From a virus, in the IMG/VR virus record IMGVR_UViG_3300032668_001941, positions 1 to 40,481 of that record: a DNA stretch of 40,481 nt; one strand, given 5' to 3'. Below are positions 1 through 40,481 of the stretch, one piece after another. The notes under the pieces are model-generated. The model searched no databases. It saw only the letters and a program-made list of their open reading frames with translations, and was not told the DNA's origin. Position numbers and translations under genes: made by a program. Each line of letters opens with the position of its first letter. Position 1 is the stretch's first letter.

Positions 1-43
1 CAATTATTCAATTCTACTAACAGTGAGTAATTATTCACAATTT

Positions 44-523
44 TTATTTTTTACTGTAGGTATCTTTCAATTCATATTGGGAAGGCTGATTATTTGGAAT
101 TACTATTGCAATTGTGTAATAATTTACAGCATCTTCTGATCTTTGAATTTCGAATCTATTTAAATTTGATTCCATTAAAGTTTTCCAACTAATAAACTTA
201 TCCCCGTTAATGCTCCTTGTAGCTCTAAAATAAGAAAGTACTACTGGCATTGCGCGGCATTTAGAATCATCTGGATGTTTGCAGCAATAGGATGTATTGT
301 CATCGCCTTCAGAAGAGCCATCTAATACACCGTCGCCTGAATTTTTTACAATCGTTATTGTATGATTAATTGAATTAGGCGAAATTTGTTCAATTTCTTG
401 ATAAGGTGCTACGTAAGATACAGTACTATACGTAGTAGAGTCATTATTATCGATTACTGCTAACCTATAATAATGTTGGGAGTCCTTAACTGTTATAAAA
501 TTGTTGGTGGTTTGACATGGGAT
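44..523 (-). CDS. Fibronectin-III-like repeat protein or fragment, start unresolved
   Basis: The frame is open from a TAA at 524-526 to a TAA at 44-46, but its only ATG is at 248-250. The part after the ATG reads like the first half of a Bacteroidota FN3 domain (ISWKTL, ESNLNRFEIQRSEDAVNYY). The part before it contains HYYRLAVIDNNDSTTYS, which looks like the second half of another such domain. These domains are common in exported and tail-surface proteins. The frame overlaps the end of the glucosaminidase gene by 31 bases in the -1 frame. The last repeat stops early, and the -1 frame stays open from there to the window edge. It may be a gene with a non-ATG start, the displaced C-terminal part of the upstream gene, or a decaying gene. 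Confidence 0.45.
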   Translation of the reverse strand: MPCQTTNNFITVKDSQHYYRLAVIDNNDSTTYSTVSYVAPYQEIEQISPNSINHTITIVKNSGDGVLDGSSEGDDNTSYCCKHPDDSKCRAMPVVLSYFRATRSINGDKFISWKTLMESNLNRFEIQRSEDAVNYYTIAIVIPNNQPSQYELKDTYSKK

Positions 524-939
524 TTAATAATTTCTCGGTTATTTTTTAATACCCTATTCACCCTAATACAATAATCCTTTACTTCAGAATATTTTTTATT
601 TAAATATCGAATGTAAGAAGCTCTATTATGAATATGATATGTTTTAAATATATAATCCTGATACAATTTATAGTCCTCTACTGATCTCATCCAAGTATCA
701 TACATAGCATACTTATGAAATTCTCCAATAGCTTTTGTTTTTCTCTTTTTTGGAAGTCGCATGCCAAATACATTGTGATTAATTGTGGATAATTTGCTCT
801 TTAAATCCCCAGATTCCAACATACATTGGGCAAATACCAAATCTGGATATTTAATTCCATAACTTTTTATTGTATTGTACGCATTTTCTTTATTCATGGG
901 TAAAGCAAACATGTGTAACATCAGTACTAGATTAAGCAT
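493..939 (-). CDS. Glucosaminidase-family peptidoglycan hydrolase
   Basis: A 148-residue protein resembling the mannosyl-glycoprotein endo-beta-N-acetylglucosaminidase / FlgJ-type lysozyme domain (PF01832). The core AQCMLESGDLKS holds the probable catalytic Glu42, and NHNVFGMR matches the conserved N-x-F-G-(M/I)-K/R segment of the family. The later part (YDTWMRSVEDYKLYQDYI) matches the helical half of the domain. It probably cuts cell-wall glycan strands during entry or lysis. The first ATG gives a hydrophobic N-terminus without a clear signal peptide. Met15, in MNKENAY (ATG at 895-897), is a good alternative start. The frame after its stop carries FN3-like sequence. Confidence 0.8.
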   Translation of the reverse strand: MLNLVLMLHMFALPMNKENAYNTIKSYGIKYPDLVFAQCMLESGDLKSKLSTINHNVFGMRLPKKRKTKAIGEFHKYAMYDTWMRSVEDYKLYQDYIFKTYHIHNRASYIRYLNKKYSEVKDYCIRVNRVLKNNREIIKSHVKPPTIL

Positions 940-962
940 AACTACTTTTTTTAATTAAAAAA

Positions 963-1427
963 TTATTTTAGATTTACTCCATCGTAAACTAAAACGAAAC
1001 CAATCCTATTAACAATCCAATATCTGGCGGCGTCTATCACATAGAAATACCATCTCTTTTTTTGAAAGAGATTTATTTTTAAAGCAACCGACCCAGACAT
1101 TCCGAGATGTTCAACCAATCTTGTTGCATGATAACCATCAGTAAATGCGACGAAAACACTAGAAGATCCTATAAATTTTTCACCATTTGATTCTACACCA
1201 TTTTTCCACTTATTAGTCCAACTTATGGCTGGATTCCAAAATTTATCGTTGGCGTTTGGAAAAATTTTCTTGAAATTTGAGTATCTATACTCTAGAGTTT
1301 GATTCAATCCATCCGCCATTCCGGAAACAAACATGGCAGCAAATGATGGCACTTCTTTTTTAGATAAAATTTGTGAACTTACACAAATTGGAAGTAATAA
1401 AAATAGTAGAATTTTTAATTTTATCAT
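963..1427 (-). CDS. Exported protein of unknown function
   Basis: A 154-residue protein. The chosen ATG (1425-1427) begins MIKLKILLFLLLPICVSSQ, a classic signal peptide with a probable cleavage after SS and before Q, a typical Bacteroidota arrangement. An in-frame TTG 36 bases upstream would add 12 residues and bury the signal, so it is less likely. The mature part is rich in aromatic residues (NDKFWNPAISWTNKWKNG) and has a hydrophobic C-terminal stretch. No family is recognised. It sits between the cell-wall hydrolase and a phosphoesterase, so an envelope-related role is possible but only inferred. Confidence 0.75.
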   Translation of the reverse strand: MIKLKILLFLLLPICVSSQILSKKEVPSFAAMFVSGMADGLNQTLEYRYSNFKKIFPNANDKFWNPAISWTNKWKNGVESNGEKFIGSSSVFVAFTDGYHATRLVEHLGMSGSVALKINLFQKKRWYFYVIDAARYWIVNRIGFVLVYDGVNLK

Positions 1428-1501
1428 AGCCTTTATTAAATTTTGTCTAGGTAAATGTAACAATCATTTTATAAAAGTAGAAATTTATTTTTCAAGTGTT
1501 A

Positions 1502-2242
1502 TTAAAAATGATTAACAGACACAGAACCATCTAAATGCACCAATATTGCAGATTTATTTTCTACCCAATCACCACTATTTAAATAATGATATCCAGAAAT
1601 ACTTCTGTCAGAGGGAGAATGTATATGACCGCACATAACGCCTTGACAACCATTGTATTGAGCCATTTTTATTGCTGTTGATTCGAAATCGTTTATATAA
1701 TTTAAAGCCGCTTTAACTCCCGCTTTTATTTTTTGAGATATCGATTGGTAAGATAATCCCCTCCAAGCTCTGTATTTATTGTACCACCTATTCAACCAAA
1801 GTGCAAAATCGTACCCAATGGATCCCAATTTTGAAAGCCACTTATATTTTGTGATGAATACATCTATGACGTCTCCGTGAAATATATAATACCTATCGTT
1901 AACAAAATGATCAGAATCCGCCCACCTCTCGACGTTAAGAACATAATCTTCGACGATCTCTATACGACCGAAACAAGACCCAACAAAATCCTTCAAAAAA
2001 TCATCATGATTTCCCCTAACCCATATCACTCGAGTGTGATTGGACAATTTTAAAATTTTTGATATAACTTTAGTGTGATGTTTTTTCCACTTTGCTCCTC
2101 GATTGATCGCCCAACCATCTATAATATCCCCATTAAGAATCAATAATTCTGTTGGATTTTCTTTTAAAAATTTTACAAATTCCTTTGCTTTTGAATCCTT
2201 AGTTCCCAAATGAAGATCGGACACTATAATGGCTTTGTACAT
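1502..2242 (-). CDS. LpxH-like metallophosphoesterase (COG2908 type)
   Basis: A 246-residue calcineurin-like phosphoesterase with the full metal-binding set: SDLHLG (Asp9, His11), NGDIID (Asp39), RGNHDD (Asn78, His79), FHGD and CGHIH near the C-terminus, followed by YLNSGDWVE. That last motif is typical of the UDP-2,3-diacylglucosamine pyrophosphatase-like branch, whose members act in lipid A synthesis. The phage protein could act on host lipid A precursors or on another phosphodiester or nucleotide. Its stop is immediately followed by other short genes and it lies directly downstream of the 2243-2635 gene with no gap, so co-translation is likely. Confidence 0.88.
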   Translation of the reverse strand: MYKAIIVSDLHLGTKDSKAKEFVKFLKENPTELLILNGDIIDGWAINRGAKWKKHHTKVISKILKLSNHTRVIWVRGNHDDFLKDFVGSCFGRIEIVEDYVLNVERWADSDHFVNDRYYIFHGDVIDVFITKYKWLSKLGSIGYDFALWLNRWYNKYRAWRGLSYQSISQKIKAGVKAALNYINDFESTAIKMAQYNGCQGVMCGHIHSPSDRSISGYHYLNSGDWVENKSAILVHLDGSVSVNHF

Positions 2243-2635
2243 TTAGGATTGTGTTTTCTTTGTTATGGTTATTTCGTTGTCCCCTGATTTCTTAAAATCG
2301 TATTTGGAGCGATCAACATATTTACTAAGTATTGCTTGATACACTCTGAACCTTTTTGAATCGTGATCCATTTTTTCTCGATCTTCTTCGCTTTTGGATG
2401 CCTGTATTTTTAATTTTTTTATCTTATTATCAAACTTACTCAAAAAGTCCTTCACAATATCAGAAACCGTTGATATTACGGCTACTGAATTGCCTTCGTT
2501 AGTCATAGAGCTTGGATCTGATCCCCATGGGGCAAATGTTACCAAATAAGTGCCGTCTTCTTCTGGATCGAATATAACTAAGTAGTCTGTACCGGACTCG
2601 GTTTTAAATTCATAAATAACTTTTCCGCTATTCAT
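2243..2635 (-). CDS. Hypothetical phage protein
   Basis: A 130-residue acidic protein. The first half looks beta-rich (GTDYLVIFDPEEDGTYLVTF) and the second half is highly charged and helical (KIKKLKIQASKSEEDREKMD), ending in a short beta segment. No family or catalytic motif is recognised. Its stop abuts the start of the phosphoesterase gene with no gap, which suggests translational coupling but not a shared function. The 69 bases upstream (2636-2704) hold no recognisable element. Confidence 0.7.
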   Translation of the reverse strand: MNSGKVIYEFKTESGTDYLVIFDPEEDGTYLVTFAPWGSDPSSMTNEGNSVAVISTVSDIVKDFLSKFDNKIKKLKIQASKSEEDREKMDHDSKRFRVYQAILSKYVDRSKYDFKKSGDNEITITKKTQS

Positions 2636-2704
2636 TTCGCCTCTAGATCTCCACTTTAATGGTCGATCCAGTAATTCTTTTAATAAATTAGTTAGTCTTA
2701 TCGT

Positions 2705-3403
2705 TTAATACCAATAATCAAAATCTTGTTTAAAAAAATCATCATCATTTCTATTCAACCAGCAATCGAAAGCCAATTGTATCATGTACCAAACACCCTT
2801 ATTCTCAAATCTTCTACTAAGAGTAAAAGCCGAAACATTGATGACTTTAAACTTTCTAGGTTTGATCTTTGAGCTAAGGTGGTAGTCTTCTGCAATTTTA
2901 TCATCTTCATTAAATCCCCCCAATTTTTTAAATGTTTGAGTTTTAAACATCATAAATCCCCCTATGGCGAATGGTTTAGTTTTAGAACTCACCCACTGAA
3001 TTACATTAAATATTTTATAAATCCAATCGTATTTTCCGTCTAAGGTTTTAAACTTACAAGTTACCAAATCATAATCTCCACTCACTATGACCTGTAAACA
3101 CTTATTTAAGAGTGAATTATCCTTTAAATAAATGTCAGCATCCATAAAAAGAATGTAATCAGTTGATACATTTTTTGCACCACTGTTTCTTGCCACAGCG
3201 GGTAATCCACCGGGAACCAATGTTATCCTTTCTGAATTAGCTGAAACGTATTTCTCAAGAATTGATAGAGATTCTTTTTCATAAGAAGAATCAGCAATCA
3301 CCACTTTAAAATTCAAGTCCTGTTTGAATAACAGATCAAGAACTTCAATTACTGTGTTACCTTCGTCTTTACACGGAATTACTATGGTAAGTTTGTCATT
3401 CAC
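2705..3403 (-). CDS. Family 2 glycosyltransferase
   Basis: A 232-residue GT-A-fold glycosyltransferase. It starts with LTIVIPCKDEGNTV (nucleotide-binding strand), has GLPAVARNSGAKN and the DxD metal/sugar-nucleotide motif MDADIY (Asp88, Asp90). The acceptor region GGFMMFKTQTFKKLGGFNE and the ED pair in KIAEDYHL (putative catalytic acid region) follow. No membrane segment is evident. It may glycosylate a surface polymer, a virion protein or modified DNA bases. The last option is speculative but fits the dCMP hydroxymethylase-like gene at 5066-5707. An ATATTTAT box lies 4 bases upstream of the ATG, so a promoter there would give an almost leaderless mRNA. Confidence 0.88.
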   Translation of the reverse strand: MNDKLTIVIPCKDEGNTVIEVLDLLFKQDLNFKVVIADSSYEKESLSILEKYVSANSERITLVPGGLPAVARNSGAKNVSTDYILFMDADIYLKDNSLLNKCLQVIVSGDYDLVTCKFKTLDGKYDWIYKIFNVIQWVSSKTKPFAIGGFMMFKTQTFKKLGGFNEDDKIAEDYHLSSKIKPRKFKVINVSAFTLSRRFENKGVWYMIQLAFDCWLNRNDDDFFKQDFDYWY

Positions 3404-3407
3404 TCAT

Positions 3408-3415
3408 ATAAATAT
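3408..3415 (-). promoter_or_regulatory. ATATTTAT box, candidate phage promoter
   Basis: The coding strand reads GATATTTATATGAGTGAATG, placing the box four bases before the glycosyltransferase ATG. The same octamer, in the same orientation, precedes seven other genes in this window. No clear -35 element is seen. Confidence 0.4.
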
Positions 3416-3455
3416 CCACTTTTATACGGGAATCTTAATCCTACAACTTACCAAT

Positions 3456-3713
3456 TTACGTATTTTGTAATAGAGTACTCAGTGCTGAGGCAGTTAGTGT
3501 GCCTGTGTGGCGATTTGTTACTACACCCGAAGAATTCACTGATATTATGGTGGGAATGGAACTAACATTATATTGTTTAGTAACTTCAGGAGAAAGATCT
3601 ACATCTATGTAACTAACATGCACTCCTAGTGCTTGGGAAACTTTTTCTACTAAAGGCTTAAAAATTTTGCAAGGGGCGCACCACTGAGCGCCAAAGTACA
3701 ATACTTGATTCAT
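3456..3713 (-). CDS. Thioredoxin-like protein
   Basis: An 85-residue minimal thioredoxin. It has the redox motif WCAPCK (Cys12, Cys15), followed by a predicted helix, the YIDVDLSPEVTKQYNV strand-helix and the cis-proline segment SSIPTI. It is shorter than the usual 105-110 residues because the first beta-alpha unit is missing, as in glutaredoxin-sized phage thioredoxins. A plausible role is to supply electrons to the phage class I ribonucleotide reductase, whose large subunit ends in a C-x-x-C pair. Its ATG overlaps the TGA of a tiny upstream gene (ATGA). Confidence 0.9.
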   Translation of the reverse strand: MNQVLYFGAQWCAPCKIFKPLVEKVSQALGVHVSYIDVDLSPEVTKQYNVSSIPTIISVNSSGVVTNRHTGTLTASALSTLLQNT

Positions 3714-3799
3714 TTTTTAAAAAATTTTATAAAATCCTGTTTTAATTTTTCGGTAAATATTTCCACTTGCTCTTCGTATCGTTTATTATGAAGTTCCAC
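3710..3799 (-). CDS. Tiny helical protein, GTG start
   Basis: A 29-residue frame starting at GTG (3797-3799) and ending in a TGA that overlaps the thioredoxin ATG. It is highly charged and helical (KRYEEQVEIFTEKLKQDFIK). It is in the same frame as the 3806-3964 gene, separated from it by one TAA. It could therefore be an independent micro-gene or the C-terminal half of an 83-residue gene split by a stop. No function can be assigned. Confidence 0.35.
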   Translation of the reverse strand: MELHNKRYEEQVEIFTEKLKQDFIKFFKK

Positions 3800-3805
3800 T
3801 GAAAC

Positions 3806-3964
3806 TTAAGGACACCATTGAAATGAAGCTTCTTTAGCTGTAATCTGATTTTCAGTAACAACCACTCCAGGTTTAACTTTAAATTCAAAATTTCCTTGCA
3901 CAATCAACTTTCCTTTTTCAACTACTAATCTAGGTATAGTATTACTATTTAGTCTAGATATCAT
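3806..3964 (-). CDS. Small hypothetical protein
   Basis: A 52-residue frame with an ATG at 3962-3964 and a TAA at 3806-3808. It contains a beta-rich core (PRLVVEKGKLIVQGNFEFKV) and ends in WCP. The upstream sequence is very A+T rich and contains AATATTTAA, close to the recurring promoter-like box. After the stop the same frame continues for 31 more codons. No family is recognised. Confidence 0.45.
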   Translation of the reverse strand: MISRLNSNTIPRLVVEKGKLIVQGNFEFKVKPGVVVTENQITAKEASFQWCP

Positions 3965-3986
3965 ATTATTAAATATTTAATTTTTA

Positions 3987-4574
3987 TTAATCCCACCAAG
4001 AACTTAAATGTTGTTCCAATATTTTGTACAGAAGTTTGTTACACCTATCCTGATTATAAAGTCCTACGTAAAAAGAAAGCGTTTCCAAATCATTAAAATC
4101 TTTTTCCGGATATATTTTTTTGATCTTTCTTACTGCACTAGGATATTTTTTGAGATAACCACTAAAATTCTCGCTCTTCAAATTAATTTTAAGTTCTCTT
4201 AAATCATGCATGTCTTCTACCGGAGCGAATTCAATTTCAGAATCTTGGTAATCATATTTTTCCATTGAATAGTAATCGCAAAGTTCCCGCTCAATGAGAT
4301 TGAGCGCAAGCGTCATGTATTTGTTATTAACACTCACTTCTTTATGGCGATTTTTGCTGACCAGATAATTCCGTTGAAATTCAATCTTTTTTTGAAGTAT
4401 TTTAAGTATAAAAGAATGATCCCAATTCCGATCACTCCAAATTGTGGGAAACCACCCTACTAAATTTTTTATACGCCTCAAAAATTCAATCACTCTCCAA
4501 TTAATAAAACGTTTCCAAGTTTTTCTTTCCCAAGCTGAATCACTCGGTAGTTTTAATTTATTATACTGTTTCAT
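3987..4574 (-). CDS. Conserved-looking phage hypothetical protein
   Basis: A 195-residue protein from the ATG at 4572-4574. A TTG further upstream would extend it deep into the preceding gene and is less likely. It overlaps the preceding gene by 14 bases. It contains FPTIWSDRNWDHSFILKIL, which resembles a segment seen in many uncharacterised phage proteins (W.DRDWD..Y/F), followed by helices and an acidic middle. The C-terminus is YNQDRCNKLLYKILEQH. No enzyme motif is visible. Confidence 0.75.
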   Translation of the reverse strand: MKQYNKLKLPSDSAWERKTWKRFINWRVIEFLRRIKNLVGWFPTIWSDRNWDHSFILKILQKKIEFQRNYLVSKNRHKEVSVNNKYMTLALNLIERELCDYYSMEKYDYQDSEIEFAPVEDMHDLRELKINLKSENFSGYLKKYPSAVRKIKKIYPEKDFNDLETLSFYVGLYNQDRCNKLLYKILEQHLSSWWD

Positions 4575-5019
4575 CGTTCTTTGATTTTTTAATGTATTGG
4601 TACAAATCCAACAAAGAACCTTCAAAATTTTCCATTATATAAATTAACTCTTGCCTATCAATGTTAAATGTTCTACGAAAATCAGAATACATTTTTTCGA
4701 AAATTTCCTTTTCGTGTTTAAAATAATCTTTGTTTAATCGTCTAATGCGTTCTAAAAATAATTTTCTTATTTCGTGTTGTTTTGTGGGATCTTTAACTCC
4801 TTCCAATTTATCTTCCATCAAATAGAATTCGTGTTCCATTTGATACAAATAATCCGAAGGATCGTAATCGCCGTGCTTTATTTTTTCGTAAAGAGGCGTT
4901 TTTTTATCCAGCTCTTTTCTAGTTTCGTACCTTCTCCACCAATAGTATGGGTTATAACTCTTCTTGGTCAGTCTAGACAATTGGGATTCCAAAAATTCCC
5001 TACTACAAAACGCTTGCAT
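4561..5019 (-). CDS. Hypothetical charged phage protein
   Basis: A 152-residue protein from the ATG at 5017-5019. An in-frame TTG at 5041-5043 would add eight residues. It is unusually rich in Lys, Glu, Arg and Tyr (NPYYWWRRYETRKELDKK, KHEKEIFEKMYSDFRR) and probably all helical. It overlaps the next gene by 14 bases. No family is recognised. Confidence 0.7.
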   Translation of the reverse strand: MQAFCSREFLESQLSRLTKKSYNPYYWWRRYETRKELDKKTPLYEKIKHGDYDPSDYLYQMEHEFYLMEDKLEGVKDPTKQHEIRKLFLERIRRLNKDYFKHEKEIFEKMYSDFRRTFNIDRQELIYIMENFEGSLLDLYQYIKKSKNDETV

Positions 5020-5065
5020 AACTTTATTTTTTGTAAAGTACAAAAATTTTCCTTACCGTAAAAAA

Positions 5066-5707
5066 TTATTTTTCTAGTAGACTATAATGTTTTGGATACA
5101 AATGCAAATTAGTTATGAAAAAATGCATTTGACCGATACTATGACCAGTCTTTTCAGAAATTAATTCCATCAATTTTGCAAAACAATACTGGTCATTTCC
5201 GAATCCGTACCAAAGATCTATTGATCTTGAGAATACGGTTAAATTTAATAAATTGTTCTTTATATAAAAATTTAAAACTACATTACACGGGGTATCGTAC
5301 TTGTAAATGTCTAATTCATGAAGCAAATAATGAACAATTATTGCACGTCTGGTATCTGGATTTTGTTTTAAATCAGTAATTACTCTATTCAATTGGTTAT
5401 TATAATTCCAGAAGCTTCCATAATTGCTCACTACGTTTGTGGTACCCGGAATCATCATATTTTTCCAAATTTTGGCATGCTCTGAAATTTCCTTTGCATC
5501 TCTATTGCCGGTCATGTACCAATCGAATTCGAAATTTGCATAATCCGCATTGAATTTTCTAATTGGAGTGGTTATAATTTTATCACTTGGATCAGATAAA
5601 GAAAACGAACAGTTAAATAATGCTTTTGTTCCCGCAAAATCTTCTCCAAAATCCGCTACTTTTTTATACAGTGATTCGAACGCATTTGTTGCGTTTTTAT
5701 AGATCAT
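5066..5707 (-). CDS. Thymidylate synthase family, dCMP hydroxymethylase-like
   Basis: A 213-residue member of the thymidylate synthase fold. The catalytic Cys141 lies in DTPCNVVLNFYI, with the Arg-Ser-x-x-Asp phosphate motif SRSID (Arg161, Asp164) and the C-terminal NLHLYPKHY. The base-recognition Asn of true thymidylate synthases is replaced by Asp172 in YGFGNDQY. T4 gp42 has the very similar GFRNDYAW, where that Asp selects cytosine. NPDTRRAIIV also matches NPDSRRGIMI of gp42. The likely reaction is dCMP plus methylene-tetrahydrofolate to 5-hydroxymethyl-dCMP. It is shorter than gp42 (246 residues) at the C-terminus. It overlaps the dCMP deaminase gene by 11 bases. Confidence 0.85.
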   Translation of the reverse strand: MIYKNATNAFESLYKKVADFGEDFAGTKALFNCSFSLSDPSDKIITTPIRKFNADYANFEFDWYMTGNRDAKEISEHAKIWKNMMIPGTTNVVSNYGSFWNYNNQLNRVITDLKQNPDTRRAIIVHYLLHELDIYKYDTPCNVVLNFYIKNNLLNLTVFSRSIDLWYGFGNDQYCFAKLMELISEKTGHSIGQMHFFITNLHLYPKHYSLLEK

Positions 5708-6200
5708 ACTTTTCTACTTTTACAAATTGAGATAAAAATTCAATACTACCGTTATCACGTTTAAATAATTCAGAATAAACCACCCTTATTATTCCTGATT
5801 GAATTATTAATTTGGCACAATCTATGCATGGGGATAATGTGGAATAAAGAGTAGATCCTTGAACTGCAATTCCTGATTTGGTGGCTTTTAGTATGGCGTT
5901 AGATTCTCCGTGAAGAACGTGAGGTTTTGTCACTAGTTTATATCTACCGAAATCATCCACCAAAGGCCAATCCTCCATAGTTTTTTCTGGGTGTAACGAG
6001 TTATCCGAAGCTTCGTACATGTAAGCCTTTTCTTCGCAATCATTGTCCATGCCATGAGGAGCTCCGTTGTACCCCATGCTCAAAATATTTTCATCTTTTA
6101 CTAGTATGGATCCTACTTTAACCCTAACGCAATAGGACAGCGTTGATATTTCTTTTGCGATGTTTAAGTAAACACCATCAAGTCTTTGCTGCTTATTCAT
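5697..6200 (-). CDS. dCMP deaminase
   Basis: A 167-residue zinc-dependent deoxycytidylate deaminase that would make dUMP from dCMP. The zinc site is HGESNAI (His97, with catalytic Glu99) and SPCIDCAK (Cys125, Cys128). SMGYNGAPHGMDNDCEE is the usual substrate and secondary-zinc region. The length agrees with phage and eukaryotic homologues. Together with the hydroxymethylase-like gene just downstream and the MazG gene just upstream (8-base overlap), it forms a nucleotide-pool operon competing for dCMP. Confidence 0.95.
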   Translation of the reverse strand: MNKQQRLDGVYLNIAKEISTLSYCVRVKVGSILVKDENILSMGYNGAPHGMDNDCEEKAYMYEASDNSLHPEKTMEDWPLVDDFGRYKLVTKPHVLHGESNAILKATKSGIAVQGSTLYSTLSPCIDCAKLIIQSGIIRVVYSELFKRDNGSIEFLSQFVKVEKYDL

Positions 6201-6495
6201 CTTTTTTAAATGTTCCGTTTTCCATTTTTCCCTTCCTTTTCGCTATGACCGCGTAAGCCGAGTTTATGCAATTTTCTATGTTATAGCCTTTGAGTTTGGC
6301 CAAATTAGTCAAAACCACTACGCAATCCCCAATGGCATCTACGAACTCTTCTTCATTTTGCTTTAAAATGGATTCAGCTAGCTCTCCCATTTCCTCCATT
6401 AATTTTACGTACTGAGTTTTTGAATCACCCTTGGAATAAATTCCTTTGTCTTCAGCCCAATCTCTTATGGGTTGAAATTCATTTTTTAAATTCAT
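6193..6495 (-). CDS. MazG-like nucleotide pyrophosphohydrolase
   Basis: A 100-residue single-domain MazG-type all-alpha NTP pyrophosphatase. It has the metal-binding EExxE pattern in KLMEEMGELAES (Glu34, Glu35, Glu38) and a second E-x-x-D cluster in EEFVDAIGDCVV (Asp53, Asp57). Such phage proteins clear non-canonical or host dNTPs, or alter ppGpp. Here it could remove dCTP so that a modified dCTP is used, which is an inference. It overlaps both neighbours (4 bases with the protease, 8 with the deaminase). Confidence 0.9.
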   Translation of the reverse strand: MNLKNEFQPIRDWAEDKGIYSKGDSKTQYVKLMEEMGELAESILKQNEEEFVDAIGDCVVVLTNLAKLKGYNIENCINSAYAVIAKRKGKMENGTFKKDE

Positions 6496-7046
6496 ATTAT
6501 TTCCTCTATTATTTTTAATTTTAATGCTTCTTCTGAATCAATGTACCAATCTTTTTTAGCGTCGTAACACCTTCTAAGTTGATCTTGGGTAATTTCAGTT
6601 TTTTTCAAAACATAATCCTCCATGATCTTTTGTATTCTAACTGTTTCAACCAAATCGTCTTGCGTGTCTTTAACCTTTCCATGAAAACCAGTGGAAACTT
6701 GGTGGTACATAAAAGTGGATTGCGGATAACAAAATCTCTTATGACCGCTTATTGATATCCAAAACGCAGCGCTCATTGCGCAGCCAACAACTATGGTGTG
6801 AATTGGAATTTTAGATCGATCTATCACACTTACTAATCCCATAGCGGAATAAGCCTCTCCACCGTAAGAGTCAATGTACAATTGAATGGGTTTTGGTGCA
6901 TAAATCAAATCACTAACTTTCGCAAGTTTCATAAGTTGATTATCGTCCTGAGTTATGTCCAATATTTCTTTAATAATCGCATTAACGCTATCCTGATCCA
7001 CTTGCTTGGCCAAGTGTAAAATTCTATTTTTTGGTTTTAGCTCCAT
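6492..7046 (-). CDS. ClpP-like serine protease
   Basis: A 184-residue ClpP/crotonase-fold peptidase. It has IDSYGGEAYSAM (oxyanion loop), the nucleophile Ser92 in GCAMSAAFWI and His115 in TFMYHQVSTG. The rest follows the ClpP order up to the C-terminal helix-strand IDSEEALKLKIIEE. No ClpX/ClpA ATPase is visible here, so it may work with a host unfoldase or act as a processing protease. Capsid genes are not in this window, so a capsid-maturation role cannot be judged. It overlaps the methyltransferase gene by 10 bases. Confidence 0.92.
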   Translation of the reverse strand: MELKPKNRILHLAKQVDQDSVNAIIKEILDITQDDNQLMKLAKVSDLIYAPKPIQLYIDSYGGEAYSAMGLVSVIDRSKIPIHTIVVGCAMSAAFWISISGHKRFCYPQSTFMYHQVSTGFHGKVKDTQDDLVETVRIQKIMEDYVLKKTEITQDQLRRCYDAKKDWYIDSEEALKLKIIEEII

Positions 7047-7549
7047 ATTTTAATGTGAATTTTTGTGTTGGGCAAGTAAAAATCTTTGTTATTAAATTCT
7101 TTCATGAATCTGTCTAAATTTAGTCCAGCGTAAGTAAAACACTGACCCCTAGATCCGGAATTAAGAACCTTTTTTTCATTTGTTATAAATTTTATTCTCC
7201 CTATCGTAAAAGCTTGATAGTATTTTGTTAGGGGTAAATTCCACTTAGTGTCAGTTCCCTGATTTGTTAAACAAATGAATTCTTTTACGTTTCCAGATTC
7301 GTATTCACTAATCAACTTGTTAGTGAATTTATTAATCAATTTACTCGAATATGGCGGATTTAAAAAACAATTTTTACAAGTCCACGATTTTGTTAAACTA
7401 TTGTCCTCTTTTGTGTAAAATGTTTTAGCACCTATCCAGGAATTTGATATGATATTAGAAGCAGGATCCAAATCTATAGATTCTCCAAAAACCCTTTTTA
7501 CTTTTTCTATTATGTATTCGGGTGTATACCACTCATCATTTTTGTTCAT
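7037..7549 (-). CDS. Phage DNA N6-adenine methyltransferase (Dam family)
   Basis: A 170-residue protein of the phage N-6-adenine methyltransferase family (PF05869). The start DEWYTPEYI, the motif IDLDPAS (Asp28-Pro-Ala-Ser) and the catalytic FLNPPYS (Asn64-Pro-Pro-Tyr67) are all characteristic. It would methylate adenine in phage DNA using S-adenosylmethionine, usually as protection from restriction. No partner endonuclease is seen nearby, so it appears to be an orphan enzyme. It overlaps small genes on either side. Confidence 0.93.
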   Translation of the reverse strand: MNKNDEWYTPEYIIEKVKRVFGESIDLDPASNIISNSWIGAKTFYTKEDNSLTKSWTCKNCFLNPPYSSKLINKFTNKLISEYESGNVKEFICLTNQGTDTKWNLPLTKYYQAFTIGRIKFITNEKKVLNSGSRGQCFTYAGLNLDRFMKEFNNKDFYLPNTKIHIKIWS

Positions 7550-7721
7550 CGACTATGCCTTCTGTTTTAAAAAATATTGCCATGTGAGCCACTTCTCCAG
7601 TAGGGGAACCGTCCTTATTAATTATTTCCACTGTGTTATAATAATAACAAGTTTTATATCCCTCGGCTTCTTTTTCCGCTAAAAGATCAAAACTAGCTTC
7701 CCTAAGAAAAGAAAATATAAT
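7536..7721 (-). CDS. Small protein with probable ATT start
   Basis: A 61-residue frame with good protein character (SFDLLAEKEAEGYKTCYYYN, NKDGSPTGEVAHMAIFFKTEG). It looks like a small beta-rich protein and overlaps the methyltransferase start by 14 bases. Between its stop-bounded beginning (TAA at 7734-7736) and the middle of the protein there is no ATG, GTG or TTG. ATT at 7719-7721 or 7728-7730 is the only reasonable start of the right length. It could also be the continuation of the 7734-7805 frame after a stop. No function is recognised. Confidence 0.5.
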   Translation of the reverse strand: MIFSFLREASFDLLAEKEAEGYKTCYYYNTVEIINKDGSPTGEVAHMAIFFKTEGIVDEQK

Positions 7722-7733
7722 GAATGGAATTGT

Positions 7734-7805
7734 TTACACTTTGCCTGTCTCTTCATCCAACCATCTGTGATGTCCGTGATGATCATTTACTAGTATTACT
7801 TTAAT
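7734..7805 (-). CDS. Micro-protein, His-rich, probable ATT start
   Basis: A 23-residue frame (KVILVNDHHGHHRWLDEETG) starting with ATT at 7803-7805. The ATT shares its last T with the TAA of the upstream gene (ATTAA). This is the geometry expected of translationally coupled phage genes, but with ATT in place of ATG. The HHGHH run could bind metal. The same frame reopens after its TAA as the 7536-7721 gene, so the two may once have been one gene. Confidence 0.35.
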   Translation of the reverse strand: MKVILVNDHHGHHRWLDEETGKV

Positions 7806-7992
7806 TGTTTTCGTATTTTCCTGTACCGTTACAAAATTCGCAAATTCTCAAAGAAGCATTCTTTGGATCCACCCAACCACCAGCACCGTTACAAGCCCAA
7901 CAAACTCCTAAGGCCTTTTTCAGTAAAAAGAAAACAACAATTAAAAGAGCAAGGGCAGCAGATATTAAAGTTATGATTTTTAAAAATTTAAT
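7801..7992 (-). CDS. Small membrane protein with two CxxC motifs, probable ATT start
   Basis: A 63-residue frame. From the ATT at 7990-7992 it reads MKFLKIITLISAALALLIVV, one membrane segment, and then has a cytoplasmic-type zinc or redox module with CWACNGAGGW and CEFCNGTGKY, like half of a DnaJ cysteine-rich repeat. There is no ATG, GTG or TTG anywhere in the open frame (TAA at 8035-8037), yet the membrane segment and paired CxxCNGxG motifs mark it as a real gene. It may be a membrane-anchored zinc protein or chaperone-like partner. It overlaps the next micro-gene by one base. Confidence 0.6.
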   Translation of the reverse strand: MKFLKIITLISAALALLIVVFFLLKKALGVCWACNGAGGWVDPKNASLRICEFCNGTGKYENN

Positions 7993-7996
7993 TTGT

Positions 7997-8164
7997 TCAC
8001 TTGATAATTTTGGACTCTTTAACGTTATTAACTTTTATCCAACGAATTACCTCAAGCATTCCGTGATAGTAAGAAGCATCGGTCAGTTCTATATCCTTTA
8101 AAACTTCTTTTTCTAAATCGTTTATGTCCTTCCAATTAAGAACTACGCAATCTTTTGATTCCAT
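7997..8164 (-). CDS. Small hypothetical protein
   Basis: A 55-residue protein with an ATG that overlaps the TAA of the preceding gene (TAATG at 8162-8166). It is acidic and probably helical (WKDINDLEKEVLKDIELTDA, then GMLEVIRWIKVNN). No family is recognised. It belongs to the run of very short overlapping genes between 8415 and 7536. Confidence 0.6.
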   Translation of the reverse strand: MESKDCVVLNWKDINDLEKEVLKDIELTDASYYHGMLEVIRWIKVNNVKESKIIK

Positions 8165-8415
8165 TATTTTAATATTTTATCTGAATGTTCGAGCTGTCTT
8201 TGTTTTTCTCCTATCTTTTTCCTTCTCTCCAATTTTTTGGAAACTGAGATTTCTTTCTTCTCTATTTCCTCTTCTTGTTTCTCAGTAATGTTCCTTGAAA
8301 CTGTCTTCCACTCAGATTTTGGAACGAATTCCCATCTACTTCCCACCATTTGATTTACTTGCTGATCGGTGACTCTAACGATTTCGTTAGTCTCCCTGTT
8401 TTTGATACACTTCAT
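8164..8415 (-). CDS. Small phage hypothetical protein
   Basis: An 83-residue protein. The N-terminal half (MKCIKNRETNEIVRVTDQQV, then GSRWEFVPKSEWK) resembles a short beta-rich domain common in uncharacterised phage proteins. The C-terminal half is a charged helix, probably a coiled coil (EEEIEKKEISVSKKLERRKK). It overlaps the upstream gene by 29 bases. Function unknown. Confidence 0.75.
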   Translation of the reverse strand: MKCIKNRETNEIVRVTDQQVNQMVGSRWEFVPKSEWKTVSRNITEKQEEEIEKKEISVSKKLERRKKIGEKQRQLEHSDKILK

Positions 8416-8710
8416 TGGTTGTTTCCTCCGTGTTTTGTTTTAAATTTGAATAATACTTGTCCAAAGATGCCATGTAGGCCATGGCGTCCAAATAATTGTC
8501 CTTTCTGTAATTCCAGGAAGCTCTGGACAGCTTAAGAGCTATCAATACGTTGTAGACATCGACAGTGGATATGTCCTTCTTGGAGAGCTCAGATGCAATC
8601 CTGGCAGTTTGTTCCATACCCTCTTCAAATGGACCGTAAAGCCTTTCCTTTTCTTCCGCTCTTTCGAAAACTATGTTGTGCGCCTGTTGTAGTATACTTT
8701 TTTCTTCCAT
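8387..8710 (-). CDS. DUF6378-like phage protein
   Basis: A 107-residue helical protein. The pattern ERLYGPFEEG, then DVYNVLIALKLSRASWN, then KDNYLDAMAYMASLD matches the all-alpha phage family (DUF6378) in which a YG.p..n motif is followed by a K.aR helix and a D...Y helix. The fold recalls MazG but lacks its EExxE motif. The function of the family is unknown. Assignment is from motif memory only. Confidence 0.7.
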   Translation of the reverse strand: MEEKSILQQAHNIVFERAEEKERLYGPFEEGMEQTARIASELSKKDISTVDVYNVLIALKLSRASWNYRKDNYLDAMAYMASLDKYYSNLKQNTEETTNEVYQKQGD

Positions 8711-8713
8711 TTT

Positions 8714-8920
8714 TTAATTAAGGGATTTTATAGCATGAATCCTTAAGATTGGGTACCAAATATTTTTACACACTTTATCAAATTCATCAAAGCATATAAA
8801 TCTAACCATGGGACCTTCAAAAATAACCTTAGCTCTTTCTACAAGAAAATGTTCAGGACTGTCGATAAATAATATACTAAAATCTGATTTTTTTAATTGT
8901 TTTTCTTTTTCAGTTGACAT
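8714..8920 (-). CDS. Small hypothetical protein
   Basis: A 68-residue protein from the ATG at 8918-8920. A GTG at 8963-8965 would run into the end of the PLP enzyme gene and is less likely. It has alternating hydrophobic strands (SDFSILFID, AKVIFEGPMVRFICFDEFD). No family is recognised. It lies 11 bases after the PLP enzyme gene and is probably co-transcribed. Confidence 0.65.
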   Translation of the reverse strand: MSTEKEKQLKKSDFSILFIDSPEHFLVERAKVIFEGPMVRFICFDEFDKVCKNIWYPILRIHAIKSLN

Positions 8921-8931
8921 ATTTTTATTTT

Positions 8932-9840
8932 TTATGATCTTTCTAAATCTCTCATATCGCCCCACTCTCTTTGAGAATCCACGCTTTTCATGTCAATTTC
9001 AACCACCCTCTTTTCTATTTGTGCGTCTGCTCCTACGTTTATGAAGTACGCTCCCGGTTTGGCTCTCTCTTTAAAGACTTCAAACGCTTTTGCATCGTAG
9101 GTGGCCGTTGTAGGAAACGGTGGTAATTTTTCAGGTTTTACCGGTTTCAAAAACGGAACTGTCGCACTTTCCACTATAGCCCTTCCGATCTCTCCGCTCT
9201 TTAAATTTCTTGCTACCGCGATGCCGTAAGGAATGGCGTTCGGCCAGCCAATTTCAAGTCCACGTATCATGGTACCCGTAGAAACTGCGCACCAAAATTC
9301 CGGTGGTTCTTTTAGTCCGTGGGCAAAGTTAACTATTCCAGCTGTAACAGCAGGAATTCCAGAAAGCCCAAAGTTCAAGTATTGAGCTCCGTGTTTTTCC
9401 GCCCACCTTTTTGCGTAAATGTTTATAGTTGGCATCGCGGGAGTTTTAACGAACCTGAGTTCGGCTCCGTAGGCTATTACCACCGCCTGGTGCTTTGACA
9501 CTTCCTTTGAAGCCGGAGCAAAAAATACGGCTTTCTTACCGTATAATTGCGCCAAATTTGCGATTGCTTCAGGTGCGTGACCTACCCTTGGCGCCACGTA
9601 AACAAATGTATCCAGTGGACACTCTGCTATCACTTTTTCGGCAGCAAACGCTTTAAATCCGGCGAGAGATTTATCGCATCGAATTATAAATTTGTCCTCA
9701 AATGGTTCAACCACCGGGGGTGGCATTTTTGATTTAAACCCGTGACCATACATTTTTAAATAATACTTCTTTGCCTCGTGATAGTCCATTCCTTCTGGAA
9801 GGTCTTTATTTGAAGTATCCGTCGTAATTTCAAATCTCAT
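8932..9840 (-). CDS. PLP-dependent enzyme, fold type II (TrpB/ACC-deaminase-like)
   Basis: A 302-residue protein of the tryptophan-synthase-beta fold. The probable Schiff-base Lys63 lies in LAGFKAFAAEKV. The cofactor phosphate loop is probably STGTMIRGLEIG, and KKAVFFAPASKEVSKHQAVV gives the typical Rossmann-like middle domain. Members act on amino acids (beta-replacement, deamination, dehydration). The substrate here is unknown. Such enzymes are unusual in phages. Codon use looks more G+C rich than in its neighbours, suggesting more recent acquisition. With the hydroxymethylase-like enzyme it might take part in base hypermodification, or it could serve amino-acid metabolism. Confidence 0.82.
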   Translation of the reverse strand: MRFEITTDTSNKDLPEGMDYHEAKKYYLKMYGHGFKSKMPPPVVEPFEDKFIIRCDKSLAGFKAFAAEKVIAECPLDTFVYVAPRVGHAPEAIANLAQLYGKKAVFFAPASKEVSKHQAVVIAYGAELRFVKTPAMPTINIYAKRWAEKHGAQYLNFGLSGIPAVTAGIVNFAHGLKEPPEFWCAVSTGTMIRGLEIGWPNAIPYGIAVARNLKSGEIGRAIVESATVPFLKPVKPEKLPPFPTTATYDAKAFEVFKERAKPGAYFINVGADAQIEKRVVEIDMKSVDSQREWGDMRDLERS

Positions 9841-9849
9841 ATTTTTTAT

Positions 9850-10533
9850 TTAAAAACAGATAGTATTATTATTTTTATTTTTACAATTTTCAAAATGCCA
9901 TTGTTTCATTTGATTTATCGCCCCTTCTTTATCACAATAAGGACAGCATACTTTCTTTCTGTTTAGCGCTTTATATTTCATTTTTTTCTGAACATCTAAT
10001 CTTTTAGCTGGATTATTTATACTTAGCCCTCTAAGTCTTCTAGATTCTCTTAAATCGTCTGAAATATTTTTAGCTTTTTCACTCATTATTTTTTTAGTTT
10101 CTAATGAATGTTTTTTTCCTCTGTGAATTTTAGACATGCGATCTTTCATTTCGTCTGACCAAAATTTATTTTTCATATAGCTAGAATGTAAAATAGAACT
10201 TTTTATTTTGGCGTATTCGATTATTCTACTACTAGGCACATATCTAACTTGATTTTTATCTTTTACACTGCACAACATGCTAAATGCTTTTGCTAACTTA
10301 TAATTCTCAGGATAAATTTCATGTAATAGCCAATGGCATAAAAAATGTTCTCTAGCGGTTAATAAAGCTATATTTGAATGATCGTATTGAGTAGGCCATC
10401 CTGTTCCTCCTAAACATTTTGGAACTATATGATGACCTTCATAATACTCTCCAAGTTTTTTTTTATTTTTTCTAATATTTAATTCGTTCTTTGCTCTTTT
10501 ACAAATATCTTCGTAGATTTTTTTATAATTCAT
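9850..10533 (-). CDS. Free-standing HNH homing endonuclease
   Basis: A 227-residue protein. The N-terminal HNH nuclease has EYYEGHHIVPKCLGG (His-His pair), then NIALLTAREHFLCHWLLHEI with the N...H residues. The middle carries a NUMOD3-like DNA-binding segment (RGKKHSLETKKIMSEKAK). The C-terminus has a zinc finger (CPYCDKEG, then H and C). This architecture is typical of mobile intergenic endonucleases in T4-like phages. It sits between two unrelated genes and is preceded by an ATATTTAT box, so it is probably expressed from its own promoter. Confidence 0.92.
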   Translation of the reverse strand: MNYKKIYEDICKRAKNELNIRKNKKKLGEYYEGHHIVPKCLGGTGWPTQYDHSNIALLTAREHFLCHWLLHEIYPENYKLAKAFSMLCSVKDKNQVRYVPSSRIIEYAKIKSSILHSSYMKNKFWSDEMKDRMSKIHRGKKHSLETKKIMSEKAKNISDDLRESRRLRGLSINNPAKRLDVQKKMKYKALNRKKVCCPYCDKEGAINQMKQWHFENCKNKNNNTICF

Positions 10534-10549
10534 AGTTATTTCATATACT

Positions 10550-10557
10550 ATAAATAT
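10550..10557 (-). promoter_or_regulatory. ATATTTAT box before HNH endonuclease
   Basis: The coding strand reads GAATATTTATAGTATATGAAA. The box ends 16 bases before the ATG and has no obvious -35 partner. It is the same octamer found before the other two homing endonuclease genes. Confidence 0.4.
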
Positions 10558-10560
10558 TCA

Positions 10561-11499
10561 TTAACCTAAGATTTCATTTAAAAACGGGTAATATCGAGGT
10601 TTTAAGTGAACAGATTGGCGACTTTCTAATATATCCAACATTTTAGTTCCGTCTAAATCAATCCAATCTTCTGGCCAGGATATATATTTCTGACCTGAAT
10701 TTCTTATTATTTCTACAGCTATTTGTCGTATCTCCATTCTCTCTTCTCTAGTTCCAAAGAATGGTTGTTTTTTATACAATCTAGTTCCAGAAATTTTTCT
10801 AGATTCGTGTTCTATTGGAAGTGGTTCAACTATAGTATTATTTTTCAATCTCCTGGAAAAATCAACATATCTACCAATTAAATCTTTAGTTGCATCTTTT
10901 GGATTCACTTGTCTCATTAGATGGAATCTAATATCGATATTCATAAAATAAGTAGTAGTTTGATCAAACCTGCTGTTAATCTCTTCCGCTGATTCTCTTC
11001 TTAAAAATCCATGTAAAGTTCTTCCAGTCGTGAAATCCAAAGAATATCCAGGTCTCCAAACGGACAGCACATGAGAATCCCCTATCACACCTAACTTATT
11101 CTTCATACCGTGAGAGTAAAAAGTTTCGTACCAAGCAATGTCGTGCACCTCGGGTAATTGTAAATTGGGTATTTTTAATCTCCTGTTAAATAGTTCAAAA
11201 TCAAACATGGTGTTTGAAAAAAGTATTTCGCCCGGGTAGTTTGCGATCGCTTTCATTTTTTCGTAATGAATTGGCTTTGGACCCCCTGGGATATTAAAAA
11301 CTCCGGGCACAAAATTCACTCCCTCGCAAACGTAAAGTATGTCGTAATCTTCCCAATCACTGGGATCTGGATTGACTGCAACATCATCCAATGGGTACTC
11401 GTCTCTTAACATTTTGGTTTGAATTAAACCGTACCCACCGCCATGCGAATTTAGGGTGGTACCAACGGGTCCCATCATGGAAATTAATCCTATTTTCAT
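10561..11499 (-). CDS. Protein of unknown function with GDSH motif
   Basis: A 312-residue protein not assigned to a family. It begins MKIGLISMMGPVGTTLNSHG with a glycine-rich turn. A central GVIGDSHVLSVWRPG (residues 137-151) resembles the nucleophile block of SGNH/GDSL hydrolases, and downstream are HGFLRRESAEE and DIRFHLMRQ. A hydrolase or a carbohydrate/nucleotide-processing role is possible, but the other SGNH blocks are not clear. It is followed by an HNH endonuclease and then the PLP enzyme, so these may originally have been adjacent partners. A weak relative of the promoter box (ATTTATATTTAA) lies just upstream. Confidence 0.7.
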   Translation of the reverse strand: MKIGLISMMGPVGTTLNSHGGGYGLIQTKMLRDEYPLDDVAVNPDPSDWEDYDILYVCEGVNFVPGVFNIPGGPKPIHYEKMKAIANYPGEILFSNTMFDFELFNRRLKIPNLQLPEVHDIAWYETFYSHGMKNKLGVIGDSHVLSVWRPGYSLDFTTGRTLHGFLRRESAEEINSRFDQTTTYFMNIDIRFHLMRQVNPKDATKDLIGRYVDFSRRLKNNTIVEPLPIEHESRKISGTRLYKKQPFFGTREERMEIRQIAVEIIRNSGQKYISWPEDWIDLDGTKMLDILESRQSVHLKPRYYPFLNEILG

Positions 11500-11567
11500 A
11501 ACTGCTTATTAAATATAAATGTAATTAAACGTTTTCTATTTTGGAAATCTATCTTTTAAGTAAAATC

Positions 11568-11598
11568 AAAAAAAGGGGGTGCATTGTGCCCCCCTTAA
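11568..11598 (-). terminator. Rho-independent terminator after groEL
   Basis: On the minus strand a stem AAGGGGG-GCA, loop CAA, TGC-A-CCCCCTT (one bulged A) is followed by a run of Ts. It starts 14 bases after the groEL stop codon and closes the chaperone operon. Confidence 0.88.
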
Positions 11599-11611
11599 AA
11601 TTATGAATTTT

Positions 11612-13261
11612 TTACATTCCCATCATGGGATTTACTGATTCTTTTTCGTCCTTCGATTTCTTTTCAAAAATTACGCTTTCCGTGGTTAGTATGGTCCCAG
11701 CAACTGAAGCAGCGTTCTTCAATGCGGTAATTACCACTTTACATGGGTCTATCAACCCCTCTTCTATGGAATCGACCACCTTTCCCCTTTTTGCGTCGTA
11801 AGTAGCGGATTTTTCGTTACCAGTTGAAGAATCTTGATCTAAAACTTTTTGTGCGATCTCGTACCAATTTTCCCTGCCTGTGTTTGCGAGTATGGTTCTA
11901 AACGGAGATTCGCAGGCTTTTTTGACAATGTCGTGAGCAATGGCCTCAGGACCAATTTCTGGACTCAATAAAGTTTGAACAGCTTTGTAAAGGGCCATTC
12001 CGCCGCCCGCAACTATTCCGTCCGCAAGAGCTGCCTTAGTGGCGTACAGCGCATCTTCTACCCTGTCTCTCTTCTCTTTTATTTCAACTTCTGAGTTTCC
12101 TCCTACGTTAATGATTGCAACTCCACCCACCAATTTTCCAAGTCTTTCTTGCAATTTTTCTTTTTCGTAAAAAGAACTTGCCTTTTCTATTTGTTCCTTT
12201 ATCTCTTCCGCTCTTTTGACTATCGATGCTTCTTCTCCCTTACCATCAACGATGGTGGTTTCCTCCTTGGAAATCGTTGCCAATCTTGCCTTGCCCAAAA
12301 AACTATCTAATTGAAGCGAAGTTAACTTGTCCAATTTGTGGCCTTTGTCCTTTGATATTACTTGACCCCCCGTAAGAATTGCTATGTCCTCCAAGATCAA
12401 GGTTTTCCTCTCTCCAAAATCGGGTGCTTTTACCGCGCACACTTGCACGATTCCCCTCATTTTGTTTACTATCAGAGTGGCAAGAGCTTCTTCTCCTATG
12501 TCCTCAGAAATCATCAAAAGGGATCTGTTCTCAGCGTTGACCTTGTTCAATACCTGCAAAAGTTCTTGCGCTGATGATATTCTGCCGTCGTAAATTAACA
12601 CGTAGGGATTTTCAAGTCCGCACTGCATGTTTGTGTTATTGGTAACAAAGTAGGGGGATTTATAACCGCGATCGAATTGCATTCCCTCAACGACTTCTAA
12701 GCTAGTTTCACCTGATTTTGATTCCTCTATTGTGACTATGCCCTCGCGACCAACTTTTTCTATCGCGGTCGCTATTAAGTTACCCACCTCTTCGTCGTTA
12801 TTGCCTGAAATGGTGGCAACTTGTTTGATTTGTTCTTGCGAAGATACTTCAACCGATTTGCTTTTAACTCCCAAAATTACTGCGTCAACAACCTTATCTA
12901 TGGCCAATTTGATTTCGATCGCGTTTGTCCCCTGTCTTATGTTTTTTAATCCCTCTTCTACTATTTTCGTGGCCAATAACGTAGAAGTCGTGGTACCGTC
13001 TCCCGCCTCGTTTGCGGATTTTATGCTAACCTGTTTCACTAGGTTAGCACCGATTGTCTCTATCGGGTCCTCTAATTCACCAAAGGCCTTTGCGACTGAC
13101 ACGCCGTCCTTACTGACTCTGACCTCTCCGTATTGATCATTTATCAAAACAGTCCTACCGCCAGGTCCCAAAGTTGAACTAACAGCAGTGTTCAACTTAA
13201 TTATTCCCGATAACAATTTTTCTTTCAATTCTTGTCCGTGGACAAATTGGGTTTTACTCAT
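11612..13261 (-). CDS. groEL: Chaperonin GroEL
   Basis: A full-length 549-residue Hsp60 chaperonin (bacterial GroEL is about 548). It has the nucleotide-binding STLGPGGRTV near residue 30, AGDGTTTSTLLA near 87, DGIVAGGGMALYKA in the second equatorial segment, and the apical domain with GYKSPYFVTN. It ends in MMGM, a short version of the usual GGM tail. With the phage GroES it should form a folding chamber for virion or replication proteins. It overlaps the small zinc-finger gene by 8 bases and is followed by a strong terminator. The codon use looks more G+C rich than the average in the window. Confidence 0.99.
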   Translation of the reverse strand: MSKTQFVHGQELKEKLLSGIIKLNTAVSSTLGPGGRTVLINDQYGEVRVSKDGVSVAKAFGELEDPIETIGANLVKQVSIKSANEAGDGTTTSTLLATKIVEEGLKNIRQGTNAIEIKLAIDKVVDAVILGVKSKSVEVSSQEQIKQVATISGNNDEEVGNLIATAIEKVGREGIVTIEESKSGETSLEVVEGMQFDRGYKSPYFVTNNTNMQCGLENPYVLIYDGRISSAQELLQVLNKVNAENRSLLMISEDIGEEALATLIVNKMRGIVQVCAVKAPDFGERKTLILEDIAILTGGQVISKDKGHKLDKLTSLQLDSFLGKARLATISKEETTIVDGKGEEASIVKRAEEIKEQIEKASSFYEKEKLQERLGKLVGGVAIINVGGNSEVEIKEKRDRVEDALYATKAALADGIVAGGGMALYKAVQTLLSPEIGPEAIAHDIVKKACESPFRTILANTGRENWYEIAQKVLDQDSSTGNEKSATYDAKRGKVVDSIEEGLIDPCKVVITALKNAASVAGTILTTESVIFEKKSKDEKESVNPMMGM

Positions 13262-13451
13262 AATTTTTTTTTCTGTTTAATTTTTTATTCAATTTCTTTT
13301 CCTTCGATCTCATTTCGTTATCAACCACACAATAAATGTGATCGTGACCCTGCAAATATTGATCTTCAATATCTGTTGTTTCGACGTTACAAATGCTGCA
13401 ATGAAATCTACTTTGCGTTTCTTTTTTTTCGATAACCCTAATTTTGCTCAT
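13254..13451 (-). CDS. Small zinc-finger protein between groES and groEL
   Basis: A 65-residue protein with FHCSICNVE (C-x-x-C), then GHDHIYC (His/Cys cluster), consistent with one bound zinc, and a strongly basic C-terminal helix (KEKKLNKKLNRKKNYE). It could bind nucleic acid or a chaperone. It overlaps the groEL start by 8 bases and begins 5 bases after the groES stop, so it is locked into the chaperonin operon. No family is recognised. Confidence 0.75.
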   Translation of the reverse strand: MSKIRVIEKKETQSRFHCSICNVETTDIEDQYLQGHDHIYCVVDNEMRSKEKKLNKKLNRKKNYE

Positions 13452-13456
13452 GATTT

Positions 13457-13750
13457 TTAATTTTCAACCACGGCCAAAACTTCCGTGTCCTTGGTGATAA
13501 AATAATCCTCTCCAGCTACAGAAATTTTTGCTGTTCCCATTTTTGGAATGAGAACTTTTTGTCCCACGCTCAATTGAGAATCAACAAACTCCCCCCTATG
13601 CCAATTGTAGGTCTGACTTGTAGCGATGACTTCGCCCATTTCAGGGCGTTCTTTGCCTAAATCCGGGATGACTATGTTTCCGTAAGTTTGTTCTTGTTCT
13701 TCGATCGGTTTCAAAACAACGAAACCGTTTTTTGGGTTTAATTTACTCAT
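13457..13750 (-). CDS. groES: Co-chaperonin GroES
   Basis: A 97-residue Cpn10 protein with normal bacterial length. NGFVVLKPIEE is the first strand, TYGNIVIPDLGKERPEMGEV contains the mobile loop that contacts GroEL (IVIP), and VGQKVLIPKMG and EDYFITKDTEVLAVVE complete the barrel. It is closer to cellular GroES than to the longer T4 gp31. It overlaps the upstream gene by 8 bases and is followed by the zinc-finger gene and groEL. Confidence 0.97.
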   Translation of the reverse strand: MSKLNPKNGFVVLKPIEEQEQTYGNIVIPDLGKERPEMGEVIATSQTYNWHRGEFVDSQLSVGQKVLIPKMGTAKISVAGEDYFITKDTEVLAVVEN

Positions 13751-13982
13751 CTTTTTTTTCTTCTATTAATGGTGTTTCTAAAATTGGAGTGGATTCGACC
13801 TCTATTTCCAGCTCCTGTATCCTTTCACAGAAATACAGAATTCCGTCATTTTTAAAGACATGATCGCTACCGGTGAATTCTTTGACACCGTCCACGTTTT
13901 TGATTGTCTCTTCTCTGTAGGTTTTTTTAACCAAAAAAAGACTATCGTTTACTCTTATAAAATTTTTTACAATCGAAAACAT
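13743..13982 (-). CDS. Hypothetical protein in the chaperone operon
   Basis: A 79-residue protein. The first 50 residues look beta-rich (DSLFLVKKTYREETIKNVDG), then follows FKNDGILYFCERIQELEIEV, and an acidic tail ends in EEKKDE. No family is recognised. It lies between hsp20 and groES and overlaps groES by 8 bases, so it is co-translated with the chaperones. Confidence 0.7.
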   Translation of the reverse strand: MFSIVKNFIRVNDSLFLVKKTYREETIKNVDGVKEFTGSDHVFKNDGILYFCERIQELEIEVESTPILETPLIEEKKDE

Positions 13983-14009
13983 AACCGTTACTTGATGGGC
14001 GAATTTAAA

Positions 14010-14444
14010 TTACCCCTTTAGGAGTTGTTTTGGAGTTTTAATGTCTATTTTCTTTACGTTTGGCTCTTTAGGCTCCGCCAATGGAAGAACCAATTTTAAA
14101 AGTCCCTTATCAAGGGAAGCTTCAAGTTTACCAAGATCAAATTTTGGGGCTATTTTCCAACCCAAATCGAATGAAGATTTTTTGATTCCCTTGTAGTGAT
14201 AAGATTTTTCTTCCACTAGGGGTTTTTTATATCTGATGTGAAGTTGATCGCCATTAACTAATATTTCTATGTCGTCCTTTTCCAATCCAACTGCCGCGAT
14301 CTCTAAAACAAGTCCGTCTTCAGACTCGTAAATGTCAGTCGGGTGAGAAATTTTTTGTGCGATCGAAGAAAAGTGAGAATCCAATTCAAATAGGTCCCTC
14401 CACAATAAATCAAAAGGACCCAAATCCAATGCTCTAATGGTCAT
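14010..14444 (-). CDS. Small heat-shock protein Hsp20
   Basis: A 144-residue alpha-crystallin-domain protein. It has HPTDIYESEDGLVLEIAAVG, then KDDIEILVNGDQLHIRYK, YHYKGIKKSSFDLGWKI and the signature ASLDKGLLKLVLPLAEP (the A-x-x-x-G-h-L motif). It should hold unfolding proteins as an oligomer for refolding by chaperonins. It is the first gene of the chaperone operon. The leader between the promoter and the ATG is about 80 bases. Confidence 0.96.
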   Translation of the reverse strand: MTIRALDLGPFDLLWRDLFELDSHFSSIAQKISHPTDIYESEDGLVLEIAAVGLEKDDIEILVNGDQLHIRYKKPLVEEKSYHYKGIKKSSFDLGWKIAPKFDLGKLEASLDKGLLKLVLPLAEPKEPNVKKIDIKTPKQLLKG

Positions 14445-14530
14445 GGTTGTTAAGTTTTGTGTTCCCTGTCGGTGAACGGTTAAATAATTATTTTTCGTAA
14501 CCTTCGGCCCATCAAGTACCGGTTTTTATT

Positions 14531-14562
14531 CAATTATAAATATATAAAGTTGACAATCCAAA
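14531..14562 (-). promoter_or_regulatory. Bacteroidota-type promoter of the chaperone operon
   Basis: On the minus strand TTTG (14559-14562), a 20-base spacer and TATAATTG (14531-14538) match the Bacteroidota primary-sigma consensus TTTG-N19-21-TAnnTTTG with one mismatch. An ATATTTAT box (14536-14543) overlaps it. It lies between a terminator and the hsp20 leader. Confidence 0.6.
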
Positions 14563-14587
14563 AAGAAATTTATTTTTCAAGTTACAT

Positions 14588-14618
14588 AAAAAAAGGAGCT
14601 TTTTTGCTCCCCTTTTTT
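14588..14618 (-). terminator. Rho-independent terminator after the zinc-ribbon gene
   Basis: On the minus strand GGAGC, loop AAAAAA, GCTCC, then seven Ts. Runs of A and T on both sides mean it could work in both directions. It separates the zinc-ribbon gene from the chaperone operon. Confidence 0.88.
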
Positions 14619-14640
14619 GTAAACCTTGCGATTAATTATT

Positions 14641-15504
14641 TTAGTATCTATTTCCGCAGTGCGGGCAGAATTTGTGAGATTCTTTTTTCTTTTTTGCCCC
14701 GCACTCAACGCAAAAAACAGAATTTAATTCATCGGCTGTGATTTTTTTCTGGGAAATTGGTAAAATTTTCCAAGTTGTAACGCAACGCGCATACAAATTG
14801 AACTCTCGACTCGACTGGCTAAATTGTTGACCGGAAATACTTCCCTTTTCCACAGTGCCTGTTTCTACGGTTTTTTGTCTCATAAGACCGTCTTCCGTAG
14901 ATGATTTACTCCTTGCTTTACCCAGAGCGTATCCGTTCTGATTATAACCTAAGACGTTAGTAGAAGCATTACCAACTGAAATTGTGCTTGTGAGAGTACT
15001 ATTAAGTGGGTTTTTATAAGACACATCTAAATTTAAAGTACTACCACCAGAAGTACTATAGAAAAAATCATTGGTGTAGCTTGGGTTAACTCCATTTAAA
15101 TAATTGTGGAACACCCAAGGTGTGGATTGATTGTTGGGAGCTGCGTAATACGTTTCCTCATCGTAAAACTCTATTTGCAGTGCGTCGTTATTTAAGATGG
15201 CCCCATGAGCGACTGCGTCTTGTCCCACTTCATAAGTTTTAAAGACAAATTTTTTGTTGTCATCCAAGTACCTTTCTAGAAAAACCCTTTCACCAGGACG
15301 TACAACTATTCCACCGCCTGAAATGTATTTACCTTCTAGTTTAATTTTTGCCAATACGTGGGTTGAAAGGGGATTAAAAAGTTCTATTTCGAACTCTTCG
15401 TTGTTCGATAGATAGACCATATCACCGAACTGTTTTACTCTTTGCTTACGTTTTGTTACGTACGCCATTGGATTGTAGAAATCCAGTTTGTTTGTTTCTT
15501 TCAT
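14641..15504 (-). CDS. Beta-rich protein with C-terminal zinc ribbon
   Basis: A 287-residue protein. The N-terminal part has FEIELFNPLSTHVLAKIKLE and GGGIVVRPGERVFLERYLDD, a beta-sandwich-like pattern that recalls proteins in large DNA viruses (from memory, uncertain). The middle is low-complexity, rich in Ser, Asn and Thr, and the C-terminus is a double-CxxC zinc ribbon (FCVECGAKKK, FCPHCGNRY). It is monocistronic, with its own promoter about 110 bases upstream and a strong terminator. A purine-rich AAGGAA lies 7 bases before the ATG, a rare Shine-Dalgarno-like site here. This suggests high expression. Function unknown. Confidence 0.75.
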   Translation of the reverse strand: MKETNKLDFYNPMAYVTKRKQRVKQFGDMVYLSNNEEFEIELFNPLSTHVLAKIKLEGKYISGGGIVVRPGERVFLERYLDDNKKFVFKTYEVGQDAVAHGAILNNDALQIEFYDEETYYAAPNNQSTPWVFHNYLNGVNPSYTNDFFYSTSGGSTLNLDVSYKNPLNSTLTSTISVGNASTNVLGYNQNGYALGKARSKSSTEDGLMRQKTVETGTVEKGSISGQQFSQSSREFNLYARCVTTWKILPISQKKITADELNSVFCVECGAKKKKESHKFCPHCGNRY

Positions 15505-15613
15505 TTTTTGTTTCCTTATTTTAGTTTGTTATATAATTCTCTATTCGTTGGTTGTTTACTCCAACTCGAATGCTTAAATAGCACTAGAGCATTAATCACA
15601 AGGTTTTACGTCT

Positions 15614-15645
15614 ATAAATATACAGTTAGTGACCCTCTTTCCAAT
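15614..15645 (-). promoter_or_regulatory. Promoter of the zinc-ribbon gene
   Basis: On the minus strand ATTG (15642-15645), a 19-base spacer and TATATTTA (15615-15622) approximate TTTG-N19-TAnnTTTG. The last bases form the recurrent ATATTTAT box (15614-15621). The 110-base leader that follows can form two short hairpins (AATGCT/AGCATT and GTTGG/CCAAC). Confidence 0.5.
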
Positions 15646-17926
15646 TTTTTGCTATTGATGGTACTGCAAATAAAGGCACATTTAATTTTGTGGTATTTTC
15701 CATACAATCTTGAACTATTTTGGCCGCTTCTTCTCGTCTATCGTATTCAACTTCGCATATTATCTGGTCATGAACTTGGGCGCACACCCAACCATTTATA
15801 CCAACTGATTTAAATCTTCTATTAATCGCTAGGGCAGCCCGATTAACTATAGAAGCCGATAGGCCCTGTATCTGTACATTTTTTGCGTTATTAAGACCGT
15901 TAACAAAATCCCTAGAAATATTTTTAATTGCTTGTTCGCCGTGACTGTAAGAGAGCTGTTTTTTGATGTTGTAATCAAGCATTGTATCCCCAATTTGTTC
16001 GTAAATGGCTTTAACTTTTGGTAAATGCCTTATTCTACCCACTTGAGTTTTTATGTAACCCAAAGTTCTAGCATCATTTTCAGATCTCCTCATCCACTTC
16101 TCAAGTTCTGGAAATCCTTTTAGGTAACTATCGACCAATTTTTTTGCTTCTTTGGTTGAAATTTCCAAATTCTTACCCAAAGCGTACGCTCCCATTCCGT
16201 AAGGTATTCCAAGAGCGTACGCTTTTGCTTTATTTCTTACTTTTGGTTTGTGCTTCCTTAAAAAGTTATCAGCCTTTTTATCGGGAGAATAATCGTACAA
16301 TTTTTCGGTTTGAATTGCAATGGTTGAATAAAAATCCCAACCGTTCTTAAAAATGTCCATCAATCCATTGTCTCCGGATACGTGGGCAAAAACGCTTGGT
16401 TCAAGAGAAGCATAATCATCGTCTATGAATATATTGTGTTCGTCAGGAATGAAGAATGTTCTCACACGATTGTTGAATTCTATCACTATGGGATCTTCAT
16501 CACCGTCCTCTTTAGGTCTTGGTAACTGCTGTGCATCTGACCCGTATCTTCCGGAAACTGTTCCATGTTGTTTGTAATAAAAATAGTATCTACCGTTTTC
16601 TTCTCCCTCTAAAAATCTTTCTATGTAAGTGGATTTAATTTTTAATAACTTATTATAAATTCTTAAATTTTTTGCCCACTCTTCTGTATCACCTATAATT
16701 TGTATCATGTCATCATCAAACTGGGGTTTTCCAGTTTTTGTAACAGATTTATATTTTATTCCAAGCGCGCCGAAGGCTATTTCACCCATCTGGTCTTTTG
16801 ATTGTAAGTTAAACCATTGACCGTCGTTTGAATCTTTCCAAAGTTTTAATTGTACTTTTAAAATAGTGTCTTTATCCAGAATTTGAGGATCACCGTGCAA
16901 TAAAAACTGTTTAAGCGAAGAATCTGGTATTCTTAATATGTTTGGATTAGTTATTGAATATTTGCCAGTGACTGCTTTTGGAAATTCTATTTCCATTTGG
17001 TCTATTAGTTCGCATGCGAACGCACCCCTATTGCTCGCAGGAAACGCACCCGCAGCTTTTATCATGATCCAGTGTTTGACCTCTGAGTAACTCAATAACT
17101 GTTCTATGACCTTCTTCCTGTGCTCCTCAAGAGCCACGGACACTTCATCTCTGGTCTTTTTAATTAAATCCATGTCCAATTTAACTCCCTTTTCCTCCAT
17201 GGGTATAGTCACTTCTTTATAAAGAGGCATCACTTCGTCTATGAAAAAAAATTCTTCCAATCCCTGTTCTTTTAAATCCTTCGCAAAGTGATTGTATATT
17301 CTTAACGTCAAATCAGTATCTGCAGCTGCGTATTCAGAAAGTATTTCTATGTCCGCTTTCCAAATTTCGTAACTAGCCCTTGTAACAGTACCCCCATTCT
17401 TTTTTATGGATTCTTTAAGAGCAATTTGCTCTTCATTTGCAGCTTTATCCACATCCAAACCTAGCTCTGACTGTATCATTTTAGCTATGCTTTTCAAAGC
17501 AAATGGGGCGTTTGTACCAAATCCTGCCCCCTCTTCATTTACTGTGTGAACAAGGAGCATCGTGTCAGCATGCAAAGACGGTAACAAATCTACATTAAAA
17601 TAATTTTTGATAAATCGAGTATCGAAAGAGGCATTATGCGCGATCAGTTTTTTTCCAATCAGCATTGTCAAAAGCTTCACAGATATATCGTAAGCTTTTT
17701 TCCCCTCTATATAAGAATCCTTTAATTCTCCGTCCGAATAGTACTTCGTGGGTAAATAATAACCATTTCCAGGGTCGCCTGAAATTGACCACCCTATGAT
17801 TTCTCCCTTTCTTGGATTTAGGGATGTGGTCTCAGTATCGAAAGCGATAAGATCGTGCTCAGTTATGTGATGAGCCATCTCAATAACCAATTGCTTGGTA
17901 TTAACAAGTGCGTAACTCTTTTCCAT
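15626..17926 (-). CDS. polA: Family A DNA polymerase with 3'-5' exonuclease
   Basis: A 766-residue replicative-type PolA. The N-terminal DnaQ-like exonuclease has AFDTETTSLNPRKGEIIG, LIAHNASFDTRF and YAAADTDLT. Polymerase motif A is DDDYASLEPSVFAHVSGD, motif B RNKAKAYALGIPYGMGAYAL and motif C AQVHDQIICEVE. The 5'-3' exonuclease domain of bacterial Pol I is absent and is supplied by the gene at 26685-27713. In motif B the residue matching E. coli Phe762 is Leu572, a known phage variant affecting nucleotide discrimination. It should be the main phage replicase, working with the helicase, SSB and UvsX. A second PolA-like gene lies at 30143. Confidence 0.97.
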   Translation of the reverse strand: MEKSYALVNTKQLVIEMAHHITEHDLIAFDTETTSLNPRKGEIIGWSISGDPGNGYYLPTKYYSDGELKDSYIEGKKAYDISVKLLTMLIGKKLIAHNASFDTRFIKNYFNVDLLPSLHADTMLLVHTVNEEGAGFGTNAPFALKSIAKMIQSELGLDVDKAANEEQIALKESIKKNGGTVTRASYEIWKADIEILSEYAAADTDLTLRIYNHFAKDLKEQGLEEFFFIDEVMPLYKEVTIPMEEKGVKLDMDLIKKTRDEVSVALEEHRKKVIEQLLSYSEVKHWIMIKAAGAFPASNRGAFACELIDQMEIEFPKAVTGKYSITNPNILRIPDSSLKQFLLHGDPQILDKDTILKVQLKLWKDSNDGQWFNLQSKDQMGEIAFGALGIKYKSVTKTGKPQFDDDMIQIIGDTEEWAKNLRIYNKLLKIKSTYIERFLEGEENGRYYFYYKQHGTVSGRYGSDAQQLPRPKEDGDEDPIVIEFNNRVRTFFIPDEHNIFIDDDYASLEPSVFAHVSGDNGLMDIFKNGWDFYSTIAIQTEKLYDYSPDKKADNFLRKHKPKVRNKAKAYALGIPYGMGAYALGKNLEISTKEAKKLVDSYLKGFPELEKWMRRSENDARTLGYIKTQVGRIRHLPKVKAIYEQIGDTMLDYNIKKQLSYSHGEQAIKNISRDFVNGLNNAKNVQIQGLSASIVNRAALAINRRFKSVGINGWVCAQVHDQIICEVEYDRREEAAKIVQDCMENTTKLNVPLFAVPSIAKNWKEGH

Positions 17927-17935
17927 TAATATAAC

Positions 17936-18121
17936 TCAATTTCCAGATTTGTAAGGAAACTTTTGATTTAATTTATCTCTTCTTCTTTCACAACCGCAAT
18001 CTTGAATTCCAAAAATCCCTAAAAATTTTTTAAAAGCTTTATCAATTCCAGTTAATGATGTAAATCTTGCGATAGAATCTCCCAAACCACTAAAATCATT
18101 ATTCCTTTTTTTGTGCGTCAT
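17936..18121 (-). CDS. Small conserved-looking phage protein with DCGC motif
   Basis: A 61-residue protein ending FGIQDCGCERRRDKLNQKFP. A GxGD...TGI helix followed by DCGCexRrxxLNxxFP is a pattern I recall from short proteins in many Bacteroidota phages. The function is unknown. It overlaps the upstream membrane-protein gene by 23 bases and lies 10 bases before polA in the direction opposite to its product, so all are on one transcript. Confidence 0.7.
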   Translation of the reverse strand: MTHKKRNNDFSGLGDSIARFTSLTGIDKAFKKFLGIFGIQDCGCERRRDKLNQKFPYKSGN

Positions 18122-18302
18122 CTTCCTGTTTTTTTGTCATCATGATGCTTGTCAGGGTTCTTGATGTAATCACTGAAAAAATAGAAATCTGTTCCCAAAG
18201 TTTTGAAATTTCTTTGTGTGCCCTAACAATCATTCCGTGTTGGTACACTTGAATGATTAATAACAAAGCAATTATCAATAAATAAAAATGTTCTACTGTC
18301 AT
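18099..18302 (-). CDS. Small single-pass membrane protein
   Basis: A 67-residue protein with an N-terminal membrane helix (FYLLIIALLLIIQVY) and a charged helical tail ending KKQEDDAQKKE. It could be a holin-like or accessory membrane protein, but there is no lysis gene next to it, so this is only a possibility. The gene overlaps the following one by 23 bases. Confidence 0.6.
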   Translation of the reverse strand: MTVEHFYLLIIALLLIIQVYQHGMIVRAHKEISKLWEQISIFSVITSRTLTSIMMTKKQEDDAQKKE

Positions 18303-18354
18303 GTATTAAATTTATTTAAAAATTCATTAACTTTAAAATTTAATTTGTAAGTAA

Positions 18355-19353
18355 CTATTCGCAAGACACACAGTAGTTAAAATTTTTTGCAAAAGTACTT
18401 GCTGCGCTGGTATTGTGTTGATAGTAAAGGGATTTTATACCCATGCTGTGGGCCAAAAGCATAAGTTCGTTTACTTCTTTAGCCTTTGTGTCTGCCGTAA
18501 TAAATAAATTTAAAGATTGTCCTTGATCTATGTATTTTTGTCTTTGAGCTGCTTGTACAATGATTTCTGTTTGAGAAATTTCCCTAGCGGTTTTAAACAC
18601 CATTTTTTCGGCTTCTGTCAAAAAATCCAAGTGAAGAACACTGCCCTGTTGTTTTTGTATGCTTTCCCAAATTTCTTCAGTATTCTTTCCCTTTGACTCA
18701 AGCAGTTTTTCCAAAAAAACGTTTTTGATCACAAATTTTCCCTTTGATAAATCTTTGATCATATAGTTGCTCATCCATGGTTCTATACCTTGAGAAACTT
18801 GCATAATGAAAGACGAAGATGTGGTTGGTGCGATTGCTTGGGTGGTAGTATTTCTTCTTCCCAAACCTTTTGTCATTTCGCACTCTCCAAATAAATCCGC
18901 CAATTTTTTAGAAGCTGCCAAAGAATTTTCTTGTATGTTTCTTTGAATTTCTAAATTTATTTCTCTTGCTTGTAAACTTTCAAAAGGAATCATTTTACTC
19001 TGTAAAAGAGAATGGTACCCTAAACGACCTATTCCTAAAGCTCTGTGCTTTATAGCAAAGTTAGCCGATCTTTCTAAAAATTTTATTTTTGATGCCTTCT
19101 CTATGAATTCTGTCATAGCCGCATCAAGTAAAAAAGTAATTACTTCAACACAATCTGTGTCCTTCCAATCTTCGTAATAAAAATCATTTAACGAACCCAA
19201 ATCGCACACAAAAGAATTGTCTACGTCAGAGGGAAGCATGATTTCCGTACAATTGTGTACTAATATATCATTAGCATAGAAATTATGATTTTTTTCAACA
19301 GTAATATCATAAACTGGTATTTTTATTTTTTCTTTTCTTATTTTTAATCCCAT
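18355..19353 (-). CDS. nrdA: Ribonucleotide reductase large subunit, C-terminal piece with split-intein C-fragment
   Basis: A 332-residue protein made of a 34-residue C-intein and a 298-residue C-extein. The intein ends NFYANDILVHN before Cys35, with VYDITVE as block F. The extein starts CTEIMLPSDV, where this Cys matches the thiyl-radical Cys of class I reductases (E. coli Cys439) and Glu37 matches Glu441. Other typical pieces are KHRALGIGRLGYH, PTTSSSFIMQVSQGIEP and QSLNLF. It ends FNYCVSCE, the C-terminal redox pair reduced by thioredoxin. Alone it cannot be active. Trans-splicing to the 20469-21533 product would give a 546-residue NrdA without an ATP cone. The start ATG lies one base after the endonuclease gene. 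Confidence 0.96.
   Translation of the reverse strand: MGLKIRKEKIKIPVYDITVEKNHNFYANDILVHNCTEIMLPSDVDNSFVCDLGSLNDFYYEDWKDTDCVEVITFLLDAAMTEFIEKASKIKFLERSANFAIKHRALGIGRLGYHSLLQSKMIPFESLQAREINLEIQRNIQENSLAASKKLADLFGECEMTKGLGRRNTTTQAIAPTTSSSFIMQVSQGIEPWMSNYMIKDLSKGKFVIKNVFLEKLLESKGKNTEEIWESIQKQQGSVLHLDFLTEAEKMVFKTAREISQTEIIVQAAQRQKYIDQGQSLNLFITADTKAKEVNELMLLAHSMGIKSLYYQHNTSAASTFAKNFNYCVSCE
19252..19353 (-). mobile_element. Split intein C-fragment (NrdA-2-like)
   Basis: 34 codons with block F (VYDITVEKNHNFYANDI) and block G (LVHN) before the +1 Cys. The beginning MGLKIRKE and overall length agree with the IntC of the NrdA-2 split intein described from marine metagenomes, as I recall that sequence. 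Confidence 0.93.
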
Positions 19354-19354
19354 T

Positions 19355-20431
19355 TTAATTTAAAATTTGATTTATGTTAGTTAATGGTTTTTTTAAGTAT
19401 ATAAATCTTATGTTGTTTAATTTACAATACTCGATTGCTGAATCAATTTTAATTTGCTCATTTTCCTTTCCACTTTTACCTCTTATAAATCCTTTAATTT
19501 CCAATAGAATTAGTTCATTGTTTATCAAAATTAAAAAATCTGGTAAGTATGTTTTGCCATCTAATCTTCTTATATAGAAAGGTTCATACTCATACTGTAT
19601 TTTATTGTTCTCCAAAAAATTTATAGTTGATAACTCCCAAGAACTTCTATAACGAATCAATGTTTTATTTTTGCAATGTTTCACTTTTATGTAACCAGTT
19701 TTGAAAAATTTAGTCTGACCCATATTTTCATTTCTAGTCATTGCAACAGTACTTATAATGCTCGCCGTCTCTGATGAAATAGAAACGTAATTAGTTTCAT
19801 CAATTTCTACGTTTTCATACTTTTTAACAAAATCAGAGTGCAAAAGTTCGTTTGGATACTTTTTACTAACCATGAATTTTTTTATGCAAGAAATTTTATA
19901 TTTTGCACTTTTTCTTACATCAGATAGGTGTTTACCGTACAAATTAATCACTTCTTCAACATTCTTGCCATTTATGTCTATTCCATGATTAGTTAAATAC
20001 GTTTTTTTAAATTCTAAACTTCTGTTATGCTCAGCAAGTTTGTCTTTATGACTTTGGCTTCTATTCTCATGATACTTAGTAGACCACACCCTCATTTTAT
20101 CTACCCAATCTTTTGTTTGTTTTTTTCCTCTTAGGGAACTTCCCTTCATGTAATTAACAAGATGTTTTTCCCATACAAAGTATCCCTTTTTGCTCCAAAT
20201 TTTAACACTGTTGTTTATAGAATATTTTTCCAAAAAAGTTTTATAATCTAATACGCCTTTATGCATTAAATAGTTTAGAGCTTTACACACCTGTAAATCA
20301 TCTTGTATGCTACTCTTTAAATAATCTATTAAATCTTTGTTAAAACAACTATAAAATTCTTCACTTTTTAATAAAGTAGATATCGATACTTTTTTGCGTC
20401 TTGATTTTTTCACTTGTCTTGATTTTTCCAT
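19355..20431 (-). CDS. PD-(D/E)XK homing endonuclease inside the fractured nrdA
   Basis: A 358-residue protein placed between the two nrdA pieces. The C-terminal nuclease core has SSWELSTINFLEN (Glu266), GKTYLPDFLI (Asp298) and LILLEIKGF (Glu311-x-Lys313), the PD-(D/E)XK signature. The N-terminal two thirds is basic and helical and probably binds DNA (RGKKQTKDWVDKMRVWSTKY resembles NUMOD-type segments). It should cut intein-less nrdA alleles and drive their conversion. It has an ATATTTAT box five bases before its ATG and ends one base before the next ATG. Confidence 0.9.
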   Translation of the reverse strand: MEKSRQVKKSRRKKVSISTLLKSEEFYSCFNKDLIDYLKSSIQDDLQVCKALNYLMHKGVLDYKTFLEKYSINNSVKIWSKKGYFVWEKHLVNYMKGSSLRGKKQTKDWVDKMRVWSTKYHENRSQSHKDKLAEHNRSLEFKKTYLTNHGIDINGKNVEEVINLYGKHLSDVRKSAKYKISCIKKFMVSKKYPNELLHSDFVKKYENVEIDETNYVSISSETASIISTVAMTRNENMGQTKFFKTGYIKVKHCKNKTLIRYRSSWELSTINFLENNKIQYEYEPFYIRRLDGKTYLPDFLILINNELILLEIKGFIRGKSGKENEQIKIDSAIEYCKLNNIRFIYLKKPLTNINQILN

Positions 20432-20436
20432 TTATG

Positions 20437-20444
20437 ATAAATAT
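20437..20444 (-). promoter_or_regulatory. ATATTTAT box before the nrdA-borne endonuclease
   Basis: The coding strand reads TTCATATTTATCATAAATGG, five bases before the ATG. Transcription from it would give an almost leaderless message for the endonuclease alone. Confidence 0.4.
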
Positions 20445-20468
20445 GAAAAAATCAAAGATGTGCACAGG

Positions 20469-20789
20469 CTATTTAAGTATTTTTAAAATATCATCTTCTT
20501 TTAAGTCTTTGGCCATCACATATCCTCTATTTACAGTATATACTTGGTGTTCCGGTGTACAAATTATACTCTTTCCTGTTTCCTCATCTTCTATAGTCAA
20601 TACTTCAGCTTCCTTATTCATCAAAGCTCCATTTAGGATTTTTGTGAATTCAACCTCGTCTGATTCTATACAATATGATTTAACCAGTATCTCTTGTCCA
20701 GACTTGAATAACTCAATTGCAGTTTTTATATCAACTTTGTGTTGTTCTCCATCAAAAATAATAGTGACTATTGAATTCTCAGCAAGACA
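20469..20789 (-). mobile_element. Split intein N-fragment (NrdA-2-like)
   Basis: 106 codons plus stop. It starts at Cys1 (codon 20787-20789), has the block B CTPEHQVYT and lacks any endonuclease insertion. The split lies at the canonical position between blocks B/N4 and F. Confidence 0.93.
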
Positions 20790-21533
20790 CATTTGAGAAG
20801 CTTTTAAAACATTTTTACCCCTATAGACTTCGGGGGTCGATTCGTGATTGTTTGCATTATCAGTAAAAAATATATAAGGAAGCCCAGTTTCAAATTTTTT
20901 CTGTATTACTTTCGCCCATAACTTTCTTTTACTGGCGTCTCCTGCTTTCATTTCTTCTATCCACTTGGTGGAAACGCAAACCCCCCAAGTAATGTGTTGT
21001 ATTGGATCTCCCTCTGCACGAATATTTAACCACTCTTCTATGTCTGGATGTTCTATGTCTTGATACCCTGAAAAATACCCGCGTCTTACTGATCCTTGAT
21101 TCATTGATTGCGAGCATGCTTGAAACAATTCCAAAAAAGCTTTAGAACCATTGCTATGACCATTATTCTTAATCACGCTTCCTCGACCCCTTAAAGCTCC
21201 AAAATATCCAGAAGTTCCGCCTCCAAACTTACTCATGGTACCTATTTCCGCAACAGAACTAAGAATACTTTCTACGCTATCGCTTACATATACACCAAAG
21301 CAACTAATCGGTAATCCCCTATCGGTTCCAAAATTAGTCCAAATGGGAGTACTTAAACTTATCCAACCATTGGATATATATTTTTGTAATTTTTCGCTGT
21401 AACCAGGTACCTTTAAAATTTTCTCTGCTGAGTCTCCAATTATTTTTATTCTCTCTTGTACAGTTTGCCCAGGTAGAAGATAATCTTTTTCCAAAAAAGC
21501 TTTTGAATATTTATTTAACCATTTGATCTTCAT
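20469..21533 (-). CDS. nrdA: Ribonucleotide reductase large subunit, N-terminal piece with split-intein N-fragment
   Basis: A 354-residue protein made of a 248-residue N-extein and a 106-residue N-intein. The extein has WISLSTPIWTNFGT, LPISCFGVYVSDS (a catalytic-site Cys), KFGGGTSGYFGALRGRGS and QGSVRRGYFSGYQ, all class I NrdA features. No ATP-cone domain is present. The extein ends VLKASQM, followed by intein Cys1 (CLAENSIV). Block B is ICTPEHQVYTVNRGY and the end is AKDLKEDDILKIL. The break falls just before the radical Cys, so enzyme activity depends on trans-splicing with the 18355-19353 product. It lies 25 bases after nrdB. Confidence 0.96.
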   Translation of the reverse strand: MKIKWLNKYSKAFLEKDYLLPGQTVQERIKIIGDSAEKILKVPGYSEKLQKYISNGWISLSTPIWTNFGTDRGLPISCFGVYVSDSVESILSSVAEIGTMSKFGGGTSGYFGALRGRGSVIKNNGHSNGSKAFLELFQACSQSMNQGSVRRGYFSGYQDIEHPDIEEWLNIRAEGDPIQHITWGVCVSTKWIEEMKAGDASKRKLWAKVIQKKFETGLPYIFFTDNANNHESTPEVYRGKNVLKASQMCLAENSIVTIIFDGEQHKVDIKTAIELFKSGQEILVKSYCIESDEVEFTKILNGALMNKEAEVLTIEDEETGKSIICTPEHQVYTVNRGYVMAKDLKEDDILKILK

Positions 21534-21558
21534 CTATGAATTAAAATTTGTTTTATTA

Positions 21559-22533
21559 TTAAAAAATGTCCGTTTCGGTGATAGATTGAGCCTTTTTTAA
21601 ATAAGCAGTCGGAGTTTTATGAAAAAAATCAGTGTGAGTTTCAGAATCGCTTTCTACATCAAACCACTGTGATTCTTTAATTAAATCTTTGTCTATTTCA
21701 AATATAGGTGTGGCTCCAATCATTTTTAGTGATTCGTTAAACCTATTTTTAGTGAATTCCAAAACTACAGTTTTCGGTAAAAAAGAAAGTTCTCCGAGCT
21801 CAAATATCCAATCAATTATTTTTTCTTCTGCTGCGTATGCTTTTTTACAAGCCCTTTCTATAGTTTTGTAAAAATCCTCATTGAACCAGTCAGAATTCTC
21901 CTTTTTAATTAAATTGATTATGTAAGCTCCGGCCATTGCATGAAGTTTTTCTTCTTTCATCGTTGCCGCGATTACATTATCAATGCCTTTAAAAGTATTT
22001 TTTTGTTTATTAAATGATTTTAGTATGAAAAATTGACTGAAGAGAGAGCAATTTTCAACAAATAGGGAAAATAGCGTTAGGGTAAGTGTATAAAGTTCTT
22101 TATTATTTGATCCCGCGTTTTTTAAGTACTTATTTAAATAATCTATTCTACCCTGAATGACTGGATTATAGAGTAACTCGTCAAATGCTGTGTTAAAACC
22201 CAATAATTCGAGTACATGACTATAAGCTCTACTATGTCTGACTTCTGATTCTCCAAAAGTATTTCCTAAAGCGTCGAATTCTGGTTTTGGAAATTGATTG
22301 TATAAATTGCTCCAAAATCTCTTAACATTTACCTCTATCTGCGAAACTGCTAACATAGCATTTTTTACAGCATTTTTTTCTACCTTATTTAAATTAACTT
22401 TAAAATCTTGAACGTCGGAATCGTAAGAATACTCAGTATGAATCCAATAACTATGATTAATAGTGTCTACAAAATCGTACAACTCGGGGTATTCAAATGG
22501 TTTAAATGCTACCCTCTTATCAAAAATGGACAT
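21559..22533 (-). CDS. nrdB: Ribonucleotide reductase small subunit NrdB
   Basis: A 324-residue class I radical-generating subunit. The ligand set is visible: AVSQIEVNVKRFW (first carboxylate), SEVRHSRAYSHVLE (Glu, His and the radical Tyr four residues after the His), LFVENCSLFSQFF (Glu) and MKEEKLHAMAG (Glu, His). The C-terminus (ITETDIF) is acidic with aromatic residues, as needed to dock on NrdA. It is intact, unlike its partner, and precedes the fractured nrdA in the same transcript. Confidence 0.97.
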   Translation of the reverse strand: MSIFDKRVAFKPFEYPELYDFVDTINHSYWIHTEYSYDSDVQDFKVNLNKVEKNAVKNAMLAVSQIEVNVKRFWSNLYNQFPKPEFDALGNTFGESEVRHSRAYSHVLELLGFNTAFDELLYNPVIQGRIDYLNKYLKNAGSNNKELYTLTLTLFSLFVENCSLFSQFFILKSFNKQKNTFKGIDNVIAATMKEEKLHAMAGAYIINLIKKENSDWFNEDFYKTIERACKKAYAAEEKIIDWIFELGELSFLPKTVVLEFTKNRFNESLKMIGATPIFEIDKDLIKESQWFDVESDSETHTDFFHKTPTAYLKKAQSITETDIF

Positions 22534-22572
22534 TATTTAAATTTTAATGTTTTTAAGCAATAGGCAAGCCAT

Positions 22573-22589
22573 TAGAGTTACTAACTCTA
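22573..22589. other. Short inverted repeat upstream of nrdB
   Basis: A perfect 7-bp stem, TAGAGTT/AACTCTA, with a three-base loop in the 88-base gap before nrdB. There is no T-run after it on the minus strand, so it is not a typical terminator. It could be an operator or an RNA processing or regulatory hairpin. Confidence 0.35.
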
Positions 22590-22621
22590 TTACGGACATG
22601 TAAATAAATTGTAATTTTTAA

Positions 22622-22837
22622 TTAAGCAGACGGAATCTTACTAGTATTATTATCGCTTGGAATGAATCCATTAGACAATTTAGAAAGAGTGGCTGTAGTA
22701 ACTTTATTGTTATTTTGAACACTTGGGCCCCCTGCATTAGCGGCCGCAATTTTATCCGCATATTTATCGGGTACAGCGGGTGGTCTAAAAGCGTCTCCCT
22801 TTGGGGACTTTTTAAATATATCTATTAGGAAACTCAT
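22622..22837 (-). CDS. Small hypothetical protein
   Basis: A 71-residue protein rich in Asn, Ser, Pro and Ala (KYADKIAAANAGGPSVQNNN), with a short hydrophobic N-terminus (MSFLIDIFKKSPKGDAF). It is probably disordered. It resembles short tail- or virion-associated proteins in composition only. It lies between the last helicase piece and nrdB and has an ATATTTAT box 18 bases before its ATG. Confidence 0.6.
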   Translation of the reverse strand: MSFLIDIFKKSPKGDAFRPPAVPDKYADKIAAANAGGPSVQNNNKVTTATLSKLSNGFIPSDNNTSKIPSA

Positions 22838-22855
22838 GGTGTCTGTTTTGTTCTA

Positions 22856-22863
22856 ATAAATAT
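22856..22863 (-). promoter_or_regulatory. ATATTTAT box upstream of 22622-22837
   Basis: The coding strand reads GGTCATATTTATTAGAAC in the 50-base gap after the last helicase piece. It could drive the small gene and the nrdBA operon behind it. Confidence 0.4.
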
Positions 22864-22887
22864 GACCCTTTAAGATAAAATTGATTG

Positions 22888-23385
22888 CTACTTTCCGATC
22901 AATTGAACAAATTTTTCGTTTAAATAGCTCTTTTCGTCTTGGGTAAACGAAGATTTGTTTATCATTTGGGGTTTACGATCAAAATTTTGGCCCGTATCGA
23001 ATGTCAATTCTTCTTCACCCATTTCGTCATTACTCAATTCTATTTTCCCGTATCCGGTATTAACTTTTGCGCTGTACGTCATACCGTCTCCACCGTACCT
23101 GTTTTTCATTATGTGGATCCTGCCCGTGCCGTTGACCTTGTCCTGCCGCTTTCTTGACAAGGACATGGCAAAGTCCGCAATCATCATCTTGTTGTAGGAT
23201 CCTGCAGCTTTGTCTCCCTCAATAACATCGTTATGGGCTCCAGAATTATGGCTGTACACTCCATTTGCAAAAAACATGTGGGTGTCTTCCACTGTTATGT
23301 CCACAGTGTCTGTGTACCCTATCAACTCTATGCTCTCTATCTCTGAAAGATCAAAGTCTTTCGAATTCAGTTCGTGTTTATTCAT
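22888..23385 (-). CDS. DnaB/gp41-like helicase, C-terminal piece with split-intein C-fragment
   Basis: A 165-residue protein made of a 47-residue C-intein (TVDITVEDTHMFFANGVYSHN) and a 118-residue C-extein beginning SGAHNDVIEGDKAAGSYNKM. The extein continues with the helicase core segment DFAMSLSRKRQDKVNGTGRI and HIMKNRYGGDG, including the arginine-finger region of the RecA fold. The start ATG is 44 bases after the middle piece, with no endonuclease gene in between. Splicing to the 23430-24536 product restores the motif SQVNRSGAHND. Confidence 0.95.
   Translation of the reverse strand: MNKHELNSKDFDLSEIESIELIGYTDTVDITVEDTHMFFANGVYSHNSGAHNDVIEGDKAAGSYNKMMIADFAMSLSRKRQDKVNGTGRIHIMKNRYGGDGMTYSAKVNTGYGKIELSNDEMGEEELTFDTGQNFDRKPQMINKSSFTQDEKSYLNEKFVQLIGK
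23245..23385 (-). mobile_element. Split intein C-fragment, helicase site 2 (gp41-8-like)
   Basis: 47 codons ending in His-Asn before a +1 Ser. The length (46 in gp41-8, as I recall) and the SxIE(Y/L)xG...DI.V....FFANG pattern agree with gp41-8 IntC. Confidence 0.92.
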
Positions 23386-23429
23386 TTTCTTTTTTTATAA
23401 AGTTTTTACATTTGTTTAATATAGTATCT

Positions 23430-23699
23430 TTATTTTTTTATAAAAAGTTTGTTTCCAACTATCAAACCTGTAGCTATAGATTTTAACTTTCCATACTGAG
23501 TAGGTAATATATGATTAGCAGAGACATTTATTTCTTTACCATTTTTCAATCTAATTCTATAGGTAGGTTGTTTTTGAACCGGATAAACTTTAGTGACTTT
23601 TTTGAATCCTTTATGAGTTAATATCTGATCTCCAATTCTAATGTCTCCTATCCTAACTTTGCCATTTGGAGTTTCTACTTTATCGTCTACATTATGGCA
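23430..23699 (-). mobile_element. Split intein N-fragment, helicase site 2 (gp41-8-like)
   Basis: 89 codons plus stop beginning with Cys1. SANHILPTQYGKLKSIATGL matches the gp41-8 pattern SANHKFPT...GL as recalled. The gp41-8 IntN is 88 residues. Confidence 0.92.
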
Positions 23700-24536
23700 T
23701 CGGTTTACTTGGGATACTGTCCATATCGGCACTTTTAATTCCCTTGCCATTCCCTTTACCGCAGTATACACATCGTCTATCGCGTCTTTTGGATCTATCG
23801 ATCTAGTCTTGCTCTTTAAAAGATCCACGTAGTCTATGATAACCAAGTCAGGTGGATACTTTAGGTCCCTACACTTTTGAATGTGAGACTCTATCGTGGC
23901 CGGCCCAACTTTTCCCATAGGATACTCTTTGATAATGAGCTTTCCTGGTAATTTTTCTATCGCTGCAGTAACTTTGTCCTTGTGCAAGTGAATTTGTTGA
24001 GCATCGATGCCCGTAAATATCGCATCGTACCTCTTACCTACGTAGTCTTCCGAGAGTTCTAACGTGTAGTGACACACTGTAAATCCTGCCTTAACTGCAG
24101 CGGCTCCCAAATTTACTAAACACCAAGAGTTGTGAGAAAGTATGCCGTTTGAATAGTAGCAGTGAACTTCATCAACAGACATGTCGTAAAGAACTTTGTC
24201 TTTTTTAAGATGAACTTTTTTTGTGATTTTTGTTATTCCTTTTTCTGTTGTCACTAAGTCCCCCACGTCCAAATCTTCAATTTTTTTCCACTCTTCGCCC
24301 ACCTTTAACATGTGATGATTTGAGCTGGTCAGCGTTTTCCCGTTTGAAAAATAAGTTGTCACTCTTTTTTGTTTTTCAGTAGTAAACAAATTGACTATCT
24401 GTTTGTAGCCGTAAGGAGTCTTTACCTTTAAAGGAAAATTAATCAGCCTAACATTATTTGGCTTGGGCTCTATTGCCAACTTCATGAATAAATTTTCTAT
24501 CGAAATTTTTCTTTGGACTTTTCTGGTCTTTAACAT
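23430..24536 (-). CDS. DnaB/gp41-like helicase, middle piece flanked by two split-intein fragments
   Basis: A 368-residue protein with three parts. Residues 1-136 are an unusually long C-intein carrying block B (TSSNHHMLKV), block F (VLYDMSVDEVHCYYSNGI) and block G (LSHN). Residues 137-279 are helicase (SWCLVNLGAAAVKAGFTVC, the residue after the Walker A Lys, then Walker B PPDLVIIDYVDLLK and IWTVSQVNR). Residues 280-368 are an N-intein starting CHNVDDKVETPNGKV with block B SANHILPTQYG. It needs two trans-splicing reactions, one at each end. Its ATG overlaps the end of the endonuclease gene by seven bases. Confidence 0.95.
   Translation of the reverse strand: MLKTRKVQRKISIENLFMKLAIEPKPNNVRLINFPLKVKTPYGYKQIVNLFTTEKQKRVTTYFSNGKTLTSSNHHMLKVGEEWKKIEDLDVGDLVTTEKGITKITKKVHLKKDKVLYDMSVDEVHCYYSNGILSHNSWCLVNLGAAAVKAGFTVCHYTLELSEDYVGKRYDAIFTGIDAQQIHLHKDKVTAAIEKLPGKLIIKEYPMGKVGPATIESHIQKCRDLKYPPDLVIIDYVDLLKSKTRSIDPKDAIDDVYTAVKGMARELKVPIWTVSQVNRCHNVDDKVETPNGKVRIGDIRIGDQILTHKGFKKVTKVYPVQKQPTYRIRLKNGKEINVSANHILPTQYGKLKSIATGLIVGNKLFIKK
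24129..24536 (-). mobile_element. Split intein C-fragment, helicase site 1 (atypical, 136 residues)
   Basis: 136 codons that include block B as well as F and G, so the intein is split just after block A, not at the usual endonuclease insertion site. The arrangement resembles the atypical TerL-type split inteins. The +1 residue is Ser. Confidence 0.88.
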
Positions 24537-25393
24537 ATATAACTTTTTACTCTATTTAATTCAAATTCTTTGTTTGAAATCCAATCATTCTCCCAAATTA
24601 TTAAAACTTCGTATCCCAAATTTTTATAATGATTTATTTTTTCATTGTCTTTTTTCCAAATATCCTTTACGATTCCGGGTTTTATTTTTTCATCCTCTTT
24701 ATAAAATGCGGGGTTAGCATGCCAATAATCTCCAAATATCTCGATTATAAATTTTTTATTGATCAATATATCGGTTATATAATGATCTATTGAAATATTG
24801 CATTCAGTATTTTCAAATAAATTTTTTATCTGATTAAAACAATCTATTTCTAACTTAGACCTACTATCTTTATAGTTTTCAAAATGCTTAACCCACTTTT
24901 TTGGATCTGTGTTTAAAATATGTTGCTTTAAATTTGCGCGTATTTGATCTATAGATTTTTTGCTGTGGTGTTTGCCTGTAAATTTTAAAGATTTTGAACT
25001 TCTAACAGATTGAATTTTACTAACTTGAAAAATTGATTCTTCATGAGAAAATCCCTTTTTCATCCAATGTTCTATACAAATGGGTGATGCCTGTTTCTGT
25101 TTTATAGAAAGCAAATCTTTTTTTAGTAATTCGTCCCCTTTTGCCTGTTTGTCTATTCTTGATAAAAAAAACGATCTTTGAACCTCTTTTACTTTACTTT
25201 TGGCATCTTCCAAACTAAAACCTCTATAGACCCAATATTCTATAGTTCTATTACTATGGCCCGTCATTAATCTTGATTTTGGATATAATTTTTTATATTC
25301 TTTAGTCTTTAATGAATGACTGTCTTTTAGATGATTCTGCAAATTGTACTTTTCTAGATGGCCACATATTTCACAAATTAATCCTAATTGCAT
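24530..25393 (-). CDS. Vsr-like (EDxHD) homing endonuclease inside the fractured helicase gene
   Basis: A 287-residue protein between the first and second helicase pieces. The N-terminus has a zinc finger (CEICGHLEKYNLQNHLKDSH, Cys7, Cys10, His21, His26). The middle is two repeated segments, EYWVYRGFSLEDAKSKVKE and EHWMKKGFSHEESIFQVSK, probably DNA-binding. The C-terminal nuclease (SKLEIDCF, HYITDIL, FIIEIFGDYWHANP, YEVLIIWENDW) is the very-short-patch-repair fold of the EDxHD family, first described between split-intein halves. It should spread the fractured allele. It has its own ATATTTAT box. Confidence 0.92.
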   Translation of the reverse strand: MQLGLICEICGHLEKYNLQNHLKDSHSLKTKEYKKLYPKSRLMTGHSNRTIEYWVYRGFSLEDAKSKVKEVQRSFFLSRIDKQAKGDELLKKDLLSIKQKQASPICIEHWMKKGFSHEESIFQVSKIQSVRSSKSLKFTGKHHSKKSIDQIRANLKQHILNTDPKKWVKHFENYKDSRSKLEIDCFNQIKNLFENTECNISIDHYITDILINKKFIIEIFGDYWHANPAFYKEDEKIKPGIVKDIWKKDNEKINHYKNLGYEVLIIWENDWISNKEFELNRVKSYIC

Positions 25394-25409
25394 AATATTT
25401 TAATTTATT

Positions 25410-25417
25410 ATAAATAT
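25410..25417 (-). promoter_or_regulatory. ATATTTAT box before the Vsr-like endonuclease
   Basis: The coding strand reads GATGATATTTATAATAAATT. The box touches the stop codon of the first helicase piece and ends 16 bases before the endonuclease ATG. Confidence 0.4.
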
Positions 25418-26211
25418 CATCCTCCTAGTTTTTGGGTCTCAACAAATTCAAAGAAATTTTTTACTTCGTATCCCCACATGTGCATTCCATCTATATTAAA
25501 CTCCGCAAAAGAATCGAACCAAATAGTCGCTGTCTTTCCTTTATTATTTACGTCAATTCCTATTTCTTCGTACTCTATTTCTATTATAGAATTTGGTCCA
25601 ATGCACTTTCCTCCTCCAGGATTACCGAATATCAATCCCAAATCTCCTACGCCAAGGCCCCCCATCAATAGTTTATTTAAATTTTCCCACGGTGTTGCAA
25701 CCGGCGATCTTTGATCCGTTCTATACCTTGTTTCCATATCTTTTTCGTACTCGTGACCTATTGTTTTGTCTTGGCCCGCCTTCGCTGCCGTATTTACTAT
25801 GTGACGAATGTCCTCGTATTCACCTCTTTCCAACAATTTAACAGACTGCAATATCGCATTTTTTAACTGTTGGTTCCTACAAAAATTAGAAAATTCCTGC
25901 TCCACGTATTCCCTATCATCGTTTGTGGCTTTAAGTGATTCTTTAAGTTGGTCTATGACACTAACCTTTAAAATTTCGTTGTCTATTTTTTTAACTTCGA
26001 CTTGTAACGATTCTGTGGACGGCGTAGTATGATATTTTTGGTAATACCTTAAAGTTTCAGACACAATCCACTTGTGAGCAGGAGAATCAAACATTTCCAA
26101 ATCCAATACATCGTTTACGTTCTGCAAAAACTCTTTATGTTTTAATAAACTCGATAAAACCTTAATTTGAAAACCGTTACCGTAACTTTGTAAAGTATTT
26201 AGTACTGCCAT
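25417..26211 (-). CDS. DnaB/gp41-like helicase, N-terminal piece with split-intein N-fragment
   Basis: A 264-residue protein: 202 residues of helicase and a 62-residue N-intein. The first part is the helical N-terminal collar (FQIKVLSSLLKHKEFLQNV, FDSPAHKWIVSETLRYYQKY) and the linker. The start of the RecA core follows, with PWENLNKLLMGGLGVGDLGL and the Walker A FGNPGGGK, cut exactly after the Lys. The intein begins CIGPNSIIEIEYEEIG. Joined with the other two pieces it gives a 463-residue helicase, close to T4 gp41 (475). The Ser needed to complete the P-loop is on the next gene, so the piece alone cannot bind ATP normally. Confidence 0.95.
   Translation of the reverse strand: MAVLNTLQSYGNGFQIKVLSSLLKHKEFLQNVNDVLDLEMFDSPAHKWIVSETLRYYQKYHTTPSTESLQVEVKKIDNEILKVSVIDQLKESLKATNDDREYVEQEFSNFCRNQQLKNAILQSVKLLERGEYEDIRHIVNTAAKAGQDKTIGHEYEKDMETRYRTDQRSPVATPWENLNKLLMGGLGVGDLGLIFGNPGGGKCIGPNSIIEIEYEEIGIDVNNKGKTATIWFDSFAEFNIDGMHMWGYEVKNFFEFVETQKLGG
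25420..25605 (-). mobile_element. Split intein N-fragment, helicase site 1 (62 residues)
   Basis: 62 codons from Cys1 (codon 25603-25605) to the stop, with block A only. Canonical N-fragments are about 90-110 residues and include block B. Confidence 0.88.
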
Positions 26212-26218
26212 AATTTAT

Positions 26219-26683
26219 TTACATTTTATAAGTAACAACTGTTACTTTGCAATCTACCAATTCAGTTTTAATAATATTTTTAATTTTTTCCCAATCCCCT
26301 CCTGCCAAACCGGCGCCAATTTTAGGAAGACCTATGTGTTTTCCTGAAAATCTTAAATTTATCTTCCTCATGCACAATGTCAAAGCTTCGTAGTCAAATG
26401 GTTTTAATTTAGGTCCAACTAATCTTTGTGTATAAGAATTTACAACATATACTTTTTTATCAGGTTTTACTGGTATAAGCTTGAAATCTATTTGTCCCAA
26501 TTTATTTACATCTCCAGCGGTAGAAAGCTCTTCCAAAGGAAATGTATTACAACCGAAAGTTCGAGCCATCATTACGGCTATTCCTGCTCCCATATTGCAC
26601 AAACAATTACAACCATGAGTTATCACGTCAAAATTTCCTTCTTTTGCTAATTTAATTAAATCTCCCTCTATTTCTTGATACAT
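26219..26683 (-). CDS. Macro-domain protein (ADP-ribose binding)
   Basis: A 154-residue macro domain from the ATG at 26681-26683. A TTG 36 bases upstream would overlap the exonuclease gene and is less likely. It starts with the typical IEGDLIKLAKEGNFDVITHG and has HGCNCLCNMGAGIA (ligand-binding Asn and Gly loop) and HIGLPKIGAGLAGGDWEKI (second loop). It resembles the ALC1/TARG1-like short macro domains that remove ADP-ribose or hydrolyse ADP-ribose phosphate. In a phage it could reverse host ADP-ribosylation or degrade a defence signal derived from NAD. This is inference. Confidence 0.93.
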   Translation of the reverse strand: MYQEIEGDLIKLAKEGNFDVITHGCNCLCNMGAGIAVMMARTFGCNTFPLEELSTAGDVNKLGQIDFKLIPVKPDKKVYVVNSYTQRLVGPKLKPFDYEALTLCMRKINLRFSGKHIGLPKIGAGLAGGDWEKIKNIIKTELVDCKVTVVTYKM

Positions 26684-26684
26684 T

Positions 26685-27713
26685 TTATTTGTATTTTTCC
26701 AATTCGTTAAATTTATCAAAAAGCCACAATGTCAAATTATTGATGCTCTTTCCCAAATCATCCTCTTCGTAAAGTTCAGCAAATTCCCTCGGTCTAAAAG
26801 ATTTATGGGGATTTTTAAGTACATGATCTATCGTTATAACAGAATCTTCAGGAATGTTTGGATTTTTTAGGTCCATTAGCTTTTCATTAATGAACAATTG
26901 ATTTTTAAAAGCTAGTATTTTTTCAAACATAGATCCCTTAGAAATCTCTGCCTTTTCAATAACTTCTTTTAGAGTAAAAATTTTATCAAACGAAAGTTCT
27001 GGATAGTGTTTCAAAAGAGTTTTTTGACCGAGTCCTCTGACTCCGGGAACGTTATCTCCACTATCGCCCATTAATATCTTCTCCATTAAAAAATTCTGTG
27101 GCGTCACTCCGTACTCTTCTACAACTTGTTTTGGTTGATAAAACTTTTTCTTTATGGGGGAATACACTGTAATTTTATCGTTCACAAGTTGTAAATAATC
27201 CCTATCGCTAGAAACTATCGTAACTTCCCCAGGCAATTTTCCAACTAAATATCCTATCACATCATCGGCTTCTATTTTGTCAACAGACAAAAGATCTACC
27301 GGCAAGCACTTCAAATAATCTATTAGTCTTAGAATTTGATTTGTTATGGATTCAGCCTCTTGTTCTTGATTGTCAAAAAGGTCCCAATTTGTGACTCTGC
27401 GATAACCCCTATTTGCTTTGTATTCTGGGTATATGTACCTTTTATTTGTTGACCCACCCTGGCCATCAAAGACTAGAATGACCCTGGTGGGCCTAACTAA
27501 ATTTATTGCATAACCAAGGGATTTTAAATATCCGGTCAATCCCCCAATGTGGTGACCGTGTTTATTAACGTGATTGATTATTGCAAAAGATCTTATGAAA
27601 GAATTCAAAGAGTCTATGATTAGAACCCTATCGTTAAGCTTTAATGGATCTTTTTTATCAATCGATGAATCCTCTTTCAAGGATTTCAACATTTCTTTGT
27701 ATCTGTCTTCCAT
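26685..27713 (-). CDS. 5'-3' exonuclease / flap endonuclease
   Basis: A 342-residue FEN/T4 RNase H-family nuclease. Metal-binding acidic clusters are visible in VLIIDSLNSFIRSF, VILVFDGQGGSTNKR, VDKIEADDVIGYLVG and TIVSSDRDYLQLV, and the helix-hairpin-helix region is MGDSGDNVPGVRGLGQKT. It would remove RNA primers and flaps. It supplies the domain missing from the phage PolA. The ATG overlaps the uvsX stop by one base (TAATG), so the two are coupled. Confidence 0.96.
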   Translation of the reverse strand: MEDRYKEMLKSLKEDSSIDKKDPLKLNDRVLIIDSLNSFIRSFAIINHVNKHGHHIGGLTGYLKSLGYAINLVRPTRVILVFDGQGGSTNKRYIYPEYKANRGYRRVTNWDLFDNQEQEAESITNQILRLIDYLKCLPVDLLSVDKIEADDVIGYLVGKLPGEVTIVSSDRDYLQLVNDKITVYSPIKKKFYQPKQVVEEYGVTPQNFLMEKILMGDSGDNVPGVRGLGQKTLLKHYPELSFDKIFTLKEVIEKAEISKGSMFEKILAFKNQLFINEKLMDLKNPNIPEDSVITIDHVLKNPHKSFRPREFAELYEEDDLGKSINNLTLWLFDKFNELEKYK

Positions 27714-28780
27714 TATTCGTTATCTAGTGGATCAAAAATTTCTTTAATGTCTGTATCCTCTTCTTCTACCACATCAAAATCTTTAGATCCTAAAACTTGT
27801 AACCACTCTTTGCTGTGTTCTTTTTTGTATTTATCAAGATCCTTCTTATCATCCTTTATAAATCCATGGACGGTCATAATAAGTTTGCCTGTAGCAGTAA
27901 CTCCGGTTATGTGATTTTTATCGCAAGATAATTTGGTCCTCTTTGCAAATTCTACCTCTTTACCATTTTTTGTGGCTTTTATTTTATTAGTTCCTGGATT
28001 TGTAACGTTTCCAAAAGTGATTATTAGAGACGAATCAAAATACATGGTATCGCCCCCTTTATTTTTCATTTTAGGTTGACTCATTATGGTCTCAGGTTTT
28101 GCAACCCACACTTTATTTATAGCAACAAACGTATTGGTATACTGTTGGCTTTCTTTTCTGGACATCACTATCTTTTGATTCACAAAATTTCCGAACTGTT
28201 GAGACATTGCGCCCGCATTCCATTCGTTATTATTCTTATTTGACTCTATTGACAATCTGCAAGGGATAGAACCCACAGAATCCCAAAAAAAGCACAAATC
28301 GTAGGGCAGATTTCCCTTTTTCTGTTCATCCAATATGTCCAAAATGAAAGCAGATACATCCTCAATGCACTGAAGTTTTTCCCGGTCAATGTATATGAAA
28401 AATCCATTGTAGTCGGAAATTACTCCGTCTTCGTCAGGAACTTCATTAAATTGTAAACCCATTTGTCTTGCGTGATCCCAACTCCACTTCATTTCGGTAA
28501 TAATGAACACCGGGAGTACGTTCATTTTTTGTGCTTGTACCGCGGCTTCTAAAAGAGCAGTAGTTTTTCCAGTGTCAGAATGTCCCCTCAATAAAGTAAT
28601 GTGACCCATTGGGATTCCAGGAATTTCCAAAGTTTCTTGAAATGCAGTAGACAAAGGTATCCATTTAGGATCCTTAAATTTTATAGATGATGAAGACAAA
28701 TTTTTTGATTTTTTAAATTTGTCCAAATCGAATTCACTTTTTATAGCATTCGATATCTTACCAGTAAGAGCTTTCGCCAT
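27713..28780 (-). CDS. uvsX: UvsX/RecA-like recombinase
   Basis: A 355-residue RecA-fold recombinase. Walker A is RGHSDTGKTT (Lys72, Thr73), Walker B is LCFFWDSVGSIPC, and the L1/L2 DNA-loop region spans SQQFGNFVNQKIVMS to TMYFDSSLIITFG. FVAINKVWVAK holds the motif-3 strand. The C-terminus is acidic (DVVEEEDTDIKEI), as in UvsX. It should drive recombination-dependent replication with the SSB upstream and the helicase downstream. Confidence 0.92.
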   Translation of the reverse strand: MAKALTGKISNAIKSEFDLDKFKKSKNLSSSSIKFKDPKWIPLSTAFQETLEIPGIPMGHITLLRGHSDTGKTTALLEAAVQAQKMNVLPVFIITEMKWSWDHARQMGLQFNEVPDEDGVISDYNGFFIYIDREKLQCIEDVSAFILDILDEQKKGNLPYDLCFFWDSVGSIPCRLSIESNKNNNEWNAGAMSQQFGNFVNQKIVMSRKESQQYTNTFVAINKVWVAKPETIMSQPKMKNKGGDTMYFDSSLIITFGNVTNPGTNKIKATKNGKEVEFAKRTKLSCDKNHITGVTATGKLIMTVHGFIKDDKKDLDKYKKEHSKEWLQVLGSKDFDVVEEEDTDIKEIFDPLDNE

Positions 28781-28803
28781 AACTCATTTATATTTAAAAC
28801 CCA

Positions 28804-29628
28804 TTAAAAATCAAATAACTTATCTATCTCAGAGTCTATGGTAGTTTTAGTGGTACTAAGAGAAAACTTAGGCTTAATAGCCTCTTCAGTTTTTTCCCAC
28901 GGTAAATCTCCCTGCTCCTCCGTCTTAACAACTACAGAGTCCGCGTTTTGTTTAATTTCCTCTTCAGGATTTAAATGGGACATTAAAGTACTTTTCATTT
29001 CTTCAAAAGTATACTTTTTAAATTGAGTCATGGGATCAGGCTGAGTTGTTAACCACAATTTCACTTTTGCTGCATCATCTGAAAGAGGCGTTGCCTTTGT
29101 TCTAACTCTCACACTAGAAGTATTGTAAGACAAACCAGTAGTTTCCTTTCCCTGAACGTCTATTAGGATGTCTCGTCCCTGAATGGGGTCAGTAAAATCG
29201 CCAATGTCTTCATCCTCTGTGAAAGCTAGTAAATCCATATACACTTGCTTTCCAAATCCCCAAAGTAAAACTCCCTTGTCTTCTTCACCACGAACTATAA
29301 CAGGAGCGTACACTCTCATTTTAGGTTCCAATTTTTTGGCTAATTGCCAATCTTCTTTTATCGAAGATTTTCTAAGACCTTGAGAAAACTCCACAATTGG
29401 ATCTTTTTCTCCAAAATTGGATAAAGCGATCATTGTATTTTTGTTTCCAATTCCGTAGTGAAAATACAATTCTTTAAACGGATTTGACTTGTTGTATGCT
29501 GAGGGAACTATGCGCACTTGATGTTTTCCAACTGATGGAGCCCACAAAGTTTTTACTAATTCTCCTCTCCCCGCACCACGAGGGTTTTGTAAAGCTGCTA
29601 AACGAGCTTTTAATGATGATAAATCCAT
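28804..29628 (-). CDS. Single-stranded DNA-binding protein, T4 gp32-like
   Basis: A 274-residue protein with the gp32 layout. It has a basic N-terminus (SSLKARLAALQNPRG), an OB-fold core with KHQVRIVPSAYNKSNPF and KELYFHYGIG (similar to gp32 WRPTKD...R-(I/L)-LP...PF..H-(Y/F)), then a linker and an acidic tail ending TIDSEIDKLFDF, the protein-interaction tail of phage SSBs. It protects template strands and recruits helicase and recombinase. It lies 24 bases before uvsX. Confidence 0.92.
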   Translation of the reverse strand: MDLSSLKARLAALQNPRGAGRGELVKTLWAPSVGKHQVRIVPSAYNKSNPFKELYFHYGIGNKNTMIALSNFGEKDPIVEFSQGLRKSSIKEDWQLAKKLEPKMRVYAPVIVRGEEDKGVLLWGFGKQVYMDLLAFTEDEDIGDFTDPIQGRDILIDVQGKETTGLSYNTSSVRVRTKATPLSDDAAKVKLWLTTQPDPMTQFKKYTFEEMKSTLMSHLNPEEEIKQNADSVVVKTEEQGDLPWEKTEEAIKPKFSLSTTKTTIDSEIDKLFDF

Positions 29629-29695
29629 GACTTTTTGTTGTTTTTATTGATCGAATATAATCTATTCTGGAGAAAGAAAAAATATAAAATTCAAG

Positions 29696-30124
29696 TTATA
29701 CAGTTATTATTTTGTATATCTTGGTATTTAACTTGCGTAATTCATCCCCTTGGGTTAGGAGAATTGAATTTTTATAATCGGCCCACTGAATGGGGAATTT
29801 AGAATCTAATCTGCCACCATTTAAGGACTTAATTAGGGTATTTAAAGCGTTTATTGTATAAAGTGTATTGGATTCTTTTTTTCGGTGTAAAAGTATGGTG
29901 TTATCCAATATTTTTGTTCTATTCTCATCTACCTCTATATTATAAGTGCACATGAATTCCTTTGATTCCGGGGATTCCAGAACAAATATTTTTTTGTACA
30001 TTATCCTGTACTCTCTATTTATGTCTCTTATTTTTTGGTCCAAATCGTCTTTAACGACAAAGCTACAAAATAATCTATTCATGAGGGCATCTTGCGTTAG
30101 TTCAACTGTTTTTTCTTCGCTCAT
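29696..30124 (-). CDS. Hypothetical protein upstream of the SSB gene
   Basis: A 142-residue protein, largely helical. It contains DALMNRLFCSFVVKDDLDQK, a central segment with two cysteines and a C-terminal part TLYTINALNTLIKSLNGG. In T4 the genes next to gene 32 encode the helicase loader (59) and a late transcription co-activator (33), so a replication or transcription accessory role is possible. No sequence motif proves this. An ATATTTAT box lies 11 bases before the ATG. Confidence 0.75.
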   Translation of the reverse strand: MSEEKTVELTQDALMNRLFCSFVVKDDLDQKIRDINREYRIMYKKIFVLESPESKEFMCTYNIEVDENRTKILDNTILLHRKKESNTLYTINALNTLIKSLNGGRLDSKFPIQWADYKNSILLTQGDELRKLNTKIYKIITV

Positions 30125-30135
30125 AACTATTGAAT

Positions 30136-30143
30136 ATAAATAT
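30136..30143 (-). promoter_or_regulatory. ATATTTAT box upstream of 29696-30124 and the SSB operon
   Basis: The coding strand reads TTAATATTTATATTCAATAG. The box overlaps the last base of the upstream polymerase-like gene and may drive the SSB-uvsX-exonuclease block. Confidence 0.4.
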
Positions 30144-31456
30144 TAATTTATTTTGTTGAGGTAATAATTGATTCCATATTTGTGTTTAACAAGCATATTT
30201 TCTGATTCCAAAATGTTTTTTATGTCCAAAAGTACATTCTTTCCATCTTTTAGGCTAAAATCAAACAAAAAAGAGTCATAGGTGATTAACAGGAGCTTCG
30301 TGGACAGCTTATTATCGATTAAATATTGGTTTATACGTTCTATCCTTGACACATTGGCCACAGTCTCCAGATTCTGCACTAGATAGTTAAATAATTTCAA
30401 TCTATTCATTTCAGGGGAATATTTTATGATTCTCCCCGTGGGAAGTGCAACAGCTCTTTGTTTTTTATAAGACTCCCAAAGATCTTCAGTGTAAGATTCC
30501 AGCTTAGCAAAAAAGTCTATATGTATATACTTAGGATTTATTCCTCCGTAAAGCTGCTTAAAAGTTATTGATTTCGATTCTAAATATTCTTCTTGGGTGA
30601 GTTCATCTTTATCAAAATAAAGTCTGCCCAATTCCGTATGAATTGAAGCATTTTTCCACTCATGACCTATCAAATTACCAATCAATCTAAGATGGTATGC
30701 GTCGAAATCAAACTCCACAAAATAATCATTACTAGAAATAAAACACTCTCTAAAATCTTTATTTTTCGGAATTGCCAAAAAATTTATTCCGTTAAATGAA
30801 TTTGTTGGTCTTTCTGTTAAATTATACAAATTATAATAAGATAGCACAAATTCACCAATTTTTGAATAATTCTCTTCTACAAATTTATATTTTGATGCAA
30901 ATTTTACTTGATCAATTTTTATTGGATTTTTTTCTACGGAAGCGTACGCTGAAATTAATCTATTTTGAAAATCAGTATTAGCTTCAAGACCAAAAAATCC
31001 CTTTACAGATTCGTACAAACATCGACATTTTTCGTAATGTTTTGCAACAGGAATTAATTCATTTACATTAGGAAATTTGTGAAATTTAGAATAAAAGTTA
31101 TTATGCAATATAGTATTACAATTTCCAAATTCATGACTATTTGTTTGATCCAACCTTATAAAATTAACATCCACGGAATTTTTTAAATCTAAAAAATAAG
31201 AGTGATATTTTTTATCCAGTAAATAAATTACTTTGTGCGAGGATAAAAAATTTTCTACATCTTTTAGATCCAGAGAAAAGGTTTCCGAGTGCTTAAATGG
31301 AAAAATGTATCCTTTATTTCCGTCGTGATAATATAATAAGCTCGGATAGGATAATTTTGGATGAAAATTGTCATTACCGCATATTAACTGTATGAAACAT
31401 TCTTCACTTGGTTTCATACAATCAAATTGATCTTTAGTTTCTACTATAAAATACAC
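30143..31456 (-). CDS. Second, divergent family-A-polymerase-like protein
   Basis: A 437-residue protein from the GTG at 31454-31456 (MYFIVETKDQFD). A TTG at 31487-31489 would add 11 residues, and there is no ATG nearby. The C-terminal half has PolA-like motifs. Motif A is VEFDFDAYHLRLIGNLIG (Asp250), motif B ESKSITFKQLYGG (Lys295, Phe299, Tyr303-Gly) and motif C LLITYDSFLFDF (Asp394). Both catalytic Asp are kept, but the Glu of motif A is His, and motif C has Tyr-Asp-Ser in place of His-Asp-Glu. The N-terminal half may be a degenerate exonuclease. It could be a primase-polymerase, a repair polymerase or an accessory subunit. It lies next to the SSB operon. Confidence 0.75.
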   Translation of the reverse strand: MYFIVETKDQFDCMKPSEECFIQLICGNDNFHPKLSYPSLLYYHDGNKGYIFPFKHSETFSLDLKDVENFLSSHKVIYLLDKKYHSYFLDLKNSVDVNFIRLDQTNSHEFGNCNTILHNNFYSKFHKFPNVNELIPVAKHYEKCRCLYESVKGFFGLEANTDFQNRLISAYASVEKNPIKIDQVKFASKYKFVEENYSKIGEFVLSYYNLYNLTERPTNSFNGINFLAIPKNKDFRECFISSNDYFVEFDFDAYHLRLIGNLIGHEWKNASIHTELGRLYFDKDELTQEEYLESKSITFKQLYGGINPKYIHIDFFAKLESYTEDLWESYKKQRAVALPTGRIIKYSPEMNRLKLFNYLVQNLETVANVSRIERINQYLIDNKLSTKLLLITYDSFLFDFSLKDGKNVLLDIKNILESENMLVKHKYGINYYLNKIN

Positions 31457-31513
31457 AATACAACCTCTATTTTGTTCAAATTTAAACAAATTAGATAATA
31501 AAGTAAAATTTAT

Positions 31514-32158
31514 TTAAGAGGTGGGCTTCGAGAATTTAGAATAATTTCCACCTATAAAATCAATCAATCCAAATAAATTGACATTAGTGGCTTCCACCAA
31601 CCTTTTATTTGTGTCAATAATTCCCGCCCTAACATCATATTGACTTATCCTAATTGAATTTAGTGGACCGGTCAATTTCCACGCAATTTGTGCCACTTGT
31701 AACATGGAAATATCGTAAGATGGATTTGCAGAAATAATGTCCTGATACTGCTGTGGGGAAATTTCCTTTACATATCCATTATTGTTTACCTGCTTACCAA
31801 AATATCTAAGTATGTAACCGAGATCGTAATCGCTTTGTATTGGATTTGGAAAATACGACACTAAAGATTTAGTTCCTGAGGAAACTAAATTTGTACTTTT
31901 AATCATTTGATTTATAAAACCAGGCGTATTGTTGGATACTTTACTCAATTCGTACAATCCAATATTTGAATCGTCAAATGGAGCAGAATTTTGTAAAGGT
32001 TCGTTTGGTCCAAGCGCAGGATTTGCTCCGGTAAAAACCTTTCCATCGTAGGTGATGTAGTATAAGCCCACGTATGATTTACCGTTCAAATAAAATTCTC
32101 CCCCCTTAGTAATTTGGTTGGGTATTATTTTAAAAGCTGGATAGTATCTTACTGGCAT
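31514..32158 (-). CDS. Phage tail/virion protein, unclassified
   Basis: A 214-residue protein beginning MPVRYYPAFKIIPNQITKGG, with the beta-hairpin-like LNGKSYVGLYYITYDGKVFT and a helical C-terminal half (SMLQVAQIAWKLTGPLNS). The amino-acid composition (Asn, Ser, Gly, Tyr) and position directly after the 1576-residue hub gene suggest a baseplate or tail-end protein. No family is recognised. Confidence 0.65.
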   Translation of the reverse strand: MPVRYYPAFKIIPNQITKGGEFYLNGKSYVGLYYITYDGKVFTGANPALGPNEPLQNSAPFDDSNIGLYELSKVSNNTPGFINQMIKSTNLVSSGTKSLVSYFPNPIQSDYDLGYILRYFGKQVNNNGYVKEISPQQYQDIISANPSYDISMLQVAQIAWKLTGPLNSIRISQYDVRAGIIDTNKRLVEATNVNLFGLIDFIGGNYSKFSKPTS

Positions 32159-32160
32159 GA

Positions 32161-35100
32161 TTAGGGTTTATTTGATATGTGAACATGAGTACTATGACCT
32201 TTGAATGGATAAGTAAGTACAACTTTTGGGTGACCCGATTCTCCCGTAACTGGATTTTCCACGTAACCCAATATCACCAACTGTTCAACGAAACTTGGAA
32301 CATCTGTATTACTTGGACTTACCGCATTTCCATTTATTATGGCAACATCCACTGCATTTCCTATGGTATGTCTGCTCAAATTTCCGCTGCTCGTATCTAT
32401 TTTATGGCCCGTTATGGCGGTCGTGATAGTCACAATTAATCCAGAATTCAAAGCGGCAGTATTAACATCTGATAATAATTGAGGATTAATATCATCGTTC
32501 ATGGGATTTCCCAAAAAAGTACTTCCACCTAATTTTATATTAGAATATAAACTTGAATTCACTGCAGGGTAATTTGAATAATTTTTTAGTCCTTTAAAAC
32601 TATCTATGGCTAAAGTCGAATCATCATTCAAAACAGGAGAATTTATTTGAGAATACGATGTATTCAATTTTCCAGTAGAAAAATCCTCTTTTCTTTTTAA
32701 AAAAATCATTTGACCTTTTATTTCAGTGATCCAAGTGTTAGATGATATATTATGAGTAACTCCCACAGTGGCAAATCCAACTTTTTTGTATATGGGAGTA
32801 AACTGATTATTTGTTTGTTGAGTCAGGCGCGCTGAAGTGTAGGTGTACGGTAACATCATTTCAGGAATTGTAAATGCTTGACCCATATAAAATCCTGAAA
32901 TACCATCTAAAGAAAAATGCGCAGAAACGGGTATCATTGTCGATGCGCGGGTGACTGGATCTTCATTTTGTACTTTTGTTATTCCGTTTATATAAAAATT
33001 TGTAGTTTGCGATATGTTTTCTTTTGATGGTTTAAAATCTTTTCCGTAGAATGAATATATTGTATTGTTAAACAACACGGCAGAATCTATTAGAGAATTC
33101 GACGGATTTTTTGATATTTTACTAGAATCTTCATTTTTAACAGGGATATACCTATCTTTATAAAGGGTATTGTACACACCAAAACTACTTGCATTTTTTC
33201 CCAAACCCGCCTGATCTGAAGTATTTGAATTGGCAGATATTGCTATCATGTTTCCCAATTTTGTACCAACTTCAGTTTTAATATTAATGCTTCTTGCTAT
33301 AGACTGTTTTCCGTAAACCGGGATTTCGTCGCTTGGTGAATTAGACATGTTAATAGCAGTATCACTTACAGCGTTTGATACCATTTTTTGTGACTCTGGT
33401 AAGGGTTGAACTTGATCATCGACTATAGCAAATGTATTAGAGGAATCAAAATACGCAAATCTAAAAGAATTTAAAGTGCCAAAATAATTATTCAGATCTT
33501 TTAATATTCTTTCAATAAATGGTTTTAAATAAACACTATTTGTACCATCACTTTGTGTGTATTCTTGTATAGTATCCATTAAATATTGAATAGATATTAA
33601 AATTTTCATAGTTTTTCCTTTATACACTCCACTATTTTTGCCAGATTCTATTCTGAATTTTGGTAAATCTTTAGATATAAAATCATCAGTACTAGGATCA
33701 AATAATTTTGTTTTCGTTTGAGTATTTAAATTATCTCCAGTATTTTTAGATATTGATTGCGCTTTTATGTAATTTCCATCTAACACATTAGGAGGAAATA
33801 TTTTTTTATAATCATTTAAAGAAGTTTGCATTGGAATTAAAAAATCAAATACATTAGTACTAAATTGCGTAGGTTGAGATAAACACAAATTAGTTTCTGG
33901 ATTATAATCTATATAAGTAAGAGGTTTTATAACTTTATTAGAAGAATTTGTAGTTGATCCTTCAACTTCTACTTGATCTTTAATATTAGAAACTTCTGAT
34001 ATTGTTCTATCGTAAATTGTTGACAAATTATTTAATAACATCAATAAAAATCCAAATTGTATATACACTGGAAATAAAATCTGTATATCTCCTTCGTTAG
34101 ACGGATTTGTGCTATAAGGTAAAACATAAGTTTTTAATAAATCTTTATAATCCACTTTGAAAATTCCATCGGGATTTTGTGAATTTTGCCCCGGTTCATG
34201 ACCACCCAATATCCCGCTTGCAAAACCGTACTTAGAAAATATTTTTAATTTTACATCGTCTTTTGCATTATTCAAAGAAGATACATATTGTTCATTAAGT
34301 CCAAATCCACTATCATCTGTAATTTTATCATCAACCAAATCTCCTATAAAATTTTTAAACACGCCCTCTTGAAATAATTTTGTTAAAAATGATCTATTTT
34401 TTGATTCTGCTAAAGAAACTACAGATATTTTTTTATCGGATATAGATCCAGAATTTGTTGTGTAAAAATTAGAAGATGCTTTATTTAAAGCATATAATTC
34501 TATAGATTTTAAAGAAAATTCTATATTAGATTGGTATTGAAGTGCGTATTTAACTTGATTTGCAATGGCTTCTTCATCCACAGCTGCGGGTTCTACTTTT
34601 TGATAACCAACTTGTTGTTCCGCATATTCTGAAGGTTCAGGAGGTGTCGCCGCAGCATTTGCAAAACTTACTTTGTTTATTATGGCGACATCGTTAGTTT
34701 CAATATTTACGAAAATATTCATTTTACCCTTTTTAGAATAAAGGGTATTTTGATAAATTCCGTTTGATACTGCATTTGTAAAAACCTCAGAGGCGTTAGA
34801 ATTTTTAATTATATAAAAATACGGTACATCAACCGTTAATGAATATTTCATGAATAATTTTGGAGCAACTGTGGTAGTCCTTTGATTATTCGCATTATTA
34901 TAATTAAATTTGCTCATAGACAAAGAAACCAAAGAAAATTGATGATCTATGTCTGTTTGTTGCGCATTTAAAAAATTAACTATTGTGTCTTCAATAGAAT
35001 TTCCAGAATTATATTCAGACCCAAAATTCATTTTTATCATTGGAACTCCCAACAAACTATCACTGTATAACTTTTGAGTAAAACTATCAGCTATCTTTAC

Positions 35101-36891
35101 AAAAGAATTTTCGTTTGATGAATTACCTTGGCTAAGCGCTGAAATGAATGGGTTATCAACACCCAGACCTAGTATATTTTGGGTGGTATTGTTTATTAAA
35201 TTTCCTAGATTCGGTTGTACAGGATTTGAACTTTCGTCAAGCAATTGAATTTTAGGGCTTTCATTTTGTTGTGCTAGTGTTAAAGCCACATAAAAATATG
35301 CATCGTCTGGTTTTGAATTTAACCCTTCTGAAGCTGCATTCGCTATATCACTGCTATATATTATTTGGCTTGGAGAAGATATCGGACCGACGAACATTGG
35401 AATATCTATTTCTATTTGTTGATATTTTCCTGGTGATGAGGATTTTAATAATTCTTCATATGTATTATATGTTGTGAAATCAGAAGTTATTTCAGAAATA
35501 GTACCCAAAAATCCACCGCCGTACGGTTGTATATAATATCCGCCTCCCAATTGAACTGAACCATAGGATGACGTAGGTTCAATTAAATATCTCCAAAAAG
35601 ATCCTCCATAATTATTAGACCATTTAGAAGCTTGATTAAATATATTATTTAAATAAGATGTATCTATTGTTACAAATGTATTGTATTGATTTTGACTTTG
35701 ACCAGATAAATAAGTTTTACTATCCCCTAAAATTGTTTTTATAGATTGGATTGAATATAAATTACCATCAATTCCATTTTCAGTAAATTCTTTATTATAT
35801 CCCCCTTTAGAATCTGTATAATATTGTAAAATAGTTATTGGACTATTTGATGCACTAGTTAAATCGTCGTAAGATAGTAATTTACCTTGCTGTTGTGCAT
35901 TTTTTATCTGAGATAGTTGTTCCGCGCTTTTTTGTGCTATATCTGAATTTGTTGCATTTGCATTTGCTTGAGCCAACAAATGAGCTAAAGTTTCAGCATA
36001 TATTTTTAACTGTTCTTTTGCTACTTCCGGTAATGTCGCATCGTGATTTATTTTTATTGATTCTCCTATTGTTCCCAATCCAATTACTCGTAAAGAACAA
36101 TCATAACCCCCATCTTGATTATAACTAAAATCAAAATTACTCACCAATCCAAGCATAGCATCATAATTTCCTTCTGTGGATCTTACATTTTTTGTGATTT
36201 GTAAATTTATACTTTCTTTAGTTTGATTGGGAGCAAAAGGATCTATAGAATATAATTCAGAATAATCGTATATAGGATTTTTATTCGTTAAATTAAGTTT
36301 AGTGAAAACTGTATTTCCCCACTCTATTAACATGCTATACCCAAGTTTAAAATACAATGCGTCGATTATGTCTAATTGCATTTTATCCCAAACTTTAAAA
36401 TTAATAGTAGCCATTCTAACAGATCCCAATCTACCTTGAGTTTCTATTCTAGCGTCAGTAATTCCCGGCATTGGTCTATAACCATAATTTTGAACTTCTG
36501 AAGACCCTAAAATTCCGTAGGATCCATCCGGACTTAAACCCGATCTTAATTGGTAATTGGGGGGATTTAAAGATTGAGCACTATTTTGAGAAGGATTTAA
36601 ATATTTAGAAGTTCCACCGTAAAGAATGTAATTTTTTGCTAAACTAGTTATGTCTGATAATGTGCTTCTTATTTCTGGATCCAATAAATTTTTAAAATAA
36701 TCTAGATCTGATGCTGTAACATTAACGGAAGACACCACTCTTATCCATGCAGTTTTATTAGCTAAATACAATAAATTATCATCATCCCTATGACTTAAAG
36801 AGTTAACTGTATATCTTGCAAATAATTGATTTTTTAACCAAGTCGGCATTGCTGCCCCCAGTATATTAGTTATTTTATTATCTAAAGCCAT
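32161..36891 (-). CDS. Giant baseplate/tail hub protein with C-terminal M15-like peptidase
   Basis: A 1576-residue virion protein. The N-terminal region has PGITDARIETQGRLGSVRMA, then INFKVWDKMQLDIIDALYFK and GYSMLIEWGN, a pattern I associate with baseplate hub-like proteins. The middle is long, Asn/Ser-rich and without recognisable domains. The last 90 residues look like a zinc D,D- or L-alanyl-D-glutamate peptidase of the M15 type, with SRHTIGNAVDVAI (His1508, Asp1515) and GHSTHVHIS (His1569, His1571). The enzyme would open peptidoglycan during injection, like the lysozyme of the T4 gp5 hub. It is 2 bases from its downstream neighbour and abuts its upstream one. Confidence 0.8.
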   Translation of the reverse strand: MALDNKITNILGAAMPTWLKNQLFARYTVNSLSHRDDDNLLYLANKTAWIRVVSSVNVTASDLDYFKNLLDPEIRSTLSDITSLAKNYILYGGTSKYLNPSQNSAQSLNPPNYQLRSGLSPDGSYGILGSSEVQNYGYRPMPGITDARIETQGRLGSVRMATINFKVWDKMQLDIIDALYFKLGYSMLIEWGNTVFTKLNLTNKNPIYDYSELYSIDPFAPNQTKESINLQITKNVRSTEGNYDAMLGLVSNFDFSYNQDGGYDCSLRVIGLGTIGESIKINHDATLPEVAKEQLKIYAETLAHLLAQANANATNSDIAQKSAEQLSQIKNAQQQGKLLSYDDLTSASNSPITILQYYTDSKGGYNKEFTENGIDGNLYSIQSIKTILGDSKTYLSGQSQNQYNTFVTIDTSYLNNIFNQASKWSNNYGGSFWRYLIEPTSSYGSVQLGGGYYIQPYGGGFLGTISEITSDFTTYNTYEELLKSSSPGKYQQIEIDIPMFVGPISSPSQIIYSSDIANAASEGLNSKPDDAYFYVALTLAQQNESPKIQLLDESSNPVQPNLGNLINNTTQNILGLGVDNPFISALSQGNSSNENSFVKIADSFTQKLYSDSLLGVPMIKMNFGSEYNSGNSIEDTIVNFLNAQQTDIDHQFSLVSLSMSKFNYNNANNQRTTTVAPKLFMKYSLTVDVPYFYIIKNSNASEVFTNAVSNGIYQNTLYSKKGKMNIFVNIETNDVAIINKVSFANAAATPPEPSEYAEQQVGYQKVEPAAVDEEAIANQVKYALQYQSNIEFSLKSIELYALNKASSNFYTTNSGSISDKKISVVSLAESKNRSFLTKLFQEGVFKNFIGDLVDDKITDDSGFGLNEQYVSSLNNAKDDVKLKIFSKYGFASGILGGHEPGQNSQNPDGIFKVDYKDLLKTYVLPYSTNPSNEGDIQILFPVYIQFGFLLMLLNNLSTIYDRTISEVSNIKDQVEVEGSTTNSSNKVIKPLTYIDYNPETNLCLSQPTQFSTNVFDFLIPMQTSLNDYKKIFPPNVLDGNYIKAQSISKNTGDNLNTQTKTKLFDPSTDDFISKDLPKFRIESGKNSGVYKGKTMKILISIQYLMDTIQEYTQSDGTNSVYLKPFIERILKDLNNYFGTLNSFRFAYFDSSNTFAIVDDQVQPLPESQKMVSNAVSDTAINMSNSPSDEIPVYGKQSIARSINIKTEVGTKLGNMIAISANSNTSDQAGLGKNASSFGVYNTLYKDRYIPVKNEDSSKISKNPSNSLIDSAVLFNNTIYSFYGKDFKPSKENISQTTNFYINGITKVQNEDPVTRASTMIPVSAHFSLDGISGFYMGQAFTIPEMMLPYTYTSARLTQQTNNQFTPIYKKVGFATVGVTHNISSNTWITEIKGQMIFLKRKEDFSTGKLNTSYSQINSPVLNDDSTLAIDSFKGLKNYSNYPAVNSSLYSNIKLGGSTFLGNPMNDDINPQLLSDVNTAALNSGLIVTITTAITGHKIDTSSGNLSRHTIGNAVDVAIINGNAVSPSNTDVPSFVEQLVILGYVENPVTGESGHPKVVLTYPFKGHSTHVHISNKP

Positions 36892-37200
36892 TTACCTAAC
36901 TGTATTTATTTGATTGTAACTATTGATAATTGGTAACACATTCGATGGAATTCTTAATTGTGTACCTGGGGGAGGATATATAGAATCTCCAGGAAGTGAA
37001 TTGGCTGATGCGAGTATCCACCAAAAATCAACATCCCCGTAATAATTTTGTGACAATAGATCTAAACGATCACCTAAAGTGGTTATAACATAACTATCAT
37101 TGTCGGATAGCGGAATGTCAGGATAAACGCTATTTACATACAACACACTTCCCGTATTGTAAGAATTCGTGGTCGATGTATTTTGATATCTATTGTACAT
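36892..37200 (-). CDS. LysM-like baseplate wedge protein (gp53-like)
   Basis: A 102-residue protein. The core YVITTLGDRLDLLSQNYYGD, then FWWILASANSLPGDSIYPPP and GTQLRIPSN, has the LysM pattern found in phage tail protein X and T4 gp53 (GDrLd.ia..yYGd..fWW.ia.aN....d....pG..LriP). It is a likely structural link in the baseplate. The stop abuts the hub gene start. Confidence 0.88.
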   Translation of the reverse strand: MYNRYQNTSTTNSYNTGSVLYVNSVYPDIPLSDNDSYVITTLGDRLDLLSQNYYGDVDFWWILASANSLPGDSIYPPPGTQLRIPSNVLPIINSYNQINTVR

Positions 37201-37211
37201 TATTCTATCAA

Positions 37212-39089
37212 TTAAAAATTAGAAGCAAAGCTAGTAAAACCTGGAGCGGGTGTAACGTTTTCCAATGGAACTATATCTGCGGTTTTTGTTGTACCTACTG
37301 GTGGATTAATAAAATAGTAATTTTTATTTCCTCCCGACCATCCAATTATAGCGGATCCTGTCACAGCTCCAGATGTTGAATCTATCGTATTTCTTCTTGG
37401 AAGATCATTAAATATTGGTTTAAAATCAATATCAACATTTATCATTTTTGGAAGCTGATAAAAATTTCCATCTAAATTTGTTTCCCATGTTGTATTTTCT
37501 TCGATCGATAAATTTACATTAGTTAAAAAACCGGGCATTCTGTATAAATAATCTCCTATGGTAACCTTAACAAGAGGAGCTCTCATAATTCCGCTATTAG
37601 AGTAGTCCGGATATACTTGAGAAACTAAGTAATTTAATTTATTGTATAGTGGTATTAATTCGTCCTTTGAAAAAGCTACAATTTTAAAACCAAAACCTAT
37701 CGATCTATTAAACCCTTGATATGTGTGAAAAGTTTCTCCCCTACCCATGTATTTAAATGAATTCAATTCTGCTTGATGACTATCACTAATTCCTCTGGTT
37801 AGGAAAGCCCTAAAATAAAGTGGCACAGATTGACCTGGATTATCATTGCTCATGCACTCAAAACCAAATTTTATCATATCATCATTTTCCGCTCCTTGGA
37901 CTATATTTTGAAAAGGATCTTCACTCACAAGTTTTAAATTAGTCATATCAGCATTCATCTTATCCACAGATGCACTAGTATAAAATCTAACATCAACTCC
38001 TTGTTTTTTCGTCCACAAATAACTACCAGAAGGAGCACCTGTCGTGTACCTAAAATCATTAAGTATAGTAGAATTTCTATTTCTAGTTCTTGTACTATTT
38101 GCAATAGTTGCAGCTGTATTATTTTGAGCACTTCTTATGTCCTCGTAAGTCATAGTAAATACGTTTGGAAATAAATCACTCGTTACATCACTATCAGTTA
38201 AATTGTAAGCGTCAGAACTATTTACTGCTCTAGCTATTGTTGTATTTCCTATTCCATAAGAAGATCCTGGACCTCCAGGATAATCAAATAGTAAAGAAGT
38301 TTTAGCCGATATTCCCAAACTTATTGCATTGCCAGAAAGTTCTACTGTTTGATTGGCTGAAAATCCTGAAATTAATTTGCTGACTTGCAGCATTAATAAC
38401 CTATTTATTTGGGTTAAATCTGTACCGGGTCCAATAGATATTTGTTGACCCACTACGTCTGTATAATATCGTGCATTTGTATCTATTGGTACATCACTGC
38501 CATCGTAAGGTATGTGAATTCCAGTTCCCGATGCAATTACTTGAGCTAATAAACTTCTTCCCTTGTTATAGTATTTGTTATTATTCCCAGTTGATGTATA
38601 AGGTAATTGTCCACCTTGACCTATAAGGACTCCCAATAATCCCTGCAATCCATTAAAAACCGCAGACGGGGCTCCTGTTTCCATTAGCGGATTAGAAGCC
38701 ACCAAACCCAACTGTTTTTGTATAAATTGTGGACCTCTTGGTGCGTCTTTTAAAAATTTTTGTATTCTATCTTTATCTATTTGTGCAGCTAAAGTATAAC
38801 TAAGATCTCCCGCATTTCCAGTTAAAGAGCCTCCCCTTATGGGATAATCCAATCCCGTATTATTATTCTGCCAATAATCAGTTATAAGAGGTGTAGCTAA
38901 ATTTGACGGTATGGGAAAAGTTTCATAGGGTTGACCTGAATTTCCTCCACCCACTCTGTCCATTCCAAATTTCAGATCTTTTAAATTAGTTTTTAAATCA
39001 ACTAATCTCACAACTCTTTGACCGTATCTTGGAAAAGTTGGTGCAGGAGGTCCTGGTTGGTTTAAATTTGATAGCGACGGATTCGGCAT
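37212..39089 (-). CDS. Baseplate/tail structural protein
   Basis: A 625-residue protein rich in Asn, Gly, Ser and Thr. The C-terminal quarter has FRAFLTRGISDSHQAELNSF, then RSIGFGFKIVAFSKDELIPL, APLVKVTIGDYLYRMPGFLT and MINVDIDFKPIF. These resemble the tail-tube-like folds at the C-terminus of baseplate tube-initiator proteins (T4 gp48/gp54 class), which is a tentative match. The N-terminus is proline-rich. Its position between the tape measure and the LysM protein fits an assembly role at the tail tip. Confidence 0.75.
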   Translation of the reverse strand: MPNPSLSNLNQPGPPAPTFPRYGQRVVRLVDLKTNLKDLKFGMDRVGGGNSGQPYETFPIPSNLATPLITDYWQNNNTGLDYPIRGGSLTGNAGDLSYTLAAQIDKDRIQKFLKDAPRGPQFIQKQLGLVASNPLMETGAPSAVFNGLQGLLGVLIGQGGQLPYTSTGNNNKYYNKGRSLLAQVIASGTGIHIPYDGSDVPIDTNARYYTDVVGQQISIGPGTDLTQINRLLMLQVSKLISGFSANQTVELSGNAISLGISAKTSLLFDYPGGPGSSYGIGNTTIARAVNSSDAYNLTDSDVTSDLFPNVFTMTYEDIRSAQNNTAATIANSTRTRNRNSTILNDFRYTTGAPSGSYLWTKKQGVDVRFYTSASVDKMNADMTNLKLVSEDPFQNIVQGAENDDMIKFGFECMSNDNPGQSVPLYFRAFLTRGISDSHQAELNSFKYMGRGETFHTYQGFNRSIGFGFKIVAFSKDELIPLYNKLNYLVSQVYPDYSNSGIMRAPLVKVTIGDYLYRMPGFLTNVNLSIEENTTWETNLDGNFYQLPKMINVDIDFKPIFNDLPRRNTIDSTSGAVTGSAIIGWSGGNKNYYFINPPVGTTKTADIVPLENVTPAPGFTSFASNF

Positions 39090-39091
39090 TG

Positions 39092-40481
39092 TTAATTTTT
39101 AATATATTCTCCTATGTGTCCTGATTGATGATCCATTAGTGGTGTATGAGATTCACTCATCACTTTTGTTAGAGTTTTACCCGATATAGGATCTACATAA
39201 ACTGCAATATTGTTATTTACTATTGGTTTATTTCCTACTGTCGTAGTAGATGAAGCTAAGGGAATTTGAGTATTTGTGTTTACTGGATTAATTCCTCCCA
39301 TGTCTGAAGCGTTTATAGAAGCTCCACCACCTCCTCCGCTTCCGCCGGCGGAGATACTCGCTAATGTCGCTAAAAGTACTGGTATTAAACCTAATCCTAT
39401 GGGTCCAAGCCACGAAACCAATTTTGCACTAGCATCTGCTTCATCGAGCGCAAGTTGTTCTGTAGTCGTTACTTTTCTAGTAGTATCTAATATATTCCCT
39501 TCTTCGTCAAGCGTAAGTTCTGTAATTTTAGTTTGTAACTTTCCTCTTTCTAATACGGCTGTTTGTGCCGCTAACATTTTTTGTCTTACACTATAAGCTA
39601 CTATTCCGCCTATTACCGTAGAAACAGCAATCAAAGTGCCTTTAAGATTTTCTATATTACCTAAAAATTCTAAAACTTTATTTGCAGCGTTTGCCAAACC
39701 TTCTGTCATTCTTCCAACTTCGTCTGCTATTCTTTCTTGTAAAGCTGCTTGTTTTTCTTGTACAGATGCTTTTTTAGCGTCTTCTGCCGCTTGTTCACCC
39801 ATTATTTTAGATATATCTTCAAATTTTAGTCCCCTTTTAACCAAAGCATCGTATTGTTCTTCTTGAGAAGCCGCGGCTAAATTTCCTAATTCATTTTGTT
39901 TTTGTTGAGTTCTATATATCTCGTCTAATTGATCTTTAGAAAGTCCTAAAGCTTCTGCAAATGACTGTTGTTGGAGCACATTCATCTTATTATATTCTCC
40001 AAAACTCATCATTTTACTGTTCAACTCTTTCATTAAACCATCAGTATCGTGATTCAACGCAAGCTCTCTAGCTTTTGATAGGTTTAAATCTTTTCCTGTT
40101 AACAATTGAGCTTCAAATTCTTTAGAAATACTTGATTCGAAGTCCAACATGGAATCTCCAGCTTTGGCAATTGTATCCAAAGTAGTACCCATTTTTTTAG
40201 CTTCAATAACTGATTTAGTTAAAGCCGTTAAATTACCGTTAAAATTATTAAATATTGTTGCCGAAACTTTAGATACGGCTTCCAGTATCTGTTTCTCGCT
40301 CATGTTTATTTTTAATCTACCTGCTTCCGCTTTACCTATTCCAACTACAGTCGCGTAAGATTGAGAAAGAGTAGCACCATTCTTAGCAGCAAAAACCTGT
40401 AACATTTCCATGCTTTCTGCGCTGGCGCCAATTCTTCTTTGGAGCTGAGACGAAGTTGTTAAAAATTCTGCGTTTGCGGGC
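39092..40481 (-). CDS. Tail tape-measure protein, C-terminal part
   Basis: The frame is open to the window edge, so the true start is outside. At least 462 residues are visible. Long helical, coiled-coil-like stretches (GNLAAASQEEQYDALVKRGL, KKASVQEKQAALQERIADEV) are followed by hydrophobic segments (NLKGTLIAVSTVIGGIVAYS and GPIGLGLIPVLLATLASIS), then a Gly/Ser-rich linker and a Thr/Asn-rich tail. This order is typical of the end of a tape-measure protein that sets tail length and enters the host membrane. The first internal ATG (40409-40411) is not the real start. Confidence 0.8.
   Translation of the reverse strand, partial: PANAEFLTTSSQLQRRIGASAESMEMLQVFAAKNGATLSQSYATVVGIGKAEAGRLKINMSEKQILEAVSKVSATIFNNFNGNLTALTKSVIEAKKMGTTLDTIAKAGDSMLDFESSISKEFEAQLLTGKDLNLSKARELALNHDTDGLMKELNSKMMSFGEYNKMNVLQQQSFAEALGLSKDQLDEIYRTQQKQNELGNLAAASQEEQYDALVKRGLKFEDISKIMGEQAAEDAKKASVQEKQAALQERIADEVGRMTEGLANAANKVLEFLGNIENLKGTLIAVSTVIGGIVAYSVRQKMLAAQTAVLERGKLQTKITELTLDEEGNILDTTRKVTTTEQLALDEADASAKLVSWLGPIGLGLIPVLLATLASISAGGSGGGGGASINASDMGGINPVNTNTQIPLASSTTTVGNKPIVNNNIAVYVDPISGKTLTKVMSESHTPLMDHQSGHIGEYIKN

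What the first reader, a model, noticed from the sequence alone, without database searches (positions are those of the whole stretch)
22888..26211. A replicative helicase encoded as three genes joined by two split inteins
Seen: 25417-26211 ends in an intein Cys1 segment right after Walker A GGGK. 23430-24536 starts with an intein C-part ending LSHN|S and ends with a second Cys1 segment after SQVNR. 22888-23385 starts with an intein C-part ending YSHN|S and continues the helicase. Removing the inteins gives 202+143+118 = 463 residues, near T4 gp41 (475). Known: single fractured gp41/DnaB genes with split inteins were described from marine metagenomes. Two trans-splicing events in one helicase, with a middle fragment that must react at both ends, plus a homing endonuclease in the same locus, is striking. 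Inference: active helicase needs ordered or at least orthogonal trans-splicing.
Basis: partly seen in the sequence, partly recalled or inferred. Interest (0 to 1): 0.92.

Follow-up and report, generated by a model that had tools for sequence, protein, structure and literature searches.

The report
Phage helicase built from three genes
A phage encodes the motor that unwinds its DNA as three separate protein pieces, which two different self-cutting linkers are predicted to stitch into one working enzyme; laboratories engineer this trick, and here nature appears to use it, in several phage lineages.

Summary
On the minus strand, N (25417-26211), M (23430-24536) and C (22888-23385) encode 202+143+118 = 463 residues of one gp41/DnaB-type helicase. 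Split intein 1, inside the P-loop (GGGK|S), joins N to M; split intein 2, after SQVNR, joins M to C. In silico ligation gives one continuous helicase: 263.5 bits to phrog_19 against 100.9, 98.6 and 23.5 for the pieces. L011, 90% identical, is unbroken at both sites.

The arrangement recurs: of 211 distinct middle segments, 6 are split at both sites, 18 at site 1 only, 12 at site 2 only, 162 at neither (intein-biased sampling). Splicing residues are conserved in every pair examined, the closest comparisons show purifying selection on all four halves, and +1 Ser at site 2 occurs in 20 of 20 invaded but 13 of 172 empty alleles.

Intein 1 keeps a Vsr/EDxHD-like endonuclease gene; at intein 2 only 38 bases of one remain. 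The inteins split at different places and here have opposite charge polarity, which should hinder mispairing; two of five doubly split loci lack that polarity. Splicing is untested. It looks like a natural counterpart of engineered tandem trans-splicing: a new variant of 'fractured genes'.

The parts
25606..26211 (-). N-extein of the helicase (202 aa): N-terminal domain up to the P-loop lysine (GGGK)
   Evidence: phrog_19 positions 164-366, 100.9 bits; boundaries
25417..25605 (-). IN1: N-half of split intein 1 (62 aa plus stop), Cys1, net charge -7, no block B by my reading of the alignment
   Evidence: aligned with contiguous inteins of L117, L025, L140; no family-library match of its own
24530..25393 (-). 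Free-standing endonuclease gene (287 aa) inside intein 1, Vsr/EDxHD-like; its end overlaps the start codon of M by 7 nt
   Evidence: AlphaFold model pLDDT 81.5, pTM 0.41; Foldseek: Vsr 1cw0 and I-Bth0305I 3r3p lead the list, probability 1.00 each, E 0.004-0.012, no match at E 0.001 or better; conserved residues; overlap read
24129..24536 (-). IC1: C-half of split intein 1 (136 aa), carries block B and the terminal His-Asn, net charge +11
   Evidence: PT-HINT and Intein_splicing matches in M; TIGR01443 intein_Cterm 19.5 bits over cut-off 15.6
23700..24128 (-). Middle extein (143 aa): P-loop serine, Walker B (LVIIDY), motif ending SQVNR
   Evidence: DnaB_C 48.7 bits; phrog_19 positions 367-507
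23430..23699 (-). IN2: N-half of split intein 2 (89 aa plus stop), Cys1, block B, net charge +12
   Evidence: IN2+IC2 match the gp41-1 intein structure 6qaz, E 2.2e-20; TIGR01445 intein_Nterm 20.6 bits, below its cut-off 24.5
23386..23429 (-). 44-nt gap; the 38 nt next to the C start codon are the relic of a deleted endonuclease gene
   Evidence: 36 of 38 nt identical to the 3' end of the endonuclease region in L084; score 66, maximum of 500 shuffles 35
23245..23385 (-). IC2: C-half of split intein 2 (47 aa), terminal His-Asn, net charge -8
   Evidence: TIGR01443 30.2 bits over cut-off 15.6
22888..23244 (-). C-extein of the helicase (118 aa plus stop): SLSRKR ... KNRYG
   Evidence: phrog_19 positions 521-611, 23.5 bits; motif positions

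Best explanation
This is one gp41/DnaB-type replicative helicase gene of a tailed phage, broken twice by two distinct mobile split inteins, each probably brought in with a homing endonuclease gene. The phage makes three polypeptides. N-IN1 meets IC1-M-IN2, and that meets IC2-C. Intein 1 ligates the P-loop lysine to the P-loop serine; intein 2 ligates SQVNR to the next serine. Each ligation is the class 1 reaction (Cys1, +1 Ser, terminal Asn). Because the P-loop is cut in two and later catalytic segments lie on M and C, no fragment should be an active ATPase alone, so helicase activity should need both ligations. Mispairing should be disfavoured because the two inteins split at different positions: IN1 lacks block B and IC1 carries it; IN2 carries it and IC2 lacks it. 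In this phage the two halves on M are both basic (+11, +12) and the outer halves both acidic (-7, -8), so IC1 and IN2 of M should not attract each other. Intein 1 still has its endonuclease gene; intein 2 has lost its own but remains split and conserved. Shown here: gene anatomy, extein continuity, residue conservation, purifying selection, recurrence, the endonuclease relic. Inferred: that splicing occurs, that it is orthogonal, and that the endonucleases cut the empty sites.
For: Joined exteins score 263.5 bits over phrog_19 164-604 and 70.5 bits to DnaB_C versus 100.9/98.6/23.5 and 48.7 for pieces; best solved relative 8dtp, 475 aa, E 4.8e-23. L011 carries the helicase unbroken at both sites with 90% extein identity. 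Of 211 distinct middle segments, 162 have the exteins abutting within 12 nt at both sites. Cys1 and terminal His-Asn are in 22 of 22 distinct split pairs of intein 1 and 15 of 15 of intein 2, from the 40 sequences read. +1 Ser at site 2: 20 of 20 invaded, 13 of 172 empty (Fisher 8e-19, rows not independent). dN/dS window vs L010: IN1 0.08, IC1 0.046; window vs L084: IN2 0.135, IC2 0.057, middle extein 0.056. The contiguous homologue of intein 1 in L117 is predicted at pLDDT 89.9 and matches inteins in the PDB (VidaL 6vgv E 9.7e-8; gp41-1 Z 18.4). The three-gene state needs 6 changes on the extein tree, at least 5 forced by starred branches. Relic.
Against: No splicing data exist for these proteins. 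IN1 alone matches no family library, and the profile comparison of intein 1 with intein 2 aligned only the IC1 part. The charge polarity is not universal: opposite signs hold in 15 of 15 pairs of intein 2 but 13 of 22 of intein 1, and of five doubly split loci examined L167 (IC1 0) and L127 (IC1 -3) lack it; it also occurs in phages with intein 1 alone, so it is not shown to be an adaptation to double splitting. IC1 and IC2 share their C-terminal motif (42% over 19 residues), so some cross-reaction is possible. The record is a fragment.
Confidence: 0.92

Rival explanations
1. The pieces work as a non-covalent split helicase: three subunits fold together and the intein halves are dead remnants.
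For: Fragments of one fold can sometimes complement each other (general knowledge). The endonuclease of intein 2 is already decayed.
Against: Both junctions fall inside conserved motifs, one inside the P-loop. Cys1, His-Asn and the +1 nucleophile are conserved in every pair examined and dN/dS of all four intein halves is 0.046-0.135 in the closest comparisons; dead remnants would drift.
Confidence: 0.04
2. The locus is a decaying pseudogene and an intact helicase elsewhere in the phage does the work.
For: The window is a 40-kb fragment, so the rest of the genome is unseen.
Against: Single DnaB_C match in the window, in the 70,518-base record that shares the locus and in the L005 record, and in four other doubly split records; one over-cut-off helicase in each of six 160-183 kb empty-site relatives, three with a second match below the cut-off. 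dN/dS of the middle extein is 0.024 against L011.
Confidence: 0.03
3. The three ORFs are joined before or during translation (RNA intron, frameshift or stop readthrough), so the inteins splice in cis.
For: The gap at intein 2 is short (44 nt). In some relatives intein 1 is contiguous (L117, L140, L025).
Against: No Rfam match at gathering thresholds in the whole window. Both N-halves end in ordinary stops and the 455 nt between the exteins at intein 2 shift the frame. Intein 2 keeps its split position across lineages with gaps of 11 to 1,226 nt. Intein 2 is a relative of gp41-1, a known split intein.
Confidence: 0.02
4. Sequencing or assembly error broke an intact gene.
For: None found beyond the metagenomic origin.
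Against: Same arrangement in other metagenome records (L002, L003) and in five other distinct sequences.
Confidence: 0.01

Closest known systems
Fractured genes with split inteins and a free-standing endonuclease (Dassa et al. 2009, NAR, doi 10.1093/nar/gkp095; paper not held, seen only as a reference in other papers; content recalled)
   Same: Conserved replication enzyme broken by a split intein with an endonuclease gene, often Vsr-related, in the break; gp41 helicase among the hosts (recalled).
   Different: As recalled, each locus is one gene broken in two. Here one gene is broken twice and one break has lost its endonuclease. I could not check whether that paper lists a doubly broken case.
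gp41-1 and gp41-8 split inteins
   Same: Intein 2 matches the gp41-1 structure 6qaz at E 2.2e-20 and is split in the canonical place (89+47).
   Different: That gp41-1 sits at another site and gp41-8 after SQLNR is recalled; a text search for the flanks found nothing.
Two contiguous inteins in Mycobacterium smegmatis DnaB (PMC6195587, PMC8557812; passages read)
   Same: One replicative helicase with two inteins, one of them in the P-loop using the P-loop serine as +1.
   Different: There both inteins are contiguous, in one gene; here both are split and the gene is in three parts.
Engineered tandem protein trans-splicing (Khoo et al. 2020, PMC7210297; Humberg et al. 2025, PMC12707363; passages read)
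   Same: Three segments joined by two orthogonal split inteins; Khoo et al. paired CfaDnaE (101+36) with a highly asymmetrically split SspDnaB (11+143).
   Different: Engineered; here it is a natural gene arrangement.
Atypically split TerL inteins (AceL-TerL, VidaL)
   Same: Short N-half and long C-half; the best Foldseek match of the intein 1 homologue is VidaL 6vgv. That these split before block B is recalled.
   Different: N-half here is 55-74 residues in the loci read rather than 25 as in AceL-TerL (PMC11766414, passage), with an extra segment between blocks A and B.

Membership tests
Class 1 split intein (both inteins) | Cys or Ser at position 1, penultimate His and terminal Asn, nucleophilic +1 residue, halves on separate ORFs | tested here: met
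   22 of 22 and 15 of 15 distinct pairs among the 40 sequences read; +1 Ser or Thr at site 1 in 26 of 26 invaded, Ser at site 2 in 20 of 20
Class 1 split intein (both inteins) | HINT fold | tested here: met
   Intein 1: model of the contiguous homologue L117, by homology for the window. Intein 2: sequence match to 6qaz. The window's halves were not modelled together.
Class 1 split intein (both inteins) | Trans-splicing activity | not testable with these tools
   Needs expression of the proteins
gp41/DnaB-type replicative helicase | Walker A, Walker B, SQxNR motif and C-terminal basic segments in order in one chain after ligation | tested here: met
gp41/DnaB-type replicative helicase | Hexameric ATPase and unwinding | not testable with these tools
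   Biochemistry needed
Fractured gene | Enzyme gene broken by a split intein with a free-standing endonuclease gene in the break (definition recalled) | tested here: met
   Intein 1 with ORF 24530-25393. Intein 2: relic only; ORFs of 366 and 308 aa fill the break in close relatives L084 and L086
EDxHD / Vsr-like homing endonuclease | Fold of the catalytic domain and conserved acidic and His residues | tested here: met
   1cw0 and 3r3p lead the Foldseek list at probability 1.00, though E is only 0.004-0.012 and Toxoplasma mitoribosome chains also score at 0.97-1.00; D208, E218, H225 invariant, D249 in at least 90% of 11 sequences; which residues make the motif is recalled
EDxHD / Vsr-like homing endonuclease | Cleavage of intein-less alleles and homing | not testable with these tools
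   No DNA cleavage data
gp41-8 intein allele | Insertion at SQLNR|S (recalled) | tested here: inconclusive
   Window site is SQVNR|S; one search found no text that states the gp41-8 site
Tandem protein trans-splicing | Three segments, two inteins, no cross-reaction | not testable with these tools
   Segments and inteins shown; cross-reaction untested

The most novel reading that the evidence does not exclude
A naturally evolved tandem protein trans-splicing system: a replication enzyme obligatorily assembled from three genes, with built-in orthogonality from different split positions and, in some lineages, opposite charge polarity, reached repeatedly by independent double invasions and retained after the endonuclease is lost, so that gene fragmentation behaves as a one-way ratchet.
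Probability: 0.45. Interest if true: 0.78.

Novelty: new variant of a known kind. Interest (0 to 1): 0.64.

Why it matters
It gives a natural test of a question that engineers of multi-segment proteins face: how a middle fragment with a C-half at its front and an N-half at its back avoids cyclising or polymerising. The lineages hold many intermediates (empty, one intein, both, contiguous intein 1 with split intein 2, with and without endonuclease), so the path of gene breaking and endonuclease loss can be studied from sequence. It also adds an atypically split P-loop intein with an extra segment between blocks A and B, and a ready-made pair of candidate orthogonal split inteins.

Tried and rejected
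Rejected: RNA intron (Rfam gathering thresholds, no match in the window); a second intact helicase in the records at hand; assembly error. Led nowhere: PDB sequence search with the endonuclease (one irrelevant match at E 0.53); genome-contig scan for the middle protein (46 stretches matched a pattern, none confirmed); search for the gp41-8 flanks in print (none); the founding fractured-genes paper and the 2012 characterisation paper are not held. Among 50,697 isolated-phage records no close copy of either intein was found: IC1 matched 7 records at 28.8-33.7% identity and IN2 matched 123, none at 60% or more (25 rows seen, best-ranked a Shigella phage DNA primase/helicase at 35.3%). I saw no description of a natural doubly split gene in the listings of paper searches or in the passages read; [quoted passage not shown] The library holds only CC0/CC BY/CC BY-SA papers, so this is not evidence that none exists. 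Considered and not claimed: charge polarity as an adaptation to double splitting. Alignments A1 and A3 misplaced the short N-halves and were not used for prediction; A4 left the N-halves out. The locus scans were capped: 80 of 87, 80 of 218, 80 of 264, 15 distinct loci from 16 and 80 of 155 relatives kept. In one search, 192 of 211 distinct sequences had all parts complete enough to use, 50 of 154 empty ones were kept after thinning. Intein halves were read in 40 chosen sequences, the window included.
Full report
WHAT IS THERE. Cutting at Cys1 and after the terminal Asn gives exteins of 202, 143 and 118 residues and intein halves of 62 (IN1), 136 (IC1), 89 (IN2) and 47 (IC2). The window is a 40,481-base virus record. 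The best match among isolated phages is a Flavobacterium phage helicase at 54.7% identity over 90% of the joined protein, so a Bacteroidota host is plausible but only inferred.

ONE HELICASE. The pieces match phrog_19 (DnaB-like replicative helicase) at positions 164-366, 367-507 and 521-611, with 100.9, 98.6 and 23.5 bits. Joined, they match 164-604 with 263.5 bits, DnaB_C with 70.5 bits against 48.7 for M alone, and a solved DnaB-like replicative helicase of 475 residues, 8dtp, at E 4.8e-23 (that this is T4 gp41 is recalled). The P-loop GNPGGGK|S and TVSQVNR|S span the two junctions; Walker B is in M; SLSRKR and KNRYG are in C (motif names recalled). No fragment should hold a whole active site.

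EMPTY SITES AND RECURRENCE. Five scans of viral contigs, four with middle proteins (window, L005, L127, L167) and one with the window's C protein (at most 80 loci kept per scan), gave, with the window, 304 sequences with a middle segment, 211 of them distinct in DNA. By state at site 1 / site 2: empty/empty 162; split/empty 18; empty/split 12; split/split 6; contiguous/split 2; split/unknown 2; contiguous/unknown 1; unknown/split 1 (L004); empty/unknown 3; unknown/empty 3; unclear 1. 'Empty' means exteins abutting within 12 nt. Most queries carried inteins and the lists were capped, so these are not population frequencies. The six doubly split sequences are the window (= L002 = L003), L005, L127 (= L129 = L131), L162, L167 and the L245-L248 group; a group is given the state of its most complete member. 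L011 is empty at both sites with the helicase in one 464-residue ORF. On a quick tree of exteins (88 rows; 50 of 154 empties kept) the three-gene state needs 6 changes, at least 5 forced by starred branches; shuffled labels give 5.9, so the state is not clustered at all. The nearest row to the window's (L002) is L011. Changes may be gains or losses, so I read this as repeated assembly or loss of the double break, not as a count of gains.

BOTH INTEINS LOOK ACTIVE. Cys1 and terminal His-Asn occur in 22 of 22 distinct split pairs of intein 1 and 15 of 15 of intein 2 among the 40 sequences read (alignments). At site 2 the +1 residue is Ser in 20 of 20 invaded sequences, while in 172 empty ones it is Ala 126, Met 26, Ser 13, Gly 6, Thr 1; Fisher 8e-19, with the caution that related rows are not independent. 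At site 1 the +1 residue is the P-loop Ser/Thr whether invaded (26 of 26) or not (166 of 166). dN/dS by a simple Nei-Gojobori count: window vs L010, IN1 0.08 and IC1 0.046; window vs L084, IN2 0.135, IC2 0.057 and middle extein 0.056; window vs L011, middle extein 0.024; many other values were saturated at silent sites, and the highest value obtained for an intein half was 0.243 (IN1, L005 vs L162). Between two loci without an intact endonuclease (L125, L128) IN2 and IC2 give 0.105 and 0.097, so constraint seems to outlast the endonuclease.

WHAT THE INTEINS ARE. Intein 2 is split in the canonical place and matches the gp41-1 intein structure 6qaz at E 2.2e-20. Intein 1 is split earlier, before block B, with an extra segment between blocks A and B (block names recalled; alignment). 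IN1 alone matches no family library; its identity rests on its place, Cys1, and alignment with contiguous homologues in L117, L025 and L140. The L117 homologue was predicted at mean pLDDT 89.9; its one segment under 50 is residues 40-50, next to residues 52-53 where the window's break maps. It matches VidaL (E 9.7e-8) and gp41-1 (Z 18.4, rmsd 1.6 over 123) among many inteins. Profile comparison of intein 1 with intein 2 aligned only the IC1 part.

ORTHOGONALITY. IN1 lacks block B and IC1 has it; IN2 has it and IC2 lacks it. A swapped pair would therefore have none or two. In the window net charges are IN1 -7, IC1 +11, IN2 +12, IC2 -8, so by net charge both cognate pairs attract and both swapped pairs repel. 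Opposite signs hold in 15 of 15 pairs of intein 2 but 13 of 22 of intein 1; of five doubly split loci examined (of six), the window, L005 and L162 show the full pattern, L167 and L127 do not. Loci with intein 1 alone can show it too. So charge may help here but is not shown to be selected for this purpose. IC1 and IC2 still resemble each other at their ends.

ENDONUCLEASES AND HISTORY. The endonuclease in intein 1 was modelled at pLDDT 81.5, pTM 0.41; its best Foldseek matches are Vsr (1cw0) and the homing endonuclease I-Bth0305I (3r3p), at probability 1.00 with E 0.004-0.012; no match reached 0.001, and Toxoplasma mitoribosome chains follow closely. I-Bth0305I exemplifies the EDxHD family (PMC3943268, passages). 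In intein 2 only a 44-nt gap remains; its last 38 nt match the 3' end of the endonuclease region of L084 at 36 of 38 (score 66; 500 shuffles, maximum 35). Short gaps, some with decayed endonuclease sequence by my reading, occur in other lineages at both inteins. The endonuclease overlaps the next fragment's start codon, so the retained 3' tail may carry that fragment's translation start: an inference. L004 is near-identical to the window from IC1 up to about 60 nt into IC2 and then diverges, so IC2 alleles seem to recombine.

COMPARISON. It fits the fractured-gene arrangement (Dassa et al. 2009; not held, recalled) but doubled. M. smegmatis DnaB carries two contiguous inteins, one in the P-loop (PMC6195587, passages). 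Engineered tandem trans-splicing joins three segments with two orthogonal split inteins, in one design with one highly asymmetric split (PMC7210297, passages), the same logic as here. The paper searches listed under Tried and rejected showed no natural doubly split gene, but the key paper was out of reach.

VERDICT. Real, conserved and recurrent; splicing is not demonstrated. A new variant of a known kind.

Noticed in passing
18355-21533 (-): A third fractured gene: nrdA in two pieces (exteins 248+298 aa) with split intein halves of 106 and 34 aa, junction KASQM|CTEIML, and an endonuclease-like ORF 19355-20431 between them.
   Followed up: partly
10546-10556, 20433-20443, 25406-25416 (-): TATTTATnnTA occurs three times on the minus strand, each 1-12 nt before the start of one of three endonuclease genes (the total of 4 on both strands is within chance, shuffles mean 2.26, 16 of 100 with 4 or more; it is the placing that is odd). 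19 of 25 distinct endonuclease-bearing split inteins have TATTTA[TA] near the break against 10.6% of random windows. It also precedes other genes, some virion-like by eye (64 distinct ORFs against 2-31 for five control patterns of 189-459 occurrences), so it may be a phage promoter that the endonucleases use.
   Followed up: partly
9850-10533 (-): Homing endonuclease gene (phrog_655, 5.3e-44; HNH family also matched) between a threonine-dehydratase-like gene and an unknown gene.
   Followed up: no
26219-26719 (-): Macro-domain-like gene (phrog_335; Pfam Macro below its cut-off) sits between the exonuclease and helicase genes; a similar ORF, by eye, precedes the helicase in L010, while L011 has the exonuclease directly before the helicase.
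   Followed up: no
L004:1473-1970: Recombination breakpoint about 60 nt into IC2: near-identical to the window before it, divergent after.
   Followed up: partly
L025:5257-7206: Helicase with contiguous intein 1 and IN2 at its end; the N-terminal domain is itself interrupted between ORFs 5257-5544 and 5557-7206, perhaps a frameshift or sequencing error.
   Followed up: no
L167:6645-8502: Doubly split helicase in which both breaks hold only short gaps (134 and 239 nt), with decayed endonuclease remnants by my reading.
   Followed up: partly
11612-13261 (-): Phage-encoded GroEL chaperonin (phrog_5725, 2.4e-143).
   Followed up: no
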